A DNA stretch of 64,000 nucleotides from Brachionus manjavacas (taxonomy: Eukaryota; Rotifera; Eurotatoria; Ploima; Brachionidae). Shown here one piece after another: positions 1 to 64,000 of the stretch; the first letter of the stretch is position 1; each line of letters opens with the position of its first letter. The DNA is taken from contig JAHQIY010000002.1 in assembly GCA_019054805.1 (NCBI GenBank), positions 4,154,001-4,218,000 of the forward strand, in the 5' to 3' direction. The notes beneath the pieces are model-generated. The model was not told the DNA's origin. It did no database searches and worked only from the letters and a program-made list of their open reading frames with translations. The position numbers and the translations under genes were made by a program.

Positions 1-39
1 CGCAACACGCCGCATCACAAAATGAAAATAAGAGGGAAC

Positions 40-407
40 ATGGGAACAAATGTTTTGCTTGCGGGCACGAGGACCCGCACGTCGGCCAACGCTGCCCGGC
101 AGCAGACCAGAAGTGCCGCAACTGTGGCAAGACGGGCCACTTTAGTAGGTCGAATTTGTGCTCAAAACGGAGGGTAAATGCAATCAACGCACAGAAGTCT
201 CAGGAGGTGGAACAGCCCCCACTGGACGACGGCTTCATCTTCGCGGTGGCGAACGACCGAAGCAAGAGGCCTAAGACAGAAGTCGGGATAGGTGGTAGAT
301 CCGTCTATGCGCTGATTGACACTGGGGCTCAGGTCAACCTGATGGATACAGCGACCTTCAACCTTGCTTGGCCAGTTCGCAACAGTGATGCGAGCAAACG
401 GACATGA
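40..407 (+). pseudogene. gag nucleocapsid zinc knuckles and protease fragment
   Basis: Two cysteine-histidine knuckles are readable from about 55 to 165, the second as CRNCGKTGH followed by a cysteine seven residues on. About 50 codons later comes ALIDTGAQVNLM, the retropepsin active site (D-T-G) with its hydrophobic context. The frame closes at 407, before the protease domain could finish, and the following 150 bases do not continue it in the same frame. This is a broken copy. No start codon is visible because the gene enters from outside the window. Confidence 0.8.
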
Positions 408-557
408 GGCTCAGGCTCATTTCAAGGTTGTGGAGGGTCAAGCCGGCAACCTGCTAAGCTTCGACACGGCTCGACCTTTTCAGTACTGACGCGTTTCGCA
501 AGAAAATCGAATTGGCATCGATCGGTCCGAGCGAGAGAGAGGAGCGAAAGGACGCGT

Positions 558-1351
558 TTGACGGCAGATACGAAAAGCTCGCAAATGGATTTAGCGACGT
601 CTTTACTGAAGGATCACCCGGTTCGTTTGCACGTCGATAAATCTGTACAGCCGCTCAAAAGCGCGTACCGAAGACAGCCGTTCCATCTTGTCAAAGCAAT
701 TGACAAAGAGCTCGACCGGATGCTACTCCACGATATCATCGAACCGGTCGAGGGACCAGTTGATTGGTTGTCTCAGCTTGTGGTGGTACCAAAGAAGCAG
801 CCAGGACAAGTAAGGCTAAATACCGACATGGCAGCTGCAAACCTCGCGATCAAACGGATCAACTTTGCATCTCCAACGCTCCAAGAGATTGATATGACAT
901 ACGCGGAGCCGCAGTTCTTTCGGAGTTGGGCCTTAGGCAAGCTTTCTACCAATTCCTGCTGGCCGATGAGGACAGTTGGCAAGTAACAGCATTCGAGACG
1001 CATCGTGGAATCTTTCGATTCAAGAGGCTACCGATGGGCGCAAACGTCTCGATGGAGCTGATGCAGCTCGAATTCCGCACGCATGTTCTCCAGGGACTGA
1101 AAGGTATGCGCGGCATCGCCGATAACCTGATCGTGTGGGGCCGAGATCGTAAGGAGCACGATGAGAACCTGAGGGCACTGCTTTTGCGCCTCCGTCGTCT
1201 AGGCATGACAGTTGGCTTAGACAGTATCCGTCAGCTCGGAAAGAAAGAGCTGAACTTCTTCGGACTGAAAGTTTCGCCTGAAGGCATCGCTATCGGCGAG
1301 GAAAAGGCCGATTCACTGCTCAAAGCGGCAATGCCAGGAACACCAAGTTAG
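558..1351 (+). pseudogene. Ty3/Gypsy reverse transcriptase, frameshifted
   Basis: The first part (558-986) carries the early RT region, including PVDWLSQLVVVPKK. The rest (926-1351) is in another frame and includes LGLRQAFYQFLLADED and LNFFGLKVSPEG. Two catalytic positions appear lost. The motif A aspartate, normally LDLRQ in this family, reads LGLRQ. The YxDD-type box reads IADN, so its second aspartate is asparagine. With the frameshift near 930 this copy cannot be active. Confidence 0.8.
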
Positions 1352-1375
1352 CTTCGAAGTTTCCTGGGCCTAGCA

Positions 1376-1906
1376 GTGTATTGTACCATCCCGAACCTCG
1401 CCACACTCGGAGAGCCCTTGTGGGAGCTCTTAAAAGCTGACGCTCGATTCGAATGGCTCCCGAAGCATAATCAGGCTATCAAGGAGATCAAATCGGCATT
1501 CAGGCGCGAAGCGTTCGCGTTCTTCGACACCGACTGGCACACCGAGGTAACTGTTGATGCGAGTCCTGTGCTTGCACAAATCGACCCTGAGAACCCTAAT
1601 AGAAGACGCATCGTTACCTGCGCGAGTAGAAGGCTCACAGATGTTGAGCGGCGCTACTCGCAAGTGGAAAAAGAGGCGCTAGCAGTGGTCTGGGCTTGCG
1701 AGAAACTGCACCTCTATCTCTTTGGACGCGAATTCCGTCTAGTTACAGACAACCGAGCCGTAGAGCTGATTTTCCGCAACCCAAGGAGCAATCCGCCATT
1801 AAGCATCAAGCGCTTGATTATTCGGCTCCTGGGTTACCGGTTTAGCATCGTTCACAAGCCGGGTGCCCGGAACATCGCGGACTACATGTCGCGGCAGCCA
1901 ACGGGA
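1376..1906 (+). pseudogene. Ty3/Gypsy RNase H domain
   Basis: This follows the reverse transcriptase after a stop codon near 1350. The RNase H acidic residues are all present: TVDASP, QVEKEALAVV and LVTDNRAVEL. A short in-frame deletion directly after TVDASPV removes the usual glycine-rich turn. The domain ends with the family's conserved NIADYMSRQP near 1905, after which the sequence becomes AT-rich non-coding DNA. Confidence 0.8.
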
Positions 1907-2245
1907 ACTGTCTTTTTTCTTTTTTTGATATGTTCTTATCATCGTCAGAGAGTATGAAGCCTAGATATTTCATGGAGTTCAATTGTTAAATTGATGTTCA
2001 ATACAATTGAAGATCATCTTGTCATAGTTTGCTTCAAAACATCGTATTAATTTTGTTAAATCCGAGATTTAAGCAAATTTTATTTTAAAAAAAAATTATT
2101 CCCTGCATTTTTAAATTCAAATCTTCATAATTGAAATTAAACTCTTAAGTAAATCTTCAATGAGTAAATTTTTATTTAGAAATTTGAAAAAAATATTGAA
2201 AATTCATTTTTAACTTATAAAAAATTAATTAATTAATTTTTTTAT

Positions 2246-2300
2246 CTGTATCGAGCTCTGTGATGCTCCTTCAGCATAAAAATATATGAAAAAAAAATTT
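2246..2300 (-). repeat. LINE 3' tail fragment
   Basis: The words TCGAGCTCTGTGATGCTCC and CTTCAG followed by an A-rich run resemble the 3' end of the LINE at 59.0-62.8 kb, where GCCGAGCTAAAGCTCC and CTTCAG precede a long A run (59050-59090). It is likely a severely 5'-truncated copy of the same family. The match is short. Confidence 0.4.
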
Positions 2301-2649
2301 AATTAATTTATTTATCATAATTGTTTTTAAATTGAATTGAAAAACTGGGTATAGCCAGTTAGTATAGTTAGTATGGTATAGTCAGCTAGTAACTGGGTAA
2401 AGTATAGTCCATTATGCGAATTAATCTTTTGTTCGGGTTTTGTTAATTTTTTTGTTTTTTTTTTAAATAGAATAATCTATCAAAATTTAAATCTCAGTTT
2501 CGTTTATTCAAAAGTTATTTTTAAAAAATTTGTAAAAATTGATTGTAAAGGAGTTAAATCCATATCGATAATAAAAAATTTATTGATGAAATTAATTTTT
2601 TTATTCTTTTTGAATATAAAAAGAGCAATTTTTATAAAGAACTTAAATT

Positions 2650-2810
2650 TTCGGGGCAATCGGGTGAAAATCCGGCTAACCGGGTTAATATGCGGGGCAA
2701 TCCTACTAAAAAATGGGGCAATTAGGTTAACCGTATAAACTCAATTTCCCCTCACCCGGTCAAGTGATTGGTCTTTATGGGTGAGTCAAATCTTGGGGCA
2801 AGTTAAGTGA
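2650..2810. repeat. GGGGCAA-rich degenerate repeat
   Basis: GGGGCAAT or GGGGCAAG occurs near 2653, 2694, 2715 and 2794, interspersed with AACCGGGTTAA and CACCCGGT words in otherwise AT-rich DNA. It looks like a degenerate tandem or transposon fragment. The family is not recognised. Confidence 0.4.
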
Positions 2811-2912
2811 TCAGATTTCAAATTTTCTCACCTTAGTTTGCTTAGATTTAAATTATTTTAAAAATAGGTCACCCGGTTAGGCTATCTCACTATAAATAAT
2901 AAATATTTAAAC

Positions 2913-2989
2913 CAGAGTTGTTTTTAAGTCACAAGTCTTAAGTCAAGTCAAAGTCAATGACTTAAAACTGTGACATAAAAACAAGTCTG
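2913..2989. repeat. AAGTC inverted-repeat element, short copy
   Basis: The left end reads CAGAGTTGTTTTTAAGTCAC and the right end GTGACATAAAAACAAGTCTG, an imperfect inverted pair about 77 bp apart. The interior repeats AAGTCAAGTCAAAGTCAATG. The same arrangement recurs at 19626-19760, with half copies near 9931 and 42341. Confidence 0.65.
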
Positions 2990-3694
2990 ATTTAAACCTA
3001 TTTTTTTCTACTAATCACTCTGTGATTAAGAAATACAGTTTTTAATTATAACTAGAGTTGCTTAAAAGTCAAGTCCAAGTCGGGAGACTTTTATTTTTTT
3101 TTAATTATTAAGCCTTTTTTAAGCTGTGTCAAATAAATGGCATTGGCAATCTATCGATCAGAATCTCGGAAAAATTAAATTTCTGCCGTTCGAGGTAGTT
3201 ATTGTGGTGGCCTAGCAAGCGTCAATTGCCGAACTTGGACTTTAATTTGGAACTTTTAACCAACTCTGACTATAACGAAAAATTTGTTTAATAATCTCTT
3301 AATTTGAAATCGATTTTTTTTTATAATTTTTTTAATTAAGTTGGCAAATTGCTAAAACTAAAATTTAAATGACTTGATTGAAAAATATTTAAGGATTTTA
3401 TCAAATGAAAACAAAGTTTTAATTTACAAAAAATGTCTTTATTAAAAATCGGCAATTAAAATTTCGCTTTTAGATAAAAATGAAAAATTTAGGTTAAATG
3501 AGACACTAAAAATACCAACTCATATATTTTTATAAATTCAAAAGCTTTGAAATGGATTGATTATGCTCAAATCAAATTGAAATAAACGCATAAAAATAAT
3601 AAATTAGAAAAAAAATTCCAAATTAATATTTTCTAGTAAAGAATATTGAGAATACCTCGAAAGCGGTTAATCGTATCAAACGAGCTCTATTCAA

Positions 3695-5497
3695 ATGGAC
3701 AGTCTAGTTTGTGACTTGACCAATGCTTTAAATTCGAAGCCAATTTTTTTCAAAAATAAGAAAAGTTTAAAAAACCGTAAAAACTTGTCTAATAAAGATA
3801 GAAAAAAAACGAACCTAAATCGAATAGAAAGAAAAGCCCGAAAACCTAAACAACACGAGAAGTTGTACTCCTCTTCTTCTTCTGATACTAAAAAATTCCC
3901 TACTAGATCAAGCTCATCGCGGATTAGGCATAAAAAAATTATGAATCTCCTCTTGGCAGCCAAGGCTTCTATGCGTCCTCTTGACCAGTCTGCGAATTCT
4001 CTGGATTCTGGCATTCAAAATCTGGTAAGGCTCAAACAACCAAATAGTTTTTCCACCGCTCGGTCATCCCGGTGCCAAAGACAAAGCAGAAAATCGATCA
4101 AAAAATCAAAGCGTTTGCGCAATACCAAAGTGTATAAAATTCAAAAAATTTACCGATTTCATTCAAACTATAGGCTGCATTGTCTCAAGCTAAGGCGATT
4201 GCAGAAAAAAATGCTCAGGTCTAATCTTAAAATTGTGCCTGTATTAAACCACGAAAAGATGAGCGTGGAAAACACTACCCACTCATCCTCTGAGTCAACC
4301 ATAACCACTAGTCCCAGCTATTCTTCTTTTAACACTACAACAGACCTCGAATCCTCGTCCATTAGCGACTGTTACAACCAAATGGACGATTTAAGAATAA
4401 ATTCGGATTCAGATTCTCATCTTAAAATGAGAATAAAAAACCAAATTGGTTCCAAAAGGCCAAAAAATAGCTCAAAGCGCAAGTTGTTAGCTTGTAGACA
4501 GCGGAAAAATTTCAACACAAGTATAACTAGTCAATCGAACTTAAATTTAAGTAAATTATTTCAATTTGAAAAAAAAAATTGTCTCAAAAAATTTATTCAA
4601 GATTCAAGTCACAGAAAAATGCTAAATTTCAAACGAAAACGTTGCAAACCATCGATGAATAGGCGAGCTAATGGCCAGCTATCAACTGAGGGCACAAAAA
4701 CCGAGTATGAAGATTCCAATAATGAAGAAATCAACCTTGATTCAGACGTGGAAAACTGTAAAAAGTGCGAAATTCACAAACAAGGATTTGTTGGCCTTGG
4801 GATTCAAAATAATGCTAGAAAAATTGAAAACGAAGCTGATGATGAGCAGTCATCCGAGTCTAGTTTCAAAAAAGAGTTTGAGTGTGTTCCTTGGTGGAAT
4901 GCTTTTGAGCAAGAAATCGGCAATTCGTCCTCTTCCTCAACAACCTTGAATACACCTTTATCTCAGACCACTTTGAGCAATTATCAACGCTTGAATTTGT
5001 TCAATAGCCCTGAAGAACAGAAACAATTTGGCGACATAATAAATGGAGCCCTTGATCTCATGGACCATTCATCTGTTCAATGCTTTAAAAATAGAATTAC
5101 AATTTTGAACGTAAATTAACAATAGTAGTAAAATTTCTTAAATTTTGATTCAAAAATTTGAAGGATGACAAGAAACGAAACCGTAAAAAACGATTTTCGT
5201 TTGTAAGTAATCACAATTCATCGAACAAATCAGAAAGTAAATTGAATTTAAGTGAACCAAGTAAATGCATGAAAATAAATTGGAACCAAAATTAATTTTT
5301 TTAATGAAGTAATTGGCGCGCCGATCTCTGAGAATAATTTAGGTAATAGAATGCTGAAAAAAATGGGCTGGGAACCAGGGAAGAGTCTAGGTACAGTAAG
5401 AGCTCAAGCTGATCCGATTAGCCTAAAAGAGCCGATAACTGTGTATAAGCGGCCAAAGAGACTTGGACTGGGCTACACTGACCGCTCTCACTTTTAA
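3695..5497 (+). CDS. GPATCH2: G-patch domain protein, GPATCH2-like
   Basis: Exons are 3695-5110, 5164-5260 and 5310-5497, giving 566 residues. The long first exon runs into an intron with donor GTAAAT at 5111. The last exon supplies the recognisable part: NLGNRMLKKMGWEPG, then KRPKRLGLGY near the end. This is a G-patch with a basic tail, and the position and sequence resemble animal GPATCH2. The rest is low-complexity, rich in Ser, Lys, Arg and Asn, with acidic patches around residues 340-420, as expected for a disordered nuclear protein. G-patch proteins generally activate DEAH-box RNA helicases in RNA processing; that role is inferred from the family. The start is the first ATG of the open frame. 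GPATCH2L is an alternative name for the same lineage. Confidence 0.75.
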
Positions 5498-8400
5498 AAC
5501 GAAAAAGCACATTAATGTTTTTAGATCGTTATTTTTCTGTTTATTTTTATTTAACTTTGATTAATTTTGTACATAAAGTTTATTTTGTGACTATGGCATT
5601 TTCAGTTTGATTGTCAGAAGTTTTAGGCTTAATATTTTTTTTGCAATTAAGCTTTACATTCTAGTTGAGAAATAATACTAGACAAAAAAAAATTAAAAAT
5701 AAAAAATCATTCTTAACATGTAATTTTTATTAAAATAAATTGCGGTCAAATTTAAGTTGAAATCGGAAGTTTATTGGAATTAATTTTCTCTTTTAATACT
5801 AGAAGCACCAACGATTCAAAATGACTCTTTTTCGATTTTTGCCGCTAAAATCCAAGTCAATTTTTGCTATTTGAGAAAAAAATTTTTTTTCAGCATAAAA
5901 ATAAGAATAACATTCTGAATTAACAAAATTCAACTAAAAAAAAATTTCCTTTGTAAAAAAATCAAGTATATTCTAGTAGAAGCACCAAAACGGGTAATTT
6001 TGAATTTTCATATTTATTTAAAATTTTGAATTTATCTTCAAAATGAATGAGTAATAAAATATTAATAAAATATAAACAAATTTTTAAAAAAATTTACTCA
6101 AATCATAATACTTGTACGAAGATAAGCAAATTTAAAAAATGCAAAAATTATAGTTTGCGTATTTTACATGAAAGACGAAGAATTGGTTCAAAAAGAAAAT
6201 GAATTCATTAGAAGACAGAATTTTTCCAGATACTTTTTTCAGCCAAATTTGTATTTTCACTTAATTAAAATTAAGTTTTGAATAGATTTATCCAAATAAT
6301 AAATTTTTATCCATCAGATTCCATTAAAATTGGTGCTTCTAGTGTTAACTAACAATTGTCTAAATGATTCGATCAAATGATGGTCTACTAATAATGTTGA
6401 GAGGCGATCTGTCTGATCCCGACCCTAAACCCCAAGTCTCTCGAACCAAGACCAGTCATTTTTCTGAAAAAAAATCAAATAAATTATTTATTGAATCAAG
6501 TTTTGAATTTAAAAATTTTGCATGATTTTTTAAAAAAATTTCGATAGAATTTCAAAAATCTTAAAAATCAAAAAATTATAAAAAAATTTCAGATTATGCA
6601 GTTATTTTTAAATTAATTTTATTCTATCTTAAATGAGCAAGTGTATCCGAATTCGACCTCTGTTAAAAATTTATATAAATAAATGATCAAAATAGAAAAA
6701 TTAAATTGAATGGACTAAAAGTTATTTGTGTTTTAAGTATTGAAAAATATAATCAAATAGCATCTTGAAGTTTACGATCAATTCAAAATATAATTTAAAT
6801 TCAAAGAGTGTATCTTGAGATTTCAAAATTAAACTTTGAATTAATTTAAATAATTTTAATTTATTTAACGTGCTTAAAATTTAGTGGAGATTTACAAAAT
6901 TAAATAATGAAAAAAAATTTTAAATTAAAATGTATTTACTCCGTTTTTGTAAATTTTGAAATTTTTTATTTCAAAAATTTTGGTAGGAAAGAACGATGTT
7001 TTCATTTCATTAATTATCTGTAATAAAATATTTGAATTTAAATTTTTAAATTATTTAAATTATTTAAATTAAAAATTTTATTTTATCAATGAATTGAAAG
7101 AAATTTTTTTTTAAAATATTTAATTTTTAAATCTTGATTTTTTTTAATTTTAATATCTAAAGATTACCTCTTTGAATTGATTATTAACTTCAGAATACCG
7201 TTACTATGAATAGGTTACGTCTTTTTACTTAAACAAAAAATTTATTAACATTCAATTTAAATAAAAATTATCGTAAATTTGTCTATTAAAAATAAATAAC
7301 GATCTAGCATATTATTGAAAAATGACTATTAAATTACATTATATGATTCAGTGCTGATTTGACACATGGATTTCTCGTAATTTTACGTAAATTTGCGTAA
7401 AAATTGGTAAATATGAAAAGGTCAAAAAAGGCTCAATTTTTTTATATTTTTCTAATAAATTTTGAGGTTTCTATTTTTTGTTATATTTTCCCAAAAGTTA
7501 CTTTTTTTAATACTTTTTACTTAATTTTATGTATATTTAGGTAAAAAAAAATATTTTTTGATGAAAAAATCAAGAAAAAATCATTTTTATTAGCCTCAAT
7601 ATTCTGCGCATTTTAATAAATTAAACAAAAAATTAATCAAATTAAATACGCTCAATTTTAAATTAATTAACTAATATTAATTACTAGATTAATTTGAATA
7701 ATTTGAATAAAAACGACAGTTACTTTGTCTACCAAATTTATTTGAGAGTCAAAACTTAAAATCCACTCAACCTCACTTATAAATCTTTTAATATTTTTTA
7801 ACCATTTTTAAAAAAAATAAGTATTCTATAGATATGTTTGTGAATAAATATTTCTTAAAAAATAAATAATTTTTATTTTATAAAATTAAAGCTAAATGAA
7901 TTATTCACATTTATCAGACACATTTTTTCTCTTTTTTTAAAATATTTTAATTTTATTCAAATAAATAGTACAAAAAATTTTTTTTAGAAAAATAAATTAA
8001 TTTTAAAAGTCAAAACTAATTGCTTTTAAATGAATTTTTTTACTCAAATAGCTTTTTTAATTATTTTATTTTATTCAATAACTATTAGATCATTAGCTTG
8101 AAAAGAAGGAATATTTCTAATCTGAGTTATTTAGTGTTATTTTTAAATTTCGGTCGAGTTTGTTCTAAAAGATGTTCTGTTAAAAACTTTTGAATTTTCT
8201 AAAAGACGTATCTTTTTTGAATTTTCGAAATTTAAAGATCCGTTTATTTATGACTCTCGTAAAGAAGTCATTTCAACACATTCACTTTCTGATACTATTA
8301 TATTAGATTTTTTTTTTCGATAAGTATTTCATAATTTTTGATAGTTTAAGAATTTCTAAAGAAATTAGTACTCGTCAAAAAGTTAACTTAAGTTTAATTG

Positions 8401-8508
8401 TAAGCCTAAAAAATTACGATTTTTTTTATTTACATGAATAAACATGAATAGAATTTTAAAAGCGCCTTATATTAGACTTGTTGAAAAAATTGAATTTAGT
8501 AAAATAAA
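5498..8508. other. AT-rich intergenic region
   Basis: No gene is visible. A piggyBac-like element lies at 5793-6348. A less AT-rich stretch near 6365-6450 looks like an unidentified repeat fragment. The remainder is A/T homopolymers and short repeats, including the words TTTTACGTAAATTTGCGTAAA near 7380. Confidence 0.6.
5793..6348. mobile_element. piggyBac-like MITE with TTAA ends
   Basis: The left end is TTAATACTAGAAGCACCAA and the right end is the reverse complement of TTAACACTAGAAGCACCAA, differing at one base. The flanking TTAA at 5793-5796 and 6345-6348 fits the fixed piggyBac target duplication, and CACTAG is a usual type of piggyBac terminus. A third copy of the terminal word (CTAGTAGAAGCACCAA) lies inside near 5973, like a subterminal repeat. 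There is no transposase frame, so it is non-autonomous. Confidence 0.75.
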
Positions 8509-9247
8509 ATGAATCTAGAAAATAAATGTACATACAAGTTCAAAAACCCAACTATATTGGCATTTATGGGTATTCAAAAAAATTTTATTTCATAAGATTT
8601 GTTAAATTATTATTTTAGGTATACCAGGAAGTGGAAAAAGCACAATTGCACGTGAAGTTTCCCGCATTGTAAATACATCTTGCTACCTCGAAAACGAAGA
8701 AGACCATTATCCAGAAAGAGTAAAAAAAGCATTTCTAAATCAAGATGAAAATGAAAATATTCTTGCCATACATTTTTATTTTCGGAATATGCGAGCCGAA
8801 TATCATAAACAAGCTTTTGCCAATAAATTGCTTAGAAAAAGCAGTGTCATGGACAGTTTTTTTAGCAAGTTAATGTTGGATATTTTGTCACAAAAGGATC
8901 CGGCGACTGACTGGCTTATCAATTCAAATAATTCACATTTTCAAAAAGTAGTTGAAGTGTCGCAGAAAGATTCAAACGAATTGGCTGACGCAGATGTACT
9001 AATTTTCCTTAAAGTGACCAAGCAAGTTCACAAAGAATTCTTGAAAAAACGCAATCGTTCAAATGAGATCAATGAAAATATTTATCACGCTCAAAAAGTT
9101 TTTTTGCAAAGTTCGATTAAATATACAAGAGAAAATAATAAAATTTTAATAATCATTGAACAAGAGAATAATTTAGAAATTATTGTGAAACAGGTGATCA
9201 GAGAGTTAGACAAAAAAAATCTAATTTTAAAAAATTTTGATCAATAA
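8509..9247 (+). CDS. Deoxynucleoside kinase-like P-loop protein
   Basis: Exons are 8509-8569 and 8619-9247, giving 229 residues. The intron splits the P-loop glycine codon: joining exons gives ILAFMGIPGSGKST, and exon 1 opens with an ATG in frame. After the P-loop come CYLENEEDHY, then a helix-rich stretch FYFRNMRAEYHKQAF, then SSVMDSFFSKLMLD, then DVLIFLKVT and KKRNRS. This order matches the bacterial dAK/dGK and animal dNK family, which phosphorylates deoxynucleosides for DNA precursor salvage. The family's Asp/Glu-Arg-Ser motif reads Asp-Ser-Phe here, so the key arginine is missing and activity is doubtful. The similarity seems closer to bacterial deoxyadenosine kinases than to dCK, so transfer from bacteria is possible but unproven. 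A TTTAG lies 9 bases before the ATG. Confidence 0.6.
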
Positions 9248-9362
9248 AAAATTTTTGATTGCATATTTTAATTGATTTGTCTTCTTTAAATATTTTCAGC
9301 GGCTTAATGAACTGGTTAGTTCGTAGCTAACATTACACTTCTTAGTTAATGTTTTTTTTTTT

Positions 9363-9669
9363 CCCTATTCACTCCTTGTGGAGCATAGGGTCATTACTTT
9401 TGATTCCCACTCAAGTCGATCCCTTGCTTCTCCCCATGTCATTCCCATTTCGATGAGCTCTTTCGTGATTGTTGACCTCCATGTTACTGCTGGTCATCCT
9501 ACCTTACGTCGCCCTTGAGGTGTCCATTGAATGGCTCTTTTTGGTATCCGTGTTTCTTGAGCCATCGCAGTATTTTGTTCTTTGGCTCTGAATTTGTTCT
9601 TCTGTATAGGTCAGCATTCAACAAAGTCTCAGGCCAGTGTATCCCGAGAATCCTCCACAGGCTTCCCTT
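9363..9669 (-). mobile_element. LINE 3' fragment (RTE/CR1-type C-terminus)
   Basis: On the minus strand one frame reads AIQWTPQGRRKVG and another run gives LIEMGMTWGEARDRLEW followed by MTLCSTRSE. This is the conserved C-terminal tail seen in many LINE reverse transcriptases. Stop codons and frameshifts interrupt it. The 5' remainder is absent. Flanking sequence from 9248 to 9362 and from 9670 to 10490 shows nothing else except an AAGTC repeat fragment. Confidence 0.7.
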
Positions 9670-9930
9670 AGTTAAGCTGTAAACCCTTAAAATTTAAACC
9701 CTAGTTATTATTTATATTTTATTAATTACTTTAATTGGTGGCTTGGAGATATAATTCTTAAGTATGTTTATAAGCAAATGCTAAAAGAAGATTTTGGTGT
9801 GATTGTTGGTTCTTGGTGAGTGTTTATGGCAAAATACTACTGTTTTGATCTATAATAAAAGATTGTAAACTTCACAACTTCTTTTATTCAAATGGTTAAT
9901 AATAAGCTAGTTAGCCTACAACAATATTTT

Positions 9931-9990
9931 CAAGTCCATGTCACATTTTGACTTGTTCAGACTTTTTTTCCTGACTTTTATACAAGTCTG
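9931..9990. repeat. AAGTC repeat fragment
   Basis: CAAGTCCATGTCACATTTTG and a right end TATACAAGTCTG resemble the inverted-repeat element at 19626-19760. The copy is degenerate. Confidence 0.45.
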
Positions 9991-10579
9991 ATTTTGATTA
10001 AGACCCCATATTTGCTTGACATATTTAGCCTTTTATTGCAACGTTCTTTTATTTTGTCTACCAGTATATTAAAATTTAACTTAGGATCAAATTTAATACT
10101 ACGAAACTTGATTTCTTTTTTATTTTCTAATTAAAAAAAATTAATTGAAAAAAAAATTTAGCTAATGAAAAGAAATATTTCTCATTCCAAATTTGATAAC
10201 AAGAATAACTAATTTACACTTTTGTTAAATATGCTTTAATAAAAATAATAGTAATAGTTAATATTCTACGGTCAATTTAGTTTTACTAAATTAACAAAGC
10301 AGAACGACTAGCGTAGTCCCGCTTTAATGACAAAATATTTAATTAAAATCTAAAAAAAGTAAGTTTCCTCTATGTTTCAAGTTTAATAAAAAATTTTATA
10401 GTAATGAAAGATTTTATTCAAAATAGGAGAAATAAAATTTAAAAATAAAATTTTCATATTTTTTATTTAAATGTTGATTAAAATTAAATTAAATGACACA
10501 ATTGAATTTAAAAAGTACAATAAAATTTGAGATTTTGACCAACTTTTTCCACCAACAGATTATGCTAATAGTTGTTATA

Positions 10580-11945
10580 AAAAATTTGACGAAAAAATGG
10601 TTCGATATTCCAAAAACGGACCAAACAAGTCAAAAACAAATTGCTATATTGCCATTGATCTCATGCGGAAAATTCTTCGCGACTTCTTGTCCGATAGGCA
10701 GCAGAGCGTTATGATTGGGAAGCACAAGTCGGACTGGATTGATGTGACGAGTGGCGTCCCCCAAGGCAGTGTTCAAGGACCTCTCCTATTTGTCATCTAC
10801 ATTAACGACATGCCTGAAGCGGTAAGCCATCTGGTTAAGCTATTTGCCGACGACAGCAAGCTAATCGCCACAGTTCGTAGTAACAACGACCTCTAAATTC
10901 TTCAGAATGACCTCAACGCACTCATGGAATGGTCCAACACTTGGCGCATGCTCTTTAACGTCGACAAATGAAAGGTGATGGACTTCAGCAGAACCAACGG
11001 GAAACAAATCAATTCTGAACTAATCATGGGTGATTCCGAAGACAGCAGCACTCTGAAATATGTCGAAACCGAAAAAGACCTCGGAGTCACCCTCTCACGT
11101 AACCTGAAATTCTCCACCCACATTAGAATCCAGGCCAACAAGGCTACCGCCATCTTCGGACAGCTCAAGAGAACATTTAGGTACTGGACCGCCGACACGT
11201 GCAGGATCCTCTACTGTGCTTACGTCAGACCCCACCTTGAGTATGCAGCAGCAGTCTGGTATCCTCACTGCAAGAAGGACATCAAAATCCTCGCAACGAA
11301 AGGCCACCAAGCTAGTGAGCAGATACAGGAACTTGAGCTATGCTGATCGCCTCGCTGTCTTGGGACTCACGACACTTCAGGAGCGCCGTGTAAGAGGAGA
11401 CATGATCCAGCTGTTCAAATTCTATCGCGGTGTCAACGCTGTACGCTGGGTGAAACCTATAGAACACTGTAACTCTCTCTCGCAAGCAGGACCAGCCGGC
11501 AATATTAGGGGACACAGGACAAGACTTTCTGGCCAAGTCACGACCAAATGTCTGCAGCGAGGTAACTTCTTCCACAGAGTCATCAATGAGTGGAACGCCT
11601 GTAATGTCTCTATAAATTCTTTTTTCTTAATCAATTGTACGTATATATGAAGTTACTCATCTCTTATTAGTTTTTTATACTATTGTACAATTATTTAATT
11701 TATTTTTTATTAATTTCTTATTAATGACATTTTTTTTTTTTTTTGAATTACTTTAAATCTACTTAACTCATAAATCTGTATAATCTCTAGTATTCGTCTT
11801 GTATCTCAGTTTCGTCTCTGTAACTTTTATTGTAGTTCCTTAATTTATCTCTCGATTTTTGTGCAATTAGCTACCATAGATGGCTTCCGAGTAAGCCTTC
11901 TCAGCAACTCGCTTGCTGTAGCTCTTTATTATTATTATTATTAAT
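10580..11945 (+). mobile_element. Degraded LINE (CR1/Jockey group), 5'-truncated
   Basis: The frame gives [20 protein letters not shown], then [11 protein letters not shown] (the YADD-type catalytic box, as FADD), then KYVETEKDLGVTLS and YVRPHLEYAAAVWYP. These are reverse transcriptase palm and thumb motifs in normal order. In-frame stops near 10894 and 10968 and a frameshift near 11300 disable it. The 3' untranslated part ends in an (ATT)n run at about 11926-11945, a tail type common in CR1-like elements. Upstream RT motifs and the endonuclease are missing. Confidence 0.8.
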
Positions 11946-14268
11946 AAAATGTTGGACAGTTGTCCATATTTTTTTAATTTGTAACATTAAGATTATTATT
12001 TATTATTTTTATTATTATTTTTTAAATTTGTTTACATTTAAATTTGTAATTTGTAGCAATTTTTAATTTCAACTAAATATTCTGTCATCATAACATATTT
12101 TGTAAAAACAAGTATAGATTTAAATTTAAATTTTTTCAAAATCGCTATTTTAACTGACATTTGGTCCAAAATACATCTTTGTTAAATTAATAATAAATCA
12201 ACTCATTAATGACTTTCTGAATTTGGGCTTTGTCACTTTTTACAGGGAGATTTAATCCTACTGAGTAAGCAAACCACACTTGGTCACTAATTATGTGACC
12301 AAAACTTGTAAATAAATTAAATTTCTCAGCTCAGTAGACCAACATGTGATATGTAATTAAAGCATGCGATAAAAAAAAATATTTAGCTTTAAAAGTTTGG
12401 CGGAAAAAGAACAGAATTTTACAGTGCCAAGTAAATATTATTCATTATTGTCCTCTCATTCCATATTTCTGTTTCTTATATCAAAAGATAATTCAAAGCC
12501 AAAAGATATGAATTTTTTATTATTGCAAAAATTTATCAGGACTTATAATTTCGGTAGTAGCACATTTATTTCTTCAAGTGTAGCAGATATAATTTTTTCA
12601 ACAGCAGATCAAAAAATAGCTAATTCATTTCTATTTTCATAATTTGTAAATTTACTTATTTAAATTATACAGTTGAGACGTATTAACTAATTAAAAATTT
12701 TAATTAATAGCTATTAAAAACATAATTACAAAAGTTCTTTTATGGAATTTAAAAGAACTTAATTCAGGTTAAGTTGAGAAGGTAACATAGCGTGCAAAAG
12801 AGGTACAGAGAATGAAATGGGTCAGAAGCGCTGATTTTTAATGATTATTTTCAAAACAATTATATAGGTGAAAAAAGGATTACAAGAAATCAAAACTTAA
12901 GGAAAGACCCTTTATTTAATCGAAATTATTAGTCTGTTTATAAAAGGATAAATCACAATATACCTCGTACGACGAATTTCATTGAATCTTGGCATAACAG
13001 TTTTGGTAAAACTCTCAAAAAACACCCGGTAGTTTTTTCTCTGGTGAATAGTTTAAGACAAGAGCAATTACATAATGAAAATAAGTTTTACACATTTACA
13101 CATTTTAAAACTATTAACAATTGTCAAAGCTTATATAAAATTCTTTAAAAAAATTAAAATTGAATTAACTATGTTAAAGTCGGATGTTTATTTTAACATG
13201 GGTCAAATTATTAATTTTTTAAGACATGTCATTATTTGATTAAATAACATGTCACTAAATTCGGATAATTACTTTATTTTGATAAAATATAAAAGCAAAT
13301 GATACTGGGAGATGGCTTTGACACAACAAAAGCAAAAGGTTTATCCAGAATGTTTGATAAATATTTAAAATGGAATGGCACAACTAATTCAGTCAGAATC
13401 GAATAAATTGTTAGTTCTTCATAAATTATTAGTGGCTCATTTAGTTAAAAAAGAGGCAGAGAACGCATAAAGGTGATTCAAAGAATTTCAAAATACAATT
13501 TTGTTGGGGTTAGTCTTCTAAAATTGGAATTCAGATTTCTATAAATGCAGAAGAAAATTAACTTATTTTCAGAAACTACACAAATTTAAAAGGGGCGTTT
13601 AAAATAAAAGATAAACCAACTGTCTTTATTCAATATAAACATATGGTTTAGAAGAAAACAAAGTTAATTTAAGCTAACTTTCTTCTCATTACAACATTTG
13701 TTTGTAGAAATGAATTTCAACACTCATTTACGTATTATTATGCAATCAAGCCTTGTCGATTCTGAAATTAGAGTTTTGGAACTAAATTAGTAGAAACAAT
13801 TTTTAGCATATCTAAAAGAAAAGTTAAGAATTATTCTCGTTTAAAAACAAACAAATTTAATTATTCCCATAGTTAAATATGAAATTTTAACAAAACAAAA
13901 ATTTTGTGATTAAAGTTTAGCACGTTTTTAACTTCCCAGCCAAGTACCTACTTTAACTTATTTGAACCATGCCAAAAATAAAGTTGCTGCAAATTTTCTC
14001 TTTTAAAATCAAAATTCATTTATTCTAGTTCAACTTAATTTGTGCTATTATCTTAGAGATTACTAAGATAATACGACCTAATATTTGCCAAATGTCTAAT
14101 CATCACAACAAATGAAATGAAATAAATTTCAGTTTGAATTAAATTTCATTTTTTCATGATATAATTAAAATAATTTTCAAAACTTGCCTATTCATTCAAT
14201 AGTCTACATTAACTTTAAAAATTTTAATTTTTTTTAAGAAATATTAATTTGTTCTTTAGCGACTCAAA
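11946..14268. other. AT-rich intergenic region
   Basis: Apart from a MULE transposase remnant (12842-13126) I see no gene. An 81-codon open frame at 12397-12642 lacks an ATG at its start and resembles nothing I know. GACATGTCA words near 13205-13256 recall the foldback element at 55978-56466. Confidence 0.55.
12842..13126 (+). pseudogene. MULE/FLYWCH-type transposase C-terminal remnant
   Basis: One frame reads DYFQNNYIGEKRITRNQN, then DPLFNRNY, a TAG stop, SVYKRINHN, then PRTTNFIESWHNSFGKTLKK and SLVNSLRQEQLHNE. This follows the C-terminal pattern of Mutator-like transposases and FLYWCH-linked proteins (a YFxxxYIG block, then an RTNNxVExWH block). The TAG sits where tryptophan usually stands. 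No DDE catalytic core is recognisable upstream, so this is a fragment. Confidence 0.6.
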
Positions 14269-15714
<1,446 letters not shown>

Positions 15715-16060
15715 TTTTCAATGTATTTTCCTAATTAAAACCGGTGCGCTAATCGAAAAACTTTTCTCTTTTTTTTTCTCTAAAAGAATTTAATTTATGT
15801 ATTTTTCTTTTTAATTTAAAAAACGAATAAAATATTTTTTTCATTGACTTCATAGCGTTTGCTTCAAATGCTGATTAAGTTGAAATTAACATCAGTCTTT
15901 GATTAAAATAGTGGAATTTTTTTACTTTAAAAATTTTAATAAATTGAGTTCTAAACTCAAAACATGCTTGTTTAATTACTATAAAATTTGGGGCTTAAAC
16001 CCTCATTTTCGATTGAAAATTAAACTAGACAAAAATTTAACAAATCATTTTTAGAAGGTG
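15715..16060. other. Short intergenic spacer with polyadenylation signal
   Basis: This holds the PSMC4 3' untranslated region with AATAAA at 15826-15831 and the upstream region of the synthetase gene. No further feature is visible except a TTTTTAG six bases before the next ATG. Confidence 0.6.
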
Positions 16061-17401
16061 ATGAGCAAGGCGACGATAATCCTGGGCTCGCAGTGGGGCG
16101 ACGAAGGCAAGGGCAAGATAGTTGACTTGTTGGCAACGGAGGCAAACGTTGTGTGCCGCTTCAACGGTGGCAACAACGCGGGACACACGGTAATCGCCAA
16201 TGGAGTCGAATATGATTTTCACATGCTTCCAACTGGAATAATCAACGAAGACTGTGTGTCCATAATTGGCAACGGTTGTGTCATTCATTTGCCCGACTTG
16301 CTAAAGGAAATCGCCAAGAACGAAGCCAAGGGTCTCAAGAACTGGAAATCTCGTCTTTACATTTCGGACCGAGCTCATTTGGTTCTTGACTTACATCAGG
16401 AAATAGATGGTCTAGTCGAAGGCCACAAAGGAAAAGACAACCTCGGCACAACTAAAAAAGGCATCGGTCCGACTTATGCGTCTAAAGCTACTCGAAACGG
16501 AATTCGAGTATGTGACTTGGTCTACGACTTTGAAATTTTCGAAACCAAATTAAGAGCGTTGGTCAAGTACAATAAGGAAATGTACAGCAGTCTTAGTGAT
16601 ATTAGCATTGAAGAAGAGCTGGACAGATACAGAAAAATGCGAGAGGAAATTTTACCATGTGTCAAAGATGTGGTTTTTTTTATGAGCAATATTTTCAAAC
16701 AAGAAAATAAAAATGTGATAATTGAAGGCGCTAATGCGGCCATGCTGGACATTGATTTTGGTACGTATCCTTATGTTACTTCGTCAAATTGTACCATAGG
16801 GGGAATCTGCAGCGGCCTCGGAGTATTGCCAAGAAATATCGGCACTGTAATTGCTATTGTCAAGGCGTATACCACACGAGTTGGTCTTGGAGCTTTTGCT
16901 ACAGAACTGACTGATGAAATTGGTGAGTATTTGCAAACAGTTGGCAAGGAGTATGGTGTCACCACTGGAAGAAAAAGACGCTGCGGTTGGTTAGATTTAG
17001 TTGTTCTCAAGTATACCAATATGATAAATGGATACACTCAATTGGCAATTACTAAACTAGATGTTTTGGATCAACTAAAAGAGATCAAAATCGGTGTTGC
17101 TTACAAATATAATGGTAAAGTATTGGACTCGTTTCCGGCTAGCATTAATGTGCTGGAAAAGGTCGAAGTTGAGTATGTTAGCTTTCCTGGATGGATGACT
17201 TCTATAAGCGGTTGCAAAAATTTTGATGATTTGCCAGAAAATGCTAAAAAATATTTGAATTTTATTGAAGAAACGCTGCAAGTTCCAAGTAATAATTATT
17301 TTTTGCACTGAAATTAAATAATTTTTATTTTGAAATTTTTTTTTGTAGTTAAATACATCGGAGTTGGAAAAGAGCGCGAGGCAGTTATAACAAAAAATTA
17401 G
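16061..17401 (+). CDS. ADSS: Adenylosuccinate synthetase
   Basis: Exons are 16061-17288 and 17349-17401, giving 426 residues. The first exon appears to end at a stop at 17311. However, a donor GTAATA at 17289 and an acceptor at 17348 join it to a short exon ending [16 protein letters not shown], the conserved C-terminus of the family. The enzyme uses GTP to join IMP and aspartate, the first committed step to AMP. Signatures seen are [17 protein letters not shown] (GTP loop), [21 protein letters not shown] and [14 protein letters not shown] with the active-site arginines. There is no mitochondrial or N-terminal extension, so it is cytosolic. A GTG lies directly before the chosen ATG; I prefer the ATG. 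Part of exon 1 is copied at 17886-17968. Confidence 0.95.
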
Positions 17402-17885
17402 GCCGATTAAATCCATAATAATTTTAGCTTAAAATTTATAAAATCTCTTTTATAAGAAATCTCTGATTTTTTTCCCGTTAAATTTTGATTTTAATTAATC
17501 TGTTAACTTTTTAAATCCAACTTATGAAATCAAAAGAAGTCTGAGTATTTTAATATAAAACTTATTTAAAATATCCCAATTTTACCTTTTAAATAAAGTT
17601 ATTATACCCATAATTTTTTTATCGTTTAAAAGATTCGGTTAGATTTAAAATATTTTAAACCAGACATCAGGTAACTTACCTTTGACTTTTATAGATGTAA
17701 TTATTTGAATAAAACCATAAAAAAAAATTGAGAAATTATAATTCATTGTAACTGAAATATTTTTAATAATTACTATAACTCTGATTTAATGAGTTTATTT
17801 AAAAAAGAACTCTATAAAGTAAAAAAAAATTTAAAATTACAAATTTCATAAATCAAAAAAAATAGTGTCTTTTTAAATTTTTCTA

Positions 17886-17968
17886 GGATAGATTTAATTG
17901 TTCTCAACTTTTCCAACATGATAAACAGAAAAACTCATTTGACAATTACTAAAGACAGTGTTTTGGAT
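17886..17968 (+). pseudogene. Fragment duplicated from adenylosuccinate synthetase exon 1
   Basis: Aligned by eye without gaps to 16989-17071 of the synthetase gene, 66 of 83 bases match. Shared stretches include GATTTA, TTGTTCTCAA, ATGATAAA, CAATTACTAAA and TGTTTTGGAT. The frame is not preserved and similarity fades on both sides. It lies about 0.5 kb downstream of the parent gene on the same strand, suggesting an old local duplication that decayed. Confidence 0.75.
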
Positions 17969-19625
17969 TTAAATTATAAGTTATATGTATAACATAACAT
18001 AAAGTTTATATAAGAAAACTTAGTTTTTCGGGTCTAGTCGCTTAGGTAAACCATGGTTCACCTGTTACTGGAAAAATTCTTCTTCTCAGGTTTTATGAAC
18101 TATTAGTTGACCTAATATAAAAATTGTTCATCTATTTAAGAAAAAAGCTAATGTAATAAGATAGAAAAAATAATTACAAAGAAAATTTAAAGTTGGGCGG
18201 AGTAGGTAAATTTTGTGAAATAGATGAATCTATGTTCCTCAAAGTCAAACACTAAAAGGATGAAAAATTAATTTTTATTATTTTATGCTGAAAGGCAAAG
18301 ATTTAAGTAGAGAGCGCATTTGGGTACTTGGGATTGTTGAAAGAGTAATACTAAGTCAACCAGATCAGATTAAATGCTAAGCTATTTCTTTAGTCCCTTC
18401 AAATTAAAAATAAAATAATCAATAACGAATTTTTATATTAGTTTCAAGAATAAAGCATTCTATTAAATAGCTTTATTGAATTTGTTCACATAATTCTATT
18501 TTAATATTTTCACATGCTTTTTTTCTGAAGGAGTATTTACTAGGTAAAAAATAAATAACTGAATTGTTTAAAAATTAAAAAAAAAATTTCAATATTTTTT
18601 TCAAATTTTCAAGCAAAAATTAAACTCATTCTTTTTCACCAAAGAATTTAATTACAAATATGAAAATGCTTGCAATTTTAACTTAAAATTATTTTTTTTT
18701 TTAAATTGAAAAAAATATTTGAAACATCGCACTTTTTCAATTTTATTTCAACTTTGGATACATTTTGTTATTCAAACACAATAAATTAAACCATCTATAA
18801 CAATGCATAAATATTATCTTAAACTAACTATCTAAAGTTTATTTTAAGTCTCCAATAATTGTTATTAAGTTTAAATAAAACTTCAAAAAATATAAAAAAT
18901 GGTTAAGCTGCGTTCCAAACACGCTAAAACTGAAAACTTAAATATTTAATATAAATTTAAGATTTCAAATTTACGTCTTCTAAAACCAAAAATTTAAAAA
19001 TTTTTATAACATCGTAAAAAAAAATATATTGATGGGTTTCAAACGGCAATATGAATTTTTTGATCAACTTTTGATAGAATTAGTGCAGAGGCACATTTCA
19101 GGTTTTAAAATACTTTGTTTAATTTAAAGGTAAAATCTGCAAAAGTCTTCTAAAAATTACTCACTTAAATTACCATTTAGATGATGTACATTTTGCAATG
19201 TGTATTTTGATATTGCAGATTTGATTGATCTTAGAATTTTACGAAGTATGTCAAAACCAAAAATTTTCTTCCGCACTAATTCTATAAAATATTTACAATT
19301 TATTTCATAATTAAAGCTTGATTTGATCATTTTGAGCATCAAAAGTTGATCATAAACTTTAAAGAACCTTTTAAGCTAGAATTTTTAGTTATTATTCTTT
19401 CGGACTCAAAATGTCTAAATATTTAATGCAAATTGATAAATTCGGTTCTTTGTACATAATAGGTTATCCGGGTTTTATTCGCTTAAAATATCCAAAAATA
19501 CCTTTTTTCATAAAAAATCAATCTCATTCAAAAAATTATTCAATTTTCACTTTTTTCTAATGGTTTTAACTTAAATCTTAGAAAATTGTGATAAGGTTAA
19601 ACATTCAATTTTTTTAGGGTTAGTT

Positions 19626-19760
19626 CAGACTTGTTTTTAAGTCACAAGTCTTAAGTCAAGTCAAGTCAATGACTTTAATTTTAATTTTTATTTTTAAAGT
19701 CAAATTATAACTTTTACTTAAATTTTTGTGACTTAAAACTGTGACTTATAAACAAGTCTG
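19626..19760. repeat. AAGTC inverted-repeat element (MITE-like)
   Basis: The ends are CAGACTTGTTTTTAAGTCAC and GTGACTTATAAACAAGTCTG, an imperfect inverted repeat about 20 bp long around a 135-bp unit. The left half repeats AAGTCAAGTCAAGTCAATG. TTAGTT occurs just outside both ends (offset by two bases on the right), which may be a target duplication. It is the longest of at least four copies in the window. Confidence 0.7.
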
Positions 19761-19875
19761 GATTAGTTATAAGCATTTTCTAATTCTTAGTCATTAAAAA
19801 AATTAAAAAGTTCTTGATAATAAATAAAAACTTTAATATAAAAAAGAAGAGATAAATTTATTTTTTGAATAAAAA

Positions 19876-22820
19876 TTAAATGTTATTTAAAATAGACTCA
19901 TCTTCAATTTGATTAGGCACAGTGACTTTGAGTCCATCAACAAAGCTCATAGCTCTAACAATGGTTTCTTTAGCATTTTGATTACCAGACCAAGATCTTC
20001 TAGCAACCCCATTTAGAACATCCCAAGTAACCATAGATTTAACTATTTTATCAGTTTGTTCAGATCCGTCTAAAACCAAACCAAATCCTCCATTCATTAC
20101 TTCACCCCATCCAACACCTCCGCCATTATGTAAACTAATCCATGTTGCTCCACGTATTCCATCTCCGATAAAATTCTGCACCGCCATATCAGCTGTAAAT
20201 GCCGAGCCATCATAGATGTTTGAGGTCTCTCTAAATGGACTATCTGTTCCACTGACATCATGGTGATCTCGGCTAATTACTACAGGACCTTTAAGGATCC
20301 CATCACGAACCATTTTATTCATTGCTAGACTCACATTGCATCTTCCTAATTGATCAGCATAAAGAATCCTTGCTTTTGATCCCACTACTAACTGATAGGA
20401 TTCAGCCTCTTTAATCCATTTCAAATTGTCCTCATACTGATGGCGCACTTTTTCAGGCAGATCTGATGATTTAAGAGTTTGTTCAAATACTTCTTGAGCT
20501 GCTTTATCGGTCATTCTTAGATCATCACCATCACATGAAGTACAAATCCATCTGATTAAATGTCAATTAAAAAAAATTTTAAGTTATTGATTTTTTACCT
20601 AAAAGGCCCGAATCCAAGAGAAAATATATCACCCATTACGTCTTGCATATAAGATGGATACTTGAATTTTGTTTTTGATATAGCATCTGATGTTTGATTA
20701 TCTTGCTTAAAAGCTCGACTCACTTCAAGCAAAAACGCATTTCCGTAATCCCAAAATACAAGGCCTATATGCCCCAGCTTATCAATAGCAAGGTACTGAC
20801 GTCTCAAGCTTTCTTGAACCAACAGCTTGAACTCTTTGGGATTTTCATGCATCATTTTTAAGGACTCTTCATAGCTTAGCTAAAATAGACAAAAAATAAA
20901 ATTTTCTAACTTATTTTTCAAAGAAAATGATTTCGATTTTTTTAGATTATGAATCTAAAACAATAACCCGAATGCATTTTAAAGAATGAAAATATGCTTT
21001 TTTTAAAATTAAACTTAAAAAAAAAATTAATTTACTATTTTAAACAAACTTTTTTTATAGCTGTATAAATAAATAAAGAAAATTTATTTATTTATTATTA
21101 GTAATCTTACTAATATTTTTATTTAAGAATGATTTATCTTTATTAAACAAATTCAAATTTTAAATATTTGTATCTTTTAGTGCATCTCTAATAATTTGAA
21201 TTTGAATTTTTTAGAATTCTTTGTCACATTAAATTTCTTTATAAGATAAAGATTTTGATAATAAAAAAAAATTGAAAAAAACAAAAATTTTAAAAACATA
21301 AAATTTCAACAAAAACTATTATTTAAAATCGATAAAATTTTTTTTATTGAAAACAAATATCGAGCATTTATTTTATCGTTCGAAGCTATAATGAAGTAAT
21401 TTAAGTAGAGTTTTTTAAAACTCTAAATAGATTTTATCAGATTTTTTTTTAAATTCAGAATTTTAAAGCCATAATCTTACCTGGACTGGAAAATAGCCTC
21501 CGAGATAAGGATTGTGACAAGATGTTTGATCTGAACCTAAATCAACCAAGAGCTCTCCAGTTCGATCATAGTGCTCACATAAAGCCTCCCAAATATCAAC
21601 TATATTTCCATGATAAGCTATACTTGTAGCTATTTTTTCTCTTTTGCAATAAACAATTCTTTTTATTAATTCTTTTATGTTTTTGATCACTTCCAGAACC
21701 CATCCTTGACGATGACGTTTCATCAGAGCCTCTTCACTAACTTCAGCTATTACAGTAATACTATCAAGCAAATATCCAGCCTTAGCCTGAGCTCCACTCA
21801 TTCCTCCTAAGCCACTTGACAAAAAAACTTTTCCCCTTAAATCATTAGATCCGAAATATTTTCTAAATATATTTAAAACTGTCAGCTGAAAAAAAACGAA
21901 TTTAAAAAATAAATTATTTCTGTCAAAACTATAATTACATATGTCCCATGAACTATGCCTTGAGGTCCTATGTAGCAATAGCTTCCAGCTGTCATCTGAC
22001 CATACCTTAAATATTTTTTTTCAAAAAAAAATCAAGATAATTTTTACAAATATCACATTGAAACTCCGAGGGCAAAATATTTTTCATAATCTTCTTTACT
22101 TGAGTAGTTCGGAATAACCATTCCATTTGTAATGACGCATCTTGGTGAACTGGGACTAGATGGAAACAAACCAAGTGGATGGCCAGAATACATTACCAAC
22201 GTTTGCTCATCATCTAATTCGCTCAAATAATTCATTACCAGCCAAAACTAATGAAATTATTTTAGAAAATATTTTATTTGGAATGTATATTTATAAAAGT
22301 ACTTGAGCCCAATTGGAAAATACTTGTCCATTGCCACCATAAGTAATTAGCTCTTCTGGAAATTGAGCTACCTGCGGGTCCAAGTTATTCATTATCATCA
22401 ACATCATAGCAGCTGCTTTTACAGTCTTGCACGGATATTGATCGACTGGATAAGCTCTTTTAACCAATTGATAGAACATATTTTGTTAGATGATCAAAAA
22501 TTTACTTCATTGATAATCGCGGTAAAAACCTGTACATGTAAATGTGACCGTATTGTTCAAGCTCATCAGTGAATTCTTTTGCCAGAATTTGGTGAAGATG
22601 AGAAGGAAAATATCGCAATGCATTCGAAATGGCTTGCTAGAAAATTTTTTAATTTAGGGTCTCTTAGTGCAAGTTTAGACAAACTGACCTGTTTTTCTGA
22701 TTTGGATAAATTAGGCACTCTCTTTGCTGCATGAGCGATATTTGGGTTACGGCCTAAATTTTCTGGAAGAGGATTCAATGGAAGACCAGAGCATATTTTT
22801 TTAAGAATCTCGTTCACCAT
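19876..22820 (-). CDS. UROC1: Urocanate hydratase
   Basis: Eight exons on the minus strand: 22820-22689, 22636-22506, 22456-22303, 22247-22057, 22005-21939, 21885-21481, 20879-20599 and 20551-19876. They join in frame to 678 residues, the animal length. The enzyme uses tightly bound NAD to hydrate urocanate to imidazolonepropionate, the second step of histidine breakdown. Recognised blocks in order are YGHIYMYRF, KAYPVDQYPC, FPEELITYGGNGQVFSNWAQ, EQTLVMYSGHPLG, YIGPQGIVHGT, GLGGMSGAQAKA, LVDLGSDQTSCHNPY, GDIFSLGFGPFRWICTS, SRDHHDVSGTDSPFRETS and LHNGGGVGWGE. Most introns are about 50 bp; one is 601 bp (20880-21480). The tail of NDUFA10 lies 292 bp upstream on the same strand. Confidence 0.95.
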
Positions 22821-23112
22821 TTTTTATTTGTAATAATATTTCTCGAAATTCTTCAACTTAAATATGGGTTGTAAAAGATTAAATTTTAAGATAAAATTTT
22901 ATTTGAGAACAGGTGTGTCTCTTATGTTTTGAATGGTGTAAACCAAATCAAATGTTCTAGACAAAGAGATAAATTTAGGTTTCATAACACCGGATGTGTG
23001 TAATGTCTCAAAAAGCATAATAAAAAAATATTGAAAATAATTCATTTATTTTAATTTTTTTAGTTAAAATCTAAAAGTTTTTTCGTATTTATTTTCGAAA
23101 ATTTGTGAAAAT

Positions 23113-25885
23113 TCAGAGCCATTCACGATTTTGTATTGGTTGACCAAGACCGGCAAAAAATCCTCCTTTTCCAGTATCAAATCTTGGATCCTTTTGATTA
23201 AAAACAAAGATTAACCAAGATTTTAATTTTTATCTAAATAAATTACTTCGGCTAATTTTTGTTGAAGTTTAACTAGCTCTTCACCAAACCATAAATACTC
23301 AGGGACCTCTACAAAACTGTTAGGTGCCAAAAGAGTTTCCAGACACATTTCGTAATTTGCCAAGCTTAAATTAAAAGGTGTTTATTTTAAAGAACCATTT
23401 TTGTAATTTACATTTTTCGGTATGTGTTTATGGCAGTTTCTTTTCTGACTCTCCAGTCATTGAATTTATTCTGGTCATTAAAGTCGAGTAATTCTAGTTC
23501 TTCTATTATTCTCTCCGTATCGATTTCATTGCTCTTGAAGTTTAAAATATGAAGATGATTTCTTTAATAAGAAATTAATATTTTTTTTTAATTTTGTTAT
23601 TTGACTTACCGCATTTCTGGTAAAAAAATTTTTTTGTAATTTTTTTCAATGCTTTTCAACAGATTCAATGTGTATATTTTACTTTCTTTCTCAAAAGGCT
23701 TGAAAAATCAGTTAAAATTATTAAATTAATATATTTTAATTAACGATTTTTTTGAGTAAAATAATTTGGTTAAATCTAAATATTAACAGCTTATAGAGAT
23801 AAAATGACTCTTAGTCAACTTAGATTTTAAGTTTGGACTCTGAAAACTTTTAGATATAATGTGATCAAACAGTAAGGATAAATTAAGTGCAGACACTTTT
23901 TAAAAAAAGACATGAATTAGAAAATGTCATATCAAATAAAATTAAATTTTTAATTGGAAAAAAAGGACTTATTCTTCCTTTTTAAGGATTAATTTCCAAT
24001 TTTTGCATCAAAAAGGAATTTTAAAAAATAGCATTCTAGCCTTAAAAGCAATAAAATTTCAATTTTTTCTTCAAATAAATCATCTGTAAATAAAATATTA
24101 AATATTTGACAAGAAAATTGTTTAAAATCTTGAAATATTGGTCCAAAATTTAAATCGTAATTTTTTTTTTTGAAAAAAAAAATGAAAAAAATAACTCGCT
24201 TGTAATTTTTTTCAAAGTGTTTACGGTTATGGCCTTATGTCTTTCTTTTCAGTTATCATGTTTAATGGTCATATTTCTGAAAACGTAGATTCAATCTTCA
24301 AGATGGACTTTTTTAAGTGTCATTTAAGAAAAAAATATACAAATTTATTAAATATAGAAAATTGCTGGAAAAGTTAAAATTTGGTTAGTTAAAAAAAAAG
24401 TTGATTTGTAGAAGGTTGTTTCCTTAAGGAAAGACACAATATCAAATAATAGAGAAATTCTGTAAAAGCACTTAGCAGGGGGCAGATTGAAGTTTATGAT
24501 CAGAAAAAATAAATGATCATGTTAAAAAATTATTTTTAAAAGAGGGTTTTTTAATAATTTTGAATTTGTTTGGACATTTTTAAAGTAAACATTCAATGTT
24601 AAACTTAATTTTTCATATCTGCAAATCTATTTAAACATTTTATGTATGTAGAATTATCTAGTATACTTGGCTATGGTAAAACATGGTTTTCTAAGTATGA
24701 AAGTATTTTTCAGCATTTAATTTTTTAATTAAAAATACTCAAAAATTTTCTTTTTTTTAAGATAATTTTATAAAAAACCATAAAAATTTAATCATAACTT
24801 GAACATGCCCAACGGGTACAGTTTTTTTGACAAAATCACAATTATACTTCTTGTGAAATATTATCTTTTAATGAATTAATTTTATTTATTTAATCAAATA
24901 TTAATTTAATTTCATTCCATAAATGAACAGTTTATCTATTGAGCAAAATAACAAAATAAAAAATGACCTAATACTCTTTTCAAAACTTTAAATCAAAATC
25001 TAGCTCTAATCTAGTAAAGATAATAATTGGATATTAAAAATTGCATAATTTAATAATTAGTAATTGAAAAATATCATTACATACTTTTCCATTATTTTTA
25101 ATGGCTTGTAAGCATTCTTCTGGTGCCCTATCCAAATAAATAACAACATGCGGTTTCCAAAGTTCGCTCAGAGTATTTGTAACCAAATCTCTTAGATAAA
25201 ATCTATATGCTTTAGTAATAGAAAATATTAAAATGGACTTAGTTTTTTGTTTATTAGAAGTACCTTGGTCACTAAGAAGATTGTTTTCATAAAGAGCTTG
25301 GGCAATTACAGAATCACTATGAGCCGAGCGTTCTAAAACAACACCTTGACCAGTGCTCATTAAATGCAGCAAAGCGGTTCTGGTTTGCATCCATCTAATG
25401 TTATAGAAAGCATGTTGTAGAGTAATTGTCTTTTTGAAGCTTGGCTCTAAGTGCCATTCTTCCAAAGAGTCAACATAGAATCGCTTATTATCCCCGACAT
25501 AATCATTTATTATTTCTCTAGCATTATGTCCATTTGGTAATTGGTATAAATGAGCGTCTAGGTCTGGCTCTCTTGCGTAAACAAAGTCTATTTCTTTAGC
25601 CAATTTTTTGGCAAAGCTTGATTTTCCAGAACCGAAATTTCCCTCCACAGTTATAAGCAAAGTATTTTCACCGAGTTTTTTCATTGTCGAATCGACAAAT
25701 TGATCCCAAAGACCGTATTGCTTTTTCTTATAATCAAATGGCTTTTCATATCGTTTTCCAATCTGATCAATTGAAAAATCTCTTTGAGTCAAAACAATCA
25801 ACGATTTAAGGTTTGATGGTCTGGTCAGACATTTTGGATTGGGAAAAAGCGGTGCGAGCCCTGGAAACACCTTGCTTAGCATCAT
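23113..25885 (-). CDS. NDUFA10: NADH dehydrogenase complex I subunit NDUFA10
   Basis: Five minus-strand exons: 25885-25085, 23698-23610, 23561-23412, 23364-23247 and 23190-23113, giving 411 residues. The protein is a deoxynucleoside-kinase-fold accessory subunit of mitochondrial complex I. The N-terminus is basic and rich in Leu/Ser, as a mitochondrial presequence should be. Then come LLITVEGNFGSGKSSFAKKL, YAREPDLDAHLY, STGQGVVLERSAHSDS and WKPHVVIYLD. The small exons give KSIEKNYKKIFLPEMR, matching the family's C-terminal half, and a divergent tail ending GLGQPIQNREWL. The P-loop keeps a full GxxxxGKS, more kinase-like than vertebrate copies. The 1386-bp first intron is far longer than its neighbours and is AT-rich without visible genes. 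The C-terminal exons are less certain than exon 1. Confidence 0.85.
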
Positions 25886-28440
25886 TTAATTGAATTATCT
25901 AAATGAATCTAATTTAAAGGAACTATTAAGTCAAAAAAAAGAGAATTTTGTGCGGAATTTGGGGACTCTATTTGATGTCTAAACATCAAGAGTTTGCTTA
26001 GTTGAATTAAATGCAAGAGTTGCAAAGAGTTTCAAAAATTAATATATGCAAAGAGTGAAATTTAGCAATTTTTAGTTAAATTAAAATTTCAATTAGTTTT
26101 TACTAAATTGTAAATAAAACTTAACTAAATGAATATAAGAATAGTACTAAAAGTAAAGCATAATAAAAATATTAAAATTTTTATTTAAAAAAATTTAATT
26201 ATAAAATAAAAATATAAGAAAAAAATAAAATTTTAGTGTCGTAGATTAGACCCATATAAGAATAATTATGAATTTATATCATTTTCTCAAACTAATCTCA
26301 AATTAGAGCTAAAAAAGTCGAGTTTTCATAAAATGCTCTCAGAATCATATGAGTTTAATAAAAGAAGTGATTGCTTCAGAAAATACATTTAAGAAAATTT
26401 TAAGTTTAAAAACTTGATTAATAAATTGGATTTAAATAAGTTTTTAAAAATAAATTCGTTTTAGTCACAATTTGGCCTGTAATGCATTCAGTTTTAATTT
26501 TCTCATATTGTAATACTCTTATGACCACATAAGTTAAGCCGATAAATCTATAGATTTTGATTCAACACCTTTGTCGAAAATAATTCATTTTCATAATGTA
26601 AATGCAAAAACCATCACCGTGACTATATGTAAATGTAAGAACCTTCATCTATCTTTGCCTTTATCTTGTTGAATTGTTTTGTTGGTTTTCGTTAAAATTC
26701 GGACCCTGTCTGCTGGATACCGGTCTCGTTTGACTAAATTGGTGAGATTGTATAAATAAAATTTAAAATGACAATTTTAGAAAAAATGAATTTCAGAATC
26801 AAAAATAAATATATTAAATAAAAAAATTTTAATTTAATGATTTAAAATTAAATTTAATTATTTTTTCAAAACAAATTTTAGTGATAAAATTAATTTTTAT
26901 TTAAATACAAAAAATAAATTATAGTAAAATCCAAACAAGATATTTGATTCTTTTTATAACCAATTTTTTATTTTCTAATTTAAAATATTTCTAATTTTGG
27001 AAATATAATTTTTTTCTCAATTTAATGAAAAAATTTATTTGTAAACTTATTCCAATTATTAAGTTGTGAATTTTTTAATCAAATGGAATAGTTTTAGTAA
27101 TTCATATTTCGTATTGCTTTTTTTTTAGAATAAAATTAATCCTAAAATAAACATCGTCAGAAGTCTTACTCAATCTATCTCAAATAAAAAGTAACTCTAA
27201 ATTTTGCTTCAAGATATTTAAAAAATATTTTTGTAATAAATAACTAAAAAACTTTAATTTTATTTAATATTAAGCAAGAAAATAAAATTGTCACCAATTT
27301 TTGAACAATGAGTATCAGAAGCTGTTTACAATTGTAATCAAAACAGCTTCACTAAATGATCATATTAAAATAATTATGGATTTAATTTTTATAAAGCCTT
27401 ATAGTATTTTAATTGACTCTTAAACTTTCATTAAATAAAAGTCTGATCAGTAAAACTTGTCTGGTCTTCGTCAACACTGTTCCTTTGAGGTTTTTTTATT
27501 TAAAGTATTAAGATCTGACACAATGATATTTTTTTAAATGATTTAAAACACAATTTACCTAATTTTCTCGATTTTGATAGATGGTTAAAGAAATGTGTTT
27601 GTATTTTCTTTTTCAGGATAATTTAAAAAATTTTAAAGGTGTAATTTCGATGATAGCCCCATAGCACTGATGATAGTTTAAAACTTTTCAAAATCACTGT
27701 TTAAAGTGTATAAAAATAAAAAGTATCCTTGCTATTCTCTTATGTTAGTTATATTTTTTTTTTTCGGTTTTGTGAAATTCAAAATTTCAAATTTCAATAT
27801 ATTCGTACATTTTCAGAGATCTTGAAAATCATTAGCAGACTATGACAGATAAGGAGTTTTTATAGATTAGGAAACTTACTAAGCCAAGATAGCCTTTAAT
27901 TTAAAAATGAGAATGAGGCATTAAATCATCTAATTTTATTTGGTTCAGTGGAATTATTTCAAGTACCTTATAGTCTTTTGAAAAGAGTGAATTTAAATTT
28001 AAATGTAAAAAATTTTTTCTTCATAGAAAAAATCGCCATTGAGTTAGAATAAAAGGAAAAATATCTCCTTCAATTTCAAAAGAAATAAGTGTTCCTTTTC
28101 AAATTCAAATTGAATTTACATTTTGTTTTACAATTATATTTATTAATTGTATTCTGTTCGAGCAGAACTCCATCAAAAAATTTTAACTTAAAATAATTTA
28201 ATTTAAATTTTAAATATAAACTCAAATCTCTTTTTAAAAAAGAAAGGGATCCTTTTCCTTTTTACTTAAACACAAGTAGGGATTTTTTCTATGAACTTAA
28301 AAATCTAATCTAAGAGCCCACAAGTAGTGGAATTAAAAACTTCTTAGAAGGTATTAAGGTAAAATTAAGTCATATCGAACATATATTTTTTCAAGAAAAT
28401 TTTGAATCATTTTCATTAATAGTTGGCTGTCCTTTTACAT
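25886..28440. other. AT-rich intergenic region
   Basis: I find no gene, RNA or clear transposon. A less AT-rich patch at about 26620-26740 (ACCCTGTCTGCTGGATACC) may be a repeat fragment. Confidence 0.5.
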
Positions 28441-28660
28441 TGCCGGAAATTAACTTGTCGTATGTTATCATTTGATATCAACTGATATCAGCTAAAATCA
28501 GGAAAAAAAAATTATTTACATATTTTTACATGTAGAAATTCAATTTTTAATTCAGCTGATATTGTCTGATATCAAATGATAATAGCTGATATGAGAAAAG
28601 CTTACAAAAATTTTATTAAATGAAATAAAATGAAATTATGTGACAAGTTAATTTCCGGCA
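28441..28660. mobile_element. MITE with 19-bp perfect inverted ends
   Basis: The left end TGCCGGAAATTAACTTGTC is exactly the reverse complement of the right end. The match extends three more bases outward after one mismatch (ACA). The 220-bp interior is dominated by GATATC, CTGATATCAG and ATTTGATATC palindromes. No coding frame is present. A partial second copy lies at 42608-42756. The superfamily is not assigned. Confidence 0.75.
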
Positions 28661-29093
28661 CTGTAGGTTTTTAAATAAAATTGATTTTAACTAGTGTTGG
28701 ATACGGTCAAGAAAAACGGAAAATTACACGGACGGTTTTTTGCGGTCATTTGGCCGGTCAGTCAGGCGTTCTATTTCTTGGACCGCCAAAATAAACGGTC
28801 TAAAAAATGTACAGATGTCTAAAACACAGTATGCAGATACAAATATATAGTAATACAGATGTCTAATAGCATTGGTCTAAAAAATATACGGATGGTCAAA
28901 AATACAGCCTAAAAAATACGGACGGTCAAAAATACGGCCAAATTTTTTAGCAACTTAAATTTATATTTTTTTCGAAAAAATGTAGTAGTAGTAGTAGTAG
29001 TAGTATTGAAAGCTGTGACACAGGCGAACCTGTGTGAACGTAGTTTATAAGGCTACATTATATCAGCTAAATCCTTATCTGCTATGCCAATTA

Positions 29094-32000
29094 CTAAACC
29101 TGATATACCGATCTCCTAAGACTTCCCGACGCCATGTGTGCATCAAGTCTCGACTTGAAACCGTTTACTGTAACCGCATTTACTACATAGGATGGAAGTA
29201 AATTCCAGGTGGTTGCAGTCCTGTTAGGCAAGAATTTCCCTCTTATATTGCAATTCCCACAGATCTCCTTAGCAATTTGGTGTGTATGTGATCTACCTAC
29301 ATTCCCCCTTCCTATAGTCATCCCCAGGTCCACCTCCTCTAACCCCCTGGATACTTTATATAATTGTATTAAGTCACCCCTTTTTCTCCTTAATTCCAGG
29401 TCAGTGTACCCCAACCTCTTTAACCTTTCCCCATATTCCAGTCCTTTTAGCTCCACCACCATTCCTGTAGCTCTCCTCTGAACTCCCTCTATCTTCCTTA
29501 TCTCCCTTTTATTCAACGTGTTCCACACCGATGATGCAAACTCTAAATGTGGCCTCACAAAAGTAGGATATAACCTCTTAAAAGATTTATGTTAAAATAT
29601 CTAAACGTCTTTCTAATTCTACCTAACACCCAACTCGCCTTATTAACCGCTGCCTCCACCTGTGCCGAACACTTTCCATCGGCCGTGACCATAATTCCCA
29701 AATCCTTCTCCACTTCCGTTGTTTCCAGTTCAAATCTATCACCATCCCACTCAATCCAATACTTGTCCCTAGGATTATTTCTTCCAAAGTGCATGATTTT
29801 ACATTTTGGGCCGTTCAAACTCATTGACCATGTCTTACACCATTCCACAGTATTATTAATGTCCAACTGAAGTCCGTTATTTAAGCCTAATTTATTTACT
29901 GCTATCACCTTATTGTCATCCGCATACATCTCACATTCATTTTCTAAACATTCTGGCAAATCGTTAATGTATACTACAAATAAAAACGGACCCAATACTG
30001 ACCCTTGTGGCACAGAACTAGTCACCTCCTCCCAATTTGATTCAACATCACCCAGAACAACACATTGCTTCCTTCCTTTTAAGAAAGCCTCCTCCCAACT
30101 CAGCATACTACCTCTCACACCATACGCCTTCAGTTTATATATCAGCTTTTTATGTGATACCTTGTCGAACGCTTTTGAAAAATCTGTGTATAACACATCA
30201 ACCGTATTTCCACCTAGTATATTCCTTGAAACCATATTTTGACACTCCAATAGGTTGGTCACACACGCCCTCCTTCTGACAAACCCATGTTGTTGCCTCG
30301 AAATTAATTTATTTTGATAAAAATATCCCATCAATACATCCCTAACTATGCCCTCCATCACTTTGCAGCACACTGACGTTAAAGACACCGGCCTGTAATT
30401 CACTGCCTCCAGTTTGCTCCCCTTCTTAAATAACGGTGTAATATTTGCCATCCCCCATTCTTCTGGAACCTCACCCTCACTATATGACTTCTTAAATATA
30501 ATTTCTAATGCCTTAGCCCATTCCTTAGCACAACTTTTAAGTACCATCTGTGATACCTTGTCCCTTCCCATTGCCTTAGCACCATCTAGTCTCTCCAGTC
30601 TCTTCACTATACCATCCAATCCAAACATTTCTTCAACATCCCCTTCAAATACCATATGTGTCCTCTGATTAAATTCTGGCATCTCTTTATCGTCATCAAC
30701 AATGAAAACTGACTTAAATTGCCGGTTCAGGATCGATGCGATTTCCTTCCTATCCGTCACATTCTCACCATTTTCTGATTTAATCGACCTAATAGACTCC
30801 TTAGTTTGCTGCCTGTTGTTTATGTACGCATACAATAGCTTTGGATTATCCTTAGCTTTACTTATTATTACCAATTCATACGCCTTAATCGCCTCCTTGA
30901 CACTTTTTCTGACATTTTTTGTACACACTCTGTATTCATCAAGACTTCCCTTCTTTCCACTTATCGCATACCTGTTCCAAAGATTAGCTTTTTTCCGTAT
31001 CAGTCCCTTTAAATCCCGACTCATCCAAGGCGGTCTTTCTTTCCTACCATCCACATCTCTACATTTCCTAAGGTATTTCTCACAAACCTCCTCGTATTCC
31101 CGTAGAAGTATCTCATATTGCTCCTGGACACCCGCACCTGAAAACAAAGTTTCCCAATCCTTCCCTTTTAAATACTCATTCATGCCTATGTAATCCCCCC
31201 TCCTATAATTATATTTATAACTAGTAAACGTTTTATTTTTTTCACCCTTAATATTTCCTGCAGCCAAACCATAACACCAACTAATACTGACATGACCACT
31301 TTCTGCATCCCCCAGCACTTTACCCTGTTCCAATTCATAAACCCTTTCCCTTCCTTCCGTAATAACCAGATCCAATGTATTCGTCATATATGTCCTCTCA
31401 TGATGTTTCTTCTGGAAAGTTTTGAAATATATATTCTGTGTCATGAAGCTTTCATTAAGCGTTCTGATAAATTCATCCGCCGATTCTGATTTTTTTGTAA
31501 TTGTTGGTACTAATGCCTGGTCCCATGTAACTTCATTATAATTAAAATCCCCTGCAATTATCACCCCTGGAATTTTTTATTACTTATTAGGTTACCCGCC
31601 TTTTTTATTGACTCATTTATATTTTCATCCCTCCTCTTATGTATCCCCTTATCACATACAACACCTTTATTGTTTCTCAGAAATTCCGGTCGGTATATAC
31701 AACCCAAGAGAATCGACTCTATACCCACATCCACCGCACACCAAACCTGTTCAATACCTGCTGATCCAAATTGTTCGAAGTCCAAATCTCTAAAAACTAG
31801 TGCTCTCGAAGTTTTGCCGTAGATACAGACCCCTCCACCATTTCCATCTCTTCTATCTCTCCTGAAACATTCATATCCCTCAATATGAATGATCGACCCA
31901 TTGTGGTACCAAGTTTCAGAGATAAAAATGATGTCGGGAGCTGCATCCGCACACATCACCCTTAGCTCATCTAGTTTGTCCTGGTTAAGAGAAGTTGCAT

Positions 32001-32304
32001 TGGTATACCAACACCTTAAACAATTTGAGACCCCCATTTTTGCCCTTAAAATACCTGACTCTTCCCCAGCCTGTATAAATGATCGGTTAAGTGGGCTCAA
32101 GTCACAACTCTCAGCACCCATTTGTGTCAAGTCCTCCCAAGACGAACGATCTATTTCGGTTTGCTCATTAGACAATTCAGTACTACATTCATTCACAAGG
32201 TTAACCCCGACACAACTCCCAAAACCATCCATCACCTTTTTTATTGAAAATAAAAAATTAATTAATAATATAAACAAAAACAAAAACATAATAGTAAAAG
32301 TCAA
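29094..32304 (-). pseudogene. LINE ORF2: endonuclease and reverse transcriptase
   Basis: Three frame segments, 32304-31561, 31564-29555 and 29558-29094, cover one long polyprotein. The first contains the apurinic-type endonuclease: PDIIFISETWYHNGS and RDGNGGGVCIYGK. The second continues it with IIAGDFNYNEVTWDQ and LDLVITEGRE, then reverse transcriptase with ANITPLFKKGSK, YTDFSKAFDKVSHKKL, SVPQGSVLGPFLFVVYIN and the catalytic EMYADDNKVI. The third carries MRPHLEFASSVWN and the C-terminus. Segment joins fall at AATAAAAAATTCC and TTTTAAGAGG, each consistent with one lost A. These could be real lesions or assembly errors in homopolymers. Confidence 0.85.
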
Positions 32305-32336
32305 AATTAGTCTGTTTTTATTAGATCACTCATTTG

Positions 32337-33095
32337 CTATTTCTTGATTCTCCTGAGATCTCCACCACGAATCCCCCAGTAAAAATTTGATACATCATCA
32401 TCGCCACCAAACTTATACTTCCCATATCTCATATTCCCAGTACCATACTCTAGTTTAGCGTTCGCAATGTTCCTCTGTCTCCTTAACTCCCTGTCTCTCA
32501 CCATTTCCGATTCGGTCAAGTCCCGGTTCAAATAAACCTTATCAAATTTACTACCTCTAAGTTTCATGGCCGCCTTCAACACACTTCTTTTAGTCTCAAC
32601 CTCCTTAAACTCCACCACTAACGGTCCTGGCTTCCCTCCTTCACTATCCTTGAAGCGAAGCAACTTACGATCATCTACCGCCACTGTCACCTGCAATACC
32701 TCAAAGATCTCTTTCACAGATGCCTCATCATCACTTTTCTCTAATCCAAACACCATCACATTCTTCTCCTTTTTCTGCACACTGGCCTTCTCCTTCGATA
32801 TTATACCTGTTATGTCTGACCTCACTTCCTTACTATGTTTCAGTTGACTCCATAAATCCGCTGAAGCGGTCGTACCCCTCGTCCCATTATTATTCTCCAA
32901 ACCAACAATTTTTTCCTCCAACTTCTTCTTATCACCCTTCAAGGTTTCAACTTCCTCATCAAGCCTCCTCACATGATGTGCCAATGTCTGTACATATTTT
33001 AGTATGTCCTTCACAATTCCCGAAACGGTACCTACGGTCTGCTTGGCCAATATCGTGTCAATGTCTACCAATTCTATATCCCCAACATCAACCAT
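32337..33095 (-). CDS. LINE ORF1 RNA-binding protein
   Basis: A 252-residue open frame from ATG 33095. Residues 25-70 form a likely coiled coil (HHVRRLDEEVETLKGDKKKL and on). A central block NVMVFGLEKSDDEASVKEIF and a later block VEFKEVETKRSVLKAAMKL with KVYLNRDLTESE resemble the RRM-like core of ORF1 proteins from CR1-type and L1-type elements. It would form trimers coating the LINE RNA; that is inferred from the family. The frame is intact and stops 33 bases before ORF2 opens. Confidence 0.75.
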   Translation of the reverse strand: MVDVGDIELVDIDTILAKQTVGTVSGIVKDILKYVQTLAHHVRRLDEEVETLKGDKKKLEEKIVGLENNNGTRGTTASADLWSQLKHSKEVRSDITGIISKEKASVQKKEKNVMVFGLEKSDDEASVKEIFEVLQVTVAVDDRKLLRFKDSEGGKPGPLVVEFKEVETKRSVLKAAMKLRGSKFDKVYLNRDLTESEMVRDRELRRQRNIANAKLEYGTGNMRYGKYKFGGDDDVSNFYWGIRGGDLRRIKK

Positions 33096-33521
33096 TTCCG
33101 ACAATATTTTATGTTAATTTTTTAATATTCAAATTAAAGTTAATAACTGAGATAAATCTCGTAATTCCTTATTTGAAGTTTTTTATTTTTAACTCGAATA
33201 AGTCTATATTTTTAATTTTTTTAATTTTTAAAAAATAACTTATTAAAATGATAAAAAAAGTAGAAAAAAATTTTCTTAAATTATTTTAAAAACTTTTTTA
33301 AAATTTTACAAAAAATTTAGTGACTGCCCGTCAAAAAGTTGGACGGTTTTTTTGCCACCCGTATACTTTAGACCGCTTATTTTGGCGGTCCAAGAAATAG
33401 AACGCCTTGCTGACCGGCAGATTGACCGCCCGCTTAAAGGTTGTCCGGCTAATGCGGACACGGTCACGGTTTCTGAAAATTTTGGCCGGTCAAGTGTCCG
33501 CTTGTACGGATCCCAACACTA

Positions 33522-35474
33522 AATTTTTACAGCCTTTTTAGAATTTCATAAAGGACGATATTTCATAATCGTTTCTGCTTTTGAATCTTGCTCTCCATTT
33601 AAAAAGCTTAAAGGAAAAAATATCAATAAGATTCAAGGAGGCTAGAAATGAATTTAAAAAATAAACTTTTTTAAGAAGAATTTATAATTTGAATTCTAAA
33701 AATTTCTGAAATTTCTATAAATATTCAATAAAATGTAGAGGAGATTTGTAGAAAAATACAATTTAAATGCTTTTCAGCATTAATTTTAAAGAATATGCTC
33801 TCTTTTTCTTATAAAGCATTGTTTTAAATAATTTAACAAAAATCTTAAAATTCAATTGCCAAGAAATGACTAAAGAAAATTAAGTTTTAATTAATTAATG
33901 AGATAATAATTTAAGAAATATTGGGAATCTAATCAAACAAATGTCTAAAACAATCAAAGAAGAAAAAAATTTAAATATTTTTACTCGAAATTAACTAAAA
34001 GCCTTGTGATGAAGAGATTAATGTGGAAGTTTTCTACATTTGGGCTTTTAACTTTTCAATCTTTTAACTTAATTTTTACAGAATTTATAAAAAAAAAACT
34101 AAATTTAAACATTATAATGTTATATTTTTCAACTAAATTGTTTTTATCTTTTTATTTTTATATAAAATTAAAACTAAATTTTTAATTTTTTTAAATGTAT
34201 TATTTGAATAAATGAAGTGTTAATTGGTCTTTTATGGACAGAAACATTAGTAAACTATGACAGTTGCACCAAGTTTCATTCACAGACTTAATTTTGACCT
34301 AACTGGAAAAGAGAAATAGGATTTTTATAAATTCTATTCTGTTTACTGAATTTCAAAAAACTTGTCATTCTAATTTATCTGTTTCGAAAAAAATCCTGAA
34401 ACAGTTCAATGTGTTTATTAAAATTATTGATATAAAGTAACTTATTGATCACTGATCACTATGAAATATAAAGTTAATATAAATTATATTTTATTTTATA
34501 TTAACTTTTTAGTTACAATGTATCCAAAAAAAAAGTGAAAAAAGAGTTCTAGTTTCTAAAAGCTACTTAATGTCAATACATTTAATTAGCATTGAATTGT
34601 CTCGGGATTTTTTGTAGTTTAAATCTAAAAATAAATAGTCCTTTCAGAAGAAGACTAAAAAAATCGAACTTAAAAATAATAATATTAGTCATCTTGAACT
34701 TTTGAATAGCTCAAAAGTTCGAATATTTTTCTCTTTATTCTTAATTATGATTTTAAAAATTAAAAAATATGCTTTGAATACCCTAGTAAATAAAAATAAA
34801 CATGAATCATTGAATTGAAAATAGCTTGGTTTAATTTTTTAAATTTTTGTAAAAAATCTACAATTTTTTAGAAAGCTTTCCTAGGTCAAGAGATTTTTTT
34901 ATAAAGTTTTTTGCGATGAATTTTAATTTTGACATTAAAACTGATTTGTTAGACATGAAATTTTTTTAAATTGTTTAAATGAAAAAAAAATACAAATAGA
35001 GAGAACAACTCAAATTATTTTTAGCCTTTGGATATTTATTTGTCTTATTAAATTTAGCAAATAAAATAATCAAAAATGAGTTCATGAATGCGCCCATAGG
35101 AAAATTTTCAACTATTGATAAATTTCAAAAACAAATCTTTAAAAAAAAGTTAATATATTTATGTGTAAAAAGAACAAATTTAAAAAAAATTTGTTTAAAA
35201 CATGTTTTTTTCCTCAGTTTAATGCTTAGCTCAAATATATCTTTAAATCCTATAAAAAGCACAAGTTAAATTAATGGGGACTTGGTATTAACAACCAACC
35301 TTTGAACAGTGTGAAACTAGAAATTTAAAAAAATTTAAAGAATGGGTAAAAACAAAACCACAGAGCATAAAATTTTTTTTTTTTAATTTTAAATTTTTGA
35401 AAATTAAAACTATTAAAAAAAGGATATCAAAAAGAGTCAATAAAATTTAAAGTTTTTTTAGAAAAATTATTGAG
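33522..35474. other. AT-rich intergenic region
   Basis: No gene or clear repeat is visible. A small 61-codon frame at 35084-35269 has lysine/leucine-rich content typical of chance frames. A T-run followed by AG at 35460-35461 lies 13 bases before the next gene's ATG. Confidence 0.5.
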
Positions 35475-37075
35475 ATGAGACATGATTCTAATAAAGTTTT
35501 CGATGCTGACAATCAATCAAAGAAGATTAAAGTCTTAGAATCAGATTTAAAAGATCAGCCAAAAGAAGAAGAACCACAGTTTGTCCATCGAGATGGCGGT
35601 TGGGGTTGGCTCGTAGTTTTATGTACTGGTTATTGCTTTGGTATCCTTATAGGCATGTGTAATAATTACGCTTTAATTTATGTCGAATTGGAAAGAGTCT
35701 ACAATGGAACTAATAATCATGTTACTTATGCTGGTTGGATTGGAAGTATGTCAGTCGGAATTCAATACATCTTTTGTGTATTTGGCAGCATACTTATAGA
35801 TTTGTTTACTCCATTAAAAATAGGTCTTCTTGGAGGAATTATATCAACCTTAAGTTTATTTTCATGCGCATTTGTACAAAAATTAACCGTATATTTTTTT
35901 ACGTATGGTTTACTTTTTGGAATTGGTCAATCCTTTCTGCTAGCCTCAACCTTGTCTATTTTGCCCCATTACTTTGACAGGCGTTTATCTTTGGCAAATG
36001 GAATCATGAACTTGATCGGCTCTATTATCATTGTCATCCTTCCTATATTTACATCAATTATAATAAATGCGTATGGTCTTAAAGCCACATTTTTTTTCCT
36101 TACTGCTTTGAACGCTGTGCCTATTGTTCTAGTTCTGTCGTTCAAGTCTCGATTGCCAAAACCAAAAGATTTAACTCTAAAAAAGGAATTAAAAAATAGT
36201 TTAGGCATTGATGTCTTAAAAAAAAAAATGTTTGTTGCCTGGTGTTTTATTACTTTTATTGGAAAGTTTGGTTATTTCATCCCAATATTAAACATTGTAA
36301 GATCTTATTAAAGATTTCTTTATCATTTTGATTTAAAATTTTTCTAGGATCATTATGCTAAATTAGCTTTTCCTGACAAGCCTCCAGTAATAGTTAATAT
36401 TGTGTTTTCGACTTTTGCCGGTATTGCTGGAATTGCCTTTGGAAAATTGGGCGATTATACGATAAAAGTAAAAAACCTTCTCTATTTATTTATTTAAAAC
36501 TTTATCAATTAAATAATTAAATCTTTTTAGTATTTTAACCATGTACATTATCATACATTTGTGTATATATCATATGGAATTGTTCAAATTTTTATACCTT
36601 TTGCGACTGATTACACTTCATTCATGATTCAAATTGTTATATTGGGTATTATAGACGGAATTTTACTCGCATTTATAGTGCCCATTTCAGTCGATTTGGT
36701 TGGGTCATCTAAACTTGGTAATCAAGCTATAGGTAAAATTAAAATTTCTAGAAATTTTTATTATGCTTTTTTAAAATTTAATTTCAGGTTATTATCATAT
36801 TTCTATGAGCGCAACATCAATTGCTGGCCCTGCAGTTGCTGGAAAGATATATGAAGTTTATAAAAGTTACGACAATGCGTTTTATATAGGTGGAATAACT
36901 TCACTCTTTGCTGGATTAATTATGATCATTTTATATTTAATAATTGATCACTATGAAAATAAAAAAGTAAAAAATTTTCAAAATTTCCTAAAAAGGATTT
37001 TAATGTTTTTCAATTAAGCTTAAAGTAAATGAACAGGTGAAGCTGAATCAGATAAATAAAATTGTCGGTTTTTAG
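35475..37075 (+). CDS. Monocarboxylate transporter (SLC16), paralogue 1
   Basis: Exons are 35475-36296, 36348-36467, 36531-36732, 36788-36966 and probably 37019-37075, giving about 459 residues. If the last intron is not spliced, the protein ends at 37017 instead. The family carries lactate, pyruvate or related acids with protons across the plasma membrane, using 12 helices. The first helix begins with the SLC16 signature DGGWGWLVV, and the fifth has YFDRRLSLANGIMNLIGS, the second signature. Hydrophobic segments continue regularly to residue 435. The large loop between helices 6 and 7 is short and lysine-rich. A paralogue with the same architecture lies at 44944-46405 but lacks the third intron. 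The substrate cannot be predicted. Confidence 0.85.
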
Positions 37076-38771
37076 ATTGAACTCTATTTGTATTAAAATC
37101 TGAAAAATAAATTTTTTAATTTTTTTAACAATAAAAAAGTGTTTGATTTTTAATTGTTAATTTTTGATTGTTTTGAAATTTTTGATTTGTCACGTATTTT
37201 AAACAAATGGCCATAAATCTTACGGCTGATTAAAAACGATAGCTTAAATGTTTAAAAAAATAAAAAAAAATAAAAGTACATTTTAAAATAAATTATAGAT
37301 TCTAAATTCAACTTTTATACATTTTTTGCAAAAAACTTCACGGCCACATTTATCAACTCTGATTAAAAAAATACAAGTCATATTTTGATAAACAATGATA
37401 TCAAAATAGACATGATAACTTCAATTGAGAGGACTCTAAGTATTTTTTTTTATTTCATTTTATTAGAAATAATTTACAAAAAAAATTAAAATTATTTAAA
37501 TAATTTATGAGCAATAAAAATAAAAACAATTTAATCAAAAAAAATAATTTAATTTTCTATTTTTTTTTTAATTTACAATTAAAATAAAAGATAATGAATA
37601 TTTTTGATAGAACTTTTAAAGGGGGACTTGAATAATTTTTGGATGGGAGGCTTTACCAACCGTCAGCCCTTCAATGACTACGCCACTGGATGTTACAGTA
37701 TGCACAAGGCTTCTGATCAACAGCAATTTGCAAGAGTCAATACACGCATTGATTAAAAAAAATTTTGTTTAATTTCTTTTAAATTTGAATGTCATGATAA
37801 TATTTTGAAAGATCAGTCAAAAGAACATTCTTCAAGACAAGCTTTTACAGATAAAGAAACTTAACTAGCCAACATAGTCGATAATTTAAATAGAAAATAA
37901 ATTATGATTTTTGTTCTTATTTTCAGGCTTTAAAGCTTTTGAGACCAAATCAAGACCTCCAAAATTTTTTGATTAAAACAGTTAATGATTCTAAAATTGA
38001 ATTGTCGTTTTTATTTTCTCTAAATCTTTTAAGGTTTTTCAAATAATTTTAATTTCTAGTCTATGAGTTATATTTTCAACATTGTCTTCCTCGAGTAGAT
38101 CCACTAATTCGCAGATTTTTTGAAATTTAATTTTTATCTTTATGTACACATTATTTGAATTTTTAAAGGCTATATTTTCAATGATTAAAACTTTTTATTT
38201 ATATGGACCCAAAAAGGCATATTTTAGTATTTTTGATAGATAAAGTAAAAAATTGATGACAAGTTTTAATTGAAAAATAAATTATTTAGAAATTTTAATT
38301 TAAACTCACATTTATTTATCAATTATTTGTAAAAAAATAAAAAATGAATTCTAAATTCTAAATTTGAAATATTTTATTGTTAAAATATCCTTTTAATAGA
38401 GTAAGTTAACTTAAGAGAAAATAAGATCCAATTTAATCTTTTGTCAAAAATATTAATTACATTCCGTCAATTATAAGATCATCCTGAATTATGCCAAACA
38501 CTCGATCTAGTTTTTTCTTCAGGTTAAATTTTTTATTAAAACCCTTTCTTAGATCATTAATTTGATATCTTAATATAGAAACTTGGACTTAAATCGGATA
38601 ACTTTTTCATTAAACTCTTCACAAAATCCTTTAGGCACAAAAATGTCTTTGTAAACTGATGATAAATTTTTAGAATAAAAAAAAAGGTCACCTAGAATAA
38701 AATTTGCTGATATTCTTTAAATATAAAATCTCTTACGAATTGAAAAAAAATTTATTATTTTAAATTTTAAG
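37076..38771. other. AT-rich intergenic region
   Basis: No gene is visible. A repeat fragment at about 37619-37692 is described separately. AATAAA words follow the transporter gene near 37055-37107. Confidence 0.5.
37619..37692 (-). repeat. Transposon terminus fragment (CAGTGGCGTAG type)
   Basis: On the minus strand CATCCAGTGGCGTAGTCATT opens the segment and a run of C bases closes it. The word CAGTGGCGTAG beside a G/C run is a recurrent terminus of DNA transposons in many animals. The matching other end is not seen. Confidence 0.4.
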
Positions 38772-40941
38772 ATGAGGCTCATTGCAGCTTTTGGTGTCAT
38801 CTTGACAATATCAATTAACACATATTTTTGTATGCAATTAAAATTAATTAAATCAATTGATGAATTGGACCAACCTGTATCAGCATCACGCTCCATAGTC
38901 TCAATTACAGAGGACTTTATTGAAAAACTCTTTTTTAATCTATCTTCTGAATTAAGTTCTATGAGTCAACCGCGTTCTATATTGGAAAAAAACATTAAAC
39001 AAACAGTCTTGACTCCTGGTGGGAGTAAACGAGCCAAAGAAATCCATGATTTGTCGACATTAGGCCTTAAAGCAGCTAGAGCTATTGCTAAAGTCCAGGG
39101 CAAGAAAAAAAGTAATATTTTACTAAAAAGCTACAAGGCTCCGTCAAAATTTTGTCCCTATGCAACAAAGCCTTACTGTGATTTTTCCTATCCATATCGC
39201 AGTGCCGATGGCTCCTGTAATAACAAGTATTATACATGGTGGGGTATGAGCGAAACTCCATTTAAGAGGATTCTAAATCCGATTTATGATGATGGTCTCA
39301 ACATGCCTAGAAGACGATCTGTAATGGGTAGAACACTACCTAATCCTAGAAAAATTGCTATGGACATTCATCATGAACTTGATATGATATCTCATGTAAC
39401 CAACATGTTTCCTCATTTTGGTCAATTTGTAGACCATGATTTGACTTTGACAGCTCTTATTTCAGATGAAGAAGGAACCCCAATAAAATGCTTTTGTCAT
39501 AGTCAGGACTTTGACTGCTATAATATTCCAATACCAATGGGAGATCACATAAACAAAGACCAACGATGCATGGTAACTCCTAGATCAGCAGCAAGCTTCA
39601 AGAAATTCAATTGCCATTTAGGACACAGGGAACAGCTCAATTTGTTGACGCACTGGCTCGATCTGAGTCAAACATATGGCAATGATTTGAAGACAAATCT
39701 GAAACTTCGCTTGAGATATGGCGGTCTCTTGAATTCTTCAGTGATTCGTGGATTGAACCGCGACTATTTGCCATTTATTCAAGACGGCAGTTGTCCGAAC
39801 ATACCAGCCGGTCAGCCATGCTTCAAATCAGGTGATATACGTGTAAATCAGAACAGTATATTAACTTCACTACAGACTATTTGGTTAAGAGAACATAATC
39901 GTGTAGCCATCATTTTGTCAAAATTAAATCCATATTGGTCAGATGAGAAACTTTTTCAAGAGGCTAGAAAAATAGTCACTGCCACTTATCAGCACATTAT
40001 ATACAAAGAATGGTTGCCAATTTTAGTCGGAATAAAAGTGGCTAAATTATATGGTCTTTTGCCTTTAAATCAAGGATATTTCAACAGATATAATTATAAA
40101 CTATTTCCTAATATAGCTAATGAATTCAGCACAGCAGCAATGAGATTTGGCCACACTTTGGTCAGAGCTTCAGCTATCAAAGTTGACAAAAATTACCGAG
40201 CATATTCAAATTCATCTTTTCCGTCAATTATTTTCAAGCCTGCGTCTGCTTTTCAAAGAGGAGGTCTGGACTCGTATGTCAGAGGGTGCATTGTTGAACC
40301 ATCTCTTAGATACGATTCAAATGTGGTTGATCATTTAAATAATCATTTGTTCGAGGGCTTGAACAAAGATAGTCCGACTAAGCGTTTTTCATTGCCGGCA
40401 TTGAATATTCACCGTGGTAGGGATCATGGTTTAGCTGGATATAACCACTACAGAGCTCTTTGTGGACTAAATTATGCCAAGTCCATAGATGATTTGTTCA
40501 ATATGCCGCTTCATATCAGAGCGAAATTAAAAACTCTCTATGAACATGTAAACGATATTGATTTGTTTACAGGTGGTGTAAGTGAACTGCCAATTGAAGG
40601 TGGAGTGGTCGGCCCAACTTTTGCTTGTAAGCTATTTTAGAATGAATAAAATTTTGATTAAATTTAAACCTAAAGGCATTCTGGCAAAGCAATTTAGAGA
40701 TTTAAAGTTTGGCGATAGATTTTATTATGAAAATGGGCATGACTATACGACAAGATTATCGTATCGTCAGTTGGACGAGATAAGAAAGGCTTCTTTTGCC
40801 AGAATTTTGTGTGATAACACAGACATTCAGTTTGTGCAAAAAAATCCCTTTTTAAGAAATAATTTTCAAACAAATCCTTTGATTAGCTGCAGCAATATAG
40901 ACAGTATTAATTATTTGGCATGGAAGGAAAAAGCATACTAA
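38772..40941 (+). CDS. Secreted animal haem peroxidase
   Basis: Exons are 38772-40626 and 40676-40941, giving 706 residues. The first exon seems to stop at 40640, but splicing at GTAAGC joins a second exon starting ILAKQFRDLKFGDRFYYEN, required by the family. Residues 1-20 form a signal peptide (MRLIAAFGVILTISINTYFC). The catalytic block GQFVDHDLTLT near residue 217 has the distal histidine, LREHNRVAIIL near 375 follows the proximal region, and NIHRGRDHGLAGYNHYR lies near 545. Cysteines such as CPYATKPYC fit extracellular disulfides. Relatives include peroxidasin, chorion peroxidase and thyroid peroxidase, but there are no Ig or LRR domains. A role in cuticle or eggshell cross-linking is possible. 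It converges with the MsrB gene 80 bp away. Confidence 0.9.
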
Positions 40942-41021
40942 TCAAATTGTTCGATTTTTTTCAATTGTTGTTTTATATAATTTTATTAATAAATAATAAA
41001 TATATTTTTAGATTTTAAAGT

Positions 41022-41626
41022 TTATTTTCCGACAAAATTTATTGAAACACCGTTTATGCAGAATCGTTCACCAGTTGGTTCAGGTCCATCTTCAAAAACA
41101 TGACCCAAATGGGCACCGCACTTGAAAGGAATTTTAGAAAGAATCATTTTTTAAACCAAGCCATACTTTTGAACATGTTACTTCCGTTCTGATCATTCCA
41201 TGTGACTTATCAACTGTTCTCGTTAAATTTTCCTCATTTTTTGACGCTTTGTAAAAGGCTAAATATATAAATTGTTATTTTTTTTCCATTTAAAAAAACA
41301 AATTATTTAAATTAACCTGGCCAACCGCAATGACTATTGAATTTAGCATCTGATCTGATAAATAATTTTTTTATTAAATCAAAAATTTATAAATAAATCA
41401 ATAGATTAAAAGTTACGTAAAAAGTTCAGCTCCGCAACAAATACAAACATATTTTCCATTTTTATCAAAATTCAAGTACTCGCTAGTATACGGCTAAAAA
41501 AAATCTGATAAAAATGACCACAAGAAATTCTATTAAGCATACTCGTTCGGTTCCCTTCTGTCTAGTTACATAATATTGTTCAGGTGTCAAAACTTTTTTC
41601 CATTTTTCATCGTCATTTTGAGACAT
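41022..41626 (-). CDS. MSRB: Methionine-R-sulfoxide reductase B
   Basis: Five small minus-strand exons: 41626-41543, 41493-41417, 41354-41317, 41258-41167 and 41120-41022, giving 129 residues. No single open frame shows the gene; it appears only after splicing four introns of 46-62 bp. It reduces methionine-R-sulfoxide in damaged proteins. Seen in order are [59 protein letters not shown] and [13 protein letters not shown]. The two CxxC pairs bind zinc, and the RFCIN cysteine is the catalytic residue, cysteine rather than selenocysteine. There is no targeting peptide, so it is probably cytosolic or nuclear. The tail-to-tail arrangement with the peroxidase leaves 80 bp that must hold both polyadenylation sites; AATAAA words occur there on the plus strand. 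Confidence 0.95.
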
Positions 41627-41837
41627 TTTGAGTATGTATAAAATTTTTTAAATTTTTTAAATTTTTTTTTCGCTTAAATATGCTTGTTATATTTTTGATT
41701 ATGTAAGTTTCTAGATCAATTTGGAAAGAATTTTATGCAAAATAAAATAAATTATTATACAGGCATAAAATCAAAATATAGAATTTTGGTTTAGTTATCA
41801 GAATATATTTAAACTTTTATAATTTTAAAATTTTTAT

Positions 41838-42262
41838 TTTAGTAGCAGTAGTAGTAGTTTTGACTGTAGCTGGCTAGCCAGCGAGTGTGCTGACAAGGCA
41901 TACTAACACAGCTGATGTGATCGATTGCTGCTCATCCAGTGATAAATGCCTGCTTTAAAGCTGTTATCATTGGGGACTTCAACTAATTGGTTTGGCAGCG
42001 AGTTCCATTTGCTAGCGATTCTGTTGAAAAAAAGTTAGCTCTATGCTGGTGCCTCGAAATTTCTTTGTGATATTTGAAGCAGTGATCTCTTCCTTGGTTT
42101 TTTGTGACATTAAAATTGGTACTTTTTTAACCCTAAACCAATTCTATTTCATGCATGAACTTGAATAATTGAATTAGATCACCTCTTTTTCTTCTTTCCA
42201 CCAGATTTGAAATGTTCAAAGCCTTAAATCTGCTTTCATAGAAAGATTTTTTATTTTGTGCC
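41838..42262 (-). mobile_element. LINE 3'-end fragment, CR1-like
   Basis: The minus strand gives NLVERRKRGDLIQLFKFMHE, the conserved C-terminal motif also present in the LINEs at 11.4 and 29.4 kb, then after frameshifts ASKWNSLPNQLVEVPN. It ends in an imperfect (CTA)n tail, seen as AGTAGCAGTAGTAGTAG near 41841. Stops and frameshifts show it is dead. Confidence 0.7.
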
Positions 42263-42340
42263 TTTTAATAAAATATTAAATAAAATACCATTTTTTTATA
42301 TTTTATCTTATTTTCCGTTTTGTTGACCGAACTTTAAAAA

Positions 42341-42388
42341 AAAATTTATAACTTTGGCTTAAATTTTTGTGACTTACAAACAAGTCTG
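42341..42388. repeat. AAGTC element, right half only
   Basis: AATTTTTGTGACTTACAAAC and the end ACAAGTCTG match the right half of the 19626-19760 element. The left end is absent. Confidence 0.6.
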
Positions 42389-42607
42389 TTTGCCCCTAAA
42401 ACATGGAACAATACACAGAATCAGAAATTTTGGTACCTAGAACGAGTACCTAATACCTTGAACAAAAAATACCGATAAATAATTAAAACCCGTTTAATAT
42501 TTGTTCAGGCTTAATTTTCACCGTGTCTTATGATAATTAATCTAAATTAAATTAATAACTAATATCACTCACTTTTTTTTCTACCTTTTTAATTTTAGAA
42601 CGAAGTT

Positions 42608-42756
42608 TCGGAAATTAACTTGTCACATCGTTTGAGCTGATATCGAATGATATGAAGTGATATCATGTGTTATTATCAGATTGCTGAATCAGATTTTGTC
42701 AGTTTATTGTCCATTCTTCATATCATTTGATATCACCTTATATTAAATGATATTAG
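42608..42756. repeat. Partial copy of the GATATC-rich MITE
   Basis: CGGAAATTAACTTGTCACAT matches the inner part of the terminal repeat at 28444 and is followed by several GATATC words. The right terminal repeat is not found, so the copy is truncated. Confidence 0.6.
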
Positions 42757-42889
42757 CTGCTCCTTTTTAATAAAAAATTAAAAAATTTGTTTCAAATGTG
42801 AATTTTTTAATGAGGATATTTTTATGAATAGAAAATTCGTTTCTAAAATAAAATATAAATTGATTTTTTATCAAAAATAATATAAATCG

Positions 42890-43612
42890 GGTTATCCCTA
42901 AAACACGGATCCGGATCGCCGGATTAGGTACCTAAAACACGGTTTTTTTTTCCGGATTAGACTATGATTCTAAAACACGGATCGATTTTACGGATTTTTG
43001 TCGGACCCTAAAACACAGATCCGGATTGAAAAAAATTGAAAAAGACAATTAAAAATCAGCCCAATTTGAAATTAGACGAAATTGTAATTGGTCCTTCAGT
43101 TTCAGTCGATACTCTAGGACTGCAGAATGGTTTGAGTTCGGGTCAAAGTAAATTACAATTAATTGAGTTAAAAAGTTTAAAAAAAAAAGACAAGCGTGTT
43201 TTGTCAATTGTTTTGATCAACAAAGAGTTTGATTTCAGCTGTAGAATAAAAGAAGATATGTTGCTAACAATGCCTGAAGATGTTCCATATGGTGCTTTAA
43301 ATTTTGATTTTATTAAATATAAAAATATATTTGAGGAAGAATGTTTTGAAAATTTAAATGTTAAATTGTCACAAAGAAAAAAGTTGTTTGACTCAAAACG
43401 TACTCAAATTTACAAAATTTAATTTTTTTTAATTATTTCTTTTAATTTTTCCGTACCAATTGTTATTAAAATTGTGTAATTTAAATAAATTTTAATTTTG
43501 AAACTTAACATTTTTAAATCCGGGTCCGTATTTTAGGCATTAAAAATCCGAAAAAAAAACCAGGGTTTAGGTACCTAATCCGGCGATCCGGATCCGTGTT
43601 TTAGGGATAACC
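42890..43612. mobile_element. Mutator-like non-autonomous element with cargo frame
   Basis: Both ends start GGTTATCCCTAAAACACGG and stay identical, as inverted repeats, for 47 bp (42890-42936 and 43566-43612); similarity continues past 60 bp. TATAAATCG flanks both sides exactly (42881-42889 and 43613-43621), a 9-bp target duplication as made by Mutator-type transposases. CTAAAACACRGATC-type words recur at about 42899, 42933, 42971 and 43010, as subterminal transposase sites do. The interior carries one open frame and no transposase. The intact ends and duplication indicate recent insertion. A MULE-type transposase remnant exists at 12.8 kb, showing that such enzymes occurred in this genome. 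Confidence 0.8.
43036..43422 (+). CDS. Unidentified frame carried by the Mutator-like element
   Basis: The frame is open for 129 codons but begins with TTG, with a stop just upstream and no ATG near its 5' end. AAAAATCAG at 43051-43059 could be a splice acceptor, after which PNLKLDEIVIGPSVSVDTLG reads in phase. The protein has a hydrophobic-strand pattern (RVLSIVLINKEFDFSCRI), then MPEDVPYGALNFDFIKYKN and a basic tail. I do not recognise it. Such length without a stop is unusual in this AT-rich DNA, so it is probably the last exon of a captured host gene or an element-specific protein. It may be expressed or not. Confidence 0.4.
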   Translation: MKKTIKNQPNLKLDEIVIGPSVSVDTLGLQNGLSSGQSKLQLIELKSLKKKDKRVLSIVLINKEFDFSCRIKEDMLLTMPEDVPYGALNFDFIKYKNIFEEECFENLNVKLSQRKKLFDSKRTQIYKI

Positions 43613-44943
43613 TATAAATCGGTAAAAATTGTATATTTTTTGATGAAGATCAGAGAATAGAAATCGAAAATACTTGGTTTACATGCTCGTTTTTTAGTAA
43701 GTAATCCACAGGCAATTTCATCAACTACCATGAAACAAAGAAAAAAAATAAATGAAACCCAAACCAGTCACTAGAACCAAATGATTGCAAAAGGGTGAAA
43801 AAAATTTTTGTAAACTAAAATAACTAATGAAAGGTATTTACATTCTATGAGCATCCTTTTGTATACTCAAAGAATGTGAATTTTTATTAGAATTTTTTGT
43901 TATTTGTGCTAAGTTAAACGAGTAATTATTAAATTTTATAAAATTTATTTTTTTATCTCTTTTAATTTTTTCTAATAGAAAAAACCGATTATTATTATAA
44001 AAATATCTCAATAATAGAAATTCACATTTTGGGATGATTTTTTAATTTTTTTACTTAACATATAACATTTCAATTTATTTATGGAAGATTTCTGCTGATA
44101 TTGTGTAAAAATTTTGATGATAAAGGTATTTTTGTTACTCTTATTTTTGTTAAAAAGATATCAAAAACATTGAATTATTACCCGTAAAATAAAAAACGCC
44201 TTGATGAACGTCTGTTAAACGTGAGCGTTATTATGCGTGAAAACGCTTGAAAAACGCTTAAAAAGAAGCCACAAAAACGGCTATTTTTTTTTAATTTAAT
44301 TGATCTTTTTTTTTTTGAAACCTTTAATTTGAAAAATAATGCAAAATAACTTGCCTTTAAAAATTAATTAATTTATTTATTTATTTAGGCGTTTTTTGTT
44401 TTACGGGTAATTATATTTTCTAAAATTTTCATATTTAGCAAGCATTTTTAGCTTGGAAATTATTTAACAGTAAATTTTTTTTAAAGTCGAATTTTTAGTC
44501 ATTACCAAAAAGCATTTTCTCTCAAAAATGTGTGTAAAATAACTCATTATTTTTATGTGCTTTAAATTCTAAAATTTTAAAATATTAAATGATTGCTTTA
44601 GACAAATAAAATCAAGAAATATATTTTGTAGCAAACATCTAGTTAGTAATGAAATATTGTATCTAAAAGATAGATTTAATGATATATCAAATTGCATTTG
44701 AGCAGCCATAAATTTAATGAAATATTTCTAGGGAAAATTTGAAAGTATTAGGCGATTAGCATATGAAATGCGTCCGTAAATTAAAGGTTGAGCAATAAAT
44801 GTCTAACAAAAATCTTAAATTCTAGATTTCAGTTATTACTTTAAATAATAAAATGAATCAAAATCGAGCTAATAATATAAATATTAAAAAAAAAACTAAA
44901 ATTATTTAAAAATTTTGGAGATATTTATAAAATTTTTACAGTC
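43613..44943. other. AT-rich intergenic region
   Basis: Only the Harbinger-like MITE at 44177-44411 is recognisable. TTTTTACAG ends two bases before the next gene's ATG. Confidence 0.5.
44177..44411. mobile_element. PIF/Harbinger-like MITE
   Basis: The left end TTACCCGTAAAATAAAAAAC and the right end, read inverted, TTACCCGTAAAACAAAAAAC differ by one base. Each end is flanked by TTA, the 3-bp target duplication typical of Harbinger elements. The 235-bp interior holds several AAACGCTT words and no coding frame. Confidence 0.65.
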
Positions 44944-46405
44944 ATGAAATTTAAATTTCCTAAACCAAGTGAGTCATATCATAGCGATGGAGGCTGGGCG
45001 TGGATTGTAAATATAGCCACTGGTTACTGCTTTGGTATTTTAATTGGAATGTGCAACAATTATGGGTTGATATATGTTGAATTTGAGCGTATTTATGAAG
45101 GCACTGAAAATCATGTGACATATGCTGGATGGATTGGTAGCATGGCAATAGGAGTAGAATATATATTTTGCGTTTTAGGAAGCGTTCTAGTTGATTTATA
45201 TAATCCATTAAAAATCGGACTATTGGGTGCTGTAATTTCAACAGCATCACTTATAGGTTGTATTTTTGTTACTAATTTAAAATTGTATTTTCTCACGTAT
45301 GGATTTTTATTTGGCTTTGGTCAAGCATTGTTACTTGCTGCAACATTATCTATATTACCATATTATTTTGAGAAAAAGCTCTCTTTGGCAAACGGATTAA
45401 TGAATTTTATAGGCTCCGTAATAATTGTTCTTTTACCAATAATTACTTCAGCAATAATAAATTCAAGTGGCTTAAAAATGACATTCCTCATGTTAGCGGT
45501 AATTAATGCATTTGGAGTTTTAGCTGTTTTTACTTACATAACTCCTGAAAAAACAAAAGATGAATCGAGTAGCTTTCTAAAAGAAATTGAAAAAAGTTTA
45601 GGAACGGAAATTTTCAATAGGAAAAAATTTATTTTATGGTGCATTTCAACATTTATAGGAAAATTTGGTTATTTTATTCCGATTATAAATATAGTAAATA
45701 ATATAATTAATTATTTTAGTATTTGAATTTAACTGATGAATTTTTTTAGGATCATTTTGGAAAATTGGCTTTTCCCGATAAAGAACCTATGATTATAAAT
45801 GTAGTCTTTTCGACTTTAGCAGCAATTGCGGGGATTGTCTTTGGCAAACTGGGAGATTGGACAGCTAAAGTATATTTTCTGTGAAAAAATTTAATCATTT
45901 TTTAATTCTAAAAATCAGAAAATACCACATGTTCACTATCATACAATAGTATATCTATTTTATGGAATAACACAATTTTGTATTCCATTTTCAAATATTT
46001 ATTGGGTTTTCATGGTCGAAATTGTCATATTGGGTATATTTGATGGTATTTTGCTATCCTTTATTGTTCCTATTGCATATTCGCTGGCTGGATGTCATAA
46101 ATTAGCTAATCAAGCCATCGGATATTATCACATCACAATGAGTATCACTGCTATAGCTGGTCCTACCGTTGCTGGGAAAATATTCGAAATTTATAAAAGT
46201 TACGATAATGCGTTTTATTTAGGAGGTTTAACTTCAATTGTGGCAGGAATACTTTTATTATTTGGAACAACAATTATCGATTGCTTAAAGCTAGATGATG
46301 TAAGTAAATCGAATCAAATAAAATAATAATCAGCTTTTAATTAAGGTAAACGAAACGCAACATATCGAAAATCAAGAAAAAAACGAAGAGACTTTTAAAA
46401 TTTAA
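44944..46405 (+). CDS. Monocarboxylate transporter (SLC16), paralogue 2
   Basis: Exons are 44944-45693, 45750-45869, 45919-46299 and 46346-46405, giving 436 residues. It matches paralogue 1 along its length: DGGWAWIVNIATGYCFGILI, YFEKKLSLANGLMNFIGS and VTYAGWIGSMA occur in the same order. The N-terminus before the first helix is only about 15 residues, against 40 in paralogue 1. The third intron of paralogue 1 is absent here: the codons around QAIGYYHITMS are continuous. The first two introns are in the same positions. The last short exon is chosen because paralogue 1 has a similar VNE-starting exon. Activity as a proton-linked acid transporter is inferred from the family. Confidence 0.85.
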
Positions 46406-47332
46406 TAAATATTCAAATTTTATTTTAATTAAAGATATTGATAACTAATGTTATTTTTTTCATCGAAATTTTTATTTAAATTAAAGGAATTATCAAGTAT
46501 GAGTCTTTTATAATGATCAATTTCAGGATTTTAAAATATTCAGAAAAAAAAAACTCCAAAAATTTAAATTTTGAATAAATACCTATGGATTTTATCATTT
46601 TTCAAAAAAAAAAAAATGAAAATGAAAAGTAAATATAATTTTATTTTCCACTGTTAATTTAGCCCTCAAATATTCGTCCCGTACTTCATAGATATTTTGA
46701 AGATTTGTTCGCCCTCAGCAGGTTTTGAAACCTCAATCATCTGCTTACACACAAGCCACTCGGCTATAGGAGTTAAAAAAGTCTAATTTAAAATGTTATC
46801 TATTCATTTTTTTCTTTGTTTTTGACCAACTCAGACCAAATCACTTTGACCAAATCGAGCTAGGAGTCTAAATGAGCAGGCTGTCAAGGATGGACACTCT
46901 TTCTAAATAAAATATTAGTTATAGGATAAACCGAATTGCCGAGTTCTAAATAAGTTGTATTTTTTATATTAGTTTCTGATAATGAATTTAAAAAAGAAAA
47001 GAAAAATCCAAAATTTATTCTTTGCAAGATTTGTATAGATTACCTAATGTTTTAAGTTTTAAAGTTCATTTCTTATTTGAGAGATATTTTAATAAGAATT
47101 GATCGGACAGCTGAGCGTTGAACTACAGCGTTCTATTATTTAATCCACCATTTAAGTAAATACTAAGCCGGAGTCAAACTAACCGTCAATTTTAAGATTT
47201 AAGAACATAAAAAAGAAATTAATGTGAGAATATAAAATTAAAAATTAACAATCCATTTAAAATTTAATTTATAATAAGAAAATAATTTGGTCAGAAAGGA
47301 CAAAGAATTCGCTATAAAATAACAATAAAATA
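46406..47332. other. AT-rich intergenic region
   Basis: No gene is visible. A tRNA-related promoter signature at 46721-46766 is described separately. Confidence 0.5.
46721..46766 (-). repeat. tRNA-derived SINE-like promoter (A and B boxes)
   Basis: On the minus strand TAGCCGAGTGG (46766-46756) fits the tRNA A-box consensus exactly and GTTTCAAAACC (46731-46721) fits the B box with one mismatch. Their spacing is like that of a tRNA gene. The acceptor arms do not pair, so it is not a working tRNA. It is probably the head of a SINE or a decayed tRNA copy. Confidence 0.45.
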
Positions 47333-47363
47333 TCAATAAAGAGAAAAAATAATAAAAATGCTA

Positions 47364-47607
47364 GTCGAGCTAAGGCTGGGATCAGGGACATTTTCACTTA
47401 AATGGTGGTCAAACATACTTAAATTAAGCAATGAGCTTAAAAAATCGATGGTAAAATTTCCATTGGAAATATTTTTTTCACAAAAAATCTCAACTGATTT
47501 ATTATATTGTCCACTTATATTTACTTCCTTCATTGAATCTTTGTCACTACTTGTCGAGCTAAGGCTGGGATCAGGGACATTTTCACTTAAATGGTGGTCA
47601 AACAAAC
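47364..47607 (-). repeat. 189-bp direct duplication with an open frame
   Basis: A 52-bp block starting GTCGAGCTAAGGCTGGGATC occurs at 47364 and again, identically, at 47553, exactly 189 bases apart. On the minus strand an open frame spans both, reading FDHHLSENVPDPSLSSTS twice with 45 residues between. The spacing is a multiple of three, so the duplication keeps frame. The frame has no ATG at its 5' end and I could not link it to further exons. It may be part of a gene of unknown function or a recent DNA duplication. Confidence 0.5.
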
Positions 47608-47612
47608 GTTAA

Positions 47613-48699
47613 ATTAGCATACGATCTAAAGCTTTTTACATATTTCTTTTTTTTCACCCTGAATTATAGAATTTTTTATCAGAAGTACGCTCTCATAAAA
47701 TTCACGTAGTTAAATTTTTATTTTACACTTTTTTTCTAGATTTATGCTTTTTTATTTGCATGTCTCAAAAGGGTCTTGTTCATGTTTTAGTAGTTAGCTA
47801 ATTTTCTCTTTACCCCTTTCTTGGCTTATCCTTTTCTATTCAATGAAATTTAAATTATTTTCACGTTTATTCTGATTTTCTAAAATTTAAAATTTATTAC
47901 TCAATTTAATATTTTTTTAGTTTTTATTTATAAAAGCTTTTGACTTGAATGTATGTGACTTTATTTTTCTACTTTGTTTTTTTTTTCTTTTTTGTATAGA
48001 TTTTATTTAATATTTTTAGTTAAAATAATTAGTAAGATTACGATTGACATTTTATGACAGACAGATTATTGTTCAAGTGTTGATACTCAAAAAACGAAAA
48101 ATTATTTGAATGATCGTTTTTCTCTCAAATTATCTCGTTGATTTAAAGATTATTGTCATCAATGATTCTTTAATTAAATATTAATGTTGTTTTGCCACAT
48201 AATAATTCAATGGCAATAATTCTGGTTTTTGGTGCTTCAAATAGAATTACTTTTACGGATTTCAAATAATCTCTTCTGAGGGCTAAAAATTTGATTTTCT
48301 TATAAATCATAAATCTGTTGGAAGCAATCTTATCATGATTTGGATTTTTTCTTATAATTAAAATATATTTTTAAATATTTAGTGTGCTAAATCCTCTAGG
48401 CTTTGTGACTTATGCGTTGAAATCCGTGCTGAACGCCTTGAGAAAAATCTTTACTCGTTACCACTAGAATTGTCAAAATTCTTAATCGCTAAAACATTTT
48501 CAATTTTGATTTATATTTTTAATTTCGTGATTTAGTGATCATTTTTCTAATAATTAATAAATCGATTTTTTAATTTTTAGTGAGCTGAATCCTGTGTTTA
48601 TGTCTTGCAAAATTTAAATCAAATTAAGATTAGGTTTAAGATTACTTAGACAAAGAAGTCTTTTAAACAGCCTGAATTCTTCAGTGATAAAATTTTGTA
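47613..48699. other. AT-rich intergenic region
   Basis: I see no gene, RNA or clear mobile element. Confidence 0.45.
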
Positions 48700-49620
48700 T
48701 CATCTATTCCAGGATAATTCATTCAACGCAAATCGAAAATCTCGTGTTGGCGGAGGCATCTGTATTTATTGTAGAAATAATTTTAATTTCATTCCCTTTA
48801 GATGATCAGGTACTAAATTCAGACAAATTGAATGATTGAACAGGTATGGTGCAAATCAAGGTTGGAAAAGAAAACATTTTAATTGATTGTATCTATAGAC
48901 TTCCGGTTTTTTAAGAGTTGGTGAACTGTTGTCTCGTGGCATTTTTACTGGAGTTCTTATTTGTGGTTATATTAATTTCCCCAACATTCATTGGAGCAGT
49001 GAATTTTATAATTTGGTAAACGACTCATCAAATTCTTTCTCAGCGAGAAAGAATTTGCGATACTCTTGATGATTTTTTTTAATACAAAATGTTCATTCAC
49101 CTACTTAACAATTAAGTTTAGGTGTTATAGGTAACATTTTGGACTTAGTTATTACAGAAGAGCAAAACCGTATCACATAAATAGTCTACGGTCCTCCTCT
49201 AGATAAAATTAACCGTGGCCATCTAGCTTTAAGCTGGAATTTTAATTTTAAAGATAGTGAAATGTCCGAGTTCTCTAGCCAGAAATATATGTACAGTAAA
49301 AGTGATAATACATCGATAACTAAGGAATTTTTAGAAATTAAACATTAACGATAGATTTCTAAGACATTATTCTAATATTTGTAATCGCTTTATACTATAA
49401 GTATTGTTATGAATGACAAAAGATCTGTTCCATGGTTAACAAAGTATGTTAAGAAAAAGTTGAGAAAAAAAAATTCAGCTTGGCAAGGATATAAAATGAG
49501 CGGATGGGTAAGCGATAAAAATCTTATTTTTTGTAAAGCTAAAAAGAGGCTGTTTCTACCGTTGACTTAGCTGTACGAAATTAGCCAAGCTCTCAGTTTC
49601 AAAGAATATTCCATCATGGT
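48700..49620 (+). mobile_element. Strongly decayed LINE endonuclease region
   Basis: Short readable pieces in changing frames follow the order of a CR1-type endonuclease and linker: VGGGICIY, LICGYINFPNIHWSS, NILDLVITEEQNRI-like codons near 49133, STVLL/DKINRGHLALSWN near 49190, and SVPWLTKYVKKKLRKKNSAW near 49420. Many stops and indels are present. No reverse transcriptase domain follows. Confidence 0.65.
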
Positions 49621-51487
49621 TATGAATAACCTTGTCTATCTTAATTAATATTTTATTAATATTTTAAAGATTAATTGCAAAATAAAGGCTTTACTTACAA
49701 AACAATCTATAGCTAGAAAAATAAAATAGAAATATTTACAATTATTAAAATTTCTTAATTTTTTTTAATAAACCTAATATATTTTATTTTGGACTAAAAA
49801 CTCCCAGTTTCGATTTCAATTCTTATTTGAGCGCAAAATCTTACTATAAATTTACAAAAATAGCAAAAATATCCGTCAACTGGTTGTTTTTAGTATCAAT
49901 TTTTAATTTTTAGACTCAAAAGACTTTAATTTATTTTGAATCTTTTTTTTTTAAATTTAAAATTTTTTTCCGTGTAAGTAGAACATTTTTTATCTAATCT
50001 AAAATTAAAACACTTTCTTAGTATTAAAGAAAAAAAAATTTCCGTTTTTACCCCAAAAAGTTTTACAAGGTTTACATTAGAAAATTGTTCTTAGTTATTA
50101 CCTTGACGAAAAGGGCTAAATCCCTATTTTTTAGCAAGATATGCATCTCATTTACAATATTCGTCCAAGATATTAAATTTTGGTATGGAACAAAGCCAAT
50201 CACCATTTTGGGAAAATTACTTTTTTGAAAATTGCAAAACAAAATTTTCAATTTATATTTTAATTGTTCATTTTTTAATTTTTGTTATTCAAAAAAATAA
50301 AATAATTATATTTGATAAGATTTTGTAAAACGTCAAATAAAAAAGATAAAAAAATTCCAATATGCTGTAACGAAACAATCAAAAACTTAACTTATTCGTC
50401 GGGTTGTATTTAGTTTTCCAAGACAACTTGTTTTTCTAATTGCTTTATAATTAGATGGATGGATTCATAAATCATTAGAAGATATCATATTCAAAAGAAG
50501 TAGAGAAAATTATTTGAAGCTTTTCTGGTCCTAAACCATAATGTTTGGTTTAAAATGCGTGGTGTCAATTGTTAGACAAAATGAAAAATGCAATTTTTGG
50601 GACGAAGAAGAGCATAAAATATCGAAATTCGTGGTCAAAGATTCCGTGAGAGGTGTAAGAAGGCTTTTGTTTAAAAATAATTGATAATTTATTTTTATTT
50701 GATAAAGTATAAATTTAATTTAACAAAGGAAAAATATTAAACCGTCATATAAGAACAAAATTTATTGTCTTTTAAAGATAAAACAGGGTCCGGGGCAGAG
50801 CCCTGGTTTAGGGATTCGGGTATGTTGTAGATTAGAGAACTATTAGTTAAAATTAATAATTACTTTTTATGAATTAATCTTTAATTTTATTATCCATATG
50901 ACGATTTTATTTATTTTCTTATGAAAATTATTGACGGGTTAAAATGCATCCATAAATAATATCTGACTTTTAATTATAGAAAAACAATATAGAGTTATTT
51001 TCAATTATGAAAACTTTTAAATAAATTTTTCTAAAAAATTTCTTCTTTTTTTTTTTTAATTTTGTGCCACAAATTCCTGGTTTAAATTTTAATTCATATT
51101 TGAGCCCAAAATCTAAATTTAAATATTCAAAAATATAACAAAAATATCTGTTTACTGGTTATTAGCTAAAAATTGCAAAGAAAAAATGAACACTTCTAAA
51201 AAAAAATTTAAAAAGTTTCCTTAGTTTCTTAGTAATTAATAAAAATAAAATAATTACTTTGTGTCTGGATTCCTAATTTAATCAAACTTAGATTTTTAGG
51301 AAAACTAGATTTTATTTTTTATTTGATTTAATTTGATTACATTTTTGTTTTTACGCCTTATACATCAGCAAAGAGACACCATCACTTGGACAAAGCAACA
51401 CCGAATCAACTCTTGCTTGAACTTTTTTGTCAATTTTAATTTTATCAGTTTTGTGTTGTTACAGAGTTTTCAGTTCAAATTGCATGA
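49621..51487. other. AT-rich intergenic region
   Basis: No gene is recognised. A patch at 50787-50830 (GGGTCCGGGGCAGAGCCCTGG) is GC-rich and palindromic around CAGAGCCCTG and may be a transposon end. I could not find its partner. Confidence 0.45.
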
Positions 51488-53143
51488 ATGTATACTAAAA
51501 AAGTTTTCGAAATAAACAACAGCACCATGAAAAAACAATCGGTTCACAAAATATCATCATCAAACAGCAGTTTGAGGAAGCAATCAATTCAACAAACATC
51601 TTCTTCCTTTATGAAAATGTCAATTTATGAAACGTTCTATAATCCTAATATTCCATTTAACTTGGCATCTAAAAAATCCAAACAGGAACGTGAACAATTA
51701 AGAAAAGAACAATCACAAAAAAACGGAGTTTATCGAATTTCATTACAAAAATCCCGAGTTGACCGAGTTCCATCACAAAAACCCCAGGTTGATCGAGTTT
51801 CATCACAAAAACCCCGAGTTGACCGAGTTCCATCACAAAAACCCCATGTTGATCGAGTTTCATCACAAAAACCCCAGGTTGGCCAAGTTTCATCAAAAAA
51901 AACCCAAGTTGATCGAGTTTCATCAGAGTCCTACTTCCTAATGAGTCTACTTCACAAAAGTGGCGCAAACGACTCAGATAACGATTCTGAAAACTATGCA
52001 TTTAATGAAGATATTGAATACTATGGGACAAAAAATAAAAAATATTCACAATCAATTACAAGCCCATATGATTTGGCCTTAAAGAATAGAGAAATATTCC
52101 TAAAAAAATATTTTAACCCTGTCAAAGCCCAAGCTAATTTAAGTATAAATCATTTTATTTTGATGTGCACTCTGGGACGCGGTAGCTTCGGCCGAGTTTT
52201 GCTGGCCTATCATGAAGAAAATGATAAATATTATGCAGTCAAAGTTTTGAATAAAGAAAAATTGGTAAAAAACCATCAAATAGCTCATACAATTAATGAA
52301 AGGAATATTTTATATGCTTGTCATCATCCAAACATTATATATCTGTATGCTTCTTTTAAAGATAATTCCAATATTTACTTTGTCAATGATGTGTATTGCA
52401 ACAGTGATTTGTATAGCTTATTAAAACGCTATAAGAGCTTTGATGAACACTATTCCAAATTTTTGTGTGCAAACATTTTTTTAGCTCTTGAATATCTTCA
52501 TGCAAATGATGTTATCTATCGTGATCTTAAGCCAGAAAACATTCTCATAGGTAACAATGGCTATTTGAAATTGACAGACTTTGGTTTTGCCAAAAAAATT
52601 TCAACATATGCCGAGACAATGTGTGGAACGCCTGATTACATTAGCCCAGAGTAAAAAAAAATTTTGTTTATTTTTTCTAATTTTTTTGTTAATTTTTTAA
52701 GAGTACTCAGTGGAAAACCTTACGGAAAATCAGTTGATTGGTGGGCATTCGGCATATTTACGTATGAAATGAATTTTGGCAAGCCTCCATTCTGTGCCAG
52801 TAACTTGAATGACACAGACGCCTTGTACCAAATCATTTTAAACGGCAATTACTCAATACCGAATAAGTTTAGTCCAGTCCTAGGTGATTTGTGTACAAGA
52901 CTTTTAGAAAAAAACACCAAGAGACGTCTTGGGTGCTTAAAACGAGGCTCGTGTGATATCAGAGATCATCCTTGGTTTTATGACTTAGACTGGATGGCAC
53001 TCTATGAGCAAGCATATCCGGCCCCATACGTTCCCAGACCAAAAAGTCCCGATGATGTAATGAGAAAAAATTCAAGCAAAAATGAAGAAGCTATTGTAAT
53101 TACAAAAAATGATCAGTACAGAAATGAATTTATTGATTTCTAA
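51488..53143 (+). CDS. PKA-like AGC serine/threonine kinase
   Basis: Exons are 51488-52650 and 52702-53143, giving 534 residues. Residues 1-215 are an N-terminal extension absent from normal PKA, with decapeptide repeats at residues 83-148. The kinase domain follows: LGRGSFGRVLLA, YAVKVLNKEKLVK (ATP lysine), YRDLKPENILIG, LTDFGFAKK, MCGTPDYISPE (activation-loop threonine), KSVDWWAFGIFTYEMNFGKP, and LGCLKRGSCDIRDHPWF, a PKA/PRKX-type C-lobe. The C-terminus EFIDF resembles the PKA hydrophobic tail. All catalytic residues are present, so activity is expected. Compared with PKA it is divergent around residues 300-325 (FVNDVYCNSDLYSLLK), so substrate use and regulatory-subunit binding may differ. 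There is a TTTTCAG 14 bases before the ATG. Confidence 0.85.
51734..51928 (+). repeat. Coding minisatellite, 30-bp unit
   Basis: About six and a half tandem 30-bp units encode R-V-(P/S)-S-Q-K-P-x-V-D. Units 2 to 5 are almost identical at the DNA level, unit 1 and unit 6 are more diverged. The reading frame is kept throughout. Confidence 0.9.
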
Positions 53144-53341
53144 AATATTATTGAAATCTTTTTCTTGCCACTGAACCGGTCAAAATTTTCAGTTAAAAAT
53201 TTATTTCTAAAAATAAATAAGGTTTTTCTAGTGAAAACGTTTTTTAATTAAATTTTGTTTTATAATATTTTATTTTAAAATAAATATAATCACATATTAA
53301 GGAAGCATGATTCAGTGAAATTCAGTACAAAAGAACGTAAT

Positions 53342-53616
53342 AAAATGATACAAAATCCAATTACTTTATTTCTAGGAGAATAGAATTAATTCTGTGAATG
53401 CAACATAAATAGTATTTATTTTTCGAATTCTGGTATACTCTGCAAATTTAGCAGAAATTAAATTCAATTTATTAAAGCGCAGTGCGTTTTGCAGAGATTG
53501 GTCACATCACTGGCAAACTTTGGCATCCGATGGAATTAAGCATGGTGCGCCATTCTTCATGCAAAAACTTAATTTTGAACATCTAGAAATAAAGTAATTG
53601 GATTTTGTATCATTTT
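53342..53616. mobile_element. MITE with 34-bp inverted ends
   Basis: AAAATGATACAAAATCCAAT opens the left end, and the inverted right end is the same for 34 bp (through TTTATTTCTAG). The interior has GCGCAGTGCG and CACATCACTGGC words and is less AT-rich than its surroundings. No coding frame and no clear target duplication are seen. Confidence 0.75.
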
Positions 53617-55977
53617 GTTTATGAATTATAATTGCTAAAAAATTGAAATAATTCAAAATTGAAATTCAAAAATGAAATAATTTAAATTTTAAAATTTCTA
53701 TAACATTAAAAAAAAGAGAAATTTTAGTTCTGATACCAAAAAATTTTAGAGTTTTCGGCCAAATTTTATTAAAAACCACAAAAAATTAATGATATATCTG
53801 AAAACAGAAAACATTCTGTTCCTAAAGAATATGAATTTTGAGTCCATTTAAAGTCAAGATTTATCGAACATCAAAGACAAATTAAATCAATTTTTGATGA
53901 TTTCTTTCAACCTTTAATAAACGTCATTATACAATCTATCCAATCTTTTTTTTAACTTTTAATTAATTTATAATTTTTAATATAATTTAGAGTTCCAAAA
54001 TAAAAATGGGCACTGAACAATTAATATTATGATCACAATAGCAAAATTCGTATTCAATTTTTTCCTTTCTAACTCCAAATATTATCTTTTTTTATTTAAT
54101 TCACGTTTTATAGATTTTTAAATGATTTTGCCAAACTTTTGAATAAAATTTTCAAATTTTTTCACCACTTCGTTGTTCAATTCCCAAGTAATCCTTTTAA
54201 CAATACAAAAACGAGAATTATCGATAAGATCCTTAATTCTCGAAAATTTTTCGCTAAGTATCGTTAATTTATTTTATTTTTTTATCGTTTCTTACCAATA
54301 CTATATCCTTGATTTTTTAATAATTTTTTTGTTATTTAAGCTTATTAATAAGTTATCATTCACGGCAATAAAATTTCAAATCTTAAATTTGTGTTAATTT
54401 GCATTCAGTCATTTTGTAAGCTTCAAAATTAATTAGTGATGAAATCGAATATCAATATTGGGAACGAAATTCAAATAACTAAGAAATTCGGAAAAACATA
54501 TTATTAACATTTAATATTTAAAAAAAAAATATATAAAATATTTAAAATTCCGAAAAAGTTAATTGAAAAACGATTTATTTGAATTAAATATTTAAATTCA
54601 AGAATATTTAAAATAATAATTTAAATAGAAAAAAATTGAATTTAATATTTGATCCTCTAAAAGTCTGATTTTTGTTTTCGATTTTACTAAAAATCTAATC
54701 AAATATTCGAATTAATGAATAATCGAATATAAAAATCAAATTTTTTAATATTCGAATCATTTATTCGAATTTTATATTAATCGAATCAAGTATTTGAATA
54801 AAAAAAATTTTAAAAAATTAAAAATATATTTGAATACACAACGAATTAAATGTTTATAATAACAAAAAATACAAAAAAATGACTAAAGTTATATTTATCA
54901 CTAAAGTAGTTATAATTTAGAAGGATGTGTATTAAAATTTTGAAAAGGATTTAATTTTAAAATCAATAATTTTAAATACGCTTGTTTTATTAAACTTTAG
55001 TAAATTACTTCTTTTTAAATAACAAAAAAGCATTTTTCAGTTCAGAAAAAAATTAACTGTAGACATAAAAAAATAAAAAATTATTCCGAATTTATCAAAT
55101 ATTGCATTTTTTTTTAATTTTTGATAAATTCGAATTTATTAATCGATTTTAAAAGAAGTCGAAACCAGTATTCGAAGTTTAAAAAATTCAAATATTGAAT
55201 TCGAATTGTTTAAATATTAAATTCAATATTTGAATTTTTTAATTAATTTAAAAAAGGAATTATGTCAATGTCGTTTTTTGATTACTTCTCATCAAACTCA
55301 TCAAGCCTATACGTAAGCGGCTGCGGTAAAAATACAATTCTTCAAGCCTAAAACATTTTAAATTCGTTATTTTAGTCTTTCTCCGATCTAAGACACACCA
55401 GTCGGTATTATTTAATTGTTTTTAAAATTTGAAGATAAAAATATTAATTGGATAACCAAATAATTGTATTTATTCATATAAAAGTTATGGTTCATTTATT
55501 AAAATCCTCAAACACATTTCTTTGCAATATTCTTTATTTAAAAATAAAAAAATGAATCTATCAAGGTGCTTTATAAAATAGCCCTTAAATTATAAATATT
55601 TTTTCCGACTATAATTGATTATTAAATAAATGCATTTAATTAAAAAAAATAATCAGTATAAATGAAATGAAACAAGGCAAAAAATATTTCAACACAAGTA
55701 ATTTGTATACAAATGATTAAAAAAATCAGCTATTCAATGAAACAGTAAAAGCTTTTTTTTAAGCTTGAACTTCGTACGCTTAGCTTAGCTTTTTTTGGAT
55801 ATGTAAAAAAAGTCAATTTTTGCGTAAATTAAAGTTATCATTTAAAATTTTTAAATTTAAATTTTTGATTTTATTCATTCTTATTTTAAGTTATATTGTT
55901 TCATTGACTGAAAAATGTTTATATTCATTTATTTTTCTGAATGTCCTGAACAGATTTACAAATAAATATAACATTTG

Positions 55978-56466
55978 ATCTCGATTTTAATGACATGTCA
56001 GAGTATATATAGTGACACGTCGTTGAATATCGAACACTGGTTTTCAGAATTCCTTAATGACATGTCACTAATGTCGAAAATAGCCTAAAATTGACCATTT
56101 TGCAAAATTTCTCAATGTCTTTATCTCAAAATAAAGTGTAAAATAAAACAATAAATGAATTTTTCTAAAAAAAAAAAGGGAAGTTTCATTACCTAATCGA
56201 AGCTAAATGCCTTTTACTTTTTAATTTTTTATTAAAAAAAGCTTATTTTTGAAAGTCATCTTGTTTTCGAGTCAAAATTTTGAATCCTTTAAAATTAAGA
56301 AAGCATAATTAAGCTTACTGACATGTCACTAATGTCGAAACAAAAATTTGGAAAAACTGTCAATTTAAGGCTATTTTTACCATTTTGAAAACCAGCGTTC
56401 GATATTTAACGACATGTCACAATAGTTGGGTATACGAACATTGTGACATGTCACTAAAATCGAGAT
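55978..56466. mobile_element. Foldback element with GACATGTCA repeats
   Basis: The ends ATCTCGATTTTAATGACATG and its inverted partner ending ACTAAAATCGAGAT pair over about 24 bp. A second pair, GTCGTTGAATATCGAACACT near 56020 and its inverse near 56390-56413, continues the arms. The palindrome TGACATGTCA occurs five times. It has no coding frame and can fold back on itself. Confidence 0.75.
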
Positions 56467-57543
56467 TATACGCTATTAAAAAATATTTCTCTTCGACAAT
56501 ACAAATTTTATTTTATTTTATTGTCTATAAGAATTAGTTTTAATAAGAAAAAAATTAATTTCACCTGGACCAGTCTTAAATCAAACCGCTGTTTAAAGAT
56601 AAGGTGCAGAATATTTTTAAAAATTTTAAATTATTTATAGACGTAACTATTACCGTATTTAGCAGCCAGATAAATCAGAACACGACTTGGGTACATTCAA
56701 CACAAAAGATTTTTGATTAAATCAACGATTTTTGCTATCGGTTCCTTATCGATAGAATTAACTAATTAGACTTAGGTAATAGTTGAAATTATATTTGATA
56801 ATTAAAAGGAGTTGGAGTTGTATCCGAGTCTTAAATACTGGGCTAATGGCCATTTATACACTAAAATCAAGGGGTAATTTGCAAGTATTTAAAATAGGTC
56901 TTACCACTTCCCATAGTTTCATATGATGTAAAAAGGATAAGGGTAAGTTTTTCACTTAGAATAAAAATCTGATTCTAAATACTATTTATGTAACATATAT
57001 TCTGAAAACCCAAATCGTTATCGACATCGTTTGCAAAGAAATAGGCTCTTTAACATTAAAAAAAAGAGAAAAAGCTAGTTTATATTTATGAAAACTCCAG
57101 ATCACTTTCAGATATATTTTATTAAATTTTCTGTTTGCCGGGTTTACATAATTAAAAAAAAAAAAAAATAAAAATTTAAGAGTGATCTGAGGTATGTTTT
57201 CTAAATGTTTTCTGTGTTTTAAAAGATTTTCAACTCTCTCTTTAGTAAAAATTTTATCATTTTACGAGTCTTTGATTCTTTAAAAAATTTGACATATTTT
57301 TCTTCTATAAATAAGATTTAGTTAGGTCAAGAAAAATTCTATTCATCAAAACACTAAAGTATTTATAGAAAAATATTAGTTATAATTTCAAACAATAATC
57401 GATTTAATTTTGCAATTTTTTCAAAGCTTTTAAAAAAAAATTCTATTTATTTGCGAGTACATAATACAAAAAAATATTAAATAACTTTAGAATTTGAACT
57501 TGAAGTAATTATTTAACAAAATTTTCTATTTTATTATATAATA

Positions 57544-58605
57544 ATGTTCGGAATTAAAAATTTGATTCGTTCTGGTTCCAGTTTGGCCAGACTAAAGCAT
57601 ACATTAGTTGTCGTTGAACATGACAATCAAAAACTATCACAAATTACTTTAAACACAGTAACTGCTGCAACAAAAATTCCAAAGAATGAAACTGTCACTT
57701 GCATTGTTGCTGGTACTGGATGTGGCAAGATTGCTGAAGAAGTTTCTCGCATTGCGGGTGTTAACAAAGTATTGGTGGTTGACGATGCCAACTTGAACGG
57801 ATTTTTACCAGAAACCGTCGCGCCGGTTTTAGTCGATTTGCAGAGAAAAAATAATTTCACTCATATTGCTTTTGGATCATCGGCTTTTGGCAAAAATTTA
57901 ATGCCAAGAGTTGCTGCTCTGCTTGATGTACAGCCAGTTTCGGACATTGTTGGATTTGATGATGAGAACACTTTTGTGAGAACAATCTATGCCGGAAACG
58001 CAATTCAAACTGTTAGATCTAAGGATCCGATCAAAATATTCACAGTTCGAGGAACAGCATTCGAAGCCGCAAAAGCCGAAAACACTTCAGCAGCTGAGGT
58101 AGCTCCGGCTGGAATTACCACCAAAGCTTCTGACCAAGCCATTTTTGTCAATCAACAGTTGGCAAAATCTGACAGACCAGCTCTCAATGCTGCAAAGGTT
58201 GTTATTTCAGGAGGAAGAGGTTTGCAAAATGGAGAGAACTTTAAAATACTCTATGATTTGGCCGATACAATGAATGCTGCTGTTGGTGCATCAAGAGCAG
58301 CAGTTGATGCCGGATACGTACCAAACGATCTTCAAATTGGTCAGACGGGAAAAATTGTTGCACCAGAGCTTTACATAGCGGTGGGTGTAAGTGGTGCAAT
58401 TCAACATTTAGCCGGTATTTTGTTTGAAATTTTTTTTTTAAGCAAAAAATAAATTAAAAAATTTCCAGGTATGAAAGACAGTAAAACAATAGCAGCAATA
58501 AACAAGGATCCTGAAGCTCCAATTTTTCAAGTAGCAGATTTGGGTTTGGTGGGTGATTTGTTTAAAGAAGTGCCTGAATTGACAAAAATGTTAAAGAAAA
58601 ATTGA
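57544..58605 (+). CDS. ETFA: Electron transfer flavoprotein alpha subunit
   Basis: Exons are 57544-58414 and 58469-58605, giving 335 residues, the normal length. The second exon ([20 protein letters not shown] onwards) is essential: the first exon's apparent stop at 58452 is intronic. ETF collects electrons from mitochondrial acyl-CoA and other dehydrogenases and passes them to ETF-QO. The N-terminus [20 protein letters not shown] is a good mitochondrial presequence. FAD-binding features are [54 protein letters not shown] and the second-exon block [23 protein letters not shown] is not in the window. Confidence 0.95.
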
Positions 58606-59039
58606 ATAAATTTATTTAGCAAAATGTCGAAAGATTTAAAAAAAAATTAATAAATAAACTAAAGATTTTAAATAAAACAAATGAATAAAGATTTACTCAC
58701 AAATTTAATCAATAAAAATAACAAAGATGAAAATTAAAGGAAAATAATTTAGAATTAAAGGTTGGTACTAGAACACAAAATATAATTAATTTGTTAAAGC
58801 AACATTTAACTAATTAAATATTTTAAAATTTGTTAAGAGATTTTTTGTTAATTAACAACTAATTTAGAAAAAATTAAGGGTAAAACTGACCAAGGAAGTA
58901 TTAGATATGAGCCTTTTGACATCGCTTTTTATGATTCTAGACAAAAATAAAAATAAAAAAAGTCTTGATTTTTATTAAAGATAAATAAAAAGAAAAAGAA
59001 AAATGAATATATATTTTATTATTTTATTTTATTTATTTG
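58606..59039. other. Short AT-rich spacer
   Basis: It contains AATAAA words just after the ETFA stop and A/T runs. I see nothing else. Confidence 0.5.
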
Positions 59040-59204
59040 TTATGTCTGTGCCGAGCTAAAGCTCCTTCAGATTAAAAAAAAAAAAATATAAAATAAAAAT
59101 AAAAATTAAGACAAAATAAAATAAAAATTTAAAGAAAAAATATAAGAAAAATTAAAATAAAATTAAAAATTGATAAATTGTAAGAGGTGACATGTGCAAA
59201 GAAT

Positions 59205-60130
59205 TTAAGTATTGAAAAGTTCAGGAAATAAAGAAGAAATAGTAAGACAATTACACAATGGAGTCGGGTATTTAACATACCTTGATTCAAAACCCGCTTT
59301 ATATTCATCAACCAGCTTGACAACCAATGGAACAGAATGACGCAGTCCTCCCGCTACATATCTTTCGCTCAATTCAAAAAGTCGACTCGAGACAGTTAAG
59401 AATTTAAGTTTATTAAAGGCCTCATGATTCAAAATATTGAAAGGAGTATCATATTTTAGTTTTAGTATAAAACGAACTGCTGAGTTTTGTAAGACTTAAA
59501 TTTTTTAAATGTTTGTCTCCGAAAATGAATTTAGACACGGAAAAGAGTAATCAATTATAGATCCGATTAAAGATTTATATAGGTTTCCTAGTGTGCAATA
59601 ATTTAGACCCCATTTTTTGTTTGACAATATTTTTATTAAGTTCAACCGTGAACTACAACGCTGTTTTCTTTCATCAACCATTGGAGTAAAGATTAATTTT
59701 GAATCATATTTTATACCTAAAAACTTGATTTCATTTTGACTCTCAATTTTATTTTCATATTTTTTTAATTTTAAGTCAATATTTTCCTTCTTATATTTAG
59801 TGAAGACAATGAAGCAAGACTTTTCAATAGATATTTTCATCTTACACTTGAAAAGCCATTTTTCAAGTTCGTCTAAGTATTTGTTTATCTTATTTTCTAG
59901 ATTTTCTTTTTTCTTAAAAATATAAAATGTAACCAAGTCATCAGCAAAATGAAGAGAGTATTCACTATTTGTTTTATTTCTTTTAGGGATATCAATGATA
60001 AAAATACTAATCCAATGTATTAGGTAAGAGGGAAGGTTCATTTTTATTAGTTTGTAAATAAGACCATCATGCCAAACCTTATCGAATGCTTTGGAGATAT
60101 CAAAAAATAGGGAACAAACTTTCTTCTTTC
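59205..60130 (-). pseudogene. LINE reverse transcriptase and C-terminus
   Basis: KVCSLFFDISKAFDKVWHDG (60125-60066) is RT motif A with its aspartate. SLHFADDLVTFYIFKKK (near 59950) is the catalytic FADD box. ENKIESQNEIKFLGIKYDSK and YKSLIGSIIDYSFPCLNSFS follow. A deletion separates motif A from the FADD box. The final segment LSERYVAGGLRHSVPLVVKL lies in a different frame. Confidence 0.75.
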
Positions 60131-60991
60131 TATTAAATGATTCTACAATTTTTAGAATAAGGAAGAAGAGATTATCAGCGGTTCGTCGGTTTTTTCAGCT
60201 TCTGAATTAGTAATGACTTTTGTTACAAATAACTATATTATCTTGAATAGACAATACGTTCTAAAAGTTTTCCTAGACAACTTGTCATACTGATTGGTCG
60301 GTAGTTAGCTGGGTCTTGTGTTAAAATTGACTTTTTAGGTATCAGAGTAATGTTCGAAGATTTTCCTCCTTTAATCTATTTATCGCTGATGTAATCTCTT
60401 TAGTGCTAACAGGCTCGTCAAATTTAAATTGATTTTCCTTATTTAAAAACTCAAGATTATAATCAATTATTTCTCTATCTTTTTTATTAGATCATTATTC
60501 GGACTAAAAGTTTTTTGAAGAAATTCACCAAAAAAGTTAGCCTTTTCTTCATCAGTTCTAAGTTCATTATTATTAGAGAAAAAAGAAGGTATTAATCCAG
60601 ATCCTTTCTTAGATCGAAACTTATTGATTTTTTTCCAGAATGGTCTTCTTGAAAGCGGATTTTCCCAATTTTATTAATAAAATCAAACCAGTTTTGATTC
60701 CAAAAATTTTTTAAACTGATTCTTAACTCTGAAGTCATTTGGTTGAATATTTTTTTATTATTTTGACAACGAGTTTTTCGAAATATTCTTCTTATTTTCC
60801 TGCATTCCTTAATTATACTGACAATGTTTGGTGGGAAAATCCTATTTGTTTGGTATGGAATGCTTTTATGAGATGCAGAAATTAATTTTTTGGTAATTTC
60901 TTGATTTAGTTCGACAATTGATTTTGACTTTAATCCTTAGTTTTGACCTTTTAGGATCTTATGGAATAAAACCAATTTTCCTTTTTGATAG

Positions 60992-61255
60992 TTAAGCTTC
61001 TTTGGTTGTGAATTTAAGCTCTTTAATAATGCTTTCTAAAATGATTCCATTTTCGTTTTCTCCTTTGCATTCTATTTGTTTTGTTTTGGCGTTTAAGTCA
61101 CCCCCTAGAACAAAATTTTTACAATTCCTATCTATCTTTTCAAATAGATTAAAATTTAGAAGTTTAGGTGGATTGTATAAACTGAAAATGTATAATTTAT
61201 CTTTTTCTGGATTAATTTTGATACAAAGTAATTCAGAAAAAAATTCATCATTCAT
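60992..61255 (-). pseudogene. LINE endonuclease fragment
   Basis: The frame reads KLYIFSLYNPPKLLNFNLFE then CKNFVLGGDLNAKTKQIEC, the central strand and Asp-Leu-Asn site of AP-type endonucleases of LINEs. It stops soon after and the following DNA is decayed. Confidence 0.7.
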
Positions 61256-61688
61256 AAAGTTTGGACAGACTCTTTTTCTTCCTTTACTAAAATTGCTACA
61301 CCTCTACATGCTTATTGCGTGGTTTACTTTTTGTTCTTTAATTATTGAAATCTAAAAAAATGTTTGATTTACTCAAATTAATTTTTATTTCATTAAGTAA
61401 AATAATATCTGTGGAAAATTGAGTCAAAAAAATGACTTAGAGGCTGATCTTGCTCGGTAGATGAGAACAATTCCAATGTGCAATTACTAACTTTGTTTTA
61501 TTAAGTGGTTTTGTTCTTAAAATTAATTTAATTGTCTTCTTGTTTATTCTAAATTTTCTTCTAAGCTGTCTTGACTGGAAGTTTGCTGAACAACTTCGTT
61601 GGATGATTGAATTTTTGGTTTGAACATTCAGTTATTGAATTGCTTGATTCAGACTCGAAGGTATTGTCGTTTTCATTTTCTAAGGCAA

Positions 61689-62755
61689 CTAATGGTTTCT
61701 TTGTTCTTGTTCGATGAGCTCTTTTTTATTTGGATCAGATTCGGGAAATCTCTTGATTTGGTTTCTGGTTTGGAAAAAAGTTTCAGTCTCATTCTGATCA
61801 TTTGACCATTCATTGAAAGGTTTAAACTGACAAAGTGGTAGAAAATCGTTTGAACGACTTACCAAAGCTTCTTCTAAAACTGGAGTTTTAAGGTCTTGTG
61901 GGCTAATTTGAGTTATTAAGTCATTGAATTTTTTTGGCTGATATCCAGGTGTTTTTGGCATCACATTTTTATCATAGTGATTATCTATTTGGTCGGATTC
62001 AATTATTGATTGCGTTTGTTCTTGGCCAATGTAACGATCATTGTAGTCAATATTTTTCCTCTCAAGCGACTTAAGCTTTTCAGCAATGGAGCATTTTTGT
62101 GGCAAGTGTCCTTTCTGATGACTCTTTTCGCATAGTGTTTCTTTGACACGGAATTTCGCTATGTTGTGTCCTTCATTATCACAAAAATAGCATTTCTGCT
62201 TTTGTCCAACAATTAACACCACACACTTTAAACCATACATTATTTTGGGGCCTGACAAGCTTCCAATAATGTTCTCAACTTCTTTTGGAAAAATATTCTC
62301 ACTCTGACAACATTTTTCCTCTCGGGTTTATCTTTATATTTTTCTTCTATAATTTGTTCAATATTAAGTCCATCAATTCGAACAGCATTAAATAAGGTTT
62401 CAAGTCTTTGATTTACGAAATCAGAGGGAAATAAGTGAAAAAGAAAAGTACAATACCTACTGAGATCCGGGACTTTATTTGCATCTTCAAGTCTAAAAAT
62501 GGTTCCATTGATAAAGATTACACGATCGAAAATTTTGGCAACAATAAAAGCAGCATTAAACTCGATTATCCAAACTTTGTTTGAAGAGAAATTGTAGATT
62601 CTCGTGATCGCATCTTTTTCTACTGGTTTTAGGGCTATATATAGTGTACTAAATAAGTTAAGCTTGACCGAATTTTTAAATATCCACCGTCGGGATTGGT
62701 TTGATTTGTTAAGTATCTTTGCCAACACACAACTTTCAACGGTTCTTAAAATCAC
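61689..62755 (-). pseudogene. LINE ORF1 (gag-like, CCHC zinc knuckles)
   Basis: Two overlapping frames, 62755-62240 and 62258-61689, are separated by a one-base shift near 62250. The first has an RRM-like block (NKVWIIEFNAAFIVAKIFDR). The second has CYFCDNEGHNIAKF and CEKSHQKGHLPQKC, CCHC-like knuckles with some lost residues, followed by a Lys/Gln-rich tail. The first frame starts at GTG, so the true start is unclear. Confidence 0.7.
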
Positions 62756-63064
62756 GTGATGACGCTATTAATTAAATTTTGTTTTTTTGCAAATTTGCTA
62801 AGCCAAAAGACAATTTTTCAAATTTTTCTTACATTATAAATTCTAAATTTATTCTTATCTAAGCAATCAATTATCAATTATGTAGCATTTAACTTTGAAT
62901 ATCGGATTAACAACAAAAAAAACTTTCAACTAATTTTAAAACGATAAAAAAAATAAACTCAACAAATCAGGGAGCTCTAAATTAACAATGCAATGCAAGA
63001 GTAAATTATATTAGTGGGGAAAAAATGATCAATTAAAAAAAAACACATAAATGAAATTGATTAA

Positions 63065-63262
63065 TTAGAGAATGCAAAAGAAAGCTCGAAAATTTTCTTT
63101 AATATAGTCTGCAAGGAACTGGTCGGCCTCATCTTCACTATCATACTTGATTTCGATCTTTGATCCATTTGGTCGAAAATTTTCCTTTATAGAGTCTGCA
63201 AGGAACTGGTCGGCCTCATCTTCACTTTTTGTTTCTTTTTGATCTTCATTTTTTTGTTTCAT
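63065..63262 (-). CDS. Hypothetical small protein with an internal repeat
   Basis: From the first ATG the frame gives 65 residues. It contains SEDEADQFLADSIKENFR and SEDEADQFLADYIKENFR, two nearly identical 18-residue blocks 29 residues apart. The DNA of the repeat (about 63088-63142 and 63175-63229) is also nearly identical, so the duplication is recent and in frame. The composition is acidic and lysine-rich, probably helical. I do not recognise the protein. It could be one exon of a longer gene or a chance frame. Confidence 0.35.
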   Translation of the reverse strand: MKQKNEDQKETKSEDEADQFLADSIKENFRPNGSKIEIKYDSEDEADQFLADYIKENFRAFFCIL

Positions 63263-63440
63263 TATATTTATTATTTTTTTATTGTCCTTTGAATTCTTCA
63301 GAGCCACAAAATATCTTTAATTTGTTGGATTTTCTTTAATATTTTCTTAATCTCAGTGTTTTAAATGGAGACAACAGGTTTTATTTTTTCATCGCGAATT
63401 TTCACTCTAGTTCGTATTCAGAGTTTTTTAATTCATCAAA

Positions 63441-63885
63441 GGACGGTTTGCACGTATTTTCACATCCAGAATTTGTATCTTAGTAAATTTTTAGATGCTG
63501 AATACGAATTTGAACTTAATTTTTTGAAATTCGGTTGGGAATACCCTTAAAAAAAACGTCTAAGTACAAAAACTGACAAAAACTTTGAATTAAAATATCT
63601 CACTCATAACATAAATTTTATTAAATTTTGATAATGGACTTTAAACTAGACTTTATGCTCTTCCATAATTGTATTTGATGTATTTTGTCGAGTGTTCTTT
63701 TCTTGAGATTTTTGTGCTCAAAAAAAATGTATTTTTTAAGTATCCCAACTTTGAGTGGGTATATCTCTGGAATGAGACAATTTGAAAAAAAAATAAATTT
63801 ATATTTTTAACACACAAGAACTCTATTTTATTAGTACGTGTAAATAATGTCAATATCTGGATATGAAAATACGTGCAAACCGTCC
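63441..63885. repeat. Inverted-repeat element of about 445 bp
   Basis: GGACGGTTTGCACGTATTTT at 63441 recurs inverted, ending at 63885, and the match covers about 30 bp with one difference near the inner end. No target duplication or transposase is visible. Confidence 0.6.
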
Positions 63886-64000
63886 TTTTTCTTCTTGCAT
63901 TCTAAATTTTTTCCCTTATTTTTTAAGATTAACTGTTTGCTTAGAACACTTTCGTATTCCTATGTTTAAAGTTTCCTATTCGAATTTTTGGCTTATCCTA

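Follow-up and report, generated by a model that had tools for sequence, protein, structure and literature searches.

A 723-bp Mutator-like element of Brachionus manjavacas, very probably an internal-deletion derivative carrying a transposase remnant

The element and its surroundings

The window, i.e. the entire stretch of 64,000 nucleotides that was analyzed, is located on contig C2 of the 114-Mb genome of the rotifer Brachionus manjavacas. It harbors a 723-bp element (42890-43612), which is flanked by a frame for an animal haem peroxidase (38727-40640) and by one for a major-facilitator transporter (44881-45726). The peroxidase frame, which is in keeping with an animal host, sits between this transporter frame and a second major-facilitator frame (35451-36311) that resembles it by eye, possibly reflecting a local duplication. 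A search with a rotifer spliced-leader sequence gave no match. Further upstream, at 29094-33113, the window contains frames of a LINE-type retrotransposon, with a reverse transcriptase domain (PF00078) in the frame at 29555-31576, and the 28-34 kb region displays a strong G/C skew. The frames at 408-1957 appear by eye to belong to a Ty3/gypsy-type polymerase, and the first 2000 nucleotides have a G+C content of 0.52, compared to 0.19-0.40 in the other 2-kb steps. A search of the window against Rfam at gathering scores yielded nothing.

The features of the element are collected in Table 1. An earlier note, made from the letters alone, had described ends that are identical inverted repeats over 47 bp, a perfect 9-bp duplication and four subterminal words, all of which proved exact. 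The duplication is without mismatch at both flanks and comprises exactly 9 bp, as the adjoining base is A on the left (42880) and G on the right (43622), and this length falls within the 8-11 bp that are given for the flanking duplications (TSDs) of MULEs in PMC6446971, from which the definition of Pack-MULEs is also taken. The terminal inverted repeats are likewise in agreement with the superfamily. Forward words of the form CTAAAACAC[AG]G have their first base at 42898, 42932, 42970 and 43008, and a single inverted copy is found at 43594; the first of these and the inverted one are situated within the terminal repeats. These words are likely end repeats to which the transposase binds. The ends carry the sequence GGTTATCCCTAAAACACGGATC, and a 23-nt end, searched with up to three mismatches, recovered 50 sites in the 114-Mb genome compared to 0 for the reversed control. 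Thus, the ends of the element are not a product of chance. Related end types are also present at other loci of the genome.

Table 1. Features of the element and its flanks in window coordinates.
Feature	Position	Strand	Basis
Left TSD copy, TATAAATCG	42881..42889	.	Sequence; 9-bp duplications of siblings
5' terminal inverted repeat	42890..42952	+	Perfect over 47 bp, 95% over 63 bp
Array of four CTAAAACAC[AG]G words	42898..43018	+	Related elements carry similar end words
5' subterminal noncoding region, including the supposed splice acceptor	42973..43060	+	Common to the 5' end of L011
Junction of the internal deletion, joining 5' end sequence to (probable) 3' coding sequence of a transposase	43060..43069	.	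Limits of the L011 and L013 matches
Probable C-terminal remnant of a transposase (behind the SWIM zinc finger), open, with its own stop	43070..43422	+	Homology
3' untranslated and subterminal sequence	43423..43549	+	Stop to 3' end about 190 bp, comparable with L048
3' terminal inverted repeat	43550..43612	-	Inverted-repeat match
Right TSD copy	43613..43621	.	Sequence

Between the ends lies an open frame that runs from stop to stop over 130 codons (43030-43419, with the stop codon at 43420-43422) and that has its earliest ATG at 43258. Hence the frame without a starting ATG that the earlier note had pointed out is present, being 130 rather than 129 codons long. Its length is only mildly unusual, as 15 of 1000 Markov-shuffled interiors contained frames of at least 128 codons. 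Neither Pfam nor PDB returned a match to the frame, and an AlphaFold model of the frame alone, computed without an alignment, has a mean pLDDT of 39.6 and, at this low confidence, says little either way. No transposase domain was found in the element, as expected for a derivative, and SWIM is also absent.

Copies of the element and the deletion junction

A DNA search of the genome with the element returned 69 matching pieces, which represent the window copy itself and at least 18 further, related places. Both ends are recognizable, with at most five mismatches per end, in 13 of the 18 sibling places. Ten of these 13 exhibit a 9-bp flanking duplication with no or one mismatch (exact in three), while the remaining three have two, three and five mismatches. 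In this paired-end scan, full-length pairing was preferred over five lesser internal pairings (L014, L017, L023, L025 and L026, with 5-7 flank mismatches), and duplications of low complexity, namely the T runs of L012 and L014 and the A/T-only duplication of L025, carry less weight. The sibling L011 escaped the scan owing to its damaged outermost 5' end; it is flanked by a 9-bp duplication with one mismatch, CATTAATTC/CATCAATTC. An empty site for the window insertion was not found in the assembly, where a search with the joined flanks matched only the two flanks of this very locus, overlapping by 10 bases that correspond to the duplication and one G.

Neither did the genome yield a complete parent with the ends of the window element. 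A 5.2-kb candidate with paired ends, L063 (C10:2073665-2078827), was rejected, since its match to the domain is a chance one (tblastn E 5.0) and it belongs to a different family. This element (fetched as C10:2073600-2078900) has similar ends, GGGTTATTACTAAAACACGGACC, and carries a minus-strand frame at 4130-4513 that by eye resembles an OTU-type cysteine protease, for which Pfam gave no match.

The origin of the window element is instead illuminated by L011, which measures 1050 bp. It matches the window element at 42973-43060 (C8:5084942-5085020 against element positions 84-171, 78% identity), and the match resumes for the greater part of the frame and for the 3' part, with about 500 bp extra between the shared parts. 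Although its translation is broken by stops, this extra stretch matches L052 from SWIM into the domain that follows (E 3e-9) and also L048 (E 3e-5). Another sibling, L013, retains a part of the same upstream coding stretch (E 5e-6 to L052) and matches the window element from 43069. The window element thus shares its ends with a longer element and has an interior that is a subset of it, with the qualification that the outermost 5' end of L011 is damaged. As L011 has kept the upstream stretch of the SWIM region that is missing here, the window element is the product of a deletion.

The same comparison bears on the splice acceptor that had been proposed at 43051-43059. The TCAG is indeed there (43056-43059), but it resides in 5' noncoding element sequence that L011 also has, directly at the deletion junction. 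It therefore represents noncoding element sequence rather than an exon boundary, and no parent host gene was identified among the 43 matches of the frame in the genome; 43060 is the deletion join.

Relatives of the frame and its decay

A genome search with the translated frame gave 43 matches at E<=10, 27 of them in the window copy or its siblings and 16 at diverged places. The 120-aa frame sequence aligns to diverged loci with identities of 44%, 32% and 38%, at E values between 1e-10 and 4e-9. In a second tblastn, at E<=1, the domain was recovered in 14 of the 16 diverged places, leaving L056 and L058 without it, and SWIM sequence or element ends accompany it at 11 of these 14 (i.e. 11 of the 16). 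Inverted ends surround the domain at eight places, L047, L049, L053, L057, L059, L060, L061 and L062. Neither SWIM nor convincing ends were detected at L050, L051 and L055; the DNA of L050 resembles that of L051 and L055, and also that of L054, where a remnant of SWIM-flanking sequence precedes the domain.

In L048, the first part of a 211-aa frame aligns with sequence that follows the DDE domain of L064 (40%, E 4e-13) and the last part with the SWIM region of L066 (92%), and beyond this frame a few stops are followed by the C-terminal domain, a stop, end words and the element end, which is the order of the window element. SWIM in L048 was placed by alignment only, as Pfam did not recognize it there. 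In L052, the beginning of the domain (E 4e-7 to that of L048) shares a 147-aa frame with the SWIM finger (PF04434, 17.6 bits against a cut-off of 19.6), while the remainder of the domain, in a neighboring frame, matches the window frame (E 8e-7). Similarly, a 203-aa frame of L066 combines SWIM (18.5 bits, cut-off 19.6) with the start of the domain (82% to that of L048); L066 was found via L048 sequences, lies outside the list of 43 matches and is linked to the window frame solely through the domain of L048. L061 contains SWIM-region sequence (77% to L048) together with the domain. PF10551 (MULE DDE, cut-off 27.6) scores 28.9 bits in L065 and 18.2 bits in L064, both homologous to L048, in the case of L065 within the SWIM part. 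All SWIM scores in L052, L066, L065 and L064 (17.6-18.7 bits) are below the Pfam cut-off of 19.6. The C-terminal parts of the DDE-bearing L064 and L065 do not match the window element, and DDE, SWIM and this C-terminal domain were at no single locus found together.

The same domain is also held by short elements of subfamilies with other ends, namely L047/L053 and L057/L059/L060/L062. Judged from these alignments, the frame is most likely a tail fragment of the transposase lineage of the family itself, derived from behind the SWIM finger. Jointly with the 9-bp duplications and the end repeats, the homology to MULE/SWIM transposases corroborates the Mutator-like identity that the earlier note had assigned.

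Several observations were made alongside. L047 (4192-5232) and L053 (4099-4821) closely resemble each other in sequence, and both have inverted ends, 83-84 bp long and 98-99% identical; L053 is the shorter, missing part of the interior of L047, and both keep C-terminal-domain sequence. Behind the SWIM part of its MULE transposase, L064 has a PHD-finger-like frame on the plus strand (3738-4106; PF00628, 21.3 bits, cut-off 24). An end-like site (L067, C11:1761223) is located 5 kb upstream of the SWIM frame of L052. Genome-wide, PF10551 returned 394 candidates, at least 150 of which, all among those scored and listed, exceed the cut-off; MULE transposases are therefore abundant in this 114-Mb genome.

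We then turn to the fate of the frame among copies. The alignment comprised 15 of the 18 siblings (excluding L009, L015 and L016), while 13, additionally excluding L012 and L014, were considered for the 63-codon core. This core is interrupted by an in-frame stop or a frameshifting gap in ten of the 13, the exceptions being L010, L011 and L018. When changes relative to the majority sequence are pooled for 14 copies, dN/dS is 1.23, a value that persists when L010 and L020, the tail columns of which are non-homologous, are removed. Moreover, ten of the 15 aligned siblings (L017-L026) have one 117-nt deletion within the frame in common, which removes its 3' part. As seven of them are flanked by 9-bp duplications that have no or one mismatch, this type has spread without the 3' part of the frame. 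The frame is thus not conserved among copies, and there is no sign of selection across them. For the window copy against each of the 15 siblings, dN/dS ranges from 0.37 to 1.47, and against L011, where the frame is open over 104 residues with 83% identity to that of the window, two computations gave 0.43 and 0.54. We read the low pairwise values as constraint from before the deletion, when the sequence was part of a working transposase.

Interpretation and relation to known systems

Aggregated, these findings make it very probable that the element is non-autonomous and derives by internal deletion from a SWIM-type MULE, and that the frame is a remnant of the transposase. In a larger parent, itself postulated, the deletion would have begun shortly after the 5' end and reached to shortly after the codons of the SWIM finger, leaving both ends, approximately the last 115 transposase codons and the 3' untranslated part. 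Abortive gap repair is a proposed mechanism for deletions of this kind and may have operated here. Insertion at 42890 would then have generated the 9-bp duplication, with the transposase presumably provided in trans by a related, complete MULE able to recognize CTAAAACACGG ends. Should the element still move at all, this would most likely also occur in trans. The frame would be a relic, from which most likely no protein is made. The earlier note had named, as a result that would speak against its own views, the case that all copies encode a normal transposase of which the frame is only a fragment; our data come near to this, except that the copies examined are themselves deleted or broken.

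The earlier note had suggested two other views of the frame. One of them, a Pack-MULE in which an exon captured from a host gene is joined at the splice acceptor ending at 43059, may draw on the MULE-like nature of the element, on the TCAG in front of a frame without early ATG, and on the five of 16 diverged matches that carry no assignment (L050, L051, L055, L056 and L058). The bulk of the matches is however found in the window copy and its siblings or, among the diverged places, next to SWIM sequence or element ends; none of the 43 was identified as a host gene, and the sole match within a long frame (535 aa, on C16) has an E of 2.1. Moreover, L011 runs upstream into SWIM-region sequence and not into a host exon, and rather than an exon structure, 43060-43069 marks the deletion point between the 5' end and mid-coding sequence. 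We therefore regard a captured exon as extremely unlikely. As Pack-TIRs of animals have already been reported (PMC8277862), a genuine case at this locus would in any event not be the first from an animal.

The other view, an element-specific small protein that aids or represses mobility, for instance a truncated, end-binding transposase, is congruent with the frame being open in both the window copy and L011, with the low dN/dS of this pair, and with the recurrence of a similar 3' coding piece in several subfamilies, bearing in mind that the places examined were chosen for having this piece. Such a protein is difficult to reconcile with the broken core of most siblings, the pooled dN/dS, the loss of the 3' part in types with clean duplications and the first ATG at 43258, and we deem it very improbable that the frame serves this role. 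In a broader variant, the unnamed C-terminal domain behind SWIM, present in several MULE subfamilies of this genome, would be repeatedly kept in short derivatives, some copies of which could make a truncated end-binding or repressor protein; this we consider very improbable. It is hardly conceivable, finally, that the structure is an unrelated inverted repeat, stemming from another TIR superfamily or from chance. The ends are admittedly shorter than the >100 bp given as typical for TIRs of MULEs in PMC5225508, and the element has no transposase of its own that could be found. On the other hand, copies share 9-bp duplications, end repeats and homology to MULE/SWIM transposases, and a MULE group with 9-bp TSDs, 42-46 bp TIRs and SWIM is described in PMC6446971.

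With an internal-deletion derivative as the preferred reading, the element no longer speaks for exon capture from a host or for a novel protein of mobility, and rather illustrates clearly how internal deletion acts in a MULE family of small size. It also serves as a warning: when a frame of no recognizable identity lies between MULE ends, it can be the fast-evolving transposase tail of the family itself, as in this case missed by the present searches of Pfam and PDB.

A literature search for MuDR in connection with transposable elements of the rotifer Brachionus returned no paper. Turmoil-1 of C. elegans reportedly represents a case of transduplication. In a survey of 100 animal genomes, 370 Pack-TIRs are given (PMC8277862), and the window element resembles these and the Pack-MULEs in being non-autonomous and in having partial coding sequence between its ends, but its coding piece probably originates from its own transposase lineage and not from a host gene. 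A similar group described in PMC6446971 is the Sm sub-group of group 16, which comprises invertebrate MULEs with a 9-bp TSD, TIRs of 42-46 bp, SWIM and FLYWCH; the likeness concerns the length of the TSD and of the TIRs and the SWIM-like sequence in transposases related to the window element. Also comparable are the abundant derivatives of Muta1 of Aedes aegypti, with shared ends, subterminal repeats and a TIR of 145 bp (PMC5225508). Both systems have TSDs of 8-9 bp, shared ends with short subterminal repeats, variable shortened interiors and derivatives that outnumber complete copies, whereas the window element differs in its TIR of 47-63 bp, in the small size of its family (18 related places) and in that no complete parent was seen.
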